DNA of 64,000 nucleotides from Lysinibacillus fusiformis (GTDB taxonomy: Bacteria > Bacillota > Bacilli > Bacillales_A > Planococcaceae): NCBI RefSeq assembly GCF_016925635.1, contig NZ_CP070490.1, forward strand, positions 3,726,001 to 3,790,000. Direction: 5' to 3'. The translations under genes and the position numbers were made by a program. Within the stretch, counting starts at the first letter, position 1. Each line of letters opens with the position of its first letter. The notes below the pieces were generated by a model. It saw only the letters and a list, made by a program, of their open reading frames with translations. It was not told the origin of the DNA and did no database searches. Positions 1 through 64,000 of this stretch are shown here, one piece after another.

Positions 1-1560
1 TTGCTACACCTTGGCTTGCATCATCATCAACCAAAAGAGCAGCAGGAGCTTTGGAATATCGCCTGTGACTGCTATATAACAAAGTTTTTAGCAGAGCTAA
101 AATTTGGTCAAGCCCCAAAGGAAATGAGTAATCCACTTTTTGAAGCCTTTAGCTCTGAGGAAAAATTGTATGATAGATTTTTACGCGAAGGTGTACCAAA
201 CGATTTGAAAGGCTATAGTACAATGCCAGGACAAGTGGATTTTGTTATTTCACAAAATAAAACAGGCTATCTTTATCGAGGCAATAGTAATTTCGCCGCG
301 TTATTTGCAGAAGGCTTATCGAAAGCAGTGCAAAGTGCCATCCGGGTAGCAGGTGGGGTAGAAAATACATTAGGAGGCACAACGAGGGTAACACAAGCAC
401 AGCGCGCAAAGGCTTGGTTTATGAGTTCCTATCCCTTATTTGGTGCTTTAGCAGCTGACTTTACAATAATTGAAGATCCACTTATTTGTACAAGAATGGA
501 TATCTCAGTCGCGGCCATTGCAGTGGAAACAAAGGAGATTTACTTGAATACGGCCGTGGGCATGACCGATGAGGAAATGCGGTTTTTACTGGCACACGAA
601 CTACTTCATGCGGGATTAAGCCATGCGACACGCAGACAAGGACGTGATCCCTATTTATGGAATGTTGCTTGTGATTATGTTATCAATGGCTGGCTCATCG
701 ATATGAAAATCGGCGAGATGCCAGCATTTGGCGGGTTATATGATCCAGCATTAAAAGGGCTCTCGGCAGAATCTATTTATGATCGCATTGTTACGGATAT
801 TAGGGTGTATCGCAAATTAAGAACCTTTCGAGGGCAGGGCATAGGAGATATGATCGAAACGAATCCACCAGACTTTTGGGAAGGCAAGGTAGGCGTGGAT
901 TTGGATGCTTTTTATAAAAGGGCATTAAGTCAAGGGTTAAGCTATCATATGACTCAAGAGAGAGGATACTTGCCACAAGGGCTCATTGAGGAAATTCGTA
1001 GCCTAGCACAGCCTCCTATTGCTTGGGATGTGGCATTAGCCAAATGGTTTGATCGGATGTTTCAACCAATAGAGAAAGTGAGAACGTATGCACGCCCAAG
1101 TAGAAGGCAAGCATCGACACCGGATATCGCTCGACCAAGATGGATTCATCAAAGCGGAGAGGAAGATGGGCGCACTTTCGCAGTCCTTATTGATACATCA
1201 GGCTCCATGGATCGCCTCCTACTAGGAAAAGCACTCGGCACAATAGCGAGCTATAGCATCACTAGAGATGTTCCCTTTGTTCGCGTTATATTTTGTGATG
1301 CTGTTGCCTATGACACAGGCTATCTAGCACCTGAAGAACTATTAACGAAAGTGAAAGTAAGAGGTAGAGGCGGCACGGTATTACAGCCTGGTATACAGCT
1401 ACTTGAAGAAGCACAGGATTTTCCCAAGGATGGTCCTATCCTGATTATTACAGATGGTCAATGTGATCGTTTAGCCATTAAAAGAGAGCATGCCTTCGTA
1501 CTACCACAAGGGGCCAAGCTACCATTTGTGCCCAAAGGCGAGGTATTTAGAATGAAATAG
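1..1560 (+). CDS. DUF2201-type putative metallopeptidase with C-terminal VWA-like domain (5' partial)
   Basis: The reading frame is open from the first base, so the true start lies outside the window. A HELLH zinc-peptidase motif sits at residues 199-203 of the visible part, followed by WNVACDYVINGWL. The visible N-terminus (LLHLGLHHH, then WNIACDCYITKFL) matches the same segment, so the protein carries two tandem copies of the module; the HE of the first would lie just left of the window. The C-terminal ~140 residues resemble a VWA domain, with a DTSGS metal-site motif and ITDGQ later. Such proteins usually accompany a MoxR-type AAA ATPase, which would be upstream here. The substrate is unknown. 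Family assignment is fairly sure; activity is inference. Confidence 0.8.
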   Translation: MLHLGLHHHQPKEQQELWNIACDCYITKFLAELKFGQAPKEMSNPLFEAFSSEEKLYDRFLREGVPNDLKGYSTMPGQVDFVISQNKTGYLYRGNSNFAALFAEGLSKAVQSAIRVAGGVENTLGGTTRVTQAQRAKAWFMSSYPLFGALAADFTIIEDPLICTRMDISVAAIAVETKEIYLNTAVGMTDEEMRFLLAHELLHAGLSHATRRQGRDPYLWNVACDYVINGWLIDMKIGEMPAFGGLYDPALKGLSAESIYDRIVTDIRVYRKLRTFRGQGIGDMIETNPPDFWEGKVGVDLDAFYKRALSQGLSYHMTQERGYLPQGLIEEIRSLAQPPIAWDVALAKWFDRMFQPIEKVRTYARPSRRQASTPDIARPRWIHQSGEEDGRTFAVLIDTSGSMDRLLLGKALGTIASYSITRDVPFVRVIFCDAVAYDTGYLAPEELLTKVKVRGRGGTVLQPGIQLLEEAQDFPKDGPILIITDGQCDRLAIKREHAFVLPQGAKLPFVPKGEVFRMK

Positions 1561-1652
1561 CTTCACCTATCTACAAATGTTTGAAATGAATTTTGTTGGT
1601 GAAATATAAAAAGTGAACGCACTTCATGAGCAAATTCTAAAGGAGATGACAG

Positions 1653-2609
1653 ATGATTACATTTGATAATGTCTCAAAACAATATGATAACGACCAAATA
1701 GCTGTCAAAGAACTAAATGTAGAAATTAAAAAGGGTGAATTCTTTGTTATTATCGGTCCTAGTGGATGTGGCAAAACGACTTTATTAAAGATGATTAATC
1801 GATTAATCCCCTTAACAGCAGGCACCATCTGGATTAATGATAAAAGAATTAGCGATTATAATATCCATGAGCTGCGTTGGAGTATCGGCTATGTACTACA
1901 GCAAATCGCCCTTTTTCCACATATGACGATTGAAGAAAACATTGCCATTGTGCCAGAGTTGAAGAAATGGAGTAAAAAGAAAATCCATCAGCGAGTGGAC
2001 GAACTATTAGCGTTGGTGGGGCTAGAGCCTGCAAAATATCGTCAGCGTAAACCAAAGGAATTATCAGGAGGCGAACAGCAAAGGGTTGGCGTTGTTCGAG
2101 CCTTGGCAGCTGATCCAGAGATTATTTTAATGGATGAGCCCTTTAGTGCGCTAGACCCTATCAGTCGCACCAAACTACAGGATGATCTACTAGAGATGCA
2201 GCGTACCATCCAGAAAACCATTGTATTTGTATCTCATGATATGCAGGAAGCGCTGAAATTAGGGGATCGCCTCTGTATTATGAAAGATGGCGAAATTGTT
2301 CAGATAGGCACGCCACAGCAATTGCTGCAAAATCCTGTAAATGATTTTGTCCAACAGTTTATTGGTGGCAAGCAGACAGATCAATGGTTTACGATGCATG
2401 ATGTGCTACAACCAATCGTAGCCACAAACGACTTTGAGGATACGATTCCTGTCGATGCTTCGTTTACGATGCTTCTTGAAAAATTAGCGAAGCATGACTT
2501 GCTGGGTGTCGAAGAGAATGGCAAGCGCATTGGCATGGTGACAAGAGCTTCTATGCTGCGTTATTTAGCAGAGGATTCTAAGAAAAGAGGACATGCACAT
2601 GGTGGCTAA
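1653..2609 (+). CDS. ABC transporter ATP-binding protein, OpuCA/EgtV type
   Basis: A 318-residue ATPase with Walker A GPSGCGKTT, signature LSGGEQQRVGVVRAL and Walker B ILMDEP. After the nucleotide-binding domain (about 1-235) comes one CBS-like segment (about 240-315), as in quaternary-amine importers that sense osmolarity. It starts at ATG after AAAGGAGATGAC. Its end overlaps the next gene, a permease fused to its binding protein, so the two form one importer. This two-gene format occurs both in glycine betaine/carnitine/choline systems (OpuF, BilE) and in the ergothioneine importer EgtUV; the sequence alone does not let me choose. Confidence 0.88.
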   Translation: MITFDNVSKQYDNDQIAVKELNVEIKKGEFFVIIGPSGCGKTTLLKMINRLIPLTAGTIWINDKRISDYNIHELRWSIGYVLQQIALFPHMTIEENIAIVPELKKWSKKKIHQRVDELLALVGLEPAKYRQRKPKELSGGEQQRVGVVRALAADPEIILMDEPFSALDPISRTKLQDDLLEMQRTIQKTIVFVSHDMQEALKLGDRLCIMKDGEIVQIGTPQQLLQNPVNDFVQQFIGGKQTDQWFTMHDVLQPIVATNDFEDTIPVDASFTMLLEKLAKHDLLGVEENGKRIGMVTRASMLRYLAEDSKKRGHAHGG

Positions 2610-4119
2610 TGTGGTGGATGTATTTCAGGAACGGAAGGCACAGCTACTAGCGGCATTGCTAGAGCATATCCAAATCTCTTTTATTGCGCTATTTTTTGCT
2701 GTCCTCATCGCCATTCCTCTAGGTATCTATTTAACCAATAAAAAGAAAATAGCAGAAAGCATTATTGGGGTCAGTGCGGTGCTGCAAACAATTCCTTCCT
2801 TAGCGTTGCTCGGCTTATTGATTCCTTTATTCGGTATTGGGAAAGTTCCCGCTATTATTGCGTTAGTCGTCTATGCGCTGTTGCCTATTCTACGAAACAC
2901 CTACACGGGGATTAATGAAGTCGATCCATCATTGAAGGAAGCGGCATTAGCGATGGGGATGAATCGATCAAAGCGTTTAGTAAAGGTTGAGCTACCACTC
3001 GCTATGCCTGTTATGATGGCTGGTATTCGCACAGCAATGGTGCTGATTGTGGGGACTGCAACATTAGCGGCTTTAATTGGTGCAGGAGGTTTAGGGGATA
3101 TCATTTTACTTGGGATTGACCGAAATAACACAGCCCTCATTCTTATAGGAGCCATTCCCGCCGCTATTTTAGCCCTGATTTTTGATGTGGCGCTCAAAAA
3201 ATTAGAAACCCTGTCCTTTAAAAAAACAATGACGACTTTGAGTGCCATTAGTTTAGCGGCACTCGTAATGATTTTCTTCCCGCTACTAAGCAGTAAACAG
3301 CAAGATGAAATTGTCATTGCAGGAAAGCTTGGTGCGGAGCCTGAGATTCTTATCAATATGTATAAATTATTGATTGAGCAGGAGACAGATTTAACGGTGC
3401 AATTAAAGCCAGGGCTTGGTAAAACCTCATTTGTTTTCAATGCGTTAAAATCGGGCAGTATTGATATTTATCCTGAATTTACAGGCACAGCCATTTCGGA
3501 ATTTTTAAAGGAAGAAGCGATTAATCATAACCAAGAGGACGTCTATCGTCAGGCAAAAGAGGGGATGCAGGAGCAATTCGATATGGTCATGCTTAGTCCC
3601 ATGAGCTATAACAATACGTATGCACTCGCTGTATCACAGGAGCTAGCTGAGAGCTATCAACTGCAAAAAATCTCTGACCTTAAGCCGATAGAGCAGAAGG
3701 TGAAAGCAGGCTTTACATTAGAATTTAATGACCGTGAGGATGGCTATGTGGGCATTCAAAAACGATATGGGATTGCCTTTACAACGCTTGCAACGATGGA
3801 GCCAAAGCTTCGCTATCAGGCGATACAATCAGGTGATATTAATTTGCTCGATGCTTATTCAACGGATAGTGAAATTCGTCAATACAAGCTACGCGTATTG
3901 GAGGACGACCAAGCATTGTTTCCACCATACCAAGGAGCGCCTTTACTAAGGAAAGAAACGCTGACTGACTATCCAGAGATTGGAAAAGCATTAAATCAAC
4001 TAGCTGATCGCATTACAGATGATGAAATGCGAGAAATGAATTATCAAGTGAATGTAGAAGGAAAGCTTGCAGCAGAAGTAGCAAAAGAATATTTAGTAAA
4101 GGTAGAATTACTAAAATAA
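2599..4119 (+). CDS. ABC permease fused to substrate-binding domain (OpuF/EgtU type)
   Basis: Residues ~15-215 form a multi-span permease with the EAALAMGMNRSKRLVKVELPLAMP coupling loop typical of the family (shown in part: EAALAMG). Residues ~235-505 form an OpuAC-like solute-binding domain beginning IVIAGKLGAEPEIL. The binding domain is thus tethered to the membrane at the outer face. I prefer the ATG at 2599 because it lies 9 nt after AAAAGAGG; an in-frame ATG at 2593 is too close. It overlaps the ATPase gene by about 11 bases and is followed directly by a terminator. The substrate is probably a trimethylated amine such as betaine, choline or ergothioneine. Confidence 0.87.
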   Translation: MVANVVDVFQERKAQLLAALLEHIQISFIALFFAVLIAIPLGIYLTNKKKIAESIIGVSAVLQTIPSLALLGLLIPLFGIGKVPAIIALVVYALLPILRNTYTGINEVDPSLKEAALAMGMNRSKRLVKVELPLAMPVMMAGIRTAMVLIVGTATLAALIGAGGLGDIILLGIDRNNTALILIGAIPAAILALIFDVALKKLETLSFKKTMTTLSAISLAALVMIFFPLLSSKQQDEIVIAGKLGAEPEILINMYKLLIEQETDLTVQLKPGLGKTSFVFNALKSGSIDIYPEFTGTAISEFLKEEAINHNQEDVYRQAKEGMQEQFDMVMLSPMSYNNTYALAVSQELAESYQLQKISDLKPIEQKVKAGFTLEFNDREDGYVGIQKRYGIAFTTLATMEPKLRYQAIQSGDINLLDAYSTDSEIRQYKLRVLEDDQALFPPYQGAPLLRKETLTDYPEIGKALNQLADRITDDEMREMNYQVNVEGKLAAEVAKEYLVKVELLK

Positions 4120-4120
4120 G

Positions 4121-4147
4121 CCCTCTAGCTGTAGAGGGTTTATTTTT
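4121..4147 (+). terminator. Rho-independent terminator
   Basis: Stem CCCTCTA/TAGAGGG with a 4-nt loop followed by TTTATTTTT, directly after the transporter operon. Confidence 0.9.
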
Positions 4148-4211
4148 ATCAATAATTTATTAATGATAAACGTTAAAAAATTATTGATAGGAATAAAAAG
4201 GGATGTATAAT
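4147..4211 (+). promoter_or_regulatory. Promoter with 12-bp inverted repeat upstream of the DUF2975/HTH pair
   Basis: TTGATA (4184-4189) and TATAAT (4206-4211) are spaced 16 nt, a sigma-A-type promoter. TATCAATAATTT (4147-4158) is an exact inverted copy of AAATTATTGATA (4178-4189), and the second arm covers the -35 box. This could be the operator of the small HTH regulator encoded downstream. Confidence 0.6.
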
Positions 4212-4237
4212 AGAAAGAAGGGAGGGAGATGTTGACA

Positions 4238-4876
4238 ATGGGGCAAACAATTCAAAGTAAAGAATTTCGATGGATGACAAAGGGGCTTCGTACCGTTTTT
4301 ACCATCATCATGGTGATGATGATTTTTGCCTTGACGATGCTTGCGATTTTTATGGTAGGGGCAATGGTAGTATCAGAGCAACAAGTGAATCATTTATTAG
4401 CAAAGGGGAGTGTGACAGCTGCCGTTCAGTTAGAAGGATTGGAAATGAAGCTGGCAGACCATGTGACAAGGGACATTCACTATTCAAAAAAAGATGTCGT
4501 GACCTTCCTCTTTACTGCTACAATATACATAGCTATTTTATTAATTATGATTGTACAAGTAAGGAATATTTTAAGTAATTTATCCAAAGGGATTATATTT
4601 TCACTTGCTAATAGTAAAAAAATGGAGAGAATTGCCTACTGTGTGATGGTATTGAGCTTGACAGTGAATGCATTTCGTACATATACCGTCTATCTAATCA
4701 TGCAACAATTCCAACTGGAGTCCCGATTTGTAGAGTCGGGTTTGATTAAGGGGATTAGCTATCATTTTACAGGCATTCATTGGACTCTATTACTATGTGG
4801 TGTGGTGATTTGGACCATTGCACGTATTTTCCGATACGGTGCATTTCTCCAGGATGAATATGATGCAACAGCTTAG
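4238..4876 (+). CDS. DUF2975 family membrane protein
   Basis: About 212 residues with four predicted membrane segments (roughly 15-40, 85-110, 130-150, 180-200) separated by short polar loops. It fits the DUF2975 family, whose members are almost always followed by a small Xre-type regulator, as here (11-nt gap). An AAGGGAGGGAG ribosome site lies just upstream; ATG 4238 (MGQTIQS) has the better spacing, while ATG 4229 and TTG 4232 are alternatives. Function unknown; a sensor or modulator of the partner HTH protein is a guess from context. Confidence 0.75.
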   Translation: MGQTIQSKEFRWMTKGLRTVFTIIMVMMIFALTMLAIFMVGAMVVSEQQVNHLLAKGSVTAAVQLEGLEMKLADHVTRDIHYSKKDVVTFLFTATIYIAILLIMIVQVRNILSNLSKGIIFSLANSKKMERIAYCVMVLSLTVNAFRTYTVYLIMQQFQLESRFVESGLIKGISYHFTGIHWTLLLCGVVIWTIARIFRYGAFLQDEYDATA

Positions 4877-4887
4877 GAAGTGAGAAC

Positions 4888-5106
4888 ATGACTATAATTA
4901 TTCGTTTAGATCGCATGCTAGCGGATCGTAAAATGCAGCTGAGTGAACTTGCAGAGAAGGTTGATGTCTCAATTGTCAATCTCTCTAATTTAAAAACGGG
5001 CAAGGTAAGAGCCGTACGTTTTTCTACATTAAATGCCATTTGTAAAGCTTTGGGCTGCCAGCCAGGAGACATCTTGGAATATGTAGAGGAAGAAGATCAC
5101 ATCTAG
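4888..5106 (+). CDS. Small Cro/CI (YozG-like) HTH transcriptional regulator
   Basis: A 72-residue protein that is essentially one helix-turn-helix domain: MLADRKMQLSELAEKVDVS, then NLSNLKTGK and a second helix pair FSTLNAICKALGCQPGDIL. It matches the small regulators paired with DUF2975 proteins in Bacillales. Preceded by GGAAGTGAG and 11 nt from the upstream gene, so co-transcribed. Likely autoregulates through the inverted repeat at the operon promoter (inference). Confidence 0.85.
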   Translation: MTIIIRLDRMLADRKMQLSELAEKVDVSIVNLSNLKTGKVRAVRFSTLNAICKALGCQPGDILEYVEEEDHI

Positions 5107-5131
5107 AAGCAAAGCAGAAAGGATTTTATGA

Positions 5132-5455
5132 ATGACGGCTTTTAGTTTTTTAATGCTCGCTATTATAGCAGAGGTTTTTGCCAGTTCTATGCTCAAGCGT
5201 ACGGAAGGCTTCACACGAATAGGGCCATCAATCGGTGTGGTAGTTGGCTATGGGACGGCATTTTATTATTTAGCCTTAACATTAAAAGTAATTCCTATTG
5301 GCACAGCCTATGCAATATGGGCAGGTTTAGGGACAGCGTTAACCGCAATTGTAGGTGTTGTCCTCTATAAGGAACGATTTAATCGCAAGAAGGTATTAGG
5401 GATTCTGTGCATTATTATGGGTGTTGTGGTACTCAATCTTGCGGGTGGTCATTAG
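5132..5455 (+). CDS. SMR family multidrug efflux subunit 1
   Basis: A 107-residue, four-helix small multidrug resistance protein. The conserved membrane glutamate is present in IIAEVFASSMLKRTEGF (compare EmrE Glu14), and the GTAYAIWAGLGTALTAIVG motif is typical. It forms a pair with the next gene, so the transporter is probably an obligate heterodimer of the EbrAB/YkkCD type exporting cationic compounds by proton exchange. The RBS AGAAAGGA precedes ATG. No guanidine (ykkC) riboswitch is visible upstream; expression probably comes from the DUF2975 promoter. Confidence 0.9.
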   Translation: MTAFSFLMLAIIAEVFASSMLKRTEGFTRIGPSIGVVVGYGTAFYYLALTLKVIPIGTAYAIWAGLGTALTAIVGVVLYKERFNRKKVLGILCIIMGVVVLNLAGGH

Positions 5456-5469
5456 GAGGCTGAACAGCA

Positions 5470-5811
5470 GTGAAAGGCTATTTATTTTTAACACTATCGA
5501 TTATAAGCGAGGTCTTGGCAACAACCATGCTGAAATTCTCAGACGGTTTTACTGTACTAGCTCCATCACTGGCGGTCGCAATTGGCTATGGTATTTCGTT
5601 TTATAGCTTATCGCTCTGCTTAAAAACCATGCCCTTAAGCTTAGCCTATGCTATCTGGTCAGGTGTCGGCACAGCTTTAACCGTTCTGGTAGGCATTGTC
5701 ATTTGGCACGATATGTTTACTGTTTATTCTGCGATCGGCATAGCCCTCATTATTGGAGGCGTTATCTTGTTGAATCAGGGGGATAAGGGTGGAGAAGAAT
5801 TGGAATCGTGA
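5470..5811 (+). CDS. SMR family multidrug efflux subunit 2
   Basis: A 113-residue partner of the preceding protein, starting at GTG after AGGAGG. It keeps the membrane glutamate (IISEVLATTMLKFSDGF) and LAYAIWSGVGTALTVLVG. The last codons (EELES and stop) and the following bases match the end of the repeat unit of the adjoining GGATAG array, so the array begins inside the 3' end of this gene and may have replaced the original C-terminus. Confidence 0.9.
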   Translation: MKGYLFLTLSIISEVLATTMLKFSDGFTVLAPSLAVAIGYGISFYSLSLCLKTMPLSLAYAIWSGVGTALTVLVGIVIWHDMFTVYSAIGIALIIGGVILLNQGDKGGEELES

Positions 5812-6420
5812 GTGTAGGCGGATAGAAATGAGAATGTAGCGGATAGCAGGTCTAAATTGAAGGATAGCTTCGCAAAAGAGTCAGAATCAAGAGGATAAGC
5901 GGATAGAAATGAAAAAGTAGCGGATAGCGTGTCTAAATTGAAGGATAGGATTAGCAAAGTGGTGGATAGCTTCGCAAAAGAGTCGGAATCATGAGGATAA
6001 GCGGATAGAGATGCGAAAGTAGCGGATAGCGTGTCTAAATTGAAGGATAGGATTAGCAAAGTGGTGGATAGCTTCGCAAAAGAGTTGGAATCAAGAGGAT
6101 AAGCGGATAGAGATGCGAAAGTAGCGGATAGCGTGTCTAAATTGAAGGATAGAAATAGCAAAGTGGTGGATAGCTTCGCAAAAGAGTTGGAATCAAGAGG
6201 ATAAGCGGATAGAGATGCGAAAGTAGCGGATAGCGTGTCTAAATTGAAGGATAGAAATAGTAAAGTGGTGGATAGCTTTGCAAAAGAGTTGGAATCATGA
6301 GGATAGGCGGATAGAGATGCGAAAGTAGCGGATAGCGTGTCTAAATTGAAGGATAGAAATAGCAGATCAACGGTTAGCAGGCCAGATTCAACGGATAGCA
6401 CTGCCAAAACCGAGGCTTAG
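5797..6420 (+). repeat. GGATAG repeat array A (102-bp higher-order units)
   Basis: GCGGATAG starts units at 5899, 6001, 6103, 6205 and 6307, exactly 102 bp apart, with a shorter 81-bp unit from 5818 and a decayed end. Each unit comprises four 21-nt subunits of the form GNGGATAG plus a variable stretch ending AAAGTR, plus an 18-nt TTGGAATCAAGAGGATAA-like piece. Because 102 is divisible by three, the reverse strand stays open for 210 codons; I regard that as a by-product. No coding gene is supported in this 650-base stretch. Confidence 0.95.
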
Positions 6421-6471
6421 CTCACTGCAATCAACCGATGAAAACGCAAAGCATGGAATGGAGAGAATTTG

Positions 6472-7131
6472 ATGATAAAAGCTCTAATTTTTGATTTTGA
6501 CGGTACAATTATTGATACAGAAACGGCGTGGTATAACGTTTTTAGAGATGCCTATGCACAATGTGGTGTTGACTTATCGTTGGCAACCTATGCTAAGTGC
6601 CTTGGTACTAATCTTCAAACTTTTAATCCCTATACATATCTTGTTACACATCATCAAATACAATTGGATGTGGAGGCATTTCAAACATCCATTCAGCAAC
6701 GCCATGCACAATGGATGGAAACGGGAACGCTTAGACCTGGTATTTTAACGTTGCTACAGCAGGCAAAGGAAGCGGGTTTACAAATTGGTCTTGCTAGTAG
6801 CTCAAGTCGTCAATGGATTGATCTATATGTCGATAAACTGGGTATCCGACATTACTTTGATTGCTTTTGTACCGCTGACACTGTGACAAATGTTAAGCCT
6901 GATCCGGAGCTTTACTTGCAGGCGCTTGAACAATTGGGTGTAGAGGCTAATGAAGCTATTGCAATTGAGGATTCACCGAATGGCGCACAAGCCGCAGTAG
7001 CAGCAGGGCTTTATACAGTGGTCATGCCGAACGAGATTACCAAGCAATTACCGTTCAATACAAAACACAACACAGTGGATACATTAGAACATTGTACTAT
7101 ACAGGATTTCCTAGCATGCTTTTCAAAATAA
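6472..7131 (+). CDS. HAD superfamily hydrolase, beta-phosphoglucomutase/YhcW-like
   Basis: A ~219-residue HAD phosphatase. Motif I is FDFDGTIIDTE, motif II ASSSSR, and motifs III/IV lie in VKPDPELY and IEDSPNGAQAA, with a cap domain between about 15 and 85. This matches the YhcW/phosphoglucomutase-like subgroup, where the DxD start acts as nucleophile on small phosphate esters. The ATG at 6472 lies after TGGAGAG; a TTG directly before is in frame. It stands alone between array A and a terminator. Substrate cannot be assigned. Confidence 0.85.
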   Translation: MIKALIFDFDGTIIDTETAWYNVFRDAYAQCGVDLSLATYAKCLGTNLQTFNPYTYLVTHHQIQLDVEAFQTSIQQRHAQWMETGTLRPGILTLLQQAKEAGLQIGLASSSSRQWIDLYVDKLGIRHYFDCFCTADTVTNVKPDPELYLQALEQLGVEANEAIAIEDSPNGAQAAVAAGLYTVVMPNEITKQLPFNTKHNTVDTLEHCTIQDFLACFSK

Positions 7132-7138
7132 ACTAATG

Positions 7139-7176
7139 GCAAAAGCCTCCCCATTCAATGGTGGAGGTTTTTTTAG
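7139..7176 (+). terminator. Rho-independent terminator after the HAD gene
   Basis: Inverted repeat around CCTCCCCATT...GGTGGAGG followed by TTTTTTT. Confidence 0.85.
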
Positions 7177-7281
7177 TTTCTTTGTGAAGAAGTCGCCATA
7201 TTTTTTGTCGCAACATATGATAACGAGAGGGCAACTTACACGGATCAAATCGCATATTCAAACTAGAGAGGGGGCTACGAA

Positions 7282-7713
7282 TTGAATAGTGATAAGAAAA
7301 AAAATCACTTTTTATGTGAGGCTTTAAGTGATTTGAAGGATCTTCAGGATATCATGATGAATTTTCATTCTAAATATTTTGGTCAGCTACTTATTAAAAT
7401 TGTCGGGAGTGATACGATTCCATTTTTTCTAATTACCCATAGTGGTGCGCATTTAAGCTTATTGGATACAGTGAAACAGTTTGAGACAGAGTTTTTCCGC
7501 ATTGAGGCTGTTGATAGAGAGCGTTGCCGTGGCACAGTGTCGTTGTTGCGTGCTTTTGATTATGAAGGAAACGATACAAATTCGATTGCAGATGTGGTGA
7601 GGTTAGAAAAAACAAGTATAGAAAAATCCATTGAACTCAGTGGGATATCGGCCATTCAGCTCTTAAAGCCAGACATGTTGAAGGGGAAATTTATCATAGA
7701 GCCGAAATGGTAG
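7282..7713 (+). CDS. CotY/CotZ (ExsY)-family spore coat-like protein, cysteine-poor
   Basis: The 143-residue protein follows the CotY/CotZ pattern: DTIPFFLIT, then ETEFFRIEAVD, C-R-GTVSLLRAFD, and a C-terminal IELSGISAIQLLKP. Coat members are normally rich in cysteine and form disulfide-bonded shells; here only two cysteines remain (near residues 12 and 77), so packing would have to work differently. It starts at TTG 9 nt after GAGAGGGGG. A CATATGATA at 7214-7222 fits a sigma-K -10 box but I find no convincing -35, so mother-cell control is only a suggestion. It lies just upstream of a YheC/D coat-type ligase. Confidence 0.72.
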   Translation: MNSDKKKNHFLCEALSDLKDLQDIMMNFHSKYFGQLLIKIVGSDTIPFFLITHSGAHLSLLDTVKQFETEFFRIEAVDRERCRGTVSLLRAFDYEGNDTNSIADVVRLEKTSIEKSIELSGISAIQLLKPDMLKGKFIIEPKW

Positions 7714-7810
7714 TGCCATATTAAACTACTAAAGCTAGAGCATCTGTCTATATGCAAGGGATACAAAGTGAATGTAATAGAGAGAGAATCTAATGAAAGG
7801 AAGTTTAGCT

Positions 7811-9985
7811 ATGACGATTATTGGTATGCTGCATCATCGACTTGATCCAACAACAGTGCTCAAGTCCTATGCCTTTGCAGCAGTTGCGAAAGCTGAAGGC
7901 GCAACGTTTTTTTACTTCACACCTAAAAGTGTGGACTTTGCCAAACGTTCTATTCGAGCAAAGGTCTATGAGGATGGGCAATGGCAGGAAAAAACGATGC
8001 CCTTTCCTGATGTAATTTATAATGCAGGAAGCCCTGAGAAATTATCTGTATCGAAAGAGATTATTGACCGTTTAAAAGAGGAGATTCCATTTACAACGCA
8101 TTCAATCGGGAACAAATGGAATGTGATGAAACGATTACAGGAAGCGAAGGAATTTGAACAATATTTGATTCCCTCTGAAATTGTAAAGGATGCCGATTTA
8201 TTTCATAAGTTCGTTAATTATTATAAACGGGTTGTGTTTAAGCCGATTGATGGACGAAAAGGGAAGGGCATTTATTTTATTATGAAGGCGGGAGCCAAGT
8301 ATTTTGAGGTTCGAAAGGATAGCATCACGACAACCTATACAAAACCACAATTGGATGCATTGATAAAGGAGCAACTTGCGTCTGGCACCTTTATTATGCA
8401 GCCGTATATTCAATCCGTTACTAGATCCGGTCAGGTCTATGATTTCCGTCTGCATGTCCAAAAAAATGGGGAAGGTAAATGGGTAGTGACGACGGTGTAT
8501 CCACGTATTGCACCGAATGGCTCCATCATACCGAATATTAACAATGGCGGCTATACCAATTATTTAGATCCTTTTTTGGAGCAGGAGTTTAAGGAAGAGG
8601 CCTATAATATTCGGCGAATGCTGGAGCATTTTTCGCTATCGCTGGCGCATCATCTGGATGAAATTCAAATGGCGAAATTTGGGGAAGTTATTGATGAAAT
8701 TGGCATTGATGTGGGCTTAGATCAAAATCAAAAAATTTGGATGTATGAGGTCAATTGGCGCCCAGGCTGTCCCCCTGCCTTTTACTTGGAATTAGATGTG
8801 GTCATTCATTCCATTCGCTATGCGATGTATCTTGCGAAAAATCAAAAACCTCTGAAAAAGAAAATTGTCCAACAAAAAAGTAAGCAGGTGGAGACAAAGA
8901 AAAGCCTGCCAATTATTGCGATTACGGGAAGTGCAGGGAAAACCACAACAAAGGCATTTGTTGGCTCCATCTTATCGAAAAAGTGGAATGTATTTGAATC
9001 AAAGGATTATTGGAATACGACGGAGCATACGAAAAAGCATAAGGAAGAGATCAACGATACGCATCAGGCCGTTGTATTAGAGTACGGTATGGCCTATCCA
9101 GGCATTATTACCAATCACTGTAGCATCATCCAGCCGAATATTAGTATTGTGACGAATATTGGCTTAGCGCATGTTGGGAACTTTGATGGAGATGTTAGGG
9201 GCGTTGCCAAGGCGAAATCGGAATTGATTCATGGTATGGATCAACAGGGCTTGCTCATTGTCAATCAAGATGATGACAATTCAAGATACTTAGAGACACA
9301 GCAATTCAAAGGGAAAATCATCACGGTGGGCATTAAAAAAGAAGCGGATTACCGTGCATATGATTTGCAATATAAAGATGTCGGCATGTCCTTTAAAATG
9401 AAGCTACATGGGCAAGAAATAGATTTGTATATTCCTATTTTAGGAGAACATCATGTTTACAATGCACTGAATGCAGTGGCAGTGGCTGATCTTTTAGGGT
9501 TTAGTCCCCTTGATATTCAGGCAGGGCTCAACTTTAAAAAACCGCCAAGACGCTTAACGATTTATAATTGCCGTGATGATATAACGGTTATTGATGATAC
9601 GGTTCACTCTCATCCGCAGGGGGTTCGTGCTGCGCTTGATGTGTTGACGAATATTGCAACGAATCGCAAGGTAGCCATTATTGGGCAAATGCGAGAACTG
9701 GGTGTCTTGAGAGAAGAGGAGTATCGCAAGGTCGGGGAGTACGTGCATGAAATAGGCATCGATGAATTTATTACCTATGGCTTTAGGACCGACGAAATGA
9801 GTAATGCTGCCATCGCAAAGGGCATGGACCCAGCCAGAGTACACCATTTTATTAATAAGGACCAATTGCATGTCCTTCTTGAAAAGCTCATTAAGCCTCA
9901 TGATACCATTCTCGTAAAAGGTGCAAGTAAAACCAATATGTTTGAAACCGTGAAATTTTTAGATCAAACGTTTAAAGAAGAATAA
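7811..9985 (+). CDS. YheC/YheD-type ATP-grasp fused to a MurF-like Mur ligase
   Basis: A 724-residue fusion. Residues ~1-345 are a YheC/YheD coat-associated ATP-grasp domain (GMLHHRLDP start, VVFKPIDGRKGKGIYF, YDFRLHVQKN, ending in the metal-ligand motif YEVNWRPG). After a Lys/Gln-rich linker, residues ~368-724 are a Mur ligase: P-loop TGSAGKTTTK (about 373-381), TNIGLAHVG, a KAKSE lysine that is carbamylated in the family, INQDD-like VNQDD, and a C-terminal domain with DDTVHSHP and ILVKGAS. ATP-grasp plus Mur ligase is the order found in cyanophycin synthetase. The start at ATG 7811 follows AAAGGAAG; an upstream ATG at 7793 has no good RBS. Probably makes a peptide or polyamide for the spore coat (inference). 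Confidence 0.82.
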   Translation: MTIIGMLHHRLDPTTVLKSYAFAAVAKAEGATFFYFTPKSVDFAKRSIRAKVYEDGQWQEKTMPFPDVIYNAGSPEKLSVSKEIIDRLKEEIPFTTHSIGNKWNVMKRLQEAKEFEQYLIPSEIVKDADLFHKFVNYYKRVVFKPIDGRKGKGIYFIMKAGAKYFEVRKDSITTTYTKPQLDALIKEQLASGTFIMQPYIQSVTRSGQVYDFRLHVQKNGEGKWVVTTVYPRIAPNGSIIPNINNGGYTNYLDPFLEQEFKEEAYNIRRMLEHFSLSLAHHLDEIQMAKFGEVIDEIGIDVGLDQNQKIWMYEVNWRPGCPPAFYLELDVVIHSIRYAMYLAKNQKPLKKKIVQQKSKQVETKKSLPIIAITGSAGKTTTKAFVGSILSKKWNVFESKDYWNTTEHTKKHKEEINDTHQAVVLEYGMAYPGIITNHCSIIQPNISIVTNIGLAHVGNFDGDVRGVAKAKSELIHGMDQQGLLIVNQDDDNSRYLETQQFKGKIITVGIKKEADYRAYDLQYKDVGMSFKMKLHGQEIDLYIPILGEHHVYNALNAVAVADLLGFSPLDIQAGLNFKKPPRRLTIYNCRDDITVIDDTVHSHPQGVRAALDVLTNIATNRKVAIIGQMRELGVLREEEYRKVGEYVHEIGIDEFITYGFRTDEMSNAAIAKGMDPARVHHFINKDQLHVLLEKLIKPHDTILVKGASKTNMFETVKFLDQTFKEE

Positions 9986-10011
9986 ACGATTACGACTTCT
10001 GAAGATAAAAA

Positions 10012-10058
10012 AGCCCGAGTAACTGTCCACTGACTAGCGGCAATTATTCGGGATATTT
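10012..10058. terminator. Bidirectional terminator between convergent ligase genes
   Basis: CCCGAGTAA pairs with TTATTCGGG (one G-U) across a 22-nt loop, flanked by AAAAAA on the left and TTTTTTT on the right. Confidence 0.8.
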
Positions 10059-10061
10059 TTT

Positions 10062-11273
10062 TCAAACTCTCAAAATAAATTTTATTTCTTTTGCTGCATT
10101 GATGGCGTGATTTCTCGCTTCCTTCAAGGTTGCACCTTCTGCAATGACATAGGCGTAACGGTGACCCATCGACAAAGGTGGGGTGAGGAGGGTGCCTTTT
10201 CTTGGTTTGACATACACTTCTACGACGCCAGTTGATTTTGTCGCTCTTGCCCTGCCAATAACCTTTTCTAAAATTCCTCTACTTTCCACAATGACATATT
10301 TTGTATAGACAAATTTTTTGTGTCTTGGTTGCAGATTAGGCTGTTCTCCTAGCAAAATCTTCAGTGTTTCTTCTACTAAACTGAAACCTAGTGCTGCTTG
10401 TAGCATATTGTTCATGGCGCCACCTGAAATTCGAGGATTGATCTCGATGAGTTTCCAACCATTTTGGGTTAATCGAAGCTCTAAATGGAGCGCCCCATTC
10501 TCAATACCAAAGGCTTTGACGATGGAATGAAGTACCTCCTCGATGCCTGATTGGATGTTTTGAGGGGCTTTCACTAGTACACCATAGCCTGTAATAATAA
10601 ATCGTTTTCCTTGTGTAATTTCCTGCTCAATAATACCAATGACATGTGGTTGTCGTTGATAGACAACCGCCTCCACTAAATATTGAGGACCATCTAGATA
10701 TTCTTCAATCATGATGGTTTCATAGGGATTTTTACTGCGTAGTGCTTTGAGGTGGTTATTGAGCTGATCGGCATCCGTTGCTAGTAAAACATCTTTTGAG
10801 CCTGTTGATTTAGGAGATTTTACGATTAATGGGAAGGTCAAATTTTTAGCAATGGGTTCGTTAGGTTTCATGAGCGAGAACTTTGGCGAATATGGCTGGT
10901 CTTGTAAAAACTTTCTTGTTTTTTCTTTATCCTCCATGGTTTCAATCGCGCTGGAGGATGTGTAGTTTTGACAAAATTCATCACATAACATTGAAGCAAC
11001 ATGGACAAAGGGATCAACAAAACTCACGATACTTTTAATATTTAATCCGGTTTTTCCTAGTTTCTCTATTTCATCTTTCATGCTCTCGATATCAAAAGTA
11101 TCAATGAGTATCATTTTATGGATGTCGGGGTAGGCTCTGCGCTGCTGAAGTTGTTTTTCATTATTTGTGAAAAGTACTGTGAAGTAGCCTAATTTTTCTG
11201 CTGCCCTTGTTGCTTCACGACTAGACCCAGATTTGTTTGTACCGATAAATACAATGGCTTTCAGGTATATCAC
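10062..11273 (-). CDS. ATP-grasp ligase, amino-acid-ligase-like
   Basis: About 400 residues. An N-terminal nucleotide-fold (IVFIGTNKSGSSREA) is followed by an ATP-grasp domain: FPLIVKSPKSTGSKDV (ATP lysine), MIEEYLDGPQYLVEAVV, and GALHLELRLTQNGWKLIEINPRISGG with the Glu/Asn metal ligands. This layout is that of carboxylate-amine ligases such as BacD/RizA-type dipeptide ligases. The start is uncertain: AGAAGGAG is followed by GTG (11273, overlapping the RBS) and by CTG (11264, ideal spacing). It lies on the opposite strand between the fusion ligase and two MurF-like genes, sharing an upstream region with the latter. Confidence 0.8.
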   Translation of the reverse strand: MIYLKAIVFIGTNKSGSSREATRAAEKLGYFTVLFTNNEKQLQQRRAYPDIHKMILIDTFDIESMKDEIEKLGKTGLNIKSIVSFVDPFVHVASMLCDEFCQNYTSSSAIETMEDKEKTRKFLQDQPYSPKFSLMKPNEPIAKNLTFPLIVKSPKSTGSKDVLLATDADQLNNHLKALRSKNPYETIMIEEYLDGPQYLVEAVVYQRQPHVIGIIEQEITQGKRFIITGYGVLVKAPQNIQSGIEEVLHSIVKAFGIENGALHLELRLTQNGWKLIEINPRISGGAMNNMLQAALGFSLVEETLKILLGEQPNLQPRHKKFVYTKYVIVESRGILEKVIGRARATKSTGVVEVYVKPRKGTLLTPPLSMGHRYAYVIAEGATLKEARNHAINAAKEIKFILRV

Positions 11274-11413
11274 TCCTTCTATTGGTACTTAGATACTTAA
11301 TCACCTTTATATATATGCAATGAAATAGATTTCCTCTAGTTATGTATCTTGTCTACATCCAAGCAACTTTTAAGAGGTTACATATACTAGAAAAGAAAGG
11401 AGGGAGAAAAGAT

Positions 11414-12808
11414 ATGAAGCCTCTTTCGGTGAAAAATTTAGCAATGATTACGGCAGGCTATCTAGTGCACGGGTCAGAGGATACACTGATTCAGCATGGG
11501 GCTTATCGATTAAAACAAGTGAAAAAGTCCAATACGGCCCTTTTTACAAGTAAACGTATTGTCAATTGGAAAAGTCTAGAGCCACTTTCTCCTCTGGTGC
11601 TAGTGACCGATAGAGCTTATCGACCAACTGACATTCCCAACCATGTCATTATGATACAGGTAGCGAATGCAGAAGAGGCCTACTGGAAATTTGTTCATTT
11701 TTATCGCAGCCAGTTTCATATTCCGATTGTCGCCATCACAGGTACATCAGGTAAAACAACGACAAAAGAGATGATTAAACATATTCTTTCGGCTGATCGG
11801 AAAGTGACTGCGACGACACTTAGCAGTAATTCTAGAACCGCTTCCCTGCAATATTTATTAGGTATAGAGGAAGAAACAGAGGCTGCCGTTTTTGAAACAG
11901 CAGTTGGCTCACCAGGAGATGTCACGAATGCGGGGAAATATTTCAAACCGACAATCGGTATTATTACGAATATCGGAGCCCATCATTTAAATTATTGCAA
12001 AACATTAGAAGGCTATATCCAAGCAAAGGGAGAAATGCTAGATATCATTCATCCAAAAGGTACATTAATAATCAATGCTGAAGATGTGAATACAAAAAAA
12101 ATAGATGTTTCGAGATTTCGTGGGCGTTTGATTAAGGTAGGAATGCATGATTCCTGTGATTTTCGAGCGAGCCATATCCACTATTATCAAAAGGGAATGA
12201 AATTTGTCCTGCACCATAACAGAAAAAGCTATGACATTCATGTGCCAGGATTTGGGGAGCATCAGGTTTATAATGCCCTTGCTGCCATTGCCGCAGTGTA
12301 CGATATGGGGATGCCTATTCCAGTCGCAGCAAAACAGCTCCAATCATTCCGTCAATTGAAAAAACAACTGCAACTCTTTGAGGGCATTAATCATTCCATG
12401 TTATTGGATGATACATGGAGTATTACAACCACTTCCTTAGAGGCAGCCTTAAAAGTGTTGAATGAGCTAGGTGACGGCAAGAAGAAGATTGCTGTTATTG
12501 GTACGATTACCGATTTAGGTTCGTGGGGCTATATTATTCACGAACAAGCGGGCGAATTAATCCAACGTATTGGCGTGGATGTCCTGATTACCATTGGGGA
12601 GCATGCAAGGATTATGGCTGATCATGCAGTAAAGCTAGGATTTAGCGCACCTGTTTATACATTTAAAAATAGTACGCTAGTCTATCCGTTATTGCAGAAG
12701 ATTGTCGATGAAAATACCATCATTCTCATTAAGGGAGATATGTATAGCAAACAGGTTTCTACACTAGCAACGGAGCTAAAGCTAAAACCTCCACCACCTG
12801 CAAATTAG
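11414..12808 (+). CDS. MurF-like Mur ligase paralogue 1
   Basis: A 464-residue three-domain Mur ligase. The N-terminal ~100 residues keep the MurF fold pattern (MKPLSVKNLAMITAGYLVHG) but lack clear UDP-binding signatures. The P-loop is ITGTSGKTTTKEM (about 108-120), followed by TNIGAHHLNY, LEGYIQAKGEM with the family lysine, and INAEDVNTKK. The C-terminal domain has DDTWSITTTS where MurF has DxYNANP, so acceptor recognition probably differs. ATG 11414 follows AAAGGAGGG at 9 nt; the frame extends upstream but without an RBS. Closely similar in plan to the next gene. Not the housekeeping murF, which normally sits beside ddl. Confidence 0.82.
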   Translation: MKPLSVKNLAMITAGYLVHGSEDTLIQHGAYRLKQVKKSNTALFTSKRIVNWKSLEPLSPLVLVTDRAYRPTDIPNHVIMIQVANAEEAYWKFVHFYRSQFHIPIVAITGTSGKTTTKEMIKHILSADRKVTATTLSSNSRTASLQYLLGIEEETEAAVFETAVGSPGDVTNAGKYFKPTIGIITNIGAHHLNYCKTLEGYIQAKGEMLDIIHPKGTLIINAEDVNTKKIDVSRFRGRLIKVGMHDSCDFRASHIHYYQKGMKFVLHHNRKSYDIHVPGFGEHQVYNALAAIAAVYDMGMPIPVAAKQLQSFRQLKKQLQLFEGINHSMLLDDTWSITTTSLEAALKVLNELGDGKKKIAVIGTITDLGSWGYIIHEQAGELIQRIGVDVLITIGEHARIMADHAVKLGFSAPVYTFKNSTLVYPLLQKIVDENTIILIKGDMYSKQVSTLATELKLKPPPPAN

Positions 12809-12950
12809 CTTCTTTCCATATAGGATATTGACTGTGCCATATAGAAGAGCTTGCTAATAAGGTATAGTAATTGATCAAAAGGCAGCACGCTAGATCAAGA
12901 GAAAAAATAAGTCATCTACAAGATTGATAAAGAGAGGAGGCGTAGTACAC

Positions 12951-14336
12951 TTGCAATCTATTAGTGTGCAAAAACTTAGGAATGTCCTACAGGGAAAGCT
13001 CATTCACGGATCAGATCAATGGTCTGTTAAGCAGGCAATCTACTATAATCGGCATGATTTAACAAAAAGTCATTCACTTATGTTTGTTAGTCGAAACGAT
13101 CAAATCAATTGGCAAGAGATTGATCGGAAAGGTCCGTCTCTCATCATATCCGATAAACCGTCTACAGAGTTAAAAAATGCACTAGCGAATACAACCGTTT
13201 TACAAGTAAAAAGTGTTGCACAGGCCTACTGGACATTTATCGAGTATTATCGTGGACTCTTTCAAATTCCCGTTGTGGCTTTAACAGGAACTTGTGGTAA
13301 AACAACAACAAAAGAGATGTTAAAACATATTGCTAGTAAACATTGGCAAGTGCAAGCATCTGTCAGCAGTAAAAACGAGCCAAGGCAATCACTACCTTAT
13401 TTGACGGGCATTGATGATAAAACACAAGCCGCTATCTTTGAATTAGGCTTAGGGAATACGGGGAATATTAAACATCAATGTATGATCTATCAACCGACTA
13501 TCGGGATTATTACAAATATTGGTGTGCATCATCTAGATGGCTGTCTCAATCTGGAAGGCTATATTAAGGCCAAATCAGAAATTGTGGAAGGTATTAAAGA
13601 GGATGGCACATTAATCATCAATGCTGATGATGCCAATACCAAAAAAATCTCATTGAAAAGATTTAAAGGGAAGATTATCAAGTTTGGCTTACAGGATACG
13701 GCAGATTATAAGGCTTCGAAAGTAGAGTTTGCCAATACGGGTATGAAGTTTGTTTTAGAAGTAGCGGATGAAACGTACAATGTATTTGTCCCTGGCTATG
13801 GCGAGCATCAGGTCTATAATGCTTTAGCCGCCATCGCAGCTAGTCATGAAATGGGTCTGACCATTCGTCAGGCAATAGCAGGGCTAAGAACGTTTAAACA
13901 GATGGCAAGACATTTAGAATTTACGACAGGACTTGGTGACAGTACGATTATTGATGATACGTGGACAAATAACCCGACATCTGTAGAGGCAGCCTTAAAA
14001 GTGTTAGATACGGTAGGAAAAGACAAAAAAGTCATTCTCGTTTTAGGGGATATTAAGCGATTAGGCAATTTTGAAGAAAAATATCATCGCGAAATCGGCT
14101 CCATGGTAGCACTAAGAAAGATCGATACATTAATTACCATCGGCAAAAGGGCAGAGAAAATTGCCGATCAAGCACAAAAGGATGGAACCAGCGCAGAGGT
14201 TCATACGTTTAAAGAGGTAGTAGGCGTTTTAGAATTATTGAAACCAAAGCTTGATGCAGACACGATTGTCTTAATAAAAGGACCAATGTCTAGTAGATCC
14301 ATGATTGAATTTGCCAATAAACTGAAAAACGCATAG
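12951..14336 (+). CDS. MurF-like Mur ligase paralogue 2
   Basis: A 461-residue protein, clearly a paralogue of the preceding one (SVQKLRNVLQGKLIHGS; P-loop LTGTCGKTTTKEML at about 111-124; TNIGVHHLDG; LEGYIKAKSE; INADDANTKK). The acceptor-site motif reads DDTWTNNPTS, nearer to MurF DxYNANP than its neighbour. TTG 12951 is chosen as start because GAGAGGAGG precedes it by 10 nt and it aligns with the N-terminus of paralogue 1; an upstream TTG at 12924 precedes the RBS. The 142-base gap before it shows no clear promoter or terminator. A strong terminator follows. Confidence 0.82.
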   Translation: MQSISVQKLRNVLQGKLIHGSDQWSVKQAIYYNRHDLTKSHSLMFVSRNDQINWQEIDRKGPSLIISDKPSTELKNALANTTVLQVKSVAQAYWTFIEYYRGLFQIPVVALTGTCGKTTTKEMLKHIASKHWQVQASVSSKNEPRQSLPYLTGIDDKTQAAIFELGLGNTGNIKHQCMIYQPTIGIITNIGVHHLDGCLNLEGYIKAKSEIVEGIKEDGTLIINADDANTKKISLKRFKGKIIKFGLQDTADYKASKVEFANTGMKFVLEVADETYNVFVPGYGEHQVYNALAAIAASHEMGLTIRQAIAGLRTFKQMARHLEFTTGLGDSTIIDDTWTNNPTSVEAALKVLDTVGKDKKVILVLGDIKRLGNFEEKYHREIGSMVALRKIDTLITIGKRAEKIADQAQKDGTSAEVHTFKEVVGVLELLKPKLDADTIVLIKGPMSSRSMIEFANKLKNA

Positions 14337-14340
14337 AAAA

Positions 14341-14371
14341 AGGGTGTCTCAACATGAGTGAGACACCCCAT
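14341..14371. terminator. Terminator between convergent MurF-like and NlpC/P60 genes
   Basis: GGGTGTCTCA (14342-14351) pairs exactly with TGAGACACCC (14359-14368); preceded by AAAAA on the left and no long T-run on the right. Confidence 0.75.
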
Positions 14372-14377
14372 CCTAAT

Positions 14378-15733
14378 TTATTTTAAAACACGTCGAGCGG
14401 TTACAAAATTCTTTTGTGCCCAAGTCGAAGAAATGTTTTGTTTCACAATATTATTAGTTGTCATACTAATATATTGGTTATTCCCTATATAAATACCCGT
14501 TTGAGTGATTTCTTGTCCACCATTATTCGTAGAGAAGAACAGTAGATCCCCTTTTTGAAGCTGTGATTTTTGAATACGTGTCCCTACTAAAGCCTGTTTA
14601 CTTGCTAGTTTATCTTTTAAATCAATACCATGCTTTTTAAAGACATAATAAGTAAAACCCGCACTTGTAAAAGTCAGTGCACTCTCATTGTACGTATAAC
14701 CGAATTTTGCTTTGCTTGTTAAGCCCGAAGCAGTGGCAATAATTTTATCGGCAGATGTACTTGCTGAAGGTGCACTTACACTGGGTGTAGAGGTGCTATC
14801 AGAGAAAACGCGCTTCGCTGTAATATAATGTTCAGTATAATAATCTACAAATAACACTCTTGTCATCACACCATCTGAATTAGGGATAATGATACGATGA
14901 TCACCTGCATAAATTCCGACAAGTGAAGGTGTTTTAGAGCCTTTAACACTATTAAAGAAGACTAAATCACCCTTCTTCAAGTTAGCACGTGCCACAGTAG
15001 ATCCTTGACTCATTAAATCGTTTAATGAAGTTGAGCCGAGTGTCACACCACTTTTACGATAGATGAAATCAACAAAAGTTGGAGCTGTAAAGCGTAGACT
15101 AGCCTCATTTGTTGTTGAGCTAATCGTTACTTTGTTTTTATATGTGAGGGCATTCTCTACAATTTTATCGCCTTTTGTAGCTGGATTGGCAGATAGTAGG
15201 GTAGGTAATACTCTACGTGCAGATACATAGTTTTCCGTATAATACGGCTTACTATTTAAATCAGAGATAACAATATTTTGTTTGGTATCAGCCATGTGGA
15301 TGATTTTATTGTCTCCGATATACATACCGACATGATCGGGATCAGTCCCTGTTTTTTTACTTTTAAAGAACACTAAATCGCCTTTTTGTAATTGGTTTCT
15401 CGCTACATAGGTCCCTTGCTGAATCATATAATTTTCATTATACGTACCAAGGTCTACCCCGTTTTTCTCGAAGATGTACATTAAAAATGAAGCACAAGAA
15501 AATTTGTATGGGTATGTAGGCTTGTAAACCGAATTGCTGTATGTTGCTTGCCCCATTAAGCTTTTACCAGTCTGAATTAATTGGTCTGCTTTTGCAGCTA
15601 CCGCCTGTGCGTTGTTCTGGGCATTGGTTGTCGCAGCCTCTACTTGTATCGGCTGGATCGCTGTTTGCACCATTCCAAATGAACTAAATCCAATTGTTAA
15701 TGCAAGTGTTGTAGATAAAAATCGTTTATTCAT
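14378..15733 (-). CDS. Secreted protein with three NlpC/P60 domains, two lacking catalytic residues
   Basis: A 451-residue protein with a signal peptide (about 1-34, ending VEA) and three NlpC/P60 repeats. Repeat 1 has Cys80, His134 and His146 in the expected places (FSCASF, DHVGMYIG, IIHM). In repeat 2 the same positions are Ala217, Leu271 and Ile283; in repeat 3 they are Ser357, Gln411 and Ser423. The residue spacing (54 and 12) is identical in all three. Only the first can be a cell-wall endopeptidase; the others probably bind wall or have a structural role. A Ser/Thr/Pro-rich linker (about 311-327) precedes repeat 3. The RBS AGGAGG precedes ATG. It is monocistronic. Confidence 0.9.
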   Translation of the reverse strand: MNKRFLSTTLALTIGFSSFGMVQTAIQPIQVEAATTNAQNNAQAVAAKADQLIQTGKSLMGQATYSNSVYKPTYPYKFSCASFLMYIFEKNGVDLGTYNENYMIQQGTYVARNQLQKGDLVFFKSKKTGTDPDHVGMYIGDNKIIHMADTKQNIVISDLNSKPYYTENYVSARRVLPTLLSANPATKGDKIVENALTYKNKVTISSTTNEASLRFTAPTFVDFIYRKSGVTLGSTSLNDLMSQGSTVARANLKKGDLVFFNSVKGSKTPSLVGIYAGDHRIIIPNSDGVMTRVLFVDYYTEHYITAKRVFSDSTSTPSVSAPSASTSADKIIATASGLTSKAKFGYTYNESALTFTSAGFTYYVFKKHGIDLKDKLASKQALVGTRIQKSQLQKGDLLFFSTNNGGQEITQTGIYIGNNQYISMTTNNIVKQNISSTWAQKNFVTARRVLK

Positions 15734-15976
15734 GTTGTGTATAACCTCCTAAAGCATCTAGTAGGATTTCTCCTGTATACCTTTGCCATGGAAATAATCG
15801 TAGCATGAAAATGTAGGGCTTCTGGGCGGTAAATGTTACCAGGGTAACGGAAGGTAGGGCCTCAACACTTGCTATAAAAGGCTTTATCAAGGGAATTTAC
15901 AGTTTTATTACAAATGTTTCAGTAAGATGTAATATGGAACAATTCCATGAAAAAAACTGCCCCAAAACGAGGCAGC

Positions 15977-16342
15977 TTACACGATTTCCTGTATCATTTC
16001 TACGCGATTGCCAAACGGATCACGGAATTCAAAGCGCTCGTAATGAGGAATGGGCACAGAATCGAGTATCTCGATTTGATGTTCTGCGAGTTTCTTCCTC
16101 CAATACTGAATATCCGCTACTTGATACGCAATATGCGCCTTTGTTGTCAAACGATCGAAGCCATCTTCCGTGCCCACATGAACCTCCTGCTGACCAAGCT
16201 GTAACCAAAATCCCCCACGACCTTTAAGTGAGTCCGGTTTCTCCAATTCCTGAAGTCCTAAGACACGGCAATAAAAATCCTTCCCCTGCTCCTCACAGCC
16301 TTTCGGAATCGTAATTTGCACATGATGTAAACCCATAATCAT
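15977..16342 (-). CDS. VOC (glyoxalase/dioxygenase-like) family protein
   Basis: A 121-residue VOC-fold protein with paired beta-alpha-beta-beta-beta modules: GLHHVQITIP, then EVHVGTED, KAHIAYQVAD and RFEFRDPFGNRVEMI. Likely metal ligands are the His of LHHVQ, His of VHVG or HIAY and Glu of RVEMI. Preceded by a G-rich RBS (AAAAAGGGGG). The substrate is unknown; relatives include glyoxalase I, fosfomycin-resistance and ring-cleaving enzymes. It stands alone between the NlpC/P60 gene and repeat array B. Confidence 0.82.
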   Translation of the reverse strand: MIMGLHHVQITIPKGCEEQGKDFYCRVLGLQELEKPDSLKGRGGFWLQLGQQEVHVGTEDGFDRLTTKAHIAYQVADIQYWRKKLAEHQIEILDSVPIPHYERFEFRDPFGNRVEMIQEIV

Positions 16343-16402
16343 CTCATAACGCCCCCTTTTTCCTTAATTATAGAGTAATTTCTAAATATTTGAAATCGAA
16401 GA

Positions 16403-16993
16403 GGAGGAAAGCTGGTAAACAGGTGGATAGAATCTCAAAAGTGGAGGATAGCGTTCTAAAAGTGGTGGATAGAATCATCAAAGAGAAGGATAGCGTTTAA
16501 ACAGGTGGATAGAACTCCGAAAGTAGAGGATAGCGCTCCAAAACTGGCGGATAGAATCATCAAAGAGAAGGATAGCCTCTAAACTAATGGATAGAATCAT
16601 CAAAGAGAAGGATAGAATTTAAACTAGTGGATAGCACTCCAAAAGTAGAGGATAGCGTTCTAAAACTGGCGGATAGAATCATCAAAGAGAAGGATAGCCT
16701 CTAAACTAGTGGATAGAACCTCAAAAGTGGTGGATAGCACTCCGAAAGTAGAGGATAGCGCTCCAAAACTGGCGGATAGAATCATCAAAGAGAAGGAAAG
16801 CGCTTAAACAGGTGGATAGAATCTCAAAAGTAGAGGAAAGCGTTCTAAAACAGGTGGATAGAACTCCGAAAGTAGAGGATAGAAATCCAAAAGTAGAGGA
16901 AAGCGTTCCTAAACTAGTGGTTAGAACCTCAAAAGTGAAGGATAGCACGCCAAAACTAGTGGATACAACCTCAAAATTGAAGGAAAGCGCGAC
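16403..16993 (+). repeat. GGATAG repeat array B (82-bp higher-order units)
   Basis: About 28 degenerate subunits of ~21 nt such as GTGGATAGAATCTCAAAAGTG. The first four subunits measure 21, 21, 21 and 19 nt, giving an 82-bp unit (GTGGATAG at 16423 and again at 16505). Subunits alternate endings AAAGTG, AAACTG, CAAAGAG. Toward the right end GGATAG decays to GGAAAG or GGATAC. Short open frames on both strands here are repeat shadows. Fills most of the gap between the VOC gene and the riboswitch. Confidence 0.95.
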
Positions 16994-17045
16994 ATTTCTA
17001 TGCTGTTAAGATTTAATACTATGGTATAATAATAAAAACGGAATA

Positions 17046-17220
17046 ATAGGATAGAGGTACAAATCCGATTTTTGGATTTGTTTAAAAGGGAAGATCGGTG
17101 TGAATCCGACGCTGTCCCGCAACTGTAAATGGGAGCACATTTCAAAAGGCCACTGTTACGAGTCGTAATGGGAAGGTGAAAGGTGTGATGAACATGAGCC
17201 AGGAGACCTGCCTTTATCTA
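17046..17220 (+). ncRNA. Cobalamin (B12) riboswitch
   Basis: The conserved cobalamin-aptamer blocks occur in order: GGGAAGATCGGTGTGAATCC, GACGCTGTCCCGCAACTGTAA, a CACTG/ACGAG segment, then the B12 box GCCAGGAGACCTGCC at 17198-17212. GAGGTA near 17055 and TGCCTTTAT near 17210 can close the outer stem. Normally controls B12 transport, synthesis or B12-independent enzymes, but only short ORFs follow here. CCTA and TAGG near 17234-17248 could hide the following ribosome site. Confidence 0.95.
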
Positions 17221-17259
17221 GTACAGCCAAAAAACCTACGCGGATAGGGGGTGTTGAGT

Positions 17260-17382
17260 GTGACTAGAGAATTTCTCCTGCATGCTCATAGTACGATGAT
17301 TGCTAAAAAGGTAGCTTCTATGTTTAATAGAAAGCTTCTTTCGAGTTGGCAGCCATCGTATTATGTCGTGTATTTGTCATAG
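17260..17382 (+). CDS. Possible 40-residue peptide directly downstream of the B12 riboswitch
   Basis: GTG at 17260 follows AGGGGG (17246-17251) at a suitable distance. The 40-codon frame is mildly basic with a Tyr-rich end (SYYVVYLS) and ends just before a strong terminator. I do not recognise it and see no signal peptide. It might be a leader peptide, a remnant of a B12-regulated gene, or non-coding. Confidence 0.35.
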   Translation: MTREFLLHAHSTMIAKKVASMFNRKLLSSWQPSYYVVYLS

Positions 17383-17383
17383 T

Positions 17384-17416
17384 AGACATCTTTCTGATGA
17401 GGGAAAGATGTTTTTT
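17384..17416 (+). terminator. Terminator after the riboswitch/short ORF
   Basis: ACATCTTTC pairs with GAAAGATGT across TGATGAGG, followed by TTTTTT. It would end the riboswitch transcript. Confidence 0.85.
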
Positions 17417-17444
17417 TATGTAAAAAATTAAAGGAGCGGTCCAC

Positions 17445-17612
17445 ATGAATCCACAAGTTGTTGAGTACTATGAAAGCTTATTTAAATTTGAAATTATGCA
17501 AGAGCCTAGACCTTTAAAGGAGCTTGTCGAACAATATGTTGGGCATGATGCTACACATGAGCCATCTATTTTAGCAGCGTATGCCAATGTTTTGAAAGAA
17601 TTAATAGGATAG
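17445..17612 (+). CDS. Small conserved-looking protein of unknown function (55 residues)
   Basis: ATG at 17445 lies 8 nt after AAAGGAG. The product (MNPQVVEYYESLFKFEIMQE...) is acidic and predicted helical, with no signal peptide or membrane segment. It lies between two terminators downstream of the B12 riboswitch, so it may be expressed by read-through. The good RBS and clean end make it a credible gene; I do not recognise the family. Confidence 0.55.
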   Translation: MNPQVVEYYESLFKFEIMQEPRPLKELVEQYVGHDATHEPSILAAYANVLKELIG

Positions 17613-17621
17613 AATATGTTT

Positions 17622-17653
17622 GGCTACTTCGAAAAACGAAGTAGCCTTTTTTA
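17622..17653. terminator. Rho-independent terminator
   Basis: GGCTACTTCG (17622-17631) pairs with CGAAGTAGCC (17637-17646) over a 5-nt loop, then TTTTTT. Confidence 0.93.
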
Positions 17654-17666
17654 ATAAGCGCATGCT

Positions 17667-17730
17667 TTGACAATTATTTATAGGAGGCGTACAATTTCGT
17701 TGAACAATCGTTTTGAACATTTGTTCAAAA
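17667..17730 (+). promoter_or_regulatory. Sigma-A promoter and palindromic operator for the TetR-family gene
   Basis: TTGACA (17667-17672), 17-nt spacer, TACAAT (17690-17695). Just downstream, TTTTGAAC (17711-17718) and GTTCAAAA (17723-17730) form a perfect palindrome with a 4-nt centre, where a repressor would block the start of transcription. Autoregulation by the adjacent TetR protein is likely. Confidence 0.7.
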
Positions 17731-17735
17731 AAGAG

Positions 17736-18329
17736 GTGAGTACGATCGATCAAAAAGAAAAAAATAAAGAGGTAAAGGATCAAATTTTACAAGCGGCAAA
17801 AGCCTTGTTTTCATCTAGGGGCTTTGATGGTACAACGGTGAGACAAATTTGTGAAGAAGCAGATGTGTCACTTGCACTTGTTTCCTATCATTTTGGTGGT
17901 AAGGAAAAGGTCTTTAATGCATTATTTGAACCGCTACGCCACACCTTTATGAATGCTCATTATGATGTTGAAGATTCAATCGGTGCGCTTCATAGCTTTT
18001 GTCGAAACTTTGTTCTTTACCGAATCCATGAGCATGAATTAATTGATATTTTACAGCAAGAAATTGTTATGAATAGTCCAAGGCTTGAGATGCTAAAGGA
18101 TGTGTTTTTACCTTCCTGGGAGCAGCTTCGGACAATTTTATTGGCTTGTCAGGAGCAGCAGACCATTCACTTCGAGTCACTTGATGTTGCGTTGAACTTT
18201 ATTATGGGGACCTTAATGTATTCCTTGAACAATCCGTTTTTAAATCGTTCTTCCTTACAAGCAACACCTGAACAGATTGCGGAGCTTGCTGTCAATTTCG
18301 TGTTACATGGTCTTCAAACAAAATTATAA
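17736..18329 (+). CDS. TetR/AcrR family transcriptional regulator
   Basis: An N-terminal TetR DNA-binding domain (KDQILQAAKALFSSRGFDGTTVRQICEEADVSLALVSYHFGGKEKVFNALF) precedes an all-helical ligand domain of ~140 residues; the full motif is given only as positions ~10-60. The start is uncertain. GTG 17736 lies after the promoter and operator; TTG 17700 has AGGAGG at 12 nt but would sit at the transcription start. It is followed after 15 nt by the dehydrogenase gene, so it probably regulates itself and that enzyme. Confidence 0.85.
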   Translation: MSTIDQKEKNKEVKDQILQAAKALFSSRGFDGTTVRQICEEADVSLALVSYHFGGKEKVFNALFEPLRHTFMNAHYDVEDSIGALHSFCRNFVLYRIHEHELIDILQQEIVMNSPRLEMLKDVFLPSWEQLRTILLACQEQQTIHFESLDVALNFIMGTLMYSLNNPFLNRSSLQATPEQIAELAVNFVLHGLQTKL

Positions 18330-18344
18330 AAAGAAGGTAATAAG

Positions 18345-19364
18345 ATGAAAGCAGCAAAATTTTACGGAATAAAAGATATTCGAGTAGAGGAGGCACAACT
18401 GCCAGCACTAGCACCAGGCATGGTGAAAGTGAAAGTTGCCTTTGCTGGAATTTGTGGTAGTGATTTACATGAATATGTAGGCGGGGCTTATGCATTCCGT
18501 ACACAACCCGTTTTAGGTCATGAATTTGCAGGTGTCGTTGTAGAGGTTGCAGAAGGCGTTACACAGACAAAAGTAGGTGATCGTGTGGCAGTGGAGCCAC
18601 CAATCCCATGTGGTAAATGTGATAATTGTCGACGTGGCTATTCCAACTTATGTAAGCGTGGTCAATCTTATGGCTATACGATTTCTGGAGGATTTGCTGA
18701 ATATGCAGTCGTGCAAGAGGAAAACATTCATCTTCTTCCTGAGAATATGAGCCTAGAGCTAGGCGCACTTGTTGAACCGACAGCCGTAGCGGTTCATGCA
18801 GTTCGTCAAAGTCAATTAAAGCTTGGTGATACAGCGGCCATTTTTGGCGCAGGTCCTATTGGATTATTAGTCTTGCAGGCTGTGAAAGCTGCGGGGGCAA
18901 GCGAAATTTTTGTCGTAGAGGTTTCGGATGAACGACGCCAAAAAGCACTTGAATTAGGCGCGACCTATGTCATGAATCCAATCGACACAGATGCAGTAGC
19001 GTTTATTCGTGAAAAAACAACTGGTGGGGTAGATGTTGCGTATGATGCAGCAGGTGTGCAAGCAACATTTACAAGCGGTGTTAGTGCTGTTCATCCAGGC
19101 GGCGAATTTAAAATCGTCAGCGTTTGGGAAAGACCTGTAGAATTTAACCCAAATGCGGTGGTTTCACCAGAAGTGAAACTTAGTGGCTCGTTCGCCTATG
19201 TGAATATTTTCCCTGAAGTGATTCGATTACTTGCTCGTGGTGTGATTGATGGACAAGCTGTCATCACAAGCCAAATTGCTTTAGAAGATATCGTGGAAAA
19301 AGGCTTCGAGGCATTAACAAAAGACCGTAGCCAATGTAAAATTCTTGTCAATATGAGTTTGTAA
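18345..19364 (+). CDS. Zinc-dependent medium-chain dehydrogenase, 2,3-butanediol dehydrogenase-like
   Basis: A 339-residue MDR enzyme. The catalytic-zinc motif is GICGSDLHEY, with GHEFAG and EPT; the structural-zinc cysteines are CGKCDNCRRGYSNLC. The NAD-binding Rossmann loop is FGAGPIGLL. The N-terminus and Cys/Glu pattern best fit (R,R)-butanediol dehydrogenase, which interconverts acetoin and 2,3-butanediol; threonine or sorbitol dehydrogenase are alternatives. Preceded by GAAGGT and co-transcribed with the TetR gene; a clear terminator follows. Confidence 0.85.
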   Translation: MKAAKFYGIKDIRVEEAQLPALAPGMVKVKVAFAGICGSDLHEYVGGAYAFRTQPVLGHEFAGVVVEVAEGVTQTKVGDRVAVEPPIPCGKCDNCRRGYSNLCKRGQSYGYTISGGFAEYAVVQEENIHLLPENMSLELGALVEPTAVAVHAVRQSQLKLGDTAAIFGAGPIGLLVLQAVKAAGASEIFVVEVSDERRQKALELGATYVMNPIDTDAVAFIREKTTGGVDVAYDAAGVQATFTSGVSAVHPGGEFKIVSVWERPVEFNPNAVVSPEVKLSGSFAYVNIFPEVIRLLARGVIDGQAVITSQIALEDIVEKGFEALTKDRSQCKILVNMSL

Positions 19365-19371
19365 TTTACCG

Positions 19372-19413
19372 AAATCATAGCCGAACTTGCAGGTTTGGCT
19401 ATGATTTTTTTGG
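19372..19413 (+). terminator. Rho-independent terminator
   Basis: AAATCATAGCC (19373-19383) pairs with GGCTATGATTT (19397-19407), followed by a T-run. Confidence 0.92.
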
Positions 19414-19540
19414 CTACATTAATAACAATACCAATTGGAATACATTTGTTTGTCATAAAACTGCCTTTAGGACTTCATTCATATTTCACTTTTTATTTAT
19501 ATAATTAATCTGCTATAAATAGAGAGATTGGAGATCAAAT

Positions 19541-20902
19541 ATGAAAAATTTGCTTTATTCAAGGTTTTGGCGACTGCATTTTTTCGCAGCACTTTTTATT
19601 ACGCCTTTATTGCTGTCTCTCACATTAAGTGGGATTGGTTATTTGTTTTTTACAGATGTAGAAAACCGATTATATGACGATTATTTCTTTGGTGAGAGCC
19701 ATAAGGAAGAGGTCTTAACAATTGATGAGGCCGTGGAAAAAGCGGAGGCGGCATTTGCTGGATACTCTACTACAAAAGTGATTATGTTGGAGGAGCCTTA
19801 TAATACGCGTTTAACTTTATCAAATGGCACTAAACAAAAGTACGTATTTTTAGATGACCACAATCAAATGGTTGGTAGTCAGGATGCCGATTATACATTT
19901 TCAAATATTATGAGAAATACGCATAGCTCCCTCTTTATTGGTGGTACCTTTGTGAACTATTTAGTAGAACTGGCGGCATGTTGGACGATCTTTTTATTAC
20001 TGTCAGGGCTTTATATGACATTCAAAGGAAATCTCTTAAAGAAGGGCAAGTCGGAGAATAAGAGACAAAAAAGTAAGAGATTGCATGCACTTGTTGGGAC
20101 AATCATTACGATTCCAATGGTGATGTTTATTTCTACAGGGCTATTATGGTCTGCTTTTCAAGGTTCGATGCTAGCAGATATAGCTTCAGAAAATCCTACT
20201 TTTGGGTATCCATTACTTCAACAAAAGCCACCAACATCTGATGTCTCTGAAATGCCATGGGCCACTCGTCAATTAGAGGCACCCACATCAGAAGGAGAAC
20301 ATGCACAGCATCATGGTGGTGGCGCTGTCCGTTATACGAACGACAGCCAAATGACGATTGCTCAACTTGAAAAAGAAATCAATGCCAAGAATATCACTAA
20401 GCCATATTCGATTATTTATCCGTCAAACGGTGAGGGTGTCTATACAGTGGCGAAGGCTAGTAATTCTGGTGTAACAGGGCTGGATGTGAAGCCTACAGCC
20501 GAAGCCACAATGTATTTTGATCAGTATAGTGGGAAGTTTATCGATCAAGTGAATTATGACGATTATGGCATGCTAGCCAAATTCTTTACATGGGGTATCC
20601 CATTACATGAGGGGCATTTATTCGGCTGGCCGAATAAGCTATTAAATTTAGTGGTTTGTCTAGCCTTTTTAGCTGTAATTATGTGGGGAATTCGCACTTG
20701 GATTTTACGTAGAAAAAAAGGGGAGCTGTCTGCACCACCGCAAATTTCTCATAAAATGTCCATGCCATTCATCATTTTCCTTGTGATTTTAGGGATTGTA
20801 ATGCCACTATTTGGTGCTTCATTAATCGCTGTGGTGTTGATTGAACTCCTCATTTTAGGCTGGCAAACAAAGAAGAAGTTAAGAGCAGAAGAAACTAAAT
20901 AA
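19541..20902 (+). CDS. PepSY-associated transmembrane protein
   Basis: A 453-residue membrane protein with four main membrane segments: N-terminal (about 12-35), ~145-165, ~185-205 and C-terminal (~375-395, with another pair at ~410-440). Between the first two is a PepSY-like domain (EVLTIDEAVEKAEAAF). A His-rich stretch (HAQHHGGG) occurs near residue 260. Relatives are called PepSY-TM or iron-uptake-linked reductase-like proteins; no Fur box is obvious here. Starts at ATG after TTGGAG. Monocistronic, bounded by terminators. Function uncertain. Confidence 0.75.
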   Translation: MKNLLYSRFWRLHFFAALFITPLLLSLTLSGIGYLFFTDVENRLYDDYFFGESHKEEVLTIDEAVEKAEAAFAGYSTTKVIMLEEPYNTRLTLSNGTKQKYVFLDDHNQMVGSQDADYTFSNIMRNTHSSLFIGGTFVNYLVELAACWTIFLLLSGLYMTFKGNLLKKGKSENKRQKSKRLHALVGTIITIPMVMFISTGLLWSAFQGSMLADIASENPTFGYPLLQQKPPTSDVSEMPWATRQLEAPTSEGEHAQHHGGGAVRYTNDSQMTIAQLEKEINAKNITKPYSIIYPSNGEGVYTVAKASNSGVTGLDVKPTAEATMYFDQYSGKFIDQVNYDDYGMLAKFFTWGIPLHEGHLFGWPNKLLNLVVCLAFLAVIMWGIRTWILRRKKGELSAPPQISHKMSMPFIIFLVILGIVMPLFGASLIAVVLIELLILGWQTKKKLRAEETK

Positions 20903-20908
20903 AGCATA

Positions 20909-20948
20909 GAGATACGGCATAGCAGGATTGTGCCGTATCTTTTTTTGT
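20909..20948 (+). terminator. Rho-independent terminator
   Basis: GATACGGCA (20911-20919) pairs with TGCCGTATC (20931-20939), then TTTTTTT. Confidence 0.92.
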
Positions 20949-21069
20949 TTATTTCACTAGCATGAGCGCAATACTATAAATTGTTTATAGATTTTTCAGC
21001 ATGATTTTATAAAGTTTTAAGATTTGTATGGTACATTGCTAGTAGTTTCAGCTTATTGGGGGAATGTAG

Positions 21070-22548
21070 ATGTCAATTAAAACAAGGTTTTTGCTATCGT
21101 ATGTGGGTGTCATTATCATTGCCATCACACTTTTACTAGCAGCCGTATTTCTTTTTTCCTTTGCCATTACGGGCGATGTCAAAGCAATTGAGCATTTTTA
21201 TAAAAAATCCTATGTCCAAAAACCTTTGACGACGGTGGAGGAAAATGCCTTTCTAGATTTAAAATGGCTAGCTAAAAATAATCCCCAGCAGCTTTTAGAT
21301 CTCGAACAGCTAGAAAAAATCAATGCGCCTTCGATTGAGATTGTGGTACGAAAAGATCATCAAATTGTTTATTCAACGCAGAAAGAGCATAAACAATTAT
21401 TGCTTCAAAGTTTACCTGGTTTTGAAGCGACCAATATTAATTCTCGTGACACGATTATGATAAATCAGGCCTTTTATACGTATGTCAAATTTGATTTTTA
21501 TTTCCCCGATCAAACAGCGGGAAGTATTTTCGTTTTGAGAGAGGTTAGTTCCCATGCGGAGGTAACGCGAGAACTTTTACCAATTCTTTTAGGTATTTTA
21601 TTTGTCTTATTTATGATGATTATTGGTTTTTTAAATTATTTAGTCTCAAGAAGTATTATTAAACCGATCTCAGCATTAAAAAAAGGGGCGGAACGCATTA
21701 AATCGGGCGACTTGAATTTTGAGATTGCGTCCTACTCGAATGATGAAATTGGACAGCTGAATCGGTCATTCGAGGAAATGAGAGTCAAATTAAAAGAATC
21801 AATCCAGCTTCAGCTCCAATATGAGGAAAATCGGAAAGAGCTCATCTCCAATATCTCCCATGATTTAAAAACGCCAATGACTTCTATTATCGGCTATGTG
21901 GAGGGCATTAAAGATGGTGTGGCGAATACAGAGGAAAAAATGGATAAATATTTAACAACTATCTATACAAAAGCAAAGGATATGGATGTATTAATTGATG
22001 AGCTATTCTTATTTTCTAAATTGGATTTAAAAAAGATTCCATTCCAAATGGAAAGCGTCAATCTCCAGCAATATATGCATGATTATGTAGAGGATGCGAG
22101 CTTTGATTTTATTGCACGAGACATTCATTTACAATATATATCAGCAGGCTCGCCGCTTTTTGCGATGGCGGACCGAGATAAATTAAGACGTGTCTTGACG
22201 AACCTATTAAGCAATAGCGAAAAATATATGGATAAGCCGTATAAACAGATTATTATTTCATTGCATGAGCGAGCAGAGGATGCAATTATTCAGGTAACAG
22301 ATAATGGTGCAGGCATTGATCCTGCCGCATTACCCTATATTTTTGATCGTTTTTACCGTGCGGAGCTTTCACGTAATTCGCAAACAGGTGGCAGTGGCTT
22401 AGGGTTAGCCATTGCAAAACAAATCGTTGTTGAAATGGGCGGCGATATTTGGGCAAAGAGCGAATTAACGAAGGGGACGAGCATAGTCATTTCATTGAAA
22501 AAAGATGAGGAGAAGGTGAATCATCATGAAAAAAATTCTGCTAATTGA
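21070..22548 (+). CDS. Two-component sensor histidine kinase (HAMP, HisKA)
   Basis: A 492-residue kinase with a transmembrane helix at ~8-33, an extracellular sensor region to ~168, a second helix at ~170-192, a HAMP domain (~195-250), the phosphorylated His264 in NISHDLKTPMTSIIG, and an ATPase domain with NLLSNSEKY, DNGAGI and GGSGLGLAI. The end overlaps the response regulator by 23 bases, so the two are coupled. Signal unknown. The ankyrin lipoprotein downstream may belong to the same response. Confidence 0.92.
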   Translation: MSIKTRFLLSYVGVIIIAITLLLAAVFLFSFAITGDVKAIEHFYKKSYVQKPLTTVEENAFLDLKWLAKNNPQQLLDLEQLEKINAPSIEIVVRKDHQIVYSTQKEHKQLLLQSLPGFEATNINSRDTIMINQAFYTYVKFDFYFPDQTAGSIFVLREVSSHAEVTRELLPILLGILFVLFMMIIGFLNYLVSRSIIKPISALKKGAERIKSGDLNFEIASYSNDEIGQLNRSFEEMRVKLKESIQLQLQYEENRKELISNISHDLKTPMTSIIGYVEGIKDGVANTEEKMDKYLTTIYTKAKDMDVLIDELFLFSKLDLKKIPFQMESVNLQQYMHDYVEDASFDFIARDIHLQYISAGSPLFAMADRDKLRRVLTNLLSNSEKYMDKPYKQIIISLHERAEDAIIQVTDNGAGIDPAALPYIFDRFYRAELSRNSQTGGSGLGLAIAKQIVVEMGGDIWAKSELTKGTSIVISLKKDEEKVNHHEKNSAN

Positions 22549-23212
22549 AGATGAAGTGAGCATAGCAGAGCTTCAACGAGATTATTTAGAAATTAATGGT
22601 TTTACAGTAGCTATCCAACATCATGGAGAGGATGGACTAAAGCAGGCACTTGAAGGCAATTATGATTTAATCATTTTGGATATTATGCTGCCTGGGATGA
22701 GTGGCTTTGAAATTTGTAAACAGATTCGAGCCGTACACAATATTCCCATTTTATTTGTTTCAGCTAAAAAAGAGGATATTGATAAAATTCGCGGTCTTGG
22801 ACTAGGAGCGGATGATTATATTACGAAACCATTTAGTCCGAGTGAATTAGTGGCAAGGGTCAAGGCTCATTTATCAAGATATGAGCGACTGGCAACCAAT
22901 CAGCAAACGAATCATATGATGTCCATTCATGGCATTACAATCGATACTTCGGCTAGAAAGGTGTTTGTCAATGGGGATGAAATTGCCTTTACAACAAAGG
23001 AATTTGATTTACTCGTCTTTTTTGTCAAACACCCCAATCAAGTTTTAAGTAAAGAGCAACTCTATGAGCGAAACTGGGGCTATGAATCCGCTGCAGATGT
23101 TTCGACTGTCACCGTTCATATCCGAAAGCTCCGTGAAAAAATTGAACGAGATCCAGCACAGCCCAAGTTTTTGGAAACAGTATGGGGTGCAGGCTACCGC
23201 TTCAATGTTTAA
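22526..23212 (+). CDS. OmpR/PhoB-type response regulator
   Basis: A 228-residue regulator: receiver domain with phospho-acceptor Asp52 (LIILDIMLPGMSG), conserved Lys in YITKPF, and a C-terminal winged-helix domain (TTKEFDLLVFFVKHPNQVLSKEQL; TVTVHIRKLREKIE). Its RBS (GAGGAGAAGG) lies inside the kinase gene. It is the partner of the overlapping kinase. Confidence 0.93.
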   Translation: MKKILLIEDEVSIAELQRDYLEINGFTVAIQHHGEDGLKQALEGNYDLIILDIMLPGMSGFEICKQIRAVHNIPILFVSAKKEDIDKIRGLGLGADDYITKPFSPSELVARVKAHLSRYERLATNQQTNHMMSIHGITIDTSARKVFVNGDEIAFTTKEFDLLVFFVKHPNQVLSKEQLYERNWGYESAADVSTVTVHIRKLREKIERDPAQPKFLETVWGAGYRFNV

Positions 23213-23218
23213 GTACAA

Positions 23219-23254
23219 ACTACCTCGTCCTTGTGGCGGGGGATTTTTTTAGAC
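23219..23254 (+). terminator. Probable terminator after the two-component operon
   Basis: A short stem CCTCG/CGGGG (one wobble) with a 9-10 nt loop and TTTTTTT. Weaker than others in the window. Confidence 0.55.
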
Positions 23255-23328
23255 TTTTTTAAGAATTCATTAATGGGGAATTTAGCATTACCACTTACAC
23301 TGAGGAAAAGAAAGGCGGTGTATGAAAA

Positions 23329-24027
23329 TTGAAGAAGAGGCAGGCAGTTATCATCGCATTAACATTTTTACTACAAGGGTGTGCCTTACATGATACAGAG
23401 ACGATCCAGCATAGTGAAGTGGTGCAAACAGATTGGTCGAGTGCGTTGTTGAAGGCAGCTGAAAAGGGAGATATCGATGGGCTTCAACATGTTTTAAGTC
23501 AAAACGTGAATATCGATGCTCAGGATTCAAATAACCGAACAGCCTTAATGATTGCTACCTATAATCAGGATATAGAGGCAGCGAAATTATTAATAGATGC
23601 AGGAGCAGATGTTAATATTCAGGATAATCAGCAAAATACGCCGTTTCTCTATGCAGGGGCGGAAGGCTATCTGGCTATTTTAAAAATGACCATCCAAGCT
23701 GGTGCCGATCCGACTATTTTAAATCGATATGGGGGAACAGCACTCATACCAGCAGCAGAACATGGTCATGTGGAGGTCATCGAGGAGCTATTGAGCAATA
23801 CTGACATGGACGTCAATCATGTGAATCATTTAGGCTGGACAGCCCTGATGGAGGCAATTGTCTTAAATAACGGCAATGCACCACAGCAAACCGTGGTACA
23901 ACTGCTGATTGAACATGGTGCTGATGTGAATATTCCCGATCAAAATAAGGTGACACCACTGCAACATGCAAAACAGCGAGGATTTAAAGAGATCGAACAA
24001 ATCCTCCTTGCAGCAGGCGCGACATAA
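23329..24027 (+). CDS. Ankyrin-repeat lipoprotein
   Basis: A 232-residue protein with a lipoprotein signal (MKKRQAVIIALTFLLQGC, lipobox LQGC, Cys18) and about five ankyrin repeats, e.g. NRTALMIATYNQDIEAAKLL, NTPFLYAGAEGYLAILKM, GWTALMEAIV and VTPLQHAKQRGFKEIEQIL. It starts at TTG about 10 nt after AAAGGCGGTG. It should sit at the outer membrane face and bind another protein. It lies 116 bases after the response regulator and may be under its control (inference). Confidence 0.85.
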   Translation: MKKRQAVIIALTFLLQGCALHDTETIQHSEVVQTDWSSALLKAAEKGDIDGLQHVLSQNVNIDAQDSNNRTALMIATYNQDIEAAKLLIDAGADVNIQDNQQNTPFLYAGAEGYLAILKMTIQAGADPTILNRYGGTALIPAAEHGHVEVIEELLSNTDMDVNHVNHLGWTALMEAIVLNNGNAPQQTVVQLLIEHGADVNIPDQNKVTPLQHAKQRGFKEIEQILLAAGAT

Positions 24028-24030
24028 CCC

Positions 24031-24064
24031 AAACTGTAGAGACGGCTCTCTACAGTTTTTTTGT
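24031..24064 (+). terminator. Rho-independent terminator
   Basis: AAACTGTAGAGA (24031-24042) pairs with TCTCTACAGTTT (24047-24058), then T-run. Confidence 0.94.
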
Positions 24065-24184
24065 TCTTAAATTATTTTTCCTATTTTTTAATTCTTTTTT
24101 AATCATTTATTTATTGGCAGTTTAGATATGGACCTTATGATAAATTTTGTAAACCAAATAACACCATAAAGGGGAGTTCAACAA

Positions 24185-25270
24185 ATGAAATTAAGAAAAC
24201 GTCTTGTCCCAGCAGCATTAGCTATATCGGTATTATCAGCAGGTCTAGTAACCGTAGGCGAGCCATTAAATGTGGATGCAGCAAGCAATAAAGCGGTAGC
24301 AGCAGCGGAAAATGAGCAAGTAGCTAAAATAACAAACATCAAACCATTAAATACGATGACACTACAAATTACATTTAATCAGTCATTAGCAGCTGCTGAT
24401 GTAGACCTAAATAATTTAGTTGCCATTAAAAAACATTTTACTTTTAATGGGGATTTAGCGATTGTCAATGTGCCACGCTTAATGACAGGTTCTAAGAGTA
24501 CATATATTGTACCGACAACATTCCAAGAAGATGATTTTATTTATACTTTGAGCTATAAAGAGCAACGCAATCAAGTTTTTGAGGGCACGGATGAAAAGGT
24601 GTATGTACGCCATGTGGAGCAAGTCACAAACGATACATTCACGTTGGAATCATTCCAGGAGGATGGCGTAGTAGACTATGCTAACATTATTGAAGCCTAT
24701 CGCGCGGGTCGTGGAGATTTAGCATTTAGCTTAGATCGTCATAATCGAGATGCTAGCGGAAAACGCTTTGATGTTATTTCTTCATTACGTGATCGCTATG
24801 TGACAGTGAAAACAAGTGAGGGAGAAGCGTTTGTCGCTAATTATGTACCATTTACACAAGCAGCTGATGGCAGACAAGCTCCTCAATTTAGACTTCCTGC
24901 TGGCAAAATTTTAAAATCAGGTGTGACTTACCGTGTGTACGCACAATGGGCGGAGATAGATGGAAAGAGCTTTGTAGCGAATGAAATCGCGCCATTCGCC
25001 CTGCAATCAGCGAAAGCAATAGATGAAAAATCCTTTGAATTACAATTAAGAAACGATCCACCATCTGATTTACTTGCTGGCCGAAGTGTAGAGCTAAAAG
25101 GAAATGATGGAAGCACATTGCAAGCGCAATATCGTTATTCATCACGTAAAGGTGCTGTGGGCATTTTTGATCTAGCGAACGGTGGCACGTTGAAGGCAAA
25201 TGTCAGCTATACTGTTATCCCATTAAATAACTGGGCTACAGCGACAAATGTAGTGCTACAAGGAAAATAA
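24185..25270 (+). CDS. Secreted protein with Ig-like/S-layer-type modules, function unknown
   Basis: A 361-residue protein with a clear signal peptide (KLRKRLVPAALAISVLSAG..., likely cut after VDAAS). The mature part begins with a module of the type ITNIKPLNTMTLQITFNQSL, as seen in repeats of S-layer and Big-like surface proteins, and two later segments (EKVYVRHVEQVTNDTFTLES, QSAKAIDEKSFELQLR) look like further beta modules. No SLH, LPXTG or catalytic motif is visible, so it may be released or bound through partners. Strong RBS GGGGAG. Bounded by terminators. Confidence 0.65.
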   Translation: MKLRKRLVPAALAISVLSAGLVTVGEPLNVDAASNKAVAAAENEQVAKITNIKPLNTMTLQITFNQSLAAADVDLNNLVAIKKHFTFNGDLAIVNVPRLMTGSKSTYIVPTTFQEDDFIYTLSYKEQRNQVFEGTDEKVYVRHVEQVTNDTFTLESFQEDGVVDYANIIEAYRAGRGDLAFSLDRHNRDASGKRFDVISSLRDRYVTVKTSEGEAFVANYVPFTQAADGRQAPQFRLPAGKILKSGVTYRVYAQWAEIDGKSFVANEIAPFALQSAKAIDEKSFELQLRNDPPSDLLAGRSVELKGNDGSTLQAQYRYSSRKGAVGIFDLANGGTLKANVSYTVIPLNNWATATNVVLQGK

Positions 25271-25300
25271 TCGTTTCCGTGAAATAATGTTTAACATCGT

Positions 25301-25335
25301 AAAAATCTCGTCACGGCTGTGGCGAGATTTTTTTA
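25301..25335. terminator. Bidirectional terminator
   Basis: AAATCTCG.CAC and GTG.CGAGATTT pair around GGCT with one internal mismatch, with A-run on the left and T-run on the right; serves both converging genes. Confidence 0.88.
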
Positions 25336-25938
25336 TAGCCAGCCTTTTTCACCTGCTACCTGAGCGGCTTGCTGTCTGGATTCCACTTGTAGCTTTTGGA
25401 TAGAGGTTGATAAATAATTGCGAATTGTGCCCTTTGTTAAATATAATTGCTTACTGATTTCGTTTGTAGTCAAGCCTTCTTTGACTAGCTGAAGTACCGC
25501 TATTTCTCGTTCATTTAAAGGGTTTTGCTCCTTCATAAATAAGGAAGCAGCTAAATCCTTGCTGACCACCTTTTCTCCCTGCATGATTTTTCGGATAGTA
25601 GCGATTAAATAATCAATCGGTTCATCTTTCAATAGATAGCCGTGTACCTCGCAATCGATTGCCTTCTGTAAATAGCCTGGGCGTGCAAAGGTTGTTACAA
25701 TCATCACCTTGCAAGGGAGGTTGGCCTGTTGTATTTTTTCAGCAAGCTCTAGCCCTGACAGATGGGGCATTTCGATATCGACGAGGCAAATATCTGGTGG
25801 CTCCTGCTGGATAAATTCCCATGCTTGTTGACCATCTGCCACCTCGGCTATGACCTCAATATCAGGTTCAAATGCTAAGAGCGAAGTCAAGGCACCACGT
25901 AACATTTGCTGGTCCTCTGCTAGTAATACACGTATCAT
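25333..25938 (-). CDS. NarL/LuxR-type response regulator (DesR/LiaR-like)
   Basis: A 201-residue regulator with receiver Asp54 (CLVDIEMPHLSG), Lys in YLLKDEP, and a C-terminal LuxR HTH (LNEREIAVLQLVKEGLTTNEISKQLYLTKGTIRNYLS; positions ~135-175). Its start overlaps the upstream kinase stop by 4 bases. In this family such pairs often regulate a neighbouring membrane protein or transporter. Confidence 0.92.
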   Translation of the reverse strand: MIRVLLAEDQQMLRGALTSLLAFEPDIEVIAEVADGQQAWEFIQQEPPDICLVDIEMPHLSGLELAEKIQQANLPCKVMIVTTFARPGYLQKAIDCEVHGYLLKDEPIDYLIATIRKIMQGEKVVSKDLAASLFMKEQNPLNEREIAVLQLVKEGLTTNEISKQLYLTKGTIRNYLSTSIQKLQVESRQQAAQVAGEKGWL

Positions 25939-27047
25939 GTTAGAGGCTCCTTTCCATCTTGAATTGGTAAAGTAAGTGTGACACTTGTGCCTGTTGGTGT
26001 GTCACTGTCAATCATGGCATAGCCTTGCAGCATATGCATTCTTTCTTTTATGGAGTGGATGCCATTCCCGCGTCCTTGTGACTGTAAACCGATGCCATCG
26101 TCCTTCATCACAAGGGTATATTGTCCAGCATGACAATGGATGGTGATATGGCATTTTTTTGCCTGACTATGCTTGAGAATATTCGTAGTGGCTTCTCGTA
26201 CACATAAAGCGAGCATCGTTTCCTCCACACTAGAAAGTACGATTTGAGGACATTGATTGGCCAGGGTTGTCGTAATATTCGCACTTTGTAAAAGCTGTTG
26301 GCAATGGACAAGCTCCGTTTGCAACGAAATAAAATTCATCTCAGACACAAGCTCCCGTACCTGTTTTAAGGCTGTACGGGTAGTGGCTAATATATCATGT
26401 AGCTCAGGCTTCACGCTTGAAGGATCTCGGTCGATTAGTTTTGTCGTTAGCTCGGTTTTCACTTTAATCATTGTGAGTGTATGACCGATTGTATCATGAA
26501 GGTCTCTAGCAATTCGCTGTCGTTCCTCTTGCTGAACAAGCTGTGTATTCACGTCAGCCAGTTCGGCTTGCAGATTTTTCGACTTTTCCACAAAATAAAT
26601 GAGAATCGGGAGCACCAGCTGAAACATCATAATCGGTACTAGCACCAGTGACTCCTTTTGTAAAAATGAATCTGTTGTTATGTACATGACCGTCAAAAAC
26701 ATAACAGCGATGGCTACGATTCCACAGGCAATATGCCTTTTTGATTTTGCCCGTCCTAGTAAATCGGCAAAGGTAAAGCCAAAAATAAGCATAAAAGGAT
26801 CGACTAAAATGCCAAGTAAGGTGATAAGGACAAAGGCTACTAGTGATGCAACAAGTAGCCTCCCATCTCGATGCCATAAAGCAATGTAGAAGGCTATTAG
26901 GTATAAAAGGAGCACTGCTATTTTCATAGTTAAGGGAAGGGAATGAGACCATAGCACCATAGTGATCAAGAAAATGACAGAAGCTGTATCAATGATTAAA
27001 TAATGCTTAATTTGTTCTCTTGGATATATTTTTATTACTAGCACCAT
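25935..27047 (-). CDS. HisKA_3-type sensor histidine kinase (DesK-like)
   Basis: About 370 residues. Five to six membrane helices occupy residues ~15-152, followed by a HisKA_3 dimerisation domain with His184 in RQRIARDLHDTIGHTL and a compact ATPase domain (VREATTNILKHSQA, MKDDGIGL, GNGIHSIKERM). The first codons overlap the DUF418 gene by about 40 bases; GTG at 27044 is better placed after AAAGG than ATG 27047. Co-transcribed with the regulator and the DUF418 gene; the signal may be membrane state. Confidence 0.9.
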   Translation of the reverse strand: MVLVIKIYPREQIKHYLIIDTASVIFLITMVLWSHSLPLTMKIAVLLLYLIAFYIALWHRDGRLLVASLVAFVLITLLGILVDPFMLIFGFTFADLLGRAKSKRHIACGIVAIAVMFLTVMYITTDSFLQKESLVLVPIMMFQLVLPILIYFVEKSKNLQAELADVNTQLVQQEERQRIARDLHDTIGHTLTMIKVKTELTTKLIDRDPSSVKPELHDILATTRTALKQVRELVSEMNFISLQTELVHCQQLLQSANITTTLANQCPQIVLSSVEETMLALCVREATTNILKHSQAKKCHITIHCHAGQYTLVMKDDGIGLQSQGRGNGIHSIKERMHMLQGYAMIDSDTPTGTSVTLTLPIQDGKEPLT

Positions 27048-28188
27048 CCTTTGTTGCTGATTGCTGTGTCATTGCTTGAAGGGCTTTTTTACGAAGCCAT
27101 TCCATCGGACCCATTTGAAATGGCTGTAACCAAGCGAATGCTATGACTAGTTGTAAGATTGATAGAGATAGCCAAATACCAATGACGGTGAAGCTATTGA
27201 CTTGCCCGCCTAAGCCAAGCCCCCAGCCATAAAAAATGATCGACGCAAGCACGTTTTGGAGGACATAGCAGCTTAAAGACATTTTGCCGACATAGGCAAA
27301 GCGCTGCCAAAGCCAATCTAGCCTCTTATATTCTACCAGTTTACCTAAAATTCCAATATAGCCAATAGATAGAATAGGGGCACATAGATAGCGAACAGGT
27401 AAATCAAAAAGCCCACCAGGAATAAAAATAAGCAGATTGATAGGAATGCCAATGAATACACCAATCTTAAATAGCTTTTGTCGAGCAAGGCGTCCTTTGT
27501 CTGTTGGTGAAAATACCTCATTACGCATGAACTTCACGCCAAGTAAAAATAAAAAGACATTCATTGGGATAATAAAAATAGCTTCTGAGCGATAAAATAA
27601 AAAGTTTGTTAGACGATGCTGTACCTGCGCAAGCCATGTGCCATGTTCATATAGCGTGGCAACGGACGCCATACCATTTAAGGAAACTCCTGCTCCTTGT
27701 AAGGTACTGATAAAAATAAGCAGAATCAATAGAACGTGAAAGCCACCAAAAAGATAGAAGGCGCCTGTCATGACCTTGTCTCCCAAACGCACAATAAAAG
27801 AGACGATGAATGCTGTGACGGCATAGCTCATTAAAATATCATATTCCATCACAAGCGTGTAATGTAGCAGCCCCTCCAAACCTAAAAAGATGATAGTCCA
27901 CAGATACACGCCAGGCCAAGCTGTGCCTCTACGTAAGGCTTGCTGATATTTTAATTGTAAGCCCACCCCAAACATAATCGTTAAAAGTCCAAGCAGCTTA
28001 CCATTAACGAAAAATAATACGACCATTCGTAAAAAATCATGGAAGGACCACCAACCAGAATAGTTACTTGTTGTGATATACGATAAATCTCCTAAATAGG
28101 CAAAAATCCAAATATTTGTGCCGAGCGTTCCTAAAACGGCAAAGCCTCTTAACATATCGATAAAAGGAAGTCTTTGTTGCGTTTGCAT
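27007..28188 (-). CDS. DUF418 family membrane protein
   Basis: A ~393-residue polytopic protein with about ten membrane segments. The opening RLPFIDMLRGFAVLGTLGTNIW and the closing FQMGPMEWLRKKAL are hallmarks of DUF418 proteins (YeiB/YxaH type). ATG 28188 is preferred; GTG 28200 is in frame but sits inside the purine-rich leader. It is the first gene of an operon with the kinase and regulator. Function is not established. Confidence 0.82.
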   Translation of the reverse strand: MQTQQRLPFIDMLRGFAVLGTLGTNIWIFAYLGDLSYITTSNYSGWWSFHDFLRMVVLFFVNGKLLGLLTIMFGVGLQLKYQQALRRGTAWPGVYLWTIIFLGLEGLLHYTLVMEYDILMSYAVTAFIVSFIVRLGDKVMTGAFYLFGGFHVLLILLIFISTLQGAGVSLNGMASVATLYEHGTWLAQVQHRLTNFLFYRSEAIFIIPMNVFLFLLGVKFMRNEVFSPTDKGRLARQKLFKIGVFIGIPINLLIFIPGGLFDLPVRYLCAPILSIGYIGILGKLVEYKRLDWLWQRFAYVGKMSLSCYVLQNVLASIIFYGWGLGLGGQVNSFTVIGIWLSLSILQLVIAFAWLQPFQMGPMEWLRKKALQAMTQQSATKDGASNKNISKRTN

Positions 28189-28306
28189 AAGTTCGATCAC
28201 TCTTTCTTTGTTTTCTTACCTTAAGGATAAGAAAATCTCAAAAGAAAACCTATTCACACCAGTCAAAGGATCTTGATGACAGGTGTCATAAAATATGCTG
28301 TGACAG

Positions 28307-28336
28307 CACAAAAAACCAGCAACGCTTTGGATGCTG
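28307..28336 (-). terminator. Terminator after the methyltransferase gene
   Basis: On the minus strand GCCAGCA...TGCTGG forms a stem followed by TTTTTT. Confidence 0.85.
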
Positions 28337-28341
28337 GCTCA

Positions 28342-29040
28342 TTATTTTGTACAGGTATAGATGCGATAGTCTAAAATTTTTTCGTATTTTTCATTCATGG
28401 CGATGTGCTGATCCATCATTTCATAGAACTCGGATTCCATATCTGTGGAAACTTGAAATTCAGGCTTGGATGAGATGGATTTGTTTTTTTGTATATGGAT
28501 ATCATGAAAACCAGCCTGTTGTAGTAGTCCTACCCAATCCTTTTTTGTGAGGAGAGACTGAAAGCCATAAAATTGTTGGATGTCCTCTGTAAGTTTAGTG
28601 CGAAGTGTTTTGGGAATGGTGAATTCAATGGCAATGAAGCGGCCACCTTTTTTCAATAAACGATAAATTTCCTGCAAAGCCAGCTGTAGATTAACAAAGG
28701 TTAGAACCGACTCAGCTAGAATCAAGTCAAATGACTCGTTCGCTAACGAGGTTTGTTCTATAGAGCCTTGCAGAAGACTGACAGGTAGACGCGCTTTCTG
28801 CATGCGCTGACGAGCCTTTTCTATCATAATAGGCTGAATATCGAGACCTGTGACGTTTGCTTGATAGGAAGATGCTAAATAAGCAGCCGTTTGTCCTGTA
28901 CCACATCCTACATCTAAAATATGTGCGTTTTGCTCGATATTCTCTGCTTGCAAGACAGCCTTTGATAGATTGATGCCCCCTGGATGTGCGCCTCCAACCC
29001 CGAACTTAGCTAAAAAGGTAAGATAATGAGAGCCTTGAAT
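28342..29040 (-). CDS. Class I SAM-dependent methyltransferase with apparent ATT start
   Basis: The methyltransferase core is clear: ILDVGCGTGQTAAYLA (motif I), VTGLDIQPIMIEKARQR, SFDLILAESVLTFV and LKKGGRFIAIEF. The first canonical start in frame is TTG 28953, which leaves little before motif I. The frame continues upstream as coding-like sequence (GSHYLTFLAKFGVGGAHPGG), matching the N-terminus I recall for this family, with no ATG, GTG or TTG before a stop. AAGAAGGTGG lies at 29045-29054, pointing to ATT at 29040 as the initiator (232 residues). The methyl acceptor is unknown. Confidence 0.72.
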   Translation of the reverse strand: MQGSHYLTFLAKFGVGGAHPGGINLSKAVLQAENIEQNAHILDVGCGTGQTAAYLASSYQANVTGLDIQPIMIEKARQRMQKARLPVSLLQGSIEQTSLANESFDLILAESVLTFVNLQLALQEIYRLLKKGGRFIAIEFTIPKTLRTKLTEDIQQFYGFQSLLTKKDWVGLLQQAGFHDIHIQKNKSISSKPEFQVSTDMESEFYEMMDQHIAMNEKYEKILDYRIYTCTK

Positions 29041-29184
29041 AGTACCACCTTCTTTTTTTCTTATAGTATGACAGGGAAACTAGTATGGTTCCCTTATTAT
29101 TTTTAACCTCTTCTTCAAAAGTCTAATTCGCTATTAATATTTGCACATATACTAGTGAGAAGCTTTCAGATAGGGGGTGTATAA

Positions 29185-29427
29185 ATGCCATATTTTCAGC
29201 CGAATGCTAGAAGGGGCCCATATCCGCCAAACAATAGGCAATATTTTGGCCCACCTTTTCGAGGTAGAATGGTGCAACCTTACTATTCTCCCAATCAACA
29301 ACAACAAGGCCCTAGACTAGGAAATTTACCAGATCATTTAAATACGATTATGGGGCATGCTGGGACGATTACAAATGGAGTTAATATGTTGAGGCAGATG
29401 GGATCGTTACTAAGTTTATTTAGATAA
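29185..29427 (+). CDS. Small YppG/YqfQ-like protein
   Basis: An 80-residue protein. The N-terminal half is rich in Pro, Tyr, Arg and Gln (residues 1-48); the C-terminal part is a short helix (LNTIMGHAGTITNGVNMLRQMGSLLSLF). This plan resembles YppG and YqfQ (VrrA-like) proteins of Bacillus, some of which are spore-associated. RBS GGGGGTG precedes ATG. Monocistronic. Family assignment is tentative. Confidence 0.6.
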   Translation: MPYFQPNARRGPYPPNNRQYFGPPFRGRMVQPYYSPNQQQQGPRLGNLPDHLNTIMGHAGTITNGVNMLRQMGSLLSLFR

Positions 29428-29436
29428 AAACTAGAA

Positions 29437-29673
29437 ACCCTCTTAAGAAAATGGTCTTAAGAGGGTCATGTTGTTGAAAAAAGAGGATGTCAACGGCAGA
29501 AAAAGCAACTTTGCAAGGTGAGGGGTTGATTTCCGTTCCGCCAGCGTCCTTTCCAGGGGGCGTTCGATGAGCCGCTTCACTCACTTCCGTTCGCTCCAGG
29601 GTCTCCTCTGTGACGCTAAATCCCCTAGGAGTGACGCTGGCTCCACTCCAATCAACCATTCTGCAAAAGTGTC
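29437..29673 (-). repeat. Structured GC-rich repeat element, copy 1 (minus orientation)
   Basis: Read on the minus strand from GACACTTTTGCAG (29673-29661), it has GGAGTGGA, then an outer stem GCCAGCGTC...GACGCTGGC enclosing a GC-rich core, then AACGGAAATCAAC, a ~50-base tail ending TTTTTTCAACA, and the hairpin CCCTCTTAAG/CTTAAGAGGG (29437-29466). It resembles a repeat I have often seen between Bacillaceae genes (CTCC...GGAGCGGAAATCAAC). No coding capacity supported. Confidence 0.8.
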
Positions 29674-29837
29674 TTTACTTTTTTTCATACTAGCATAGCA
29701 ATCAAATAGCCCAATATCTGTATGCTTAGGGGGATAGGATTTTTATTTTCAATGTGGAGAAGTGATGCGTGACAACACCCCTCCATAAAGAGTAGTGAAC
29801 ACCTTTACTTTATTTGAAAACCTTTGCTAAAAAGGTA

Positions 29838-30047
29838 ACACTTTTGTAGGTTGGAGTGGAAGGCTACTTGACTCCCGTGGGATAGCGAGACAGGCGAAGC
29901 CCTGCACGGAGCGGTAGCGGAGGAAGCGATTCGGCGCTCGCCCACAGGAAAGCAAGTAGCCTGCAACGGAAATCCATTTCTACCTTTCAATTGACTGTTT
30001 TGTTTTTCAACACTAAGACCCTCTTAAGAAAATGATCTTAAGAGGGT
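29838..30047 (+). repeat. Structured GC-rich repeat element, copy 2 (plus orientation)
   Basis: Same order as copy 1: ACACTTTTGTAG, GGAGTGGA, outer stem GGCTACTTG...CAAGTAGCC, CTCCCGTGGGATAGCG core, AACGGAAATCC, TTTTTCAACA, then hairpin CCCTCTTAAG/CTTAAGAGGG (30018-30047). The outer stem differs from copy 1 at several positions but pairs perfectly in both. The 164 bases between copies hold nothing I can identify. Confidence 0.8.
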
Positions 30048-30059
30048 TCATATTTGGGT

Positions 30060-31109
30060 TTAATGGGCTGGGGCCAATTGCTTTTCGATAATAGAGCGAT
30101 TTTTCTCTTTAAATAGTTCATTATGTGAGGACACCATGCCATGACGATAGGCGGTCGGTTCTAAATACGTTTTAATGGAGTTGACCGCATTGGCTGCATC
30201 CTGGAATGTGCCAAGTAGCAAATTGATTTTTCCATCAAACGATAAAATATCACCTGCCGCAAAAATACCAGGCTGTGCCGTTTCGCCTGTTGCTTTTCCT
30301 TCAAAATAATAATCATCCTTTTTTGGGAGGTCAATGGCCTCATCAAATGCAAGAGATGCCTCACGATTATAGCCGTGACTGACGATTACCTCATCGATTT
30401 GACGAGTATAGCTTTGCTTCGTTATCGTATTTTCACATGTCACTAATTGAATAGCGGTTTTATCAGCATTCGCGGAAAGCTTGGTAATCGATGTATTACA
30501 CTCAATACGCACACCTGCATCCAGTGCTTCCTGTACAGTGGCTTCATGAGCGGATAAATTCTCTTTGCGGTAAACCACCGTCACGCTTTTGGCAATCGGA
30601 CTTAACTCAACAGCCCAATCAATGGCTGCATTGCCACCACCTGAGATCATGATATCCTTATCGACAAAACGTTTATACGATTGCACAGTGTAATGTAAAT
30701 TTGACATTTCATATTTTTCAGCGCCTTCAAGTGTTAGCTTTTGAGGATTAATAATGCCACCACCAACAGCGAGCAGCACCGTTTTAGAATAATGTTTTTC
30801 ACCAGTTGCTGTATGTATCACAAAAATATCATCGTGACGTTCAATCAAATCTACTTTTGTATCTGTCAAAATAGTAGGATCGAATGTTTTGGCTTGCTCG
30901 ATTAATTGTTTGACAAATTGTTCGCCTAACACAGGAGGATGCCCTCCAATATCCCATATCAGCTTTTCGGGATAAAGTAGTACTTTTCCGCCAAGCTGTG
31001 ATTGGCTTTCTAGTAATTTTGTTTTTAAACCACGTAAACCACTATAAAAGGCACTATATAAGCCAGCTGGGCCTCCGCCAATAATTGTCACATCATACAC
31101 ATGCTGCAT
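30060..31109 (-). CDS. Ferredoxin/flavodoxin-NADP reductase, thioredoxin-reductase-like (YumC/YcgT type)
   Basis: A ~349-residue flavoenzyme: FAD-binding YDVTIIGGGPAGLYSAFYSGLRG at the N-terminus, NADP-binding MISGGGNAAIDWA in the middle, and a C-terminal FAD motif GIFAAGDILSF. The CxxC of thioredoxin reductase is absent, which marks the FNR-type subgroup that passes electrons to ferredoxin or flavodoxin. ATG 31109 is taken as start because it begins MQHVYDV; a longer frame to 31154 overlaps the promoter region. It is divergent from a siderophore ABC operon across a Fur box, so it probably supplies electrons for iron release from siderophores. Confidence 0.9.
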   Translation of the reverse strand: MQHVYDVTIIGGGPAGLYSAFYSGLRGLKTKLLESQSQLGGKVLLYPEKLIWDIGGHPPVLGEQFVKQLIEQAKTFDPTILTDTKVDLIERHDDIFVIHTATGEKHYSKTVLLAVGGGIINPQKLTLEGAEKYEMSNLHYTVQSYKRFVDKDIMISGGGNAAIDWAVELSPIAKSVTVVYRKENLSAHEATVQEALDAGVRIECNTSITKLSANADKTAIQLVTCENTITKQSYTRQIDEVIVSHGYNREASLAFDEAIDLPKKDDYYFEGKATGETAQPGIFAAGDILSFDGKINLLLGTFQDAANAVNSIKTYLEPTAYRHGMVSSHNELFKEKNRSIIEKQLAPAH

Positions 31110-31184
31110 TTTTATTGCCACATCCTTAATAAATAGTAAAAAAGTAATTGACAAAATCTTATCAAAAAACTAGACTAATTCTAG

Positions 31185-31203
31185 TGATAATGATTATCAT
31201 TTT
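31185..31203. promoter_or_regulatory. Fur box between divergent reductase and siderophore operon
   Basis: TGATAATGATTATCATTTT matches the 19-bp Fur consensus (GATAATGATTATCATTATC) in 15 or more positions. Its place between the two divergent genes suggests iron repression of both. Confidence 0.88.
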
Positions 31204-31256
31204 AAGCTTTGAATATCATAGCATGGAAAGAAGTAAAAAGAAAGTGAGGGTCCGAT

Positions 31257-32045
31257 TTGCGTTTAGAAGTTGAATCGATTCGTGTTGGTTATGAGAATAA
31301 AACAATTGTGCATGACTTATCGCTGCAAATTCCCGATGGCAAAATAACAACAATCATTGGTTCAAATGGTTGTGGAAAATCAACCTTATTAAAGGCCATC
31401 ACACGGATTTTAAAGCATGAGAGTGGACAGGTCATATTAGATGGTCAAAATATTTCCAAGATGAACACAAAAGAATTGGCAAAAGAGCTGGCAATCTTAC
31501 CACAGAGTCCAGAAAGTGCACATGGTTTAACAGTGGAAGAGCTTGTATCCTACGGTCGATTTCCTTATCAAAAGGGCTTCGGTAATTTATCACCAAAAGA
31601 TAAAGATGTGATTGGCTGGGCTTTACAGGTAACCAAAACAGAAGAATTCCGTTTACAAACTGTAGATGCTTTATCTGGTGGACAACGTCAGCGCGTATGG
31701 ATTGCGATGGCATTGGCCCAAGAAACCGACATTATCTTTTTAGATGAACCGACAACTTATTTAGATATGGCTCATCAGCTAGAAGTTTTAGAGCTGCTTT
31801 ACAAACTGAATGAAGAACAGGGGCGCACCATTGTCATGGTACTCCATGATTTAAATCAAGCGGCACGTTTTTCAGATTATATTGTAGCGCTCTCACAGGG
31901 TGAGCTTGTAAAATTCGGAACGGCTGAAGAAGTGATGGTTCCAGAAGTTTTGAAAAAAGTATTTAATATTGATGCAGTCATTGGCAAAGATCCACGAACA
32001 AACAAACCAATGTGCATTACATATGACTTATTACAAACCGTTTAA
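31257..32045 (+). CDS. Iron-siderophore ABC transporter ATP-binding protein (FecE/FhuC-like)
   Basis: A 262-residue ATPase: Walker A IIGSNGCGKSTLL, signature LSGGQRQRVWIAMAL, Walker B IIFLDEPTTYLD, switch His in VLHDLNQA. The DEPTTYLD sequence is typical of siderophore and B12 importers. It starts at TTG 6 nt after GTGAGGG. First of four genes behind the Fur box. Confidence 0.93.
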   Translation: MRLEVESIRVGYENKTIVHDLSLQIPDGKITTIIGSNGCGKSTLLKAITRILKHESGQVILDGQNISKMNTKELAKELAILPQSPESAHGLTVEELVSYGRFPYQKGFGNLSPKDKDVIGWALQVTKTEEFRLQTVDALSGGQRQRVWIAMALAQETDIIFLDEPTTYLDMAHQLEVLELLYKLNEEQGRTIVMVLHDLNQAARFSDYIVALSQGELVKFGTAEEVMVPEVLKKVFNIDAVIGKDPRTNKPMCITYDLLQTV

Positions 32046-32058
32046 AGGGAGAATAACA

Positions 32059-32985
32059 ATGAAAAAGTGGCTATTACCAATGTTTATGATGCTTGTCCTA
32101 GTACTTGCAGCATGTGGCAATAAGGAAGAAAAAACAGAGCAGGCTGATGAAGGCTCAAAAGAAGAAACATCAGCAGAAACAATCACATATCAATCAGAGT
32201 CAGGTCCTGTTGAAGTACCAGCAAATCCGAAACGTGTAGTTGTACTATCTTCTTTTGTAGGAAGCTTATTACAGCTTGATGTGAATGTTGTTGGCGTAGA
32301 TGCATGGGCAGCGAAAAATCCGAACTTCGAAGACGGGATTAAAGATGCTGTCGTAGTTGAAAATACAGATATTGAAAAAATTCTTGAGCTAGAACCAGAT
32401 TTAATTATTGGCTTAAATGGGATTGAAAATGCTGATAAATTAGCAGAAATCGCGCCAACAGTATTATTTACGTATGGTAAAGTAGACTATTTACAGCAGT
32501 TCATTGAAATCGGTAAAGTTGTGAATAAAGAAAAAGAAGCAACTGCATGGGTAGAAGATTTTAAAACACGCGCAGCAGAAGCTGGTAAAAAAATTAAAGA
32601 AAAAATCGGTGAAGATGCGACTGTAACAGTGGCAGAAAACTTCAATAAACAGTTCTATATTTATGGCGATAACTGGGGCCGTGGAACAGAGATTTTATAT
32701 CAAGAAATGGGCTTGAAAATGCCTGAAAAAGTAAAAGAAACAGCGTTAGAGCCTGGTTACTATGCTATTTCTCAAGAAGTTTTAGGGGAATACGCTGGTG
32801 ACTATGTGATCTTCAGTATGTTCCAAGATCAAGATAATTCCTTTACAGATGCAGCGTGGTTTAAAGATTTAGAAGCAGTGAAAAATGGTCATTTATTTGA
32901 AGTGAATGCAAATGCCTTTTACTTCAACGATCCTATCACATTAGAACATCAACTGAAGTTCTTTGAAGAGAAATTTTTACAATAA
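32059..32985 (+). CDS. Iron-siderophore ABC transporter substrate-binding lipoprotein
   Basis: A 308-residue lipoprotein with signal peptide and lipobox LAAC (Cys19), then a type III (FecB/BtuF-like) periplasmic-binding fold: NPKRVVVLSSF, LELEPDLIIGL, LYQEMGLKMP and the closing HQLKFFEEKF. ATG 32059 follows AAAGGGAG and encodes the signal; the frame extends upstream into the ATPase gene only by chance. Siderophore specificity cannot be read. Confidence 0.92.
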   Translation: MKKWLLPMFMMLVLVLAACGNKEEKTEQADEGSKEETSAETITYQSESGPVEVPANPKRVVVLSSFVGSLLQLDVNVVGVDAWAAKNPNFEDGIKDAVVVENTDIEKILELEPDLIIGLNGIENADKLAEIAPTVLFTYGKVDYLQQFIEIGKVVNKEKEATAWVEDFKTRAAEAGKKIKEKIGEDATVTVAENFNKQFYIYGDNWGRGTEILYQEMGLKMPEKVKETALEPGYYAISQEVLGEYAGDYVIFSMFQDQDNSFTDAAWFKDLEAVKNGHLFEVNANAFYFNDPITLEHQLKFFEEKFLQ

Positions 32986-33008
32986 TTAGTAGAGAGTAGC
33001 GAAGGCAA

Positions 33009-34010
33009 ATGACAAAGTTTCGAAAGCTTCCATTTTGGCTTCAAGTATTGCTAGCATTGCTTGTATTAATTGGCACTGCTAGTATCTCGCTGTGCTTAGG
33101 GGCAGCGAATACTAGCATTCAAGATGTCTTTCAAGCAATTGTTGGACAAAGTGGTGGCAAACATTACACGATTTTACGTGAAATTCGATTTCCGCGTATC
33201 ATTGCAGCTATTTTTGTTGGGAGTGCCCTCGCTGTCGCTGGGGCGATTATGCAAGGGGTTACACGAAATCCATTAGCTGATCCAGGGCTGCTTGGTTTAA
33301 CAGCAGGGGCAAATGCTGCCCTTGCTTTAACGATGGCATTTATTCCGAAGTTCTCGTATTATACGTTAATTTTAGCCTGCTTTGTTGGGGCTGGTATTGG
33401 TATGATGATTGTTTATGGGATTGGTGCCTCTACTAAAAAAGGCTTTTCTCCGTTGAAGCTTGTTTTGGCTGGTGCGGCTGTCACGGCATTATTACAGGCA
33501 ATCGCAGAAGGAACAGGCATTTTATTTCAAATTTCCAAAGATGTTTCGATGTGGACAAGTGGCGGTTTTATTGGCACAACATGGCAGGCATTATTAATCG
33601 TTCCTGTTATTATCATCGGTCTACTCCTATCATTTGCTTTCAGTCGTCAATTAACGATTTTAAGCTTAAATGAGGAAGTAGCGGTGGGGGTTGGACAAAA
33701 CACCACGTTCGTAAAAGGCATCATGATGTTTGTGGTGGTTATTCTGGCTGGTTCTGCTGTGGCCCTTGTCGGAAATCTAGCTTTCGTTGGCTTAATGGTG
33801 CCGCATATTGTCCGCGCGTTTGTAGGGACAGACTATCGCTTTGTCTTACCAATGAGCGCCATTGTAGGTGGCTGGTTTATGGTATTGGCTGATTTTGCAG
33901 GTCGCATGATTAACGCACCTTATGAAACGCCAGTTGTGGCCATTATTTCGATTATAGGTCTTCCATTCTTCCTACTCTTAGTGCGGAAGGGAGGACGTCA
34001 ATTTGTTTAA
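33009..34010 (+). CDS. Iron-siderophore ABC transporter permease 1 (FecCD family)
   Basis: A 333-residue FecCD-family permease with about ten helices and the family motifs REIRFPRIIAAIFVGSALAVAGAIMQGVTRNPLADPGLLG (positions ~60-100) and GNLAFVGLMVPHIVR. Its end overlaps the next permease by 8 bases, showing tight translational coupling. Together they form the heterodimeric channel. Confidence 0.93.
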   Translation: MTKFRKLPFWLQVLLALLVLIGTASISLCLGAANTSIQDVFQAIVGQSGGKHYTILREIRFPRIIAAIFVGSALAVAGAIMQGVTRNPLADPGLLGLTAGANAALALTMAFIPKFSYYTLILACFVGAGIGMMIVYGIGASTKKGFSPLKLVLAGAAVTALLQAIAEGTGILFQISKDVSMWTSGGFIGTTWQALLIVPVIIIGLLLSFAFSRQLTILSLNEEVAVGVGQNTTFVKGIMMFVVVILAGSAVALVGNLAFVGLMVPHIVRAFVGTDYRFVLPMSAIVGGWFMVLADFAGRMINAPYETPVVAIISIIGLPFFLLLVRKGGRQFV

Positions 34011-35010
34011 AGAAGGTCGAAAAAAACAACGGAAATGGTTGTTCATTTGGCTAGTGGTCACCTTATTCATTTTTGTAATGGGGATTTCATTAGGTGCCGC
34101 ATCCGTATCTTTTGATCGAATTATCCCGACCTTGTTGGGCGATGGTAGTTTTAAAGAGTCGTTCGTGCTATTTTCCGTTCGTTTACCAAGAATGTTTGTG
34201 CTAGCGGCTGCGGGTATGGCATTAGCGCTGGCGGGTGCCGTATTGCAGGGGGTGACCCGCAATGATTTAGCGGACCCAGGGATTATTGGCATAAGTGCTG
34301 GGGCAGGTGTTGGGATTACAGTCTTTTATTTGCTAGTAAATGGCGACCTTCCTCACTTTGCCTATATTTTACCGATTGTCGGCTTTTGTAGTGCCTTAGT
34401 GACAGCCCTGTGCATTTACTTTTTCTCTTATCAGCGTAATAAGGGCGTACATCCTGTGCAGTTTATTTTAGTAGGGGTTGGCGTAGCATCCGCCTTATCA
34501 GGGGTCATGATGGTGTTAATTTCCTCCGCTGAGCGTAGTGATGTACAATTTATTGCACAATGGCTAGCCGGAAATGTGTGGGGCACAGATTGGCCATTTT
34601 TCTGGGCGTTAGTGCCTTGGCTTGTACTGGGTATCCCGTACATTTTCTATAAAGCGAATGTGTTAAATGTCTTGGCCATGACGGAGCAAACAGCAGTCGG
34701 CCTCGGTATGAATATTGGGCGAGAACGTTTGCGATTATTAATTGTCGCCGTTGCGCTAGCGGCAGCTGCTGTATCGGTAACAGGTGGTGTAGCCTTCATC
34801 GGTTTGATGGCTCCGCATATTGCGAAACAGCTTGTTGGCCCACGCTACCAATTCTTTTTACCACTGACCTTATTCATTGGCGCAAGCTTGCTAATGCTGG
34901 CTGATACCATTGGGCGTGTAGCCATTGCAAGTGCAACAGTTCCTGCTGGTATTGTTGTTGTGTTTATTGGCGCACCCTACTTCCTGTATTTATTGCGGAA
35001 GAATGTGTAG
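34003..35010 (+). CDS. Iron-siderophore ABC transporter permease 2 (FecCD family)
   Basis: A 335-residue permease with the same motifs (SVRLPRMFVLAAAGMALALAG, VTRNDLADPGIIG, GGVAFIGLMAPHIAK). It starts at TTG inside the end of permease 1, after GGGAGG. Last gene of the operon; a stem CGAAAGA/TCTTTCG (about 35040-35057) and a strong terminator at 35111 follow. Confidence 0.93.
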   Translation: MFKEGRKKQRKWLFIWLVVTLFIFVMGISLGAASVSFDRIIPTLLGDGSFKESFVLFSVRLPRMFVLAAAGMALALAGAVLQGVTRNDLADPGIIGISAGAGVGITVFYLLVNGDLPHFAYILPIVGFCSALVTALCIYFFSYQRNKGVHPVQFILVGVGVASALSGVMMVLISSAERSDVQFIAQWLAGNVWGTDWPFFWALVPWLVLGIPYIFYKANVLNVLAMTEQTAVGLGMNIGRERLRLLIVAVALAAAAVSVTGGVAFIGLMAPHIAKQLVGPRYQFFLPLTLFIGASLLMLADTIGRVAIASATVPAGIVVVFIGAPYFLYLLRKNV

Positions 35011-35110
35011 AAACGTATTAGCAAACGTTAGTTGTTGCTCGAAAGAACAGTCTTTCGATCTACTAAAAATTGTGAAAAATTGATTTTGCAATATCTATCT
35101 TTTAAGTTTT

Positions 35111-35142
35111 TGAGAACCTCATTTGTTGAGGTTCTTTTTTTA
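35111..35142 (+). terminator. Rho-independent terminator after the siderophore operon
   Basis: AGAACCTCA (35113-35121) pairs with TGAGGTTCT (35127-35135), followed by TTTTTT. Confidence 0.92.
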
Positions 35143-35167
35143 TATAATCAGGGCAGGAGGTGAATAC

Positions 35168-36109
35168 ATGATTCTATTAGCACGACAACCATCGGATTCT
35201 CAGAAAATACTAGAGGTGATGCTACGAAGATTGCCGCAGACGCACAATGACTACGCCTATTATAGTGAACGGTTGAGCCGTGTCCAAGCAGGGCTTGCTG
35301 GTGAACAGCGTGTCGATGCAGAATGGCTTGAGATCGATTTACCAACCCCCCATTATTTTCTCCATGATTTTCAAACCACGAATGGCTTCGGCTCTACCCA
35401 TCAAATGGACACCATTTTTCTCTGTCCCCATTTTTTACTCATCCTAGAAATCAAAAATATAACAGGAAATCTCTCATATGATGCCTCTTTTGCGCAGTTT
35501 ACACGTACGACCATGGATGGCACGGTGGAAGGAATGGCTAATCCATTTGTTCAGCTGGAGCGACATGTGGTTTGGATGAAAAAACTGTTCCAGCGAGAAC
35601 GTATCGATTTACCTGTTGTTCATGCGGTTGTACTGGCAACGAAAAATGGCATTTTAACAAAGGGTTTTGAGAGGCAACCTATATTTCATGTGACAGGGTT
35701 ACGATTTTATTTCCAAAAATGGATAGAGCGGCATCATCCTAGCGAAAGTGTAGATCTTTTGCGATTGGCGAACCTTCTATTATCCCTACACACGAAGTTG
35801 AAAAAAGAGGTAGAGCTGCCGCTTCAGGAAATGGTGAAAGGTGTGTTATGTCCACAATGTGGTACGGGACAGCGATTAAAGTATCACTATAAAAAATGGA
35901 TTTGCCCACGCTGTGGATTGGTGGATCGAGAAGCGCTGATGCGAACATTGGAAGATTACCGATTACTAGTCGGGCAGCAGGTAACCAATCGAAGCTTCCG
36001 CGAATTCTTTGGCATTGACTCGCCCGATTTAGCGTACAAGTTGTTACAGCAACTCCCTTTGCAAGCAGAGGGTGTCAAAAAACATAGGAAGTACTGGATT
36101 ATGGAATAA
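35168..36109 (+). CDS. NERD-domain protein with C-terminal zinc ribbon
   Basis: A 313-residue protein. Residues ~35-140 form a NERD domain (GEQRVDAEWLEI, HQMDTIFLCPHFLLILEIKNITGN), a nuclease-related fold whose D...E-x-K residues are present. The C-terminal part has a zinc ribbon CPQCGTG...CPRCG (about 233-258) and a helical tail. ATG 35168 follows GGCAGGAGGTG at 8 nt. Possibly involved in DNA processing; no partner is next to it. Monocistronic between terminators. Confidence 0.82.
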   Translation: MILLARQPSDSQKILEVMLRRLPQTHNDYAYYSERLSRVQAGLAGEQRVDAEWLEIDLPTPHYFLHDFQTTNGFGSTHQMDTIFLCPHFLLILEIKNITGNLSYDASFAQFTRTTMDGTVEGMANPFVQLERHVVWMKKLFQRERIDLPVVHAVVLATKNGILTKGFERQPIFHVTGLRFYFQKWIERHHPSESVDLLRLANLLLSLHTKLKKEVELPLQEMVKGVLCPQCGTGQRLKYHYKKWICPRCGLVDREALMRTLEDYRLLVGQQVTNRSFREFFGIDSPDLAYKLLQQLPLQAEGVKKHRKYWIME

Positions 36110-36123
36110 GGATATTAAAAACT

Positions 36124-36164
36124 AAGCAACTCATTCAAGCGGTCTGAATGAGTTGCTTTCATAG
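36124..36164 (+). terminator. Rho-independent terminator
   Basis: AAGCAACTCATTCA pairs with TGAATGAGTTGCTT (36145-36158), followed later by TTTTT. Confidence 0.88.
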
Positions 36165-36167
36165 TTT

Positions 36168-36223
36168 TTGAGGTGGATAGAACGCGAGAAGTAGCGGATA
36201 CAACAGAGAAAGTGGAGGATACG
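36168..36223 (+). repeat. GGATAG array C, left part (cut by IS element)
   Basis: Subunits GTGGATAGAACGCGAGAAGTA, GCGGATACAACAGAGAAAGTG and GAGGATACG lead directly into the IS left end; the sequence matches the array continuing at 37742. Confidence 0.92.
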
Positions 36224-36326
36224 GATTAAGTCCATATAATTGTGTAAAAAGAAAAGGGGTCATTTTCTCTCCTCTTGGTTAGAATGTTTTCAACCACGAA
36301 CACATTTTAAGAGAGGTAGATTAAAA

Positions 36327-37493
36327 ATGACCCAGTTACAGTTTAACCTAGACATGGATCTTTTAAAAGATTCCGTTATGAATTCCACTATTGATGCTGT
36401 TGTAAAGTCAGCTATTATTTTAGTCTTAAATGAATTTATGGAAAAAGAAAGAGATGCCTTCCTTCATGCATCTGCCTATGAACGTTCTAATGAGCGTCGT
36501 GATTACCGTAATGGGTACTATGAACGTGAACTGACTATGAGTATTGGTAAGATAAAACTAAAAGTTCCTAGAACGCGTCATGGTGAATTTTCTCCTACTG
36601 TTTTTGACAAGTATGCACGTTGTGATCAGGCATTTGTTCTTTCTATGCTGGAGATGGTTATTAATGGCGTCTCTACACGAAAAGTCACACATATTGTAGA
36701 ACAACTTTGCGGCGAATCCGTTTCTAAATCTTTTGTTTCTTCACTCACACAGAAACTGGATCCGATCGTGAACGAATGGGCAAATCGTCCATTAAACACC
36801 ATGTATTATCCTTTTGTTTTTGTAGATGCCATGTACATAAAAGTACGTGAACATCAACGTGTCGTATCAAAAGCTGTTTATATCGCTACGGCCATTACGG
36901 AAGAAAATAAACGCGAAATTATCGGTTTAAGTGTGGATCATGTTGAAAGTTTTGATAGTTGGAGCTCTTTTTTTAAACAACTCAAATCACGTGGACTTCA
37001 ATCACCTCAACTAGTGATTTCAGATGCTCATCAAGGGCTTCAAAAAGCGATACAGCGTGAATTTATCGGCACTGCTTGGCAAAGATGTAATGTGCATTTT
37101 AAACGAAATATTATCGAGAAGCTTCCTAAAAAAGACTCCGTCGATATCCGAATGATGATGAAGCGCATTTTTGAAGCCGTAACCCTTGAAGATATTCGAA
37201 AGTTTAAGGATGAATTAATGGACCAATTTGGAAATAATCCAAAGTACGAAAAAGCTCTTACTATCTTAGATGAAGGTTTCGAAGATACCATCCAATACAT
37301 GAATTATCCAGCAGATATACGCTGTCATATTCGAAGTACAAATTCACTTGAACGATTAAATCAAGAAGTGCGTAGAAGAGAAAAGGTCATACGAATCTTT
37401 CCAAATACGCAGTCTGCCTTTCGATTGGTAGGTGCTATTTTAATGCAGTATCAAGAAACGATTTACTCAAAGAAAAAAGGTTTAACCAAATAG
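36327..37493 (+). CDS. IS256-family (Mutator-like) transposase
   Basis: A 388-residue DDE transposase with no interruption. Catalytic residues by context are Asp167 (FVDAMY), Asp233 (VISDAHQGL) and Glu342 (STNSLERLNQEVRRR). The N-terminal RRDYRNGYYERELTMSIGKIKLKVPR region is the usual DNA-binding part. ATG 36327 follows GAGAGG at 10 nt. It is flanked by inverted repeats and a short target duplication, so the element may still be mobile. Confidence 0.95.
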   Translation: MTQLQFNLDMDLLKDSVMNSTIDAVVKSAIILVLNEFMEKERDAFLHASAYERSNERRDYRNGYYERELTMSIGKIKLKVPRTRHGEFSPTVFDKYARCDQAFVLSMLEMVINGVSTRKVTHIVEQLCGESVSKSFVSSLTQKLDPIVNEWANRPLNTMYYPFVFVDAMYIKVREHQRVVSKAVYIATAITEENKREIIGLSVDHVESFDSWSSFFKQLKSRGLQSPQLVISDAHQGLQKAIQREFIGTAWQRCNVHFKRNIIEKLPKKDSVDIRMMMKRIFEAVTLEDIRKFKDELMDQFGNNPKYEKALTILDEGFEDTIQYMNYPADIRCHIRSTNSLERLNQEVRRREKVIRIFPNTQSAFRLVGAILMQYQETIYSKKKGLTK

Positions 37494-37507
37494 AACAAGT
37501 ATTTTTC

Positions 37508-37618
37508 AACGTATCTTCCATTCATGGAGTATTCCACAAGCAGTAAAGGCTATCAAAGTGAAAAGAGCCTTTGACAGCCTTTACTGCCTGTGGAGATATA
37601 AACCCATGGAAGTTACGG
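37508..37618. other. Long nested inverted repeat in the IS 3' non-coding region
   Basis: CCACAAGCAGTAAAGGCT (37534-37551) pairs with AGCCTTTACTGCCTGTGG (37576-37593) with one mismatch; adjoining TCAAAG/CTTTGA extends the stem to ~25 bp with a 9-nt loop. Further out CTTCCAT and ATGGAAG also pair. No T-run follows, so it is not a standard terminator. Confidence 0.75.
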
Positions 37619-37741
37619 GCAAAAAAATGGTAGTGTTGTTAAATGGATAAACAAAATTTGGCTACACCAATCAAGAGCTATGAATAAACGCTAGGTTGAA
37701 AACTTCTGTATAGAATTTTACACAATAATTAGGACTTGACT

Positions 37742-38010
37742 CGGATACGCAATAAGTAGGTGGATAGAAAAGGAAAAGTAGCGGATAGAACGTGAGAAGT
37801 GGTGGATACAGCAGAGAAAGTGGAGGATACGCAATAAGTAGGTGGATAGAGAAGGGAAAGTAGCGGATAGAACGCGAGAAGTGGTGGATACAGCAGAGAA
37901 AGTGGAGGATACACAATAAATTAGTGGATAGAACAAGAAAAGTTGCGGATAGAACGTGAGAAGTGGTGGATACAGCAGAGAAAGTGGCGGATACACGCAT
38001 CAAGATGAGG
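37742..38010 (+). repeat. GGATAG array C, right part (82-bp units)
   Basis: GTGGATAG begins units at 37760, 37842 and 37924, exactly 82 bp apart. Each has four subunits: GTGGATAGAAAAGGAAAAGTA, GCGGATAGAACGTGAGAAGTG, GTGGATACAGCAGAGAAAGTG and a 19-nt GAGGATACGCAATAAGTAG. Open frames on the minus strand here are repeat shadows. The remaining ~130 bases to the MarR gene contain its regulatory region. Confidence 0.95.
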
Positions 38011-38101
38011 ATGGATTCTCCGAAAAGTATGCTAAATCTACCTCCTTTCTGAGCGAGGGTTCGCTTATTTCCTACTAGACAAATAGAGATTTTGGGTATA
38101 T

Positions 38102-38118
38102 AGTTAGCTAGGCTAACT
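38102..38118. promoter_or_regulatory. Palindrome upstream of marR-family gene
   Basis: AGTTAGC (38102-38108) and GCTAACT (38112-38118) form a perfect 7-bp inverted repeat around TAG, 22 bases before the MarR start; a likely MarR operator controlling the regulator and efflux genes. Confidence 0.68.
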
Positions 38119-38139
38119 AATTTAAAAGGAAGTGATAGT

Positions 38140-38559
38140 GTGACAATTGAACAGGAATTTTTTAATCAGTACCGCTTAATGTATCGGCCATTTATTAATC
38201 AGCTGAATGTACAGCTTGAACCCTATCAGTTATATAGCTCGCAGTGGGCAGTGCTTCGTTTCTTGAATGATAGGGGGCCACATTCATTTGTAGATATCGC
38301 GAACTTCATGTCTATAGAGAAGCCAAGTGTCACGAAGCTTGTACATAAACTTGTGGAGCTGGGCTATGTGGAAACGATGGCAGGTAAGGATAAGCGTGAA
38401 AAGCTTGTACATCTATCAAAGCATGGGGAAGAGCTTGTGCAGGAAATAAAGTCGCATTTGAGTCCGTTTTTTGAGCAGGCACTGGCAGGTGTGCCCAAGC
38501 AAGATATTGACATTGCGACACAGGTTTTAGCAAGAATTTGTATGAATATCAATCAATAG
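38140..38559 (+). CDS. MarR-family transcriptional regulator
   Basis: A 139-residue winged-helix regulator. The recognition region is FVDIANFMSIEKPSVTKLVHKLVELGYVETM, followed by the wing DKREKLVHLSKHG (residues ~50-100). It starts at GTG after AAAGGAAGTG. A palindrome 22 bases upstream is a candidate operator. Its stop lies 11 bases before the MFS gene start, so it probably represses its own operon until a small-molecule ligand binds. Confidence 0.92.
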   Translation: MTIEQEFFNQYRLMYRPFINQLNVQLEPYQLYSSQWAVLRFLNDRGPHSFVDIANFMSIEKPSVTKLVHKLVELGYVETMAGKDKREKLVHLSKHGEELVQEIKSHLSPFFEQALAGVPKQDIDIATQVLARICMNINQ

Positions 38560-38570
38560 GAGAGAGTAAC

Positions 38571-39770
38571 GTGGAAGCAACCAGAAAGAAACTATGGACA
38601 AAGGATTTTTTAATTGTCTCACTTATTAATTTTACCATTACGTTAATCTTTTATTTATTAATGGTGACGATTGCGGCTTATGCGGTGGAGCATTTTAATG
38701 CCTCTACAAGTACAGCAGGGCTTGTATCGAGCATTTTTATTATCGGGACACTATTAGGTCGTCTTGGGACAGGGCGTATTATTGGTGACTGGGGTAGCAA
38801 AAAAACATTATTTTGCGGATTGCTATTATTTATGTTGTCAACGATGTCTTATTTTATAGCAGGCAGTCTACCACTGCTGATGGCCAATCGTTTAATACAG
38901 GGGATTGCACTAGGAATTGCCAGTACAGCTACAGGTACGATTATTGCACAAATTTTACCAGCAGAGCGTCGTGGGGAAGGGATTGGTTATTATAGCCTAA
39001 GTGCGATTTTAGCCACAGCCATTGGCCCATTTGTCGGCATATTATTAACACAGCTGTTTGAAGATTATCGTATGATCTTTGCAGTCGATTCTGTTTTAGC
39101 TATTATTTGTTTCTTTATGTATTTCATGGTGACCGTGCCAGATGCACCGAAAAAAGCGAAGGATACAGCTGCGAAGGCTGGCTTTAAAGTGACGAACTTT
39201 ATTGAAATGCGCGCAGTACCGATTGCCTTTGTGGCACTTGTGATTGGCTTTGCGTATTCAGGTGTCATGTCGTTTATGACGTTTTATGCAAAGGAGCTAG
39301 ATTTAGTATCAGCAGGTAGCTACTTCTTTATTATCTATGCTATTGTCATTTTGGCTACACGTCCATTTACAGGGAAATTGCTTGATACAAGAGGGGCAAA
39401 TATCATTATCTATCCATGCTTAGTGTTGTTTGCAATAGGCATGTATGCCTTTAGCTCAGCAACAACTACGATTGCCTTTTTAATCGCTGCCGCTTGTATC
39501 GGGATTGGCTATGGAAACTTCAACTCGGTGGCACAGGCAATTGCCATCAAAGTAACACCAAATGAGCGTTTAGGACTTGCGACATCTACGTATTTTATTT
39601 TTTATGATTTAGGCTTAGGTGTCGGGCCTTATTTCTTAGGTTTATTTGTACCCTCTATGGGCTACAGCTCGATTTTCTTCTCGATGGTCTTTGTTATTTT
39701 AGTGTCGATTGTGCTTTATTACCTTTTACATGGAAAACATGAAAATTTGAAACAAGCAAAAATTTTGTAG
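38571..39770 (+). CDS. MFS transporter (drug-efflux type)
   Basis: A ~399-residue, 12-helix major facilitator. The motif A loop is LLGRLGTGRIIGDWGSKKTL, and further signatures include ANRLIQGIALGIASTATGTI and ILPAERRGEGIGYY in the 4/5 region. GTG 38571 (VEATRKK) follows AGGAGAG; the frame runs 33 bases further upstream into marR without RBS. Pairing with MarR suggests inducible export of toxic compounds. A long terminator follows. Confidence 0.9.
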   Translation: MEATRKKLWTKDFLIVSLINFTITLIFYLLMVTIAAYAVEHFNASTSTAGLVSSIFIIGTLLGRLGTGRIIGDWGSKKTLFCGLLLFMLSTMSYFIAGSLPLLMANRLIQGIALGIASTATGTIIAQILPAERRGEGIGYYSLSAILATAIGPFVGILLTQLFEDYRMIFAVDSVLAIICFFMYFMVTVPDAPKKAKDTAAKAGFKVTNFIEMRAVPIAFVALVIGFAYSGVMSFMTFYAKELDLVSAGSYFFIIYAIVILATRPFTGKLLDTRGANIIIYPCLVLFAIGMYAFSSATTTIAFLIAAACIGIGYGNFNSVAQAIAIKVTPNERLGLATSTYFIFYDLGLGVGPYFLGLFVPSMGYSSIFFSMVFVILVSIVLYYLLHGKHENLKQAKIL

Positions 39771-39787
39771 ATTAGAATCATTATATT

Positions 39788-39852
39788 GTAGAAAAAACGT
39801 CTTTTTTCTAGTTGTTCGTAAAGAATAACTGAAAAATGACGTTTTTTTCTAT
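39788..39852 (+). terminator. Long hairpin terminator
   Basis: AAAAAACGTC pairs with GACGTTTTTT, enclosing TTTTTC/GAAAAA and AGTTGTTC/GAATAACT; an almost continuous ~25-bp stem with a T-run. Confidence 0.88.
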
Positions 39853-39875
39853 TTACAAAAATAGTTGTTGCAATA

Positions 39876-39898
39876 GATGATGATAATCATTATCATCA
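39876..39898. promoter_or_regulatory. Fur box upstream of efeO-efeB-efeU
   Basis: TGATGATAATCATTATCATC contains the overlapping inverted hexamers of the Fur consensus (GATAAT/ATTATC), about 40 bases before the efeO start. Indicates iron repression of the importer. Confidence 0.9.
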
Positions 39899-39932
39899 CA
39901 ATATAAAACAAATTCGGAAGTAGGTACGAAGT

Positions 39933-40802
39933 ATGAAAAACAAATCATTTTTGTCGGTATTAGTAGCAGGAGGCATTTTAATGGCTGGCTGTGGCAATAC
40001 AGAAGAAGTAAAAAAAGAAGATAAGCCAGCAACAGAACAGGCGGAGCAAGCTACAAAAGAGGTGGATTTATCTTCTGAATTATCAGCCTATCAACAATTT
40101 GCGTTAGAGCAAATGGATCAATTTTTACTAGATACAGAGAAATTTGTGAACCTATTCAAAGCAGGCGATATTGAAGGGGCAAAGGAAGCGTATGCGCCAG
40201 CACGTATGTATTTTGAACGCTCTGAGCCAATTGCGGAAAGCTTCGGTGATCTTGACCCTCGCATCGATGGACGTTTAGCAGATATTCAAGAAGAAGGTAA
40301 GGGTGAGGAAGAATGGTCAGGCTACCATAAGCTTGAGTATGCTCTTTGGGAAGAAAATACAACAAAAGGTTATGAGGCTGTAGCAGATCAGCTTCTTGCA
40401 GATGCGAAGGAATTGCATGCACTTGTGCAAACAGTGGAAGTGACACCTGACTTAATGATTACAGGTGCAGTAGATTTATTAAATGAAGTATCAACATCTA
40501 AAATTACAGGTGAGGAAGAAATTTACTCTCATACAGACCTTTATGATTTTAAAGCGAATATTGAAGGCGCAGAAAAAATCTTTGAGATTTTACGCTCAAA
40601 ATTAGAAGCAAAAGATTCTACATTAGTGGCAACACTTGATGAAAAATTCAAAGCAGTAGACGATTTATTAGCACAGCATACAACGGCTGATGGTGGCTAT
40701 ATATCTTACGAAGAATTAACGGAGGAAAACACAAAAGCACTGGCAGCAGCGGTGAATCAGCTTGGAGAACCATTAAGTCAAATGGGTATCATTTTGGAGT
40801 GA
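39933..40802 (+). CDS. efeO: EfeO/EfeM-type iron-uptake lipoprotein
   Basis: A 289-residue lipoprotein (lipobox MAGC, Cys20) with an acidic linker and an imelysin/EfeO M75 domain: LSAYQQFALEQMDQFL, EAYAPARMYFERSEPIAESFGDLDPRIDGR and the GYHKLEYALWE motif (GxHxxE metal motif). B. subtilis YwbM/EfeO is the counterpart. It should bind ferric or ferrous iron outside the membrane and pass it to EfeU. First gene of a three-gene operon behind a Fur box. Confidence 0.9.
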   Translation: MKNKSFLSVLVAGGILMAGCGNTEEVKKEDKPATEQAEQATKEVDLSSELSAYQQFALEQMDQFLLDTEKFVNLFKAGDIEGAKEAYAPARMYFERSEPIAESFGDLDPRIDGRLADIQEEGKGEEEWSGYHKLEYALWEENTTKGYEAVADQLLADAKELHALVQTVEVTPDLMITGAVDLLNEVSTSKITGEEEIYSHTDLYDFKANIEGAEKIFEILRSKLEAKDSTLVATLDEKFKAVDDLLAQHTTADGGYISYEELTEENTKALAAAVNQLGEPLSQMGIILE

Positions 40803-40811
40803 ACATAAACA

Positions 40812-42071
40812 ATGACAACGTCAAACGAGGAAAAATTTATAAATAAAAAAATTTCTAGACGTGATATGTTAAAGCTAACAGGTATCGGTGTGGCAGGTGT
40901 TGCCATCGGTGCCTCTGGCTTGGGTGGTGTCATGAAAGCAATGGGCTATGATGTCTTTGAGCCAGTAGCAGATAGCACGACGGCTAGCAATAAGGTCAAT
41001 TTCTATGGCAAGCATCAGTCGGGTATCGTGACACCTGTACAGACGAATATTTATTTTGCTTCTTTAGATGTATTAGTGACATCAAAGAAGGAACTACAAG
41101 CGTTGTTCCAGCAATGGACACCCCTTGTGGTGCGTTTAATGAATGGTGAAGTCATGGTCGATGTATCGACAAATACAAGAGTGCCAACTGGCGATACCGG
41201 AGAGGCAGAGGGCTTAGATGCATCTAATCTATCCATTACCATTGGTGTCGGGCCTTCATTATTCGATAAACTGGGCATCCAGCATTTAAAACCAGCGGAG
41301 CTAAAGGATTTACCACATTTCCCTAAAGATCAGCTACAGAAAGAATACACAGGTGGTGATTTGTGTATTCAGGCTTGTGCAGATGATCCGCAGGTGGCCT
41401 TCCATGCTGTTCGTAATCTAGTACGAGCTGCTTCAGGTAAAGTAGAAATAAAATGGTCACAGGCGGGCTTTAACTCGTTTCCAGCTAGTGGAGGGACACC
41501 ACGAAACCTCTTCGCATTTAAGGACGGTACTGTAAATCCAGTCATTACGGATGAAAAAGACTTAAATGAGGTCGTGTGGGTGGATAAAGGCTGGTTAAAG
41601 GGTGGCTCTTATTTAATTGCACGTAAAGTTCAAATGCATCTTGAAACTTGGGATCGTACATCATTGAAAGATCAAGAGGCAACATTTGGCCGTTACCGCG
41701 ACAGTGGGGCACCTTTTGGCAAAACAAAGGAATTCGATGATTTTAATGTAGAGGCAAAGGATGATAAGGGCAATTATATAATGCCTGATACATCACATGT
41801 CCATTTGGCGCGGAAATCAGGTGCGCGTATTTTGCGACGCTCTTATTCTTATGCGTCAGGCGTGATGTCGAATACAGGGACCCATGATGCGGGGCTAATC
41901 TTTATCTCTTTTCAAAAAGACCCAGCCCAATTTACAACCATCCAAAATAGCTTAGGGCGTATGGATAAAATGAATGAGTACATTACCCATCGAGGCAGTG
42001 CCGTGTTTGCTTGCTTCCCTGGTGTACAAAAGGGGAGTTATTTAGGTGAAGCACTTTTTAACGCGCTGTAG
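40812..42071 (+). CDS. efeB: EfeB-type Tat-exported DyP haem peroxidase
   Basis: A 419-residue protein with a twin-arginine signal (SRRDMLKLTGIGVAGVAIG) and a DyP peroxidase fold. The FKDGTVNP sequence holds the DyP GxxDG-type distal Asp, HVHLARKSGARILRRSYSY contains a likely haem-ligand His and the conserved Arg. It probably oxidises ferrous iron so that EfeU can import ferric iron (known for B. subtilis YwbN). Its end overlaps efeU by 26 bases. Confidence 0.92.
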   Translation: MTTSNEEKFINKKISRRDMLKLTGIGVAGVAIGASGLGGVMKAMGYDVFEPVADSTTASNKVNFYGKHQSGIVTPVQTNIYFASLDVLVTSKKELQALFQQWTPLVVRLMNGEVMVDVSTNTRVPTGDTGEAEGLDASNLSITIGVGPSLFDKLGIQHLKPAELKDLPHFPKDQLQKEYTGGDLCIQACADDPQVAFHAVRNLVRAASGKVEIKWSQAGFNSFPASGGTPRNLFAFKDGTVNPVITDEKDLNEVVWVDKGWLKGGSYLIARKVQMHLETWDRTSLKDQEATFGRYRDSGAPFGKTKEFDDFNVEAKDDKGNYIMPDTSHVHLARKSGARILRRSYSYASGVMSNTGTHDAGLIFISFQKDPAQFTTIQNSLGRMDKMNEYITHRGSAVFACFPGVQKGSYLGEALFNAL

Positions 42072-43761
42072 TATCGTGTTTGCCCTTATGCTGACTTTAG
42101 CTTTACCTGTGCAAGCTGCGCAGTCCTATAGTCATCTCTATATTGCGATTAGTGATGCACTGATGAATACAAAGCAGGATAAAGAGGCGGAGGCCAAGCA
42201 GGCACTTGAACAATTTGCTATTGATTGGGCTAAAGTATCTTCAGAGCAGAAAGAGGCAAAAGCAAAGGTTGATGAAATCCTTGCGCAAGCTACTGAAGCG
42301 ACATCCAAAGACGAGCGTTTAGAGGCGCTATCAGCACTGTCGAATGCATTGCGTGCCTTAGAAAAGCTTGAAAATCCAGTGGATGAAGCGGCACAGCGAG
42401 CAGAGTTTGGGCAAAAGTTTAAGCCGATTATGGCAGACTTTGAAAAAGCTTTAGCAAGTGGTGACATTCAGGCCATTGAGGAAGCCTACAAAGATTTTAA
42501 TAGTAAATGGAATAAAAATGAGCGACCTGTGCGTGAACAAAGTATCGCAATGTACGGGCAAATCGAAACACAAATGGCATTTCTTCGTATCTCTATTTCT
42601 GCTGAGGAGCCTGATGTAGCGCTTATGCAATCTCAATTTGCTGCTTTAAAGCAAACGATTGAGGATTTTGTAGCTGGTAAAGAAACAGCCGAAGTGGTAG
42701 AGGGGGAGTATTCATTAGCGACATTAATTGCCTATATAGATGAGGCCAATGATTTTGTCAACGCTGGTGATTACCAGGCAGCTTCAAATAAAATACGTGA
42801 GTTTATTACCATTTGGCCAAGCGTAGAAATTGAAATCTCCACACGTAATGGTAGTCTTTACACGAAAATTGAAAGTGATATGCCGATTATCGCGAGTGAT
42901 TTATTAAAATCCAACGTCGATCAGCAAGCAATTACAAAAAAATTAAATGCTTTCCGTACTGAAATTGAGCTGATTCAGGGGGATTCCGATTACACCATTT
43001 GGGACGCTGCGTTAATTTTACTACGTGAAGGGCTAGAGGCATTACTCATTATTTTAGCCTTAGTGTCATTCCTCAATAAATCAGGACAGAACAAGATGCG
43101 CAAATGGATCTATGTTGGCGCATTTGTCGGCGTTTTATTATCAGCCGTTGCTGCCATCCTTATGTCGACGATTTTGAATTCAGCAACGATTGATACGAAT
43201 CGAGAATTAATGGAAGGGTATGTAGGGTTAGTTGCTGCAGCGATGATGATCGGTGTTGGTATCTGGCTGCATAGCAAATCAAGTGTAGTCAGCTGGAACC
43301 GCTACATTTCCAAACAAATGGGCAATGCCATTTCGAGTGGCTCTATTTTTGCGATGGCTATGATTAGTTTTTTATCGGTCTTCCGTGAAGGTGCAGAAAC
43401 GTTGGTCTTTTATGCGGGGATTGCACCAAAAATGGAAACGTCGCAGTTTATTCTTGGAATTGTAGTGGCACTGGTCATTCTTGCTGTACTGGCAGTCGTG
43501 TTATTTAAAGCAAGTGGCAAAATTCCCATTCATAAATTCTTTGCAGTAGCAACCGTTTTAATTTACGTTTTAGCCTTTAAAATTATTGGTGTCAGTCTGC
43601 ACACATTGCAACTCACAGATAATCTGTCCACAACCATTGTTGATGGCATACCTGTTATTAGCTTCATTGGCTTCTATCCAACAGTGGAAACGATCATTGG
43701 CCAAGCTATTTTACTCGTGTTAGTGGCAGCGACTGTGCTTTATAAAAAGAAACAAGCCTAA
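42046..43761 (+). CDS. efeU: EfeU-type FTR1 iron permease with N-terminal extracellular domain
   Basis: A 571-residue FTR1 permease. After a signal segment (about 1-25, ending QAA) comes a ~290-residue helical extracellular region with imelysin-like alpha repeats, then seven membrane helices with both iron-passage motifs REGLE (327-331) and REGAE (447-451). The length exceeds plain EfeU (~280) and matches YwbL-type Bacillus proteins. It starts at GTG inside efeB. The fused outer domain may dock EfeO. The operon order O-B-U differs from the U-O-B of B. subtilis. Confidence 0.92.
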   Translation: MKHFLTRCSIVFALMLTLALPVQAAQSYSHLYIAISDALMNTKQDKEAEAKQALEQFAIDWAKVSSEQKEAKAKVDEILAQATEATSKDERLEALSALSNALRALEKLENPVDEAAQRAEFGQKFKPIMADFEKALASGDIQAIEEAYKDFNSKWNKNERPVREQSIAMYGQIETQMAFLRISISAEEPDVALMQSQFAALKQTIEDFVAGKETAEVVEGEYSLATLIAYIDEANDFVNAGDYQAASNKIREFITIWPSVEIEISTRNGSLYTKIESDMPIIASDLLKSNVDQQAITKKLNAFRTEIELIQGDSDYTIWDAALILLREGLEALLIILALVSFLNKSGQNKMRKWIYVGAFVGVLLSAVAAILMSTILNSATIDTNRELMEGYVGLVAAAMMIGVGIWLHSKSSVVSWNRYISKQMGNAISSGSIFAMAMISFLSVFREGAETLVFYAGIAPKMETSQFILGIVVALVILAVLAVVLFKASGKIPIHKFFAVATVLIYVLAFKIIGVSLHTLQLTDNLSTTIVDGIPVISFIGFYPTVETIIGQAILLVLVAATVLYKKKQA

Positions 43762-43767
43762 TGAAAA

Positions 43768-43806
43768 AGGGTAGATGAGTGTAAAACGCCATCTACCTTT
43801 TTTAAT
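43768..43806. terminator. Bidirectional terminator
   Basis: GGTAGATG pairs with CATCTACC over a ~12-nt loop, with A-run on the left and TTTTTT on the right. Confidence 0.9.
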
Positions 43807-44662
43807 GCCAATGGGCTGGTCGTTTAATATAGGAAGGTAATTTAGTCGAACGATCCCCCTTTGCGGCATTGATTTGCATTTGGGTTAAAAACAGACTTGT
43901 CGAAAGGTCAGCACCGCGCAAATTGGCATCTCGTAAATCGGCCCCGATGAAATCTACTACTTGTAAATGCGCATTTTGAAGATTAGCTGCAATTAAATAA
44001 CTACCCCTTAGATCAGTCCCTCGTAAATCCTTGCCTTTTAAATTTTTGCCCATCCAATCAGCTCCACGCTGATTCAATTTGCTAGCAGTCTTTCCCTTTA
44101 CGCTAAGCTGACGAATTTGCTCACTTGTTTGGAGCAATAGTGCATTGATCGGCATACGAATCGCTACCATATCCAGTGCTAATAAGGCATCAGCCTCTAG
44201 TGCTGTTGTTTGCTGTAGCTGCTCCAATTGGGCAAGGAGCTGCTCATAAAGCGTATTATCCACCTGATAGGACAATGCCTCCGCTACATAAGCAATCATT
44301 TCGTAAAGCTGTTCCATGATGGGAAAAACGCGAAACATCTTGTCAGCATGCTCACGGGATTGTCACCAATCCTGTCCATGAAATGTCACCTGTGAAACCT
44401 GCTGTCCTGCACCTAAGCAATCAAAAACGGTACAGCCCTTAAAGCCTGTTTCTCTCAGCTGGCTATGAATGTGACAGCTATAGTCACCCTGCAAATTAGG
44501 ACATGGCGTGCCTGCTGGCTTATTAATCGCAAAATCACTGGAAGCCACGATATTTAATGCGGTACAGCATAAACCAAAACAACTTTGACAATCTGCCTGT
44601 AGGCTTTGTCGGATTTTTGTACCAACTGTTGTCTCTTTCTTTGTCTGATTCGACATTCTCAT
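43802..44662 (-). pseudogene. Pentapeptide-repeat protein with Cys-rich N-terminus, split by one in-frame TGA
   Basis: Two fragments lie in the same frame. The upstream part (44662-44363) encodes a Cys-rich domain: ADCQSCFGLCCTALN, GTPCPNLQGDYSCHIH, GCTVFDCLGAGQQVSQVTF, ending GQDW then TGA. After TGA the frame continues QSREHADKMFRVFPIMEQL into pentapeptide repeats (NLKGKDLRGTDLRGSYLIAANL; from ATG 44338 to 43802). In the full-length proteins I recall from other bacteria these parts are one ~280-residue protein. The TGA lies where Arg (CGA) would be expected, so a single C-to-T change explains it. The downstream part could be translated on its own from ATG 44338, though without a good RBS. 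Confidence 0.82.
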
Positions 44663-44794
44663 TTTCCTCTCTAATCTTTTCCAATTAATTATTATTTTAA
44701 CACTATCAGGCTAGCAGTTAAAATAGAGAGCAAACTGTATTTTGAAAGATAGTAGGGGATATGGTATTCTTCTTCAAAAGAGTTGTAAAGAAAA

Positions 44795-46399
44795 GTGGTG
44801 GTGGAACATGGGGTAACGGTCAATGAATTATTACAATTGCCATCCTTTCGAGGGGCAGAGGTGTTAACGGGTAAAGATAATCTGCATCGTACCGTATCAT
44901 CCTTATCTGTACTAGAGGTATCGAATGTTGATTTTTATTCGAAAATTATTAACCGTGTACAGGAGGAATGGTATGCAGAGGAGCTTGTCATTAGCTCCTT
45001 TTACTCCATTCGAGATAGCGTGGAGCAACAATGTGAAACGATTCAGCATTTACATGATTTAGGAGAGCTAGGTCTGATTTTGTATTATGTCGGCATTGTA
45101 TTGCCCGATATTCCAGAAGAAGTGCTGACGTTAGCGGAGGCGCAAGGGTTTATTATCATTTGTATGCCAAGAAATGATTATTCACTGCGCTATAATGAGG
45201 TTATTTATGAGGTCATGGAAGCCATCGTTAGTAATCAAGGCGTAAATGATCATTTTGTCAAAGAGACATTAGAAAAGGTATCGTTACTGCCTGAGCATTT
45301 AAGAAGTGTTGAAATTACACTGAAAATGCTTTCGGATCGTTTGAAAGCCAATATCGTGCTCACGAATAGTCATTTTGAAATTGTGAACCAGGTGATGTGG
45401 CCTCGAAATTCATCATTAGATGTGGCGAATGTGATTGAAGAATGCTCTCAATCCAATTTCCATCGAGAAACGGGCAAGCTAGAGCTACAAAGAAGTGATG
45501 TCTCTTGTGTCGTGGACTATAAAAGAGTGCATCAAAAAAATGGCGAGCCGCTATTTTTATTCTTAATAAAGGAAAATACAAAACTGCCCGCTAAGACGAT
45601 TGAAAAGGTAAGTGAGGTTGTACAAGTAGCCATAAATTTATGGGGAGATAAGCATGATGAGGTAAGTGAATACGCCCTAGTCAAAGCCATTATTAATGAT
45701 GAAGGGGAGAAAATGAGACGGTTAGCCAATCTCCTTCATATTGATGTTTCCGCCATTCAAATGATGTGGCTTGTCTACATGCATGATTTAGCAGATGAAA
45801 AAAGAATTCGCGATGAATTGGAAGAACAGCTTTCCAAGTATTATCAAACAAGAGTGATCCAATGCATTGACCATTGTATGATCGTGCTGGTAGGGAATTG
45901 CTTTTATAAGCATCATGAGTTTGAAATTGCCATCGAATATAGTGAAACGACCCAGTATGATGCACAAATCGCAGAAATTGTTTATGCACCTAAAATGAGA
46001 AATACAAAGTCTGTTCGTCAAATGTATCAATTGGTCAATCAGGTGGGGGACAAGGCTCATACCATTTACCCAATGCGAAAATTGTTTACAGCAGCGGAAG
46101 TTCGCTCTATGAAAAGGGCCATTGATGTCAGTAAGCAGGGCGAGGAAATGATTGAGGAATACTTGTCTGTGATAGAACCCATTTTACGTGATCAGGATGC
46201 CTTGCAGACATTGTTGACCTTTTTATTAGATGCAAACGCTAGTGTGGAGCGCTGTGCAGAGCTCCTTTATATTCATAAAAACACGGTGAAATATCGCATT
46301 AAAAAAATTAGCGAGCTGATTGGCACGGATGTTACCGTGTACTCGGAATTTTATGATGCCTATATGGCTTGCATGCTATATCGATTGATTAATGATTAG
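44795..46399 (+). CDS. PucR-family transcriptional regulator
   Basis: A 534-residue regulator. Residues ~5-125 form the PucR N-terminal domain (TVNELLQLPSFRGAEVLTG), the middle is a GGDEF-like/CdaR region, and the C-terminus has the PucR HTH (CAELLYIHKNTVKYRIKKISELIG, given by positions ~495-520). It starts at GTG after AAAGAAAAGTGG. It lies directly upstream of and co-oriented with the permease/DUF917/hydantoinase operon and probably activates it in response to its substrate. A long terminator separates them, so the operon has its own promoter. Confidence 0.9.
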   Translation: MVVEHGVTVNELLQLPSFRGAEVLTGKDNLHRTVSSLSVLEVSNVDFYSKIINRVQEEWYAEELVISSFYSIRDSVEQQCETIQHLHDLGELGLILYYVGIVLPDIPEEVLTLAEAQGFIIICMPRNDYSLRYNEVIYEVMEAIVSNQGVNDHFVKETLEKVSLLPEHLRSVEITLKMLSDRLKANIVLTNSHFEIVNQVMWPRNSSLDVANVIEECSQSNFHRETGKLELQRSDVSCVVDYKRVHQKNGEPLFLFLIKENTKLPAKTIEKVSEVVQVAINLWGDKHDEVSEYALVKAIINDEGEKMRRLANLLHIDVSAIQMMWLVYMHDLADEKRIRDELEEQLSKYYQTRVIQCIDHCMIVLVGNCFYKHHEFEIAIEYSETTQYDAQIAEIVYAPKMRNTKSVRQMYQLVNQVGDKAHTIYPMRKLFTAAEVRSMKRAIDVSKQGEEMIEEYLSVIEPILRDQDALQTLLTFLLDANASVERCAELLYIHKNTVKYRIKKISELIGTDVTVYSEFYDAYMACMLYRLIND

Positions 46400-46449
46400 A
46401 ATAATCTGAAATTTTGTCATTTTGAACAAAATTTCAGATTATTTTTTTC
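46399..46449 (+). terminator. Rho-independent terminator after pucR-type gene
   Basis: AATAATCTGAAATTTTGT pairs with ACAAAATTTCAGATTATT over an 8-nt loop, then TTTTTTT. Confidence 0.93.
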
Positions 46450-46523
46450 ATTTACGCAAAAGACTCGTGCCCTTCCTTTCTTTTATAATTAAAAACATTA
46501 AACCCCAATAAGGAGGGAGTCAC

Positions 46524-47792
46524 ATGCAAAATGAAAACAAAGGTCAATCTTGGTATAGCTTAGGCATTATTTGGGCTGGTGCCATGATTTGTATCCCTAG
46601 TTTATTAGTAGGTAACGCACTGATTACCAATATGAGTTTATCAAAGGCACTGGCTGTCGCTTTTGTAGGCTATGCCATTGTCGTATTCATCATGGTATTG
46701 CAAGGCATGCAAAGCAGTGATTTAGGAAAACCCACTGTCCATATCGCAGGGCAAGTGTTTGGGAAAAAAGGCTCTCGTACAATATTATCCATTATCTTAG
46801 CCATTGCTTGCTTAGGGTGGTTTGGCATTCAGGCCAATGTGTGTGGCGTTGCCTTAGCGAATTTATTAGCTATCTATCATTTGAATATACCCATTCCTCT
46901 TGCTTCATTCGTGAGTGGTATGGTCATGGTCGTATCGGCTCTTTATGGTATGAAAGTGTTACGTATTTTAAGCTATATTGCTGTACCATTACTCGTCATT
47001 ATTTGCCTGTACGGTTTAGGTCAAACATTAACTGGCGAGCAGCTGCAGCTCATTCGGGATTATCAGCCACAGGGCAATATGAGCTTTATGGATGGTTTAG
47101 CTGTAACGATTGGGTCCTTTGCATTAGGGGCTGTTATAGCGGGTGATTATTCGCAATTTTCCAAAAAACGTTCAGATGTTTTCAAAGCCGCTACATTAGG
47201 GATTATTCCAGCAGGTGTGCTGATGATTGCTGTGGGAGCTGTGTTAACGATTGCCTATCAAACAAGTGATATTACTGCAGTCTTTCTGCATATCGCAACA
47301 CCCTTTATTGGTGGGGTTGGTCTGATTTTAGCGACATGGAAAACCAACTTGGTTAATGCGATTTCAGGTGGTATTGCCTTAATAAATGTATTCGATGTTG
47401 CCAAAAACAAAGAACGATTAGCAATTGGTGTGGCGGGTACACTTGGCACAATCTTAGCCGTTGTGGGGATTTTAAATTATTTTACACCGATTATGTCAAT
47501 TTTATCGGCGATGATTCCACCTGTTGCAGGGGTGATGATTGCGTCCTACTGGGTCATTCATAAAGGCAAAACAGATAGCTGGCATGAAGTTGAAGGGGTC
47601 AATCGATTAGGCGTATTTTCTTGGCTAGTAGGAGCTGTGATTGCCTGTATGCCAGTGGTATTCTCCTTATTCCCTGCATTGCCAGCACTACCAAACCAAC
47701 CGATGATCGGCATTATTATTTCATTCGTGATTTATTATGTTGGCTATCGTGTATCTGTACAAAAAACGGTCATATTGGGGGAACATAGATGA
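46524..47792 (+). CDS. NCS1-type cytosine/purine/hydantoin permease (CodB-like)
   Basis: A 422-residue, ~12-helix transporter of the CodB group: GIIWAGAMICIPSLLVGNALI at the start, FGIQANVCGVAL in the third/fourth helix region, and AVIAGDYSQFSKKRSDVF, the typical cytosine-permease loop. It starts at ATG after AAGGAGGG and overlaps the next gene by 4 bases. In this context it should import the substrate of the DUF917/hydantoinase pair, perhaps a hydantoin-like or cyclic amide compound (inference). Confidence 0.87.
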   Translation: MQNENKGQSWYSLGIIWAGAMICIPSLLVGNALITNMSLSKALAVAFVGYAIVVFIMVLQGMQSSDLGKPTVHIAGQVFGKKGSRTILSIILAIACLGWFGIQANVCGVALANLLAIYHLNIPIPLASFVSGMVMVVSALYGMKVLRILSYIAVPLLVIICLYGLGQTLTGEQLQLIRDYQPQGNMSFMDGLAVTIGSFALGAVIAGDYSQFSKKRSDVFKAATLGIIPAGVLMIAVGAVLTIAYQTSDITAVFLHIATPFIGGVGLILATWKTNLVNAISGGIALINVFDVAKNKERLAIGVAGTLGTILAVVGILNYFTPIMSILSAMIPPVAGVMIASYWVIHKGKTDSWHEVEGVNRLGVFSWLVGAVIACMPVVFSLFPALPALPNQPMIGIIISFVIYYVGYRVSVQKTVILGEHR

Positions 47793-48892
47793 GATATTTA
47801 GATCAAACCGCTATTGAACATATTGCCATTGGCGCAGCATTTCTAGGAACAGGTGGGGGAGGCGATCCCTACATTGGGAAATTAATGGCGCTTTCTGCCA
47901 TCGAAAAAAATGGGCCTGTGAAGCTGTATTCTGTAGATGAAATTGCAGATGATGACTTTTTCATTCCAGCCGCGATGATGGGAGCACCATCAGTTTTAGT
48001 AGAGAAATTCCCACGTGGCGATGAGTTCGTGAAAGTTTTCCAAAAGCTCGCGCAATATTTGGGCAAGGAAAAAATTGCAGGCACCTATCCAATGGAAGCG
48101 GGTGGGGTCAATTCGATGATTCCCATTGTAGTTGCTGCACAGCTTGGCTTACCATTGATTGATTGTGATGGTATGGGACGTGCATTCCCAGAATTACAAA
48201 TGGTGACATTCCACTTAGATGGGATTTCGGCAACGCCAATGGCCATCACAGATGAAAAAGGGAATATTGGTATTTTTGAAACGATTGATAATAAATGGAC
48301 AGAGCGTATCGCACGAACAGCAACAGTGGAAATGGGCGCTAGTTCATTAGTGAGCCTCTACCCAACAACAGGTGCACAAATTAAACAAAGCGGTGTACAT
48401 CATATTGTGACGCTTTCTGAAAAAATCGGTGAAATTATTGCCTCGAAAGATCAAGAGGTGAACGATAAGCTACAAAATCTTTTAAAGCTTGTGGAAGGAT
48501 ATGAGCTTTTCCAAGGAAAAATAGTAGATGTTATTCGTGAAACAAAGGGTGGCTTTAACTTAGGTAAAATGAATCTTGAAGGTATTGAATCTTATAAAAA
48601 TGATCAGATGAAGGTTCATTTCCAAAACGAAAACTTATTAGCGGAGAAAAACGAACAGGTTGTTGCGATGACACCAGACTTAATTTGCTTGGTGGATTAT
48701 GAAACCTTATTGCCTGTTACAACAGAAAGTCTAAAATACGGCAAACGTGTGCGTGTAATTGGCTTACCAGCACATGAAAAATGGCGTACAGCAAAAGGGA
48801 TTGAAACGGCTGGACCAAAATACTTTGGCTATGAATATGAGTATACGCCAATTGAGGAATTGGTGAAAAAGGAGGTAGCAGAGCATGTATAA
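47789..48892 (+). CDS. DUF917 family protein
   Basis: A 367-residue DUF917 protein, recognised from GAAFLGTGGGGDPYIGKLMAL at the N-terminus, YPMEAGGVNSMIPIVVAAQLGLPLIDCDGMGRAFPELQM in the middle (positions ~105-145) and a C-terminal RVRVIGLPAHEKW. DUF917 proteins regularly accompany hydantoinase A-like proteins, which follow here with an 8-base overlap. No biochemical role is established; likely a subunit or partner of the hydantoinase-like enzyme. Confidence 0.88.
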   Translation: MRYLDQTAIEHIAIGAAFLGTGGGGDPYIGKLMALSAIEKNGPVKLYSVDEIADDDFFIPAAMMGAPSVLVEKFPRGDEFVKVFQKLAQYLGKEKIAGTYPMEAGGVNSMIPIVVAAQLGLPLIDCDGMGRAFPELQMVTFHLDGISATPMAITDEKGNIGIFETIDNKWTERIARTATVEMGASSLVSLYPTTGAQIKQSGVHHIVTLSEKIGEIIASKDQEVNDKLQNLLKLVEGYELFQGKIVDVIRETKGGFNLGKMNLEGIESYKNDQMKVHFQNENLLAEKNEQVVAMTPDLICLVDYETLLPVTTESLKYGKRVRVIGLPAHEKWRTAKGIETAGPKYFGYEYEYTPIEELVKKEVAEHV

Positions 48893-50435
48893 AATTGGGA
48901 TCGATGTAGGTGGAACAAACACAGATGCCATCCTTTTAGACCATAATAGTCAGCTCATTTACAGTGTGAAATCACCAACCAGCTTAGATATTAAAACGGG
49001 TATTGAACAGTCTCTGCAACAATTACTAGAGGGCGCAAATATTGACAAAACAAAAATTACCCATGCGATGTTAGGAACGACACAATGCACCAATGCGATT
49101 GTTGAACGTAAAAAGCTAGCAAGAGTCGGTGTTATTCGATTAGGCTATCCAGCGACGGCCTCTGTACTGCCTTATACCGCTTGGCCAGCCGATATGATTG
49201 ATAAATTATCAGGTAATTATGCGATTGCACATGGTGGCTATGAATATGATGGTCAATTATTAAGTGCGCTCGATCAGGAGGAAATTACAAAGCTATTAGA
49301 GGAATGGCGTGGTCAAGTAGAATCGATTGCGATTGTCGGCGTCTTTTCTTCTATTAAAAACGATCAAGAATTGCAGGTTCGTGAATGGATTCAAGAGGTC
49401 TATGGCGAGGAGTTCCCGATTTCCTGCTCCTCATTAATTGGTTCTGTCGGGTTAATTGAACGTGAAAATGCAACGATTCTAAATGCTGCATTATGTAAGG
49501 TGATCGAGACAACAACACAGGGCTTTGTACAGGCGTTGCAAGCAGAAGGTATTTTTGATGTAGCAGTATATCTATGCCAGAATGACGGTACATTAATGTC
49601 CATCGACTATGCCAAGCAATTCCCGATTTTAACAATTGCTTGTGGACCAACGAATAGTATTCGTGGGGCATCGTATTTATCCCAAATTCAAAACACAATG
49701 GTATTGGACGTTGGGGGGACGACTTCCGATATCGGCGTATTACAGGATGGTTTCCCTCGAGAATCCTCTGTTGCGGTAGAAGTGGGGGACATCCGTACAA
49801 ACTTTAGAATGCCCGATATTATCTCAGTAGGACTTGGCGGTGGTAGTATTGTTCGTGTGAATGATGACAAAATTACTGTTGGGCCAGATAGTGTAGGCTA
49901 TAAAATTAGTGAAGAGGCCCTTGTCTTTGGTGGCTCGACCTTAACGACAACGGATATCGCTGTCTGTTTAGGCTTAGCAGACGTAGGCGATTCCACGTTA
50001 GTTGCCCATATTGATGAAGCATTTGCCAAAGCCGTTCAAGAAGAAATTTCTTCCTTACTGGAGCAGGCGATTGATAAAATGAAAACTTCCTCAGAGGATG
50101 TGTCACTGGTTTTAGTGGGCGGCGGTGGAATCATTGTGCCAGACAAAATTCGTGGCGTTTCTACTATTGTAAAATCTGAATACGGTGGTGTAGCGAATGC
50201 CATCGGTGCCTCGATTGCGCAAATTAGTGGTCAATATGAGCAAATTTATATTTATTCCAAAGAACCACGTCAGGAATCCTTAAAGGATGCACAAAACAAG
50301 GCTGTGAAACAAGCCGTATTAGCAGGTGCTCTTGAGGATACGATTGAGCTAGTGGAAGTAGAAGAAACCCCTCTAGCGTATCATCCAGAAAATGCAACAA
50401 GATTAAAGGTAAAAGTAGTAGGGAAAATGGTCTAA
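48885..50435 (+). CDS. Hydantoinase/oxoprolinase family protein (HyuA-like)
   Basis: A 516-residue ASKHA-fold protein: IGIDVGGTNTDAILLD at the N-terminus, AMLGTTQCTNAIVERKKLARVGVI, and a central VLDVGGTTSDIGVLQDG with two phosphate-binding loops, plus SVGLGGGSIVRV. It is shorter than full HyuA (~680-700) and belongs to the subgroup that occurs with DUF917 and CodB-type permeases. Predicted to use ATP to open a cyclic amide. Overlaps the DUF917 gene, RBS GGAGG within it. Confidence 0.88.
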   Translation: MYKIGIDVGGTNTDAILLDHNSQLIYSVKSPTSLDIKTGIEQSLQQLLEGANIDKTKITHAMLGTTQCTNAIVERKKLARVGVIRLGYPATASVLPYTAWPADMIDKLSGNYAIAHGGYEYDGQLLSALDQEEITKLLEEWRGQVESIAIVGVFSSIKNDQELQVREWIQEVYGEEFPISCSSLIGSVGLIERENATILNAALCKVIETTTQGFVQALQAEGIFDVAVYLCQNDGTLMSIDYAKQFPILTIACGPTNSIRGASYLSQIQNTMVLDVGGTTSDIGVLQDGFPRESSVAVEVGDIRTNFRMPDIISVGLGGGSIVRVNDDKITVGPDSVGYKISEEALVFGGSTLTTTDIAVCLGLADVGDSTLVAHIDEAFAKAVQEEISSLLEQAIDKMKTSSEDVSLVLVGGGGIIVPDKIRGVSTIVKSEYGGVANAIGASIAQISGQYEQIYIYSKEPRQESLKDAQNKAVKQAVLAGALEDTIELVEVEETPLAYHPENATRLKVKVVGKMV

Positions 50436-50440
50436 CAGTC

Positions 50441-50478
50441 AAAGGAAGAGTCCTAGTTAAACAGGGCTCTTCCTTTTA
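50441..50478. terminator. Bidirectional terminator
   Basis: AAAGGAAGAG (50441-50450) pairs with CTCTTCCTTT (50467-50476), with extra CCT/AGG pairs inside. Confidence 0.9.
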
Positions 50479-51136
50479 TTAATTGATCAAATGAATGAAT
50501 CTCGGCATCTGGTTTGATGTCAGTAGGATTCGTGAGTTGATGAGGATTGAACCATATGCCCTTCATCTTTGCCTGTTGACAACCAGCAATATCCTTTTCT
50601 AGGTCATCCCCAACGAATAGGGCTTCTTCTGGTTGTACATGAAGCTGATTTAAGGCTAATTCAAATATGCGTTTGTCAGGCTTAGTAAATCCTACTTCCT
50701 CAGAAATAAGGACAACATCAAAGTAACTCGCTAAGCCTGTATGCGTGATTTTAGCCTTTTGTCGCTGAGTAGAGCCGTTTGTGATAATGCCAACCTGTAC
50801 ATGCTTCTTCATTGTTTGGATAACCTTCAGCGTATGTTGATTAATAGAAAAGCAATATGGAAACTGCTGATTCCAAAAATCTTGCATGTCATGACGAGGC
50901 ATTTGAAAGGCTGGTGGAAACGCATCAAAAAACGATGTTAAAACAATTGTTTTATCGGCATTGCCATAATCTCTTTTATCGTATTCTTTAAATCGTTGCA
51001 GCATGTCAGTTTTTACAGAATGCTCAACAGCTCCATAGTATTTTTCTAGCATAATATGAAACAGGTTATCGACAGCATGATCTCGATTAAGTAAAGTATC
51101 ATCTAAATCAAATAGTATCGCCTTCACAAGCTTCAT
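50453..51136 (-). CDS. HAD-family hydrolase, YjjG-like
   Basis: A 227-residue HAD phosphatase: motif I LFDLDDTLLNRD, motif II IITNGSTQRQ, motif III/IV FTKPDKRIF and FVGDDLEKDIAG. The DDTL start and TNGSTxxQ segment fit YjjG-like nucleotidases. It overlaps the upstream small gene by 4 bases. The gene at 62923-63600 is a related HAD protein. Substrate not assignable. Confidence 0.87.
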   Translation of the reverse strand: MKLVKAILFDLDDTLLNRDHAVDNLFHIMLEKYYGAVEHSVKTDMLQRFKEYDKRDYGNADKTIVLTSFFDAFPPAFQMPRHDMQDFWNQQFPYCFSINQHTLKVIQTMKKHVQVGIITNGSTQRQKAKITHTGLASYFDVVLISEEVGFTKPDKRIFELALNQLHVQPEEALFVGDDLEKDIAGCQQAKMKGIWFNPHQLTNPTDIKPDAEIHSFDQLIKGRALFN

Positions 51137-51366
51137 GTCCTTTCTTGCTCATCAAGCAGTTTTCGTTTATGCTTTTCCTTAATAATTTTCTTGTTAAGGA
51201 TTGTTACCTTACCAACCATGAGCAACCTCATATCTTCCACAATATACTTAGCTAGCTCTTCGTCCGATATGTCATCCCCATCAATATCAAGGCGGAATTC
51301 CTGCCCTTGTAGGCCACCACCATTGGTAAAGTCAATTTCAAAATCAAAGACAACTCTATTATCCAT
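51133..51366 (-). CDS. Small conserved protein of unknown function (77 residues)
   Basis: An acidic N-terminal half (FDFEIDFTNGGGLQGQEFRLDIDGDDISDEELAKYIVED) and a basic tail (KKIIKEKHKRKLL). The pattern FTNGGGL...FRLD...LLMV...I..E.HK is conserved in a family I recall near putative cyclase genes in other bacteria, so this is a real gene; function unknown. Translationally coupled to the HAD gene downstream. Confidence 0.72.
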   Translation of the reverse strand: MDNRVVFDFEIDFTNGGGLQGQEFRLDIDGDDISDEELAKYIVEDMRLLMVGKVTILNKKIIKEKHKRKLLDEQERT

Positions 51367-51484
51367 TCCAGTACCACCTTACGCTTAGTGTTAGAGTCCT
51401 ATCCATATATTCTGTTTTGTATAGATGAATACCTCCTTAAAAAAATGTGTAGATACAAATAAATAACAGAGGATTCTTATCAAT

Positions 51485-52045
51485 TTAGAAATGAAAGCTT
51501 TTCTTGATGATTTTCGCCACTTCTGGTGCACTCAAATTTGTATTATTGATTTTGAGATAATTTGAATAAGGAATCTCACCTTCTAAAGAATTCAACCTGT
51601 ACTGCTCCATTGATATTTTTAAGTCAGCCTCAGACCATTCTATATCTCTTTTGGATGGCTTATGTACAAGTCGGTTATCACTTTTATTACGTTCAAGTCT
51701 TTCATCGAAATCAGCCTCAAGTTCCACATAGTAAACAATACCACCTCTGGACTCGAACAACTGCGAGACTCGCTTCACATAATCCCAGTCAGCTTGTAGA
51801 TTAAATGCCCAAACGTAAGTAAAAATCATGCCATACATATTGCTCTTTGATACTTCTTCAAATATCTCCTGACGAAACAAATTTACTAATCTTTTTCCTT
51901 CTTTCGTGCCGTAATCAAAAAAATGTCCCACTAAATCAATCGTCATATGATTATGAAAAAGCTTCAAATTTGTTATTTTAGCTAATTCTTGTCCAACAGT
52001 CATCTTCCCAACTGCTTGTGGTCCAAAGATAAGAATAAATTTCAT
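51485..52045 (-). CDS. P-loop kinase-like protein (shikimate/gluconate-kinase-like fold)
   Basis: A ~186-residue protein beginning MKFILIFGPQAVGKMTVGQELA, a Walker A P-loop (GPQAVGKMT), with a lid/acceptor-like region LFHNHMTIDLV and later YYVELEADFDERLERNKSDNR. Relatives are annotated as AAA or shikimate-kinase-like proteins with no fixed substrate. ATG 52045 follows AGGAGGGAG; the frame extends upstream without an RBS. Monocistronic. Confidence 0.75.
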   Translation of the reverse strand: MKFILIFGPQAVGKMTVGQELAKITNLKLFHNHMTIDLVGHFFDYGTKEGKRLVNLFRQEIFEEVSKSNMYGMIFTYVWAFNLQADWDYVKRVSQLFESRGGIVYYVELEADFDERLERNKSDNRLVHKPSKRDIEWSEADLKISMEQYRLNSLEGEIPYSNYLKINNTNLSAPEVAKIIKKSFHF

Positions 52046-52168
52046 AAACTCCCTCCTAATATCCAATATTATCCTATAAAGAGTAAAGCATAGATAAAGG
52101 AATAATGGAAGACGATTAGAAGGAAAAGACCTGAGCAATAGGAATTTCCTTTTTCTTGTATTTGCCAC

Positions 52169-52215
52169 TTGCTAACTAAAAAGTCATAGTGTAATATGTG
52201 ACTAGTACACTATGA
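52169..52215 (+). promoter_or_regulatory. Promoter and operator of the GntR/ABC operon
   Basis: TTGCTA (52169-52174) and TAATAT (52192-52197) are 17 nt apart. TCATAGTGTA (52184-52193) is an exact inverted copy of TACACTATGA (52206-52215). The AGTGTA...TACACT form fits YtrA-type GntR operators, and such a regulator is encoded in the operon. Confidence 0.75.
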
Positions 52216-52230
52216 CACGAGGTGTTGTGA

Positions 52231-53007
52231 TTGAAAAGTTTTGTAGGACTTTTAAAAAAAGAATGGGTGCTTTATCGCTCATGGTTTCTAGTAGGGATAT
52301 TTATGGGTCTTACGCTATCTTGGATCGTTCCCTATGTATTACATCAGTATGTCAATCTCTTTGCACATGAGCATCAGCTAGCATTTGCCTTTACGATACT
52401 CGTCCTTTTTCTAGGCGGATTTTATTCTATCTTACAATTTTTAGCGTCGATGCGATTGGATATTAAAGCAAAGGAGAGCTGGCTCCATTCAACAAGCTCC
52501 ATTACGAAGCTTATCGGGGCAAAGTTAGTTTGTTCGTTAGTAGGATATCTCCTCTTTAATACCCTTTTCACGAGTATAGCCATTTTCCATATGAAAGATG
52601 AGCTAATAGCGAGTGCTGGACAAATTTTATTAATTTTGGTAATAATTGTTATTATATTGACAGTTTTACAATTAATGCTATTTATCGTGCTTTTATTCTT
52701 TTTAGCTTTTTATTTGCAATTAAAGCGCCTAATCGGTCGTTTTTCGATTGTACTGACAATGGTTGCGTTTTATTTAACGACAGCTGGTTGGGTGAAGGTG
52801 ACGGAGAGTCAGCTGTATCGAACGATTTTCCTCCATGGAGAAGTTTCGCTTCACCATATTGAACAGTACCTACCAAAAGCGAAAGGGATGACAATGGAAT
52901 GGATGCTGGGCTCGATTTATATTGTCGAGGAAGTGGCCATTACGTTATTCCTGCTACTGCTCTTTTTAGCAGCATCGAAGTGGCTTGAAAGGGTGGTTTT
53001 ACGATGA
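52231..53007 (+). CDS. ABC-type membrane protein, six-helix, first gene of GntR operon
   Basis: A 258-residue integral membrane protein with about six helices (roughly 17-40, 50-75, 95-120, 130-165, 170-190, 230-250) and no extracellular domain. It starts at TTG after CGAGGTG and overlaps the GntR gene by 4 bases. Probably the permease partner of the YtrB-like ATPase two genes downstream; the family is poorly conserved so the assignment rests on context. Confidence 0.7.
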   Translation: MKSFVGLLKKEWVLYRSWFLVGIFMGLTLSWIVPYVLHQYVNLFAHEHQLAFAFTILVLFLGGFYSILQFLASMRLDIKAKESWLHSTSSITKLIGAKLVCSLVGYLLFNTLFTSIAIFHMKDELIASAGQILLILVIIVIILTVLQLMLFIVLLFFLAFYLQLKRLIGRFSIVLTMVAFYLTTAGWVKVTESQLYRTIFLHGEVSLHHIEQYLPKAKGMTMEWMLGSIYIVEEVAITLFLLLLFLAASKWLERVVLR

Positions 53008-53360
53008 CGATGGATTTTTCGCGTGATAAACCCATTTATAGCCAGCTTGTCGATCGAATTTGTGGGGACATTTTGAAGGGGAAGTTGCAACTAGGTGATC
53101 GACTTCCCTCCGTTCGAGAATATGCAGTAGAAACAGGTGTCAATGTCAATACGGTGCAACGTGTCTATAAGGAGTTAGAGGCGATGAATATAACGGAAAC
53201 CAAACGAGGACAGGGTACATTTATTACGAGCAATGAGGAACGCATTGAGTTATTGCGGGAAGAGATGAAAAACCAGCTAGCTGAAAATTTTTTAACATCA
53301 ATTGAGGCATTAGGCTTTTCCAAGGAAGAGATGCTAGTGGTTTTGAAAAATAAAGCGTGA
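53004..53360 (+). CDS. GntR-family regulator, YtrA type
   Basis: A 118-residue protein: GntR winged helix (PIYSQLVDRICGDILKGKLQLGDRLPSVREYAVETGVNVNTVQRVYKELEA; positions ~8-60) with only a short helical tail (~45 residues), which marks the YtrA subfamily. YtrA repressors control neighbouring ABC transporters and often respond to cell-envelope antibiotics. The inverted repeat at 52184-52215 is the likely operator. Confidence 0.9.
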   Translation: MTMDFSRDKPIYSQLVDRICGDILKGKLQLGDRLPSVREYAVETGVNVNTVQRVYKELEAMNITETKRGQGTFITSNEERIELLREEMKNQLAENFLTSIEALGFSKEEMLVVLKNKA

Positions 53361-53369
53361 GGTGAAGGG

Positions 53370-54089
53370 ATGTTACAGCTATCAAAAGTGTCTTTTCAAT
53401 ATAAGAAAAAGCCGATTTTACAGGATCTATCCTTTTCCTTTCCGATTGGACAAATCATTGGACTAGTTGGGGAAAATGGTAGTGGTAAATCCACGCTCAT
53501 GAAAGTTTTAGCTGGCTTACTACGACCTACTGCTGGTGAGGTCACACTAGATGGTGAGCCCGTCACACGTAGAAGTGCTGACCAAATTGCTTATTTGCCC
53601 GATACGGATTTGTTTTTTGAGTACTACACGGGTGAACAGCTATTCCAGCATTATGCCTCACAGTTTGCAGATTTTTCCTATGATAAGGCCTGTATCGTCG
53701 CACAATTTTTACAGGTAGATAAAGGCGCGAAGCTACGCCAATTGTCAAAGGGCAATCGTGGTCGTATGAAAATGGCTGCAACCCTTGGGCGAGAGGTTCC
53801 TTATTATGTCATGGATGAGCCGTTTGCTGGGCTAGATCCCATAGTGAGAGAGCAGCTGATTAAGGGCTTAATTCAATTTACGGATATTGAAAATCAAACG
53901 ATTGTGCTATCCACACATGAATTATATGAGGTAGAGCCTATTTTAGATCAAATTATTTTATTGCAGGCGGGCGCTATTACGGCCTATGAGGAAGTCGAAA
54001 CATTACGTGATGTGGCGAATAAGGATGCAGTCGAGTGGATGAAAGGATTTTATCGTCCTTCAGTAAAAGACATCGACAGCTCAAGGTGA
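53370..54089 (+). CDS. ABC transporter ATP-binding protein (YtrB-like)
   Basis: A 239-residue ATPase: Walker A GLVGENGSGKSTLMKVLAG, a shortened signature LSKGNRGRMKMAATL (LSKGN rather than LSGGQ, usual in YtrB proteins) and YYVMDEPFAGLDP as Walker B. Starts at ATG after GAGGTGAAGG. The last ~15 codons may be altered: the following 91-base gap contains a coding-like stretch in another frame. Confidence 0.88.
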   Translation: MLQLSKVSFQYKKKPILQDLSFSFPIGQIIGLVGENGSGKSTLMKVLAGLLRPTAGEVTLDGEPVTRRSADQIAYLPDTDLFFEYYTGEQLFQHYASQFADFSYDKACIVAQFLQVDKGAKLRQLSKGNRGRMKMAATLGREVPYYVMDEPFAGLDPIVREQLIKGLIQFTDIENQTIVLSTHELYEVEPILDQIILLQAGAITAYEEVETLRDVANKDAVEWMKGFYRPSVKDIDSSR

Positions 54090-54182
54090 AGAAAAAATTG
54101 TCAGTAAGGCATTATTGCAGGATGGCTTCAATAGCCAGACGCCATTATGCCAAGTCGAAATAGATTAGAAAGGGTGAAAAAT

Positions 54183-55103
54183 ATGACTGAACCAATTGTA
54201 CAATTGCAAAATTTATCGAAGACGATTCGAGGAAAGCAATTAATTCAACAGTTAAACATTGATTTATATCCTGGCCAAATTACAGGATTTTTAGGACCGA
54301 ATGGAGCGGGGAAAACAACAACGATCCGAATGATGACAGGACTTATGCATCCAACAGAGGGCAATGTCATCATCGATGGTCTTTCACTTAAGGATCATTA
54401 TGAGGAAGCCATTAGTAAGGTTGGCGTCATTGTAGAAAATCCAGAAATGTATAAATTTATGTCAGGCTATAAAAATTTACTACATTTTGCGCGTATGCAT
54501 AAAAATGTAACAAAGGAACGAATTCAGGAGGTTATTCAACAGGTTGGGCTCGAAAATCGTATCCATGAAAAGGTCTCTACGTATTCACTTGGTATGAGAC
54601 AACGACTAGGGTTAGCTCAGGCGCTATTGCACAGACCGAAGTTTTTGATTTTAGATGAGCCGACGAATGGCTTAGACCCTGCTGGTATTCGTGAGTTTCG
54701 TATGTACCTGCGTAAGATTGCTTCTGAAGAGGGCGTATCCGTCTTTGTCTCAAGTCACTTATTATCTGAGATTGAATTGATGTGTGATCGTGTGGCCGTG
54801 ATCCAAAATGGGCAGCTAATTGATCTGCGTGATATTCACAATGAAAGCTCATCATTTTATTATGTGGAGGCACAGCCAAAAGAGCAGGTGTCTGCTTATC
54901 TGGAACAGCGTGACTTTAACTTTGTAGCAGAAAATCAAGGCTATGTGGTGGAAATGAAGAAAGAGGATGTCCCAGCCATGACTACACAACTAGTCCAAGC
55001 GGGTATTCAATTATTTGCTGTACAGCCACATCAAAAAACATTAGAGGATCAATTCTTAGAAATGACGGGAGGCGGACAAATTGCTGAAGCTAATTCAAAA
55101 TGA
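54183..55103 (+). CDS. ABC transporter ATP-binding protein (BcrA-like)
   Basis: A 306-residue ATPase with Walker A GFLGPNGAGKTTTIRMMTGL, signature YSLGMRQRLGLAQALL and FLILDEPTNGLDPAGI, plus a ~80-residue C-terminal domain, the layout of bacitracin-type (BcrA) exporters. ATG 54183 is used as it follows AGAAAGGG; an earlier ATG at 54147 lacks an RBS. Overlaps the permease gene by 23 bases. Confidence 0.9.
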   Translation: MTEPIVQLQNLSKTIRGKQLIQQLNIDLYPGQITGFLGPNGAGKTTTIRMMTGLMHPTEGNVIIDGLSLKDHYEEAISKVGVIVENPEMYKFMSGYKNLLHFARMHKNVTKERIQEVIQQVGLENRIHEKVSTYSLGMRQRLGLAQALLHRPKFLILDEPTNGLDPAGIREFRMYLRKIASEEGVSVFVSSHLLSEIELMCDRVAVIQNGQLIDLRDIHNESSSFYYVEAQPKEQVSAYLEQRDFNFVAENQGYVVEMKKEDVPAMTTQLVQAGIQLFAVQPHQKTLEDQFLEMTGGGQIAEANSK

Positions 55104-56022
55104 GTGGATGAAATTATGGCATAAAAAAGGAACATGGGCAATGGTGGCCATGCTGATTCTTGTCATTCTTGTTCCAGCTGGAATCACAAAATATTATGAA
55201 GTAAAATCCCCGACAGAAGGCTCTTGGCAGGACATAGAGCAGGAGGCCATTCAGTCGTATAAAGAGAGGCTAGCAGGTGAAGATTTAACGGAGGAAGATA
55301 AAGCATACTTTCAAGAGCAGATGGCTATTTCTGAATATCGTTTAGCTAATGATGCACCAAGTCAAAAGGATAGTAGCCTTGTGAGCTTTATGTCCTTTAC
55401 AAGCGGCATGCTAACGCTTGTCACTTTATTTACAGTCATTACCGCAGCGAGTATTGTATCGAGCGAATTTTCAACAGGGACGATTAAAATGCTCTTAACG
55501 CGTCCAATGTCCCGTGCAAAAGTGTTAACGTCTAAATTACTGACAACATTCCTCTTTGGTTTGTTATTGTATGTGGTCAACGTGGTGGTAAGTGCGCTTG
55601 TCGGCTTAGTCTTGTTCGGCATGGGAACAGGTGTCGAATTAGAAATCGTCAATGAACAGGTTGTTGAAAAGGGCGTATGGGGTGATTTAGCCTATCATTA
55701 TCTATTATCTGGTGGCGATTTTGTAATGTCTACATTATTTGCCTTTTTGATAGGTTCTGTGTTCCGTTCAAGCTCCTTAGCAATCGGTTTAACGATGTTC
55801 CTGTCCTTTACAGGCGGCATGATTGTCATGTTCTTAAGCCGATATGACATCGTCAAATATATTTGGCTAACACATTCTGATTTAACACAGTATGAACATG
55901 GTGGAGGCTCTATCATTGCTGATGTAACGATGCCCTTCTCACTAACAGTACTTGCTATTTACGCATTAGTTTTCCTTGTCATTAGTTATTCAACCTTTAT
56001 GAAACGTGATGTCACGGCATAA
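55081..56022 (+). CDS. ABC-2 type permease (BcrB-like)
   Basis: A 313-residue membrane protein. It opens LIQNEWMKLWHKKGTW with a first helix at ~18-38, a ~75-residue extracellular loop rich in charged residues, then five helices; SSEFSTGTIKMLLTRPMSRAKVL is the typical ABC-2 coupling segment. Starts at TTG within the ATPase gene. With the BcrA-like ATPase it forms an exporter, perhaps for envelope-active peptides. Confidence 0.9.
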   Translation: MLKLIQNEWMKLWHKKGTWAMVAMLILVILVPAGITKYYEVKSPTEGSWQDIEQEAIQSYKERLAGEDLTEEDKAYFQEQMAISEYRLANDAPSQKDSSLVSFMSFTSGMLTLVTLFTVITAASIVSSEFSTGTIKMLLTRPMSRAKVLTSKLLTTFLFGLLLYVVNVVVSALVGLVLFGMGTGVELEIVNEQVVEKGVWGDLAYHYLLSGGDFVMSTLFAFLIGSVFRSSSLAIGLTMFLSFTGGMIVMFLSRYDIVKYIWLTHSDLTQYEHGGGSIIADVTMPFSLTVLAIYALVFLVISYSTFMKRDVTA

Positions 56023-56035
56023 GCTAAATAAGAAC

Positions 56036-56071
56036 TGTGCCCTAATTTCAGATTAGGGTGCGGTTTTTTTG
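56036..56071 (+). terminator. Rho-independent terminator after ABC operon
   Basis: GCCCTAAT pairs with ATTAGGGT over TTCAG, then TTTTTTT. Confidence 0.9.
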
Positions 56072-56122
56072 TTTGACATCACGAAATATTAAAAAAGTAT
56101 TTATTTTTTTTTGAATTGCGCC

Positions 56123-56181
56123 TATAATAATAGCAACTTAGTGAAAACGCTTTTTTTTTTACTAAAGTGGTCTAGACAACT
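56123..56181 (+). promoter_or_regulatory. nag/pts control region: -10 box, cre-like site, NagR/DasR-like operator
   Basis: TATAAT (56123-56128) is followed by TGAAAACGCTTTTT (56142-56155), matching the CcpA cre consensus TGWAANCGNTNWCA in 12 of 14 positions, and AGTGGTCTAGACAACT (56166-56181), close to the GntR/HutC-type NagR (YvoA) and DasR site with core TGGTCTAGACCA. Expected: catabolite control plus induction by GlcN6P or GlcNAc6P. The regulator itself is not in this window. Confidence 0.75.
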
Positions 56182-56201
56182 ATACCAAAGGGGGATAATG
56201 A

Positions 56202-58148
56202 ATGTTTGCTTTCTTACAAAAAATCGGTAAGTCGCTCATGTTTCCAATTGCTACATTACCAGCAGCAGCATTACTATTGCGTTTAGGTTCAGGGGATATG
56301 CTTGGGGCCGTACCGAATGAAGCAATCCAGTACATTGCTAGTATTATGGCCGCTTCTGGTAATGCCATACTAGGGAATTTACCAATTATTTTTGCCATCG
56401 GTATTGCGATGGGATTGGCACACGATAGCAGTGGCGGCGCAGCTCTTGCAGGTGCAATTGCGCATCTTGTTTTAATAGCCGTTTTAGGAACTGTTAATGA
56501 AGAATTAAATATGGGTGTGTTTGGTGGCATTATTGCCGGTATTACGGCAGGCTTATTGTATAACAAATATTATAATGTGAAATTTCCAGAATGGTTATCA
56601 TTCTTTGGTGGACGGCGCTTTGTGCCAATTATTACATCCATCACCATGGCGATTTTAGGGAGTATTTTAGCGATCGTATGGGGACCAATTCAAGGTGGCA
56701 TAGATGCTGTCGGCAATTGGATGATCGGGGCAGGATCACTTGGCGTAGGAATGTATGGCTTCTTCAACCGTCTATTAATTCCAGTGGGTCTACACCATGT
56801 AATCAATACGATTATTTGGTTTGATTTCGGTGAATTTACGAATGCTGCAGGCGAAATCGTGAAAGGGGATATCAATCGTTTCCTAGCAGGAGACACATCA
56901 GCTGGACATTTCCAAGCTGGCTTCTTCCCCATTATGATGTTCGGTTTACCAGCAGCATGTCTTGCGATGTATTTTACAGCGAAAAAAGAAAAACGTCCGA
57001 TCGTTGGTGGGATGTTCGTATCCATCGCTTTAACAGCCTTTTTAACAGGGGTTACAGAGCCGATTGAATTTTCATTTATGTTCTTATCACCAGTTCTTTA
57101 TGGTATCCATGCGGTATTAACAGGTATTTCGCTTGCAGTTGCCTATATTGTTGGGTTCCGTGACGGCTTTGGCTTCTCAGCAGGTTTAATTGACTACTTG
57201 CTCAACTTAGGGCTAGCAGATAAACCATTGCTATTATTACCGTTAGGCTTGGGCTTTGGGGCAATTTACTTTGTTGTTTTCTATTTTTTAATCAAAAAAT
57301 TAGATTTAAAAACACCTGGACGTGAAGACGATGAGGAAGAGGATGGCGAAGTAAATGCTACTATTTCTAATGATGTCGATTTACGTGCCTACTATACAAT
57401 TGAAGCATTAGGTGGAAAAGACAATATTCAGCAAGTGGATTACTGTACAACTCGCTTACGTCTGTCTGTACAGGATGCGAATGTTGTAGATGATAAAACA
57501 CTGAAACAAACAGGTGCACGAGGTGTAATGCGTATCAGTAAAACGAATGTTCAAGTAATTATTGGAACATCTGTAGAGTTTTTAGCTGAGGCCATGAAAG
57601 AGCGTTTGAAAAAAGGCAATCCAGCACCAACCAACGCTGAACTTCCTACTGCACAGCCTGTCGTGGAAGAGGCAGTAAAGAACGAGACTATGACATTCCG
57701 TGATTTCGAGATGCCAATGACAGGTGATTTATTACCTTTAACAGAAGTGCCAGATGAGGCATTTTCAGCAGGCTTGATGGGCCCAGGTTTCGGTATTCGT
57801 CCGACAGATGGAGCAGTTTATGCACCATTCGATGGTCAGGTAGTAATGATTTTCCCAACAAAGCATGCAATCGGCTTGAAATCAGATACAGGTATGGAAG
57901 TATTAATTCATGTTGGCTTAGATACGGTCAAACTAAATGGTGAAGGCTTTGAACTGTTCGTTACAGATGGTCAAAAAATTAAGCGTGGGGATGCGCTATT
58001 AAAAGCAGACATCATACAGATTGAAGGCCAAGTACCTTCTGTCATCACACCAGTTGTCTTTACAAGCTTAATGGGGCAAGAGATTACACTTGAAAAAACG
58101 GGCTACCAACGAGCAGGCTCAACAAATATTATTACAATGAAGAAGTAA
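56202..58148 (+). CDS. nagP: PTS N-acetylglucosamine transporter, EIICBA
   Basis: A 648-residue enzyme II with all three domains. IIC is residues ~1-370 (AAALLLRLG, GVTEPIEFSFMFLSPVLY). IIB has the phospho-Cys415 in VDYCTTRLRLSV. IIA has His570 in LIHVGLDTVKL, with His555 (TKHAIG) as the second active-site His. The glucose/GlcNAc family plus the nagA and nagB neighbours point to GlcNAc import with phosphorylation to GlcNAc-6-P. Start ATG after AAGGGGG. The operon also encodes HPr and EI, so it holds the full phosphorelay. Confidence 0.95.
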   Translation: MFAFLQKIGKSLMFPIATLPAAALLLRLGSGDMLGAVPNEAIQYIASIMAASGNAILGNLPIIFAIGIAMGLAHDSSGGAALAGAIAHLVLIAVLGTVNEELNMGVFGGIIAGITAGLLYNKYYNVKFPEWLSFFGGRRFVPIITSITMAILGSILAIVWGPIQGGIDAVGNWMIGAGSLGVGMYGFFNRLLIPVGLHHVINTIIWFDFGEFTNAAGEIVKGDINRFLAGDTSAGHFQAGFFPIMMFGLPAACLAMYFTAKKEKRPIVGGMFVSIALTAFLTGVTEPIEFSFMFLSPVLYGIHAVLTGISLAVAYIVGFRDGFGFSAGLIDYLLNLGLADKPLLLLPLGLGFGAIYFVVFYFLIKKLDLKTPGREDDEEEDGEVNATISNDVDLRAYYTIEALGGKDNIQQVDYCTTRLRLSVQDANVVDDKTLKQTGARGVMRISKTNVQVIIGTSVEFLAEAMKERLKKGNPAPTNAELPTAQPVVEEAVKNETMTFRDFEMPMTGDLLPLTEVPDEAFSAGLMGPGFGIRPTDGAVYAPFDGQVVMIFPTKHAIGLKSDTGMEVLIHVGLDTVKLNGEGFELFVTDGQKIKRGDALLKADIIQIEGQVPSVITPVVFTSLMGQEITLEKTGYQRAGSTNIITMKK

Positions 58149-58245
58149 CGACTAATGGGGCTGTTAGCGAAGGTACACAGAGGCAATGAGCTATTGCAAA
58201 TGGATGCCTTTTCGACAGCCCTTGTTCAAGAAGGAGATGTTTTTC

Positions 58246-59412
58246 TTGAGTTTATTCATTCGAAATATCACAGTGGTGAATGCCAATGGACGAGATGAAC
58301 AGGTAGACGTGTGGATGAAGGATGGTAAAATTGCGCAAATTGCTCCCCATCTCGATATTCATGATGTAGATCAGCTAGATGGTTCAGGGAAATTTTTATT
58401 GCCAGGATTTATTGATATGCACATTCATGGGTCCGCTCAAATTGATACAATGGATGCTTCAGATGAAGGGCTTCATACGATGGCCCAATCCCTTTTAAAA
58501 GAAGGCACGACAAGCTTTTTAGCCACAACGATGACACAAAGCTATGACAACATTGAGCGAGCTATCGAAAATGTGGCGCAGTTCCAGCCACAGCCAGACG
58601 AAGCGGAGGTACTAGGTATTCATATCGAAGGGCCATTTGTCTCAAAGCAGCGAGCAGGGGCACAGCCTCTTGAATATATTGTCGAGCTAGATTTGGATAG
58701 ATGGACAAAATGGCAGGAAATCAGTGGCCATAAAATTAAGCAAATTACGCTAGCACCAGAAGAACCGAATGGCATGGCAGCTGTGCAAAGTATTTCTGCT
58801 AGCGGTGTCATTGTTTCCATTGGTCACTCGGATGCTACCTTTGAGCAAATGCAACAAGCGGTTCAATTAGGTGCCACACAGGGAACACACTTATACAATC
58901 AAATGCGTCCATTCCACCATCGAGATCCAGGTGTAGTTGGTGGTGTCCTGCTGCTAGATGCGATTAAGGCAGAATTGATTGTTGATTTTATCCATATGCA
59001 TGAAGGCGCGGTGGAAATGGCCTATCGCTTAAAGGGAGCAGACGGACTGATTTTAATTACCGATGCGATGCGCGCAAAGGGCATGCCATTTGGAGCGTAT
59101 GATTTAGGTGGTCAAACAGTACATGTAACAGAGGCAGGCGCCCATTTATCGAATGGTTCTTTAGCAGGTAGTATTTTAAAAATGGATCAAGCTGTACGGA
59201 ATATGCGTCACATTACGAATTGTACGCTGGAGGAGCTTGTCAAAATGTCCAGCTTTAATGCTGCAGAGCAATTGAAGCTAAGTAATAAGGGACAGCTTGT
59301 GCAAGGCTATGATGCCGATGCGGTAATTTTGGATGAACATTTAAAGCTTCATCAAACGATTAAGGCGGGCAAGGTCTTCTATGATGCAATGCTAGCTGGT
59401 GATGGGCAATAA
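58246..59412 (+). CDS. nagA: N-acetylglucosamine-6-phosphate deacetylase
   Basis: A ~388-residue amidohydrolase: DMHIHGSAQIDTMD (metal-site HxH), IHIEGPFVSKQRAGAQ, GHSDATFEQ, THLYNQMRPFHHR and LITDAMRAKG (catalytic Asp) in order. It removes acetate from GlcNAc-6-P to give GlcN-6-P for NagB. TTG 58246 is chosen because AAGGAG lies 9 nt before; earlier ATGs in frame either touch or precede the RBS. A structured spacer of ~90 bases separates it from nagP. Confidence 0.94.
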   Translation: MSLFIRNITVVNANGRDEQVDVWMKDGKIAQIAPHLDIHDVDQLDGSGKFLLPGFIDMHIHGSAQIDTMDASDEGLHTMAQSLLKEGTTSFLATTMTQSYDNIERAIENVAQFQPQPDEAEVLGIHIEGPFVSKQRAGAQPLEYIVELDLDRWTKWQEISGHKIKQITLAPEEPNGMAAVQSISASGVIVSIGHSDATFEQMQQAVQLGATQGTHLYNQMRPFHHRDPGVVGGVLLLDAIKAELIVDFIHMHEGAVEMAYRLKGADGLILITDAMRAKGMPFGAYDLGGQTVHVTEAGAHLSNGSLAGSILKMDQAVRNMRHITNCTLEELVKMSSFNAAEQLKLSNKGQLVQGYDADAVILDEHLKLHQTIKAGKVFYDAMLAGDGQ

Positions 59413-59470
59413 TGTCAGGAGTTATGCAAACATCTAGCATGAAACGATGGAAATGAAAAGGTGATAGAAC

Positions 59471-60181
59471 ATGAATACCTATTTTCAACAAGTTAATCGA
59501 TATTTAACAATGATGGCACAACAGGAAAGCAATCAACTGATGCGTATTGCCGAGCAAATTGTTAAACGTCTCACACAGGGAGGCATCATTCAGCTCTTTG
59601 GCTCTGGTCATTCCATGCTATTAGCACAGGAATGTTACTACCGAGCAGGTGGCTTAGTGCCTGTCAAACCCATACACATTGAATCGTTAATGCTACATCA
59701 GGGTGCACGGCAATCCTCACAAAATGAAAAAAAACAGGCTTTTTTAGCCTCCTATAAGAATCAGCTGCAATTTGATGACCAAGATGTTTGTATCATCATT
59801 TCAACCTCTGCCAATAATCCAGCGCCCATTGATATGGCTATTTTTGCAAAGGAAGCGGGCGCTTTGACCATATCACTGCAGTCGCTCGAATATCAACAGC
59901 AGCCATCACGCCATTCATCAGGCAAGCGTTTAGAGCAAGTAGTAGATGAAGTATTGAATACGCATGTGCCATTAGGCGACGGTGTGTTAACCGTTGACCA
60001 GTTGCAATATGCTCCTGTATCAACAGTGTTAGGTGCAACTTTATTAAATGCTTTATTCGCTCAAATCATTGAGCTGATGCATGCACAGGGCGCAAGCATA
60101 CCTGTGTTTGGTAGCAGTAATTTAGGGGAAAACAATAACAATGCGCTCATTGATCAATATGGTCAGCGCATTCATTTCTAA
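59471..60181 (+). CDS. SIS-domain sugar-phosphate-binding protein
   Basis: A 236-residue SIS-domain protein: GGIIQLFGSGHSMLLAQECYYRAGG holds the phosphate loop, and IIISTSANNPAPIDMAIFAKEAGALTISL is the second SIS strand region (positions ~100-130). It resembles the COG4821-type proteins of unknown role found in amino-sugar operons; MurQ-like etherase and isomerase functions are possible but not supported by specific motifs. Between nagA and nagB, so likely acts on an amino-sugar phosphate. Confidence 0.85.
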   Translation: MNTYFQQVNRYLTMMAQQESNQLMRIAEQIVKRLTQGGIIQLFGSGHSMLLAQECYYRAGGLVPVKPIHIESLMLHQGARQSSQNEKKQAFLASYKNQLQFDDQDVCIIISTSANNPAPIDMAIFAKEAGALTISLQSLEYQQQPSRHSSGKRLEQVVDEVLNTHVPLGDGVLTVDQLQYAPVSTVLGATLLNALFAQIIELMHAQGASIPVFGSSNLGENNNNALIDQYGQRIHF

Positions 60182-60201
60182 GGCACAAAGGAGGATATGT
60201 G

Positions 60202-60906
60202 GTGAAAATAAAAAGGTTTTCCTCAATGGATGATTTATATACACATGCAGTAGCAACAATCGTGGAAGCAAAAAATAATGGCGCAACAACTTTCGGATTA
60301 GCTACTGGTGGAACAATGGAACCGCTGTATGCTAAAATTTGTCAAACAGATATTGATTTTTCACAGAGCATTAGCTTTAATTTGGATGAATATGTCGGGC
60401 TTGAGGCAACACATAAGCAAAGCTACGCCTATTATATGAGCAAACATTTATTTAACCAAAAACCATTTCTAGCATCGTATTTACCGGATGGTTTAGCAAT
60501 AGATCCTCTAGTGGAAACAGCTCGCTATGAAGGATTATTGCAACAATATCCATTAGACTTCCAATTACTTGGTATCGGTCAAAATGGTCATATCGGCTTC
60601 AATGAGCCTGGTACGCCATTTGCTTCTTTAACACATCTTGTGACACTCGAAGAATCCACTCGTCAAGCCAATGCGCGTTTCTTTTCTTCCATTGACGAAG
60701 TGCCAACACAGGCATATACAATGGGTATTCAATCGATTATGCGTGCAAAATGCATTTTGTTACTCGCAGTGGGAGAAGCTAAGCGTGAGGTGTTAGAGCG
60801 TTTACTGTCTTCTGATTATACAGAAGATGTACCAGCCACTGTTTTATCCAAACATCCAAATGTTATTGTTTTAACAGACTTACAAGAAGAGGAGAATAAA
60901 TTATGA
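60202..60906 (+). CDS. nagB: Glucosamine-6-phosphate deaminase
   Basis: A 234-residue NagB: TFGLATGGTMEPLY (phosphate loop), SISFNLDEYVGL with the catalytic Asp, and LGIGQNGHIGFNEPGTPF with the catalytic His/Asn/Glu group. Converts GlcN-6-P to fructose-6-P and ammonia. AAAGGAGG lies 7 nt before GTG 60202; the adjacent GTG at 60199 is closer than usual. Its stop overlaps the HPr gene start. Confidence 0.95.
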   Translation: MKIKRFSSMDDLYTHAVATIVEAKNNGATTFGLATGGTMEPLYAKICQTDIDFSQSISFNLDEYVGLEATHKQSYAYYMSKHLFNQKPFLASYLPDGLAIDPLVETARYEGLLQQYPLDFQLLGIGQNGHIGFNEPGTPFASLTHLVTLEESTRQANARFFSSIDEVPTQAYTMGIQSIMRAKCILLLAVGEAKREVLERLLSSDYTEDVPATVLSKHPNVIVLTDLQEEENKL

Positions 60907-61169
60907 AAACACAACAATTTACAGTAGTCGATCCTTTAGGTATTCATGCACGACCAGCAAGCCAGCTTGTGGCAAAAGCAACACCGTTTACTTCATCTAT
61001 TGAAATACGCACAGAAGAAAAAGCAGCTAATTTGAAATCCATTTTAGGTGTGATGGGATTAGCCTTAAAGCAAGGTTCACAATTTACACTTGCTGTAGAG
61101 GGGGAAGACGAAGAGCAAGCATTAGCAGCATTAACGACACTCATTACAGAAATGGGGCTTGCACAATGA
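60903..61169 (+). CDS. ptsH: Phosphocarrier protein HPr
   Basis: An 88-residue HPr with His15 (GIHARPAS) for phosphotransfer from EI and Ser46 (NLKSILGV) for HPr kinase. The region after Ser46 reads ILGVMGLAL, near the IMGVMSLGV typical of Gram-positive HPr. Ser46 suggests it can act in CcpA control as well as in transport, and it may be the main HPr of the cell. Overlaps nagB and ptsI by 4 bases each. Confidence 0.94.
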
Positions 61170-62878
61170 CACAACTCACTGGTATTGCCGCTTCAGACGG
61201 CATTGCCATTGCGAAAGCATATCGTTTCGTCCAACCAGATTTAACATTTGCTAAAACAACTGTTCCTGATATCGAGGCGGAGCAGCAACGTTTAACAGCC
61301 GCTCTTGCCAAAGCAGAACAAGAACTAGTTATTATTCGACAGCAAACATTCGAAAAATTTAGTGCAGAAGAAGCTGCAATTTTTGAGGCACATTTATTAG
61401 TGGTTCATGATCCCGAATTAATTGGGCCCATCAATCAAAAAATTGCAGACGAAGCGGTGAATGCGGAATATGCATTGCATGAAGTATCCTCTATGTTTGT
61501 GGCATTATTTGAAGGTATGGATGACGAATACATGAGTGCACGAGCATCAGATATTAGAGATGTGACAAATCGCATATTAGCACACTTACTCGGTGTACAT
61601 ATTCCAAATCCAAGCAATATGAACGAACAGGTAATTATCGTAGCGAATGATTTGACTCCTTCAGAGACAGCCCAATTAGATCGCAACTTTGTTCTCGGTT
61701 TTATTACCGATATTGGAGGGCGAACATCCCATTCGGCCATCATGGCTCGTAGCTTAGAAATCCCAGCAGTCGTAGGAGCAGGGATTGCTACGACAACGAT
61801 TCAGAATGGCGATCAATTAATCGTGGATGGTTTGGCGGGTCAAGTCCTAGTGAATCCAACAGCCGATGTGATTGCGCACTACCAGGAAAAGGCGCAAAAC
61901 TATCGTGCACAGCAGGCGGAATGGTCTACTTTAGTGAATGAGCAAACTGTTTCTAAAGATGGCGTGCATGTGGAGCTAGCGGCTAATATTGGATCACCAA
62001 GTGATTTGGATGGTGTATTGCGTCATGGGGCAGAAGGAATTGGCCTGTATCGTACAGAGTTTTTATATATGGGCCGAGAAAATTTGCCATCAGAGGAAGA
62101 ACAATTTATAGCGTATAAAACAGTCATGGAAGGAATGAAGGGCAAGCCAGTTGTTATTCGAACACTGGATATCGGTGGCGACAAACACTTGCCATACTTA
62201 CCTTTGCAGGAAGAAATGAACCCATTCCTTGGTCATCGTGCCATTCGTCTATGTCTAGACCAGCAGGAGCTATTCCGCACACAATTGCGTGCCCTCCTTC
62301 GAGCATCGGTCTACGGAAATTTAAAAATTATGTTCCCCATGATTGCGACCATTCAAGAATTCCGTGAGGCTAAAGCGATTTTGCTTGAGGAAGAGGAAAA
62401 GCTGATAGCGGCAGGTATTGCAGTAGGTTCATCTATAGAGGTCGGGATGATGGTTGAAATTCCATCGACAGCCGTAATGGCTGATATTTTTGCAAAAGAA
62501 GTGGATTTTTTCTCCATTGGCACAAATGATTTAATTCAATATACAATGGCTGCAGATCGCATGAATGAAAAAGTTGCCTATTTATATCAACCGTATAATC
62601 CAGCCATTTTACGTTTAATTCAAATGGTCATTAAAGCTGCCCATCAAGAACAGAAATGGGTAGGGATGTGTGGAGAAATGGCAGGCGATGAGCTAGCTGT
62701 TCCTCTATTACTAGGCTTAGGCTTAGATGAGTTCTCTATGAGTGCCACATCGATTTTAAAAACACGCGCCTTGCTGAAGCAATTATCTGTCCCAGAGATG
62801 CAGACTTTAGCGACGGAGGCTTTACAGTTAGCGACAGCTGAGGAAGTGCTAGAAAAAGTAAAGCAAGCATTGAAATAA
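61166..62878 (+). CDS. ptsI: PEP-protein phosphotransferase, enzyme I
   Basis: A 570-residue enzyme I with phospho-His189 ([13 protein letters not shown]), PEP-binding motif [26 protein letters not shown] and C-terminal GMCGEMAGD with the active-site Cys. Full family length. It passes phosphate from PEP to the HPr encoded just upstream. Last gene of the nag/pts operon; a terminator follows. Confidence 0.96.
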
Positions 62879-62885
62879 GATAGAA

Positions 62886-62919
62886 CGATAGCCCATCTAC
62901 CAAGTAGATGGGTTTTGTA
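62886..62919. terminator. Terminator between ptsI and HAD gene
   Basis: CCATCTAC pairs with GTAGATGG over CAA, then GTTTT; the T-run is short. Confidence 0.8.
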
Positions 62920-62922
62920 GCA

Positions 62923-63600
62923 TTACTGGCTGAAAGAGTTGATGACTATAGGTATTTCTAATAAATCCTCCACGATGGCATCCGCTTCAACATCGTCCCA
63001 TTGTTTGTCCTTTTTCCAAATGCCCTTCATTCCTACGTGTTGAGCAGCTTTGACATCATTTTCAGGATGATCGCCGATAAAAACACATTCATGAGGCAGC
63101 ACATTCAGGTTTTCGATTGCGTTCAAAAATAGTTGAGGATGGGGCTTTTTCATTCCTGCCCATTCAGAAACTAAAATGACATCAAAATACTGCTCAATTA
63201 CTAATGCCTTTATATTGTCCATCTGAAATTGCCCATAGCCATTTGTAATCATGCCTAAAACCAATCGATCCTTTTTCAATTGCTCTAGCATCGAAATAAG
63301 GTTAGGAAAAGGGACACAGCTATATTTGAATTCATTTAGGTAATCTTGAAGAAGTGCTTCCCACGTTATATGAGCAAGATGAAATTCCTCCACTAATTGC
63401 TGATAGACGCGATCCTTCCAAACGTAGCCTCGCTTATCTAATTGAATAAAGCGAGTTATATATTGTTCCCTTGGAATGCAACCGAGAACCGCCTTCAATC
63501 GCTCATATTGCTGCTCGATGAAGAGTTGGACAGATGCATCTCTATTTAATAATGTTCCGTCTAAATCAAATAATGCCGCTTTAATCACGAAACATTTCAC
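62923..63600 (-). CDS. HAD-family hydrolase (phosphoglycolate phosphatase-like)
   Basis: A 225-residue HAD phosphatase: motif I LFDLDGTLLNRD, motif II MITNGYGQFQ, motif III/IV MKKPHPQLF and FIGDHPENDVKAA. Similar in plan to the HAD protein at 50453-51136 (both have DGT/DDT-LLNRD and TNG), so the two may be paralogues. Convergent with ptsI. Substrate not assignable. Confidence 0.87.
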   Translation of the reverse strand: MKCFVIKAALFDLDGTLLNRDASVQLFIEQQYERLKAVLGCIPREQYITRFIQLDKRGYVWKDRVYQQLVEEFHLAHITWEALLQDYLNEFKYSCVPFPNLISMLEQLKKDRLVLGMITNGYGQFQMDNIKALVIEQYFDVILVSEWAGMKKPHPQLFLNAIENLNVLPHECVFIGDHPENDVKAAQHVGMKGIWKKDKQWDDVEADAIVEDLLEIPIVINSFSQ

Positions 63601-63846
63601 CGTCCTTTTTGATTGTAAAAAAAGTAGCTGAATTATAAAAGGGTTGCTTATTTATAGAGAATTTACATACTTATTTATGAGTTAAATATATACATTAATA
63701 GTAAATTTTTATATAATTTATATATACAGAAAAATATGTATCTTATTATACTTTAATCTAATTTGCATACGATGTATAGACAATTAAGGAAATCAATACC
63801 CATGATAAATGTACTAAAAACAAGATATAGCAGGGGGAAAATTTAT
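63601..63846. other. AT-rich intergenic region, nothing identified
   Basis: About 245 bases rich in A and T with many TATA-like hexamers, between two divergent genes. It must hold both promoters, but no pair of boxes stands out. An AGGGGG ribosome site occurs near 63833. Confidence 0.6.
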
Positions 63847-64000
63847 ATGGATATTAAGGAAATGAAATGTAAAAGTTGTGGAGGAGATTCATTTGTAGAA
63901 GCGATGGATTTCATAAATCTTCGTCCAGTTGATAAGAAAATTGCTATAGGTTCTGAGAGAATCTTTACGGTTTGTTTGGATTGTGGAGAAGTTGCTTCAA
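63847..64000 (+). CDS. Zinc-ribbon protein (3' partial)
   Basis: ATG 63847 lies about 10 nt after CAGGGGG. The visible 51 residues hold a zinc ribbon, CKSCGG...CLDCGEV (about 8-11 and 43-46), typical of small nucleic-acid or scaffold proteins. The gene runs off the window, so neither length nor function can be stated. Confidence 0.75.
   Translation, partial: MDIKEMKCKSCGGDSFVEAMDFINLRPVDKKIAIGSERIFTVCLDCGEVAS

Follow-up and report, generated by a model that had tools for sequence, protein, structure and literature searches.

A predicted cyanophycin-synthetase-like amide-ligase module associated with sporulation in Lysinibacillus and related genera

A locus in Lysinibacillus encodes four predicted amide-bond ligases together with a coat-type protein, and the same set of genes recurs in many genera, a pattern that argues against a random grouping of ligases. 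Our preferred reading, which we hold at slightly better than even confidence, is that this cyanophycin-synthetase-like, sporulation-associated module supplies the spore coat with a short peptide or polyamide. The locus comprises five ORFs at positions 7282–14336 of the window (the whole 64,000-nucleotide stretch analyzed, G000:C1:3726001-3790000 of a 5.01-Mb genome). ORFs and Pfam matches bear out the preliminary description, which had placed here a coat-type gene, a YheC/D–Mur fusion, a separate ATP-grasp gene and two MurF-like genes. Its count of four ligases is right for proteins; because the fusion comprises two ligase domains, the locus holds five ligase domains in total, and the separate ATP-grasp gene (hereafter, LAL) lies on the minus strand, which had been overlooked.

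7282..7713, plus strand: CotZ-family coat-type protein, 143 aa (homologue in 61 of the 74 long-fusion loci)
7793..9985, plus strand: fusion of YheC/D ATP-grasp and Mur ligase, 730 aa (Pfam, alignment, structure model)
8084..8833, plus strand: YheC/D ATP-grasp domain of the fusion, residues 98-347 (Pfam)
8921..9925, plus strand: Mur middle and C-terminal domains of the fusion, residues 377-711, without a Mur N-terminal domain
10062..11273, minus strand: LAL_C2-type ATP-grasp ligase, 403 aa, in opposite orientation to the fusion (Pfam)
11342..12808, plus strand: Mur-A, a MurF-like separate Mur ligase, ORF of 488 aa (conserved start probably 11414)
12924..14336, plus strand: Mur-B, a MurF-like separate Mur ligase, ORF of 470 aa (conserved start probably near 12948)
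14378..15733, minus strand: triple NlpC/P60 hydrolase, a conserved neighbor (Pfam and synteny)

The locus had also been called an island. Its G+C content is like that of the rest of the window and its gene order is kept from genus to genus, which rather gives the picture of a stable chromosomal locus. We found no description of the locus or of a YheC/D–Mur fusion in the open-access literature at the level of titles and summaries.

Domain composition of the encoded proteins

Within one 730-aa frame, the fusion matches the Pfam families ATPgrasp_YheCD (PF14398; 210.4 bits, cut-off 26.8), Mur_ligase_M (120.6 bits, cut-off 24) and Mur_ligase_C (62.7 bits, cut-off 28.4). Residues D306, E319 and N321 of the YheC/D domain are unchanged across all 29 sequences aligned, and fusion-type sequences retain the main catalytic residues examined. 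A single chain in which an ATP-grasp domain precedes a Mur-type ligase is also the plan of cyanophycin synthetase (CphA1), described as a known case of such a combination (PMC9427784; PMC11915815). Unlike that enzyme, the fusion is without the CphA N-domain, its ATP-grasp belongs to the YheC/D family and its Mur domain is closer to MurF; the locus differs further in its spore context and in the addition of LAL and two more Mur ligases. On the curated cyanophycin synthetase model TIGR02068 the fusion scores 61.2 bits and does not reach the cut-off of 850. The structure model of the fusion (pLDDT 85.9, pTM 0.60) can be aligned with cyanophycin synthetase over both domains, with a two-domain rmsd of 24 Å; given this rmsd and pTM, the packing of the domains is not predicted to be alike in the two proteins. 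The 50 solved structures listed as matches to this full-length model include none that corresponds to the YheCD part by itself. The fusion is a cyanophycin-synthetase-like ATP-grasp/Mur pair, not itself a cyanophycin synthetase.

With the coat-associated proteins YheC and YheD the fusion shares the ATP-grasp family PF14398 and a link to sporulation, but the clade found here is fused to, or adjoins, a Mur ligase and is linked to LAL. To our knowledge, neither a Mur nor a LAL link exists for YheC/D of Bacillus subtilis. YheD of that species, the family member for which coat localization has been shown, first assembles into rings and later into a shell around the spore, and is described as a coat protein without known function (PMC7911427). 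Archaeal pseudomurein peptide-ligase clusters likewise bring several Mur ligases together with an ATP-grasp protein, in that case for the wall peptide (PMC11915815); the present locus differs in its spore context and in its bacterial MurF-like clades, and no MraY-like gene appeared among its labelled gene families. Relatives of the YheCD part also show weak similarity to RimK and tubulin-tyrosine-ligase ATP-grasps, below curated cut-offs.

The protein encoded at 10062-11273 is predicted to be an ATP-grasp ligase of the L-amino-acid-ligase type. It matches LAL_C2 (66.7 bits, cut-off 29.4) and ATP-grasp_4 (60.2 bits, cut-off 27), domains that it shares with known L-amino acid ligases (LAL, BL00235), and the L-amino acid ligases 3vot and 4wd3 are its second and third best matches among solved structures. 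The gene differs from those of known L-amino acid ligases in its linkage to YheCD and Mur genes, and the protein in that both structures are outranked by 4dim, which was deposited as phosphoribosylglycinamide synthetase. All 72 LAL copies with more than 50% identity run in the opposite direction to the fusion.

Mur-A matches Mur_ligase_M (138.7 bits; Mur_ligase_C was not reported), and Mur-B matches both Mur_ligase_M (132.9 bits) and Mur_ligase_C (62.3 bits). The Mur proteins of the locus share with MurF the fold, most catalytic residues and a MurF-like sequence, but all three fall below the cut-off of the MurF model TIGR01143 (250.5, 245.8 and 259.3 bits vs 288.6), whereas 9 of 9 housekeeping MurF controls scored 411-458 bits (nine of the eleven MurF proteins of the tree, with L216 and L221 left unscored). 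In a midpoint-rooted tree of 63 sequences, two of them duplicates, the 11 MurF proteins form a clade of their own (99/98) and the Mur domains of the locus form two others (100/98, 100/100); the tree does not resolve the branching among the three. At the level of sequence, these are two Mur-ligase clades separate from MurF.

The N-terminal DTR and GH.F motifs of the genome's own MurF (DTR...GHKF), which we take to be UDP-sugar-binding, are not kept in Mur-A or Mur-B, and a loop that reads NDAYNASP in MurF is altered to DDTVHSHP, DDTWS.TT and DDTWTNNP in the three Mur proteins of the locus. Gln or His replaces a conserved Arg in 13 of 13 Mur-A sequences, and Thr or Ser replaces the loop Pro in 12 of the 13; in Mur-B-type sequences His replaces the same Arg (11/11), with a conserved Arg one residue earlier. 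We assume that this Arg is one of the invariant Mur-ligase residues; the other residues counted as invariant and catalytic are kept in both proteins. Because the Arg is replaced, and in Mur-A the loop Pro as well, one or both of Mur-A and Mur-B could be inactive. The view that one of the paralogues is the housekeeping murF, which would have told against the preliminary description, was rejected: as the preliminary description had supposed, none is the housekeeping enzyme, a separate murF adjoining ddl at about 1.24 Mb on the same contig (G000:C1) and scoring 421 bits against the cut-off of 288.6.

Taken alone, the window's ORF at 7282-7713 (plus strand) matches no Pfam family at E 0.001 and stays below the threshold of Pfam CotZ (PF10612), with 14.0 bits against a cut-off of 24 (E 0.057). 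Predicted membership in the CotZ family does hold at the family level, because 19 of the 20 aligned CotZ-like members, the window copy included, match CotZ at E<=0.1 (best 1.9e-15) and a syntenic protein of another genus reaches 29.8 bits, above the cut-off; hhalign joins that protein to the CotZ-like family at E 6e-36. In the aligned sets, identity to the window copy is as low as 17% among CotZ-like proteins and at least 43% for the four enzymes.

Conservation, gene arrangements and restriction to spore formers

Searching named genomes with an alignment of the fusion gave 79 loci from the best 80 of 128 relatives, spanning Lysinibacillus, Psychrobacillus, Sporosarcina, Neobacillus, Lederbergia, Domibacillus, Solibacillus, Metasolibacillus, Jeotgalibacillus, Peribacillus, Heyndrickxia, Calidifontibacillus, unassigned Bacillus and one Clostridia MAG. 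Among the matches listed, the nearest named relatives of the fusion protein are from L. boronitolerans and L. capsici (98% identity). Loci were found via the fusion itself, and the five without a fusion ORF longer than 650 aa were dropped before co-occurrence was counted. The remaining 74 loci, some of them cut by contig ends, contain LAL in 73 cases, Mur-A in 68, Mur-B in 55 and any separate Mur protein longer than 350 aa in 70; CotZ-like proteins are present in 61, NlpC/P60 in 66, a second YheCD in 36 and a small MGxICPCG protein in 29. When genes from 139 loci were clustered into families, the six largest clusters were exactly the locus's own families; the remaining clusters reach at most 34 of the 139 loci and are mostly confined to a single genus. 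A chemotaxis-type receptor occurs in 16 of the 139 loci. An amino-acid permease (Pfam AA_permease_2) occurs in eight, from several genera, and lies directly beside a cluster gene in three of these eight; examples are L187:20499-21884, L098:2023-3408 and L182:2525-3943, and there are five other loci.

YheCD and Mur are joined in more than one way. They are separate adjacent genes in G254 (L225) and in Bacillus sp. MRMR6 (L196). The Clostridia MAG carries an apparent operon YheCD-Mur-Mur-LAL on one strand (L195:9998-14609), in which the first Mur start follows the YheCD stop directly and in frame, and G562 has the same genes. A fusion in the reverse order, Mur-YheCD, is found in G075 (L115:7486-11474) and G090 (L116:5741-9774), and the distant genome G747 encodes a 797-aa homologue with 52% identity over the full length. 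Fusion in both orders, together with adjacency, gives strong signs that YheCD and Mur ligases act on one substrate. A second lineage is compact and contains LAL, a CotZ-like gene and a YheCD without Mur (e.g., L102, L104, L106, L110-L114); at L109, of the same lineage, Mur and further YheCD proteins lie nearby.

Other features vary among relatives. In other genera, at loci such as L081:11339-13134 and L090:11730-14655, the gap between Mur-A and Mur-B holds genes for the small Cys-bearing MGxICPCG protein, for which Pfam and NCBIfam gave no family, and for one or two further YheC/D ATP-grasps. Locus L108 (G176) seems to be decaying, with fusion fragments of ~100 aa beside a 382-aa Mur protein.

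Directly upstream of the reverse-order fusion, G075 and G090 carry an amino-acid racemase gene in an apparent operon. The G075 protein matches Pfam Asp_Glu_race (119 bits) and two NCBIfam models, cysteate racemase (209.6 vs a cut-off of 190) and asp_race (172.1 vs 93.1); its G090 homologue is 79% identical to it, and a relative with 57% identity is found at the Lederbergia citri locus. The same homologue search found no racemase gene in the window's own locus. Because this aspartate/cysteate-type racemase adjoins the reverse-order fusion, it suggests, as a lead, that at least some versions of the module may use an acidic D-amino acid. Three small proteins with an NSGNS motif accompany the racemase and reverse fusion in G075 and G090; searches with Pfam for the three and NCBIfam for one returned no clear family, the one match being a chance match (E 0.21).

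The distribution of these genes supports the spore linkage that the preliminary description proposed. Across 151 genomes of the family, the fusion query matches 59 at E<=1e-60 (a number that combines full fusions, of which there are 40 by reading of the match table, with YheCD-only and Mur-only homologues), LAL is found in 58 and spoIVA in 117 (a few of the spoIVA copies being broken or partial). All 59 fusion-query carriers and all 58 LAL carriers are spoIVA-positive, and neither gene occurs in any of the 34 spoIVA-negative genomes (Fisher p 3e-9 and 7e-9, respectively, with kinship ignored and genomes that are not phylogenetically independent). Co-conservation, whose absence the preliminary description had named as a refutation, is also supported: YheCD or the fusion occurs together with LAL in 56 genomes, the former alone in 3, LAL alone in 2 and neither in 90. 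A class-level sample gave 12 matches in 398 genomes at E<=1e-120 (one with split genes and one with YheCD alone), all within the 265 spoIVA-positive genomes. A phylum-level sample gave 7 in 378 at E<=1e-75, namely the window's own genome, which is spoIVA-positive, and six others; these six and five further genomes are all spoIVA-positive (11/11). Within the samples covered, the module thus occurs only in genomes that carry spoIVA. LAL is present in 5 of those 11 genomes and the other six matched only the Mur part or the reverse fusion, so such more distant Mur proteins appear to manage without LAL. Since 77 of the 117 spoIVA-positive family genomes are without the full fusion, the fusion is dispensable for sporulation; most of the sampled spore formers do not have it, which makes it accessory. 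L. sphaericus C3-41 is described as missing many sporulation genes, including spoVID (PMC3533761), and its coat may differ for that reason.

Upstream elements and the NlpC/P60 neighbor

Three short elements were located by sequence in or beside the window's locus.

7196..7222, plus strand: promoter-like element CCATATT-N11-CATATGATA, upstream of the CotZ-like gene (sequence match)
11381..11389, plus strand: -10-like element CATATACTA, immediately before the Mur-A ribosome-binding site
15897..15912, minus strand: WalR-type box TGTAA-N6-TGTAA, upstream of the NlpC/P60 gene (sequence match)

The first recurs as YCATAKT-N11-CATANNNTA upstream of 17 of 18 CotZ-like genes in Lysinibacillus, with a spacer 3 bp shorter than that of the spoIVA control promoter of the same genus (TCATATT-N14-CATATAGT). 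We take CATANNNTA to be a -10-like core of mother-cell promoters. It is present upstream of LAL2 (25/42), CotZ-like (26/62), Mur-A (40/71), Mur-B (22/57) and LAL1 (24/74) genes, as compared with 42 of 532 other genes. After removal of similar upstreams, it precedes 76 of 163 pooled locus genes and 32 of 367 others; the five groups named were picked for pooling after the per-group counts had been seen, and the fusion (5/37), MGxICPCG (0/22), second YheCD (4/30) and third YheCD (8/23) genes were left out as probably co-transcribed. By these counts, sporulation-type -10-like elements are enriched upstream of locus genes. Motifs for sigma-K and sigma-E promoters have been described (PMC517825). 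The -35 elements found here fit the spacing of neither, and full sigma-K or sigma-E patterns gave 0 to 3 matches per gene group, except for a loose sigma-E pattern upstream of CotZ-like genes (15/62).

Upstream of NlpC/P60 genes a different signal recurs. A WalR-type box (we assume the consensus TGTWA-N6-TGTWA) stands upstream of 50 of 69 NlpC/P60 genes, or 24 of 38 non-redundant ones vs 2 of 367 others; within the window a single match compares with 0.91 expected by chance, and the support comes from conservation in relatives. Of the divergent loci L173, L174, L175, L181, L182, L184, L185 and L186, only L173 has the box (1/8), and at L181 and L184-L186 the NlpC/P60 gene is co-directional with Mur-A. 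The protein begins, by eye, with a signal peptide. Because of this signal peptide and the box in relatives, the Lysinibacillus NlpC/P60 protein is probably a vegetative wall hydrolase outside the biosynthetic module. Its candidacy as a core part in this genus was rejected for the WalR-type box in relatives, though it is a neighbor in 66 of the 74 loci.

Proposed function and alternative readings

By analogy with cyanophycin synthetase, the YheC/D ATP-grasp and its Mur ligase would work as a pair on one growing substrate. The LAL-type ATP-grasp would most likely provide a dipeptide as building block. Such units, or single amino acids, would be joined to a carboxylate acceptor by the Mur ligases, which are relatives of MurF, the enzyme that adds a dipeptide during peptidoglycan synthesis. 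The mother cell would most likely make the short peptide or polyamide, which would end up within the coat or on its surface alongside small proteins of the CotZ type and, in other genera, of the MGxICPCG type. Transcription of LAL from the other strand counts against this reading, as do the replaced Arg of Mur-A and Mur-B, the -35 spacing that fits neither sigma-E nor sigma-K, the many spoIVA-positive genomes without the full fusion, the unlike domain packing and the more distant Mur homologues found without LAL.

An unlikely alternative is that no free polymer is made and the ligases instead attach amino acids or short peptides to the side chains or C-termini of coat proteins. Coat-type genes within the locus (CotZ-like, MGxICPCG) and the weak, sub-cut-off resemblance of YheCD-part relatives to RimK and tubulin-tyrosine ligase fit such tagging. 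Against it, the steep divergence of the CotZ-like proteins relative to the four enzymes leaves no conserved acceptor evident, and the presence of two to three Mur ligases suggests more than one addition.

Distinctly unlikely, in our estimate, is a diffusible small peptide (a pigment, germination inhibitor or protective metabolite) made at sporulation and acting outside the coat. LAL-type ligases do make dipeptides, 3vot and 4wd3 are among the best structural matches, and a permease gene is present in a few loci, although mostly not directly beside a cluster gene; however, it is coat proteins of one family, rather than a transporter, that recur widely among the labelled neighbors.

We consider it very unlikely that the Mur ligases alter cortex peptidoglycan precursors at sporulation. 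The preliminary description had named the cortex as a possible target, and this part of it loses its footing with the loss of the MurF N-domain motifs from Mur-A and Mur-B and the absence of that domain from the fusion; the low scores on the MurF model (246-259 bits vs 411-458 for housekeeping MurF, cut-off 288.6) and the distinct Mur clades argue the same way. A chance neighborhood of unrelated ligases is scarcely credible: the opposite strand of LAL and the seemingly vegetative nature of NlpC/P60 would fit it, but the set is conserved in many genera and has been rebuilt in an operon-like form and by fusion in either order.

At this locus and its relatives, the YheD family is tied to Mur ligases and an amino-acid ligase by fusion in two orders, an apparent operon and co-occurrence. 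An 'unknown coat protein' thereby gains a testable enzymatic hypothesis, the making of a non-ribosomal peptide or polyamide in spores. We offer only tentatively the wider possibility that many endospore formers make an unrecognized non-ribosomal spore polymer by means of an enzyme akin to cyanophycin synthetase, assembled from YheC/D and a new Mur-ligase family, possibly with D-aspartate or cysteate, which would give the YheC/D coat proteins their function.

Elsewhere in the window, an Rfam scan found only a cobalamin riboswitch (RF00174, 17038-17229, plus strand, 119.3 bits), outside the ligase locus; the genes downstream of it are, by eye, a TetR-type regulator and an alcohol-dehydrogenase-type gene. 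Tandem-repeat arrays at 5862-6364, 16395-16984 and 37743-37995 have a common GGATAGAA-type core in units of 21 to 122 bp, and a 210-aa ORF at 5775-6407 on the minus strand is a mere reading of one such array.
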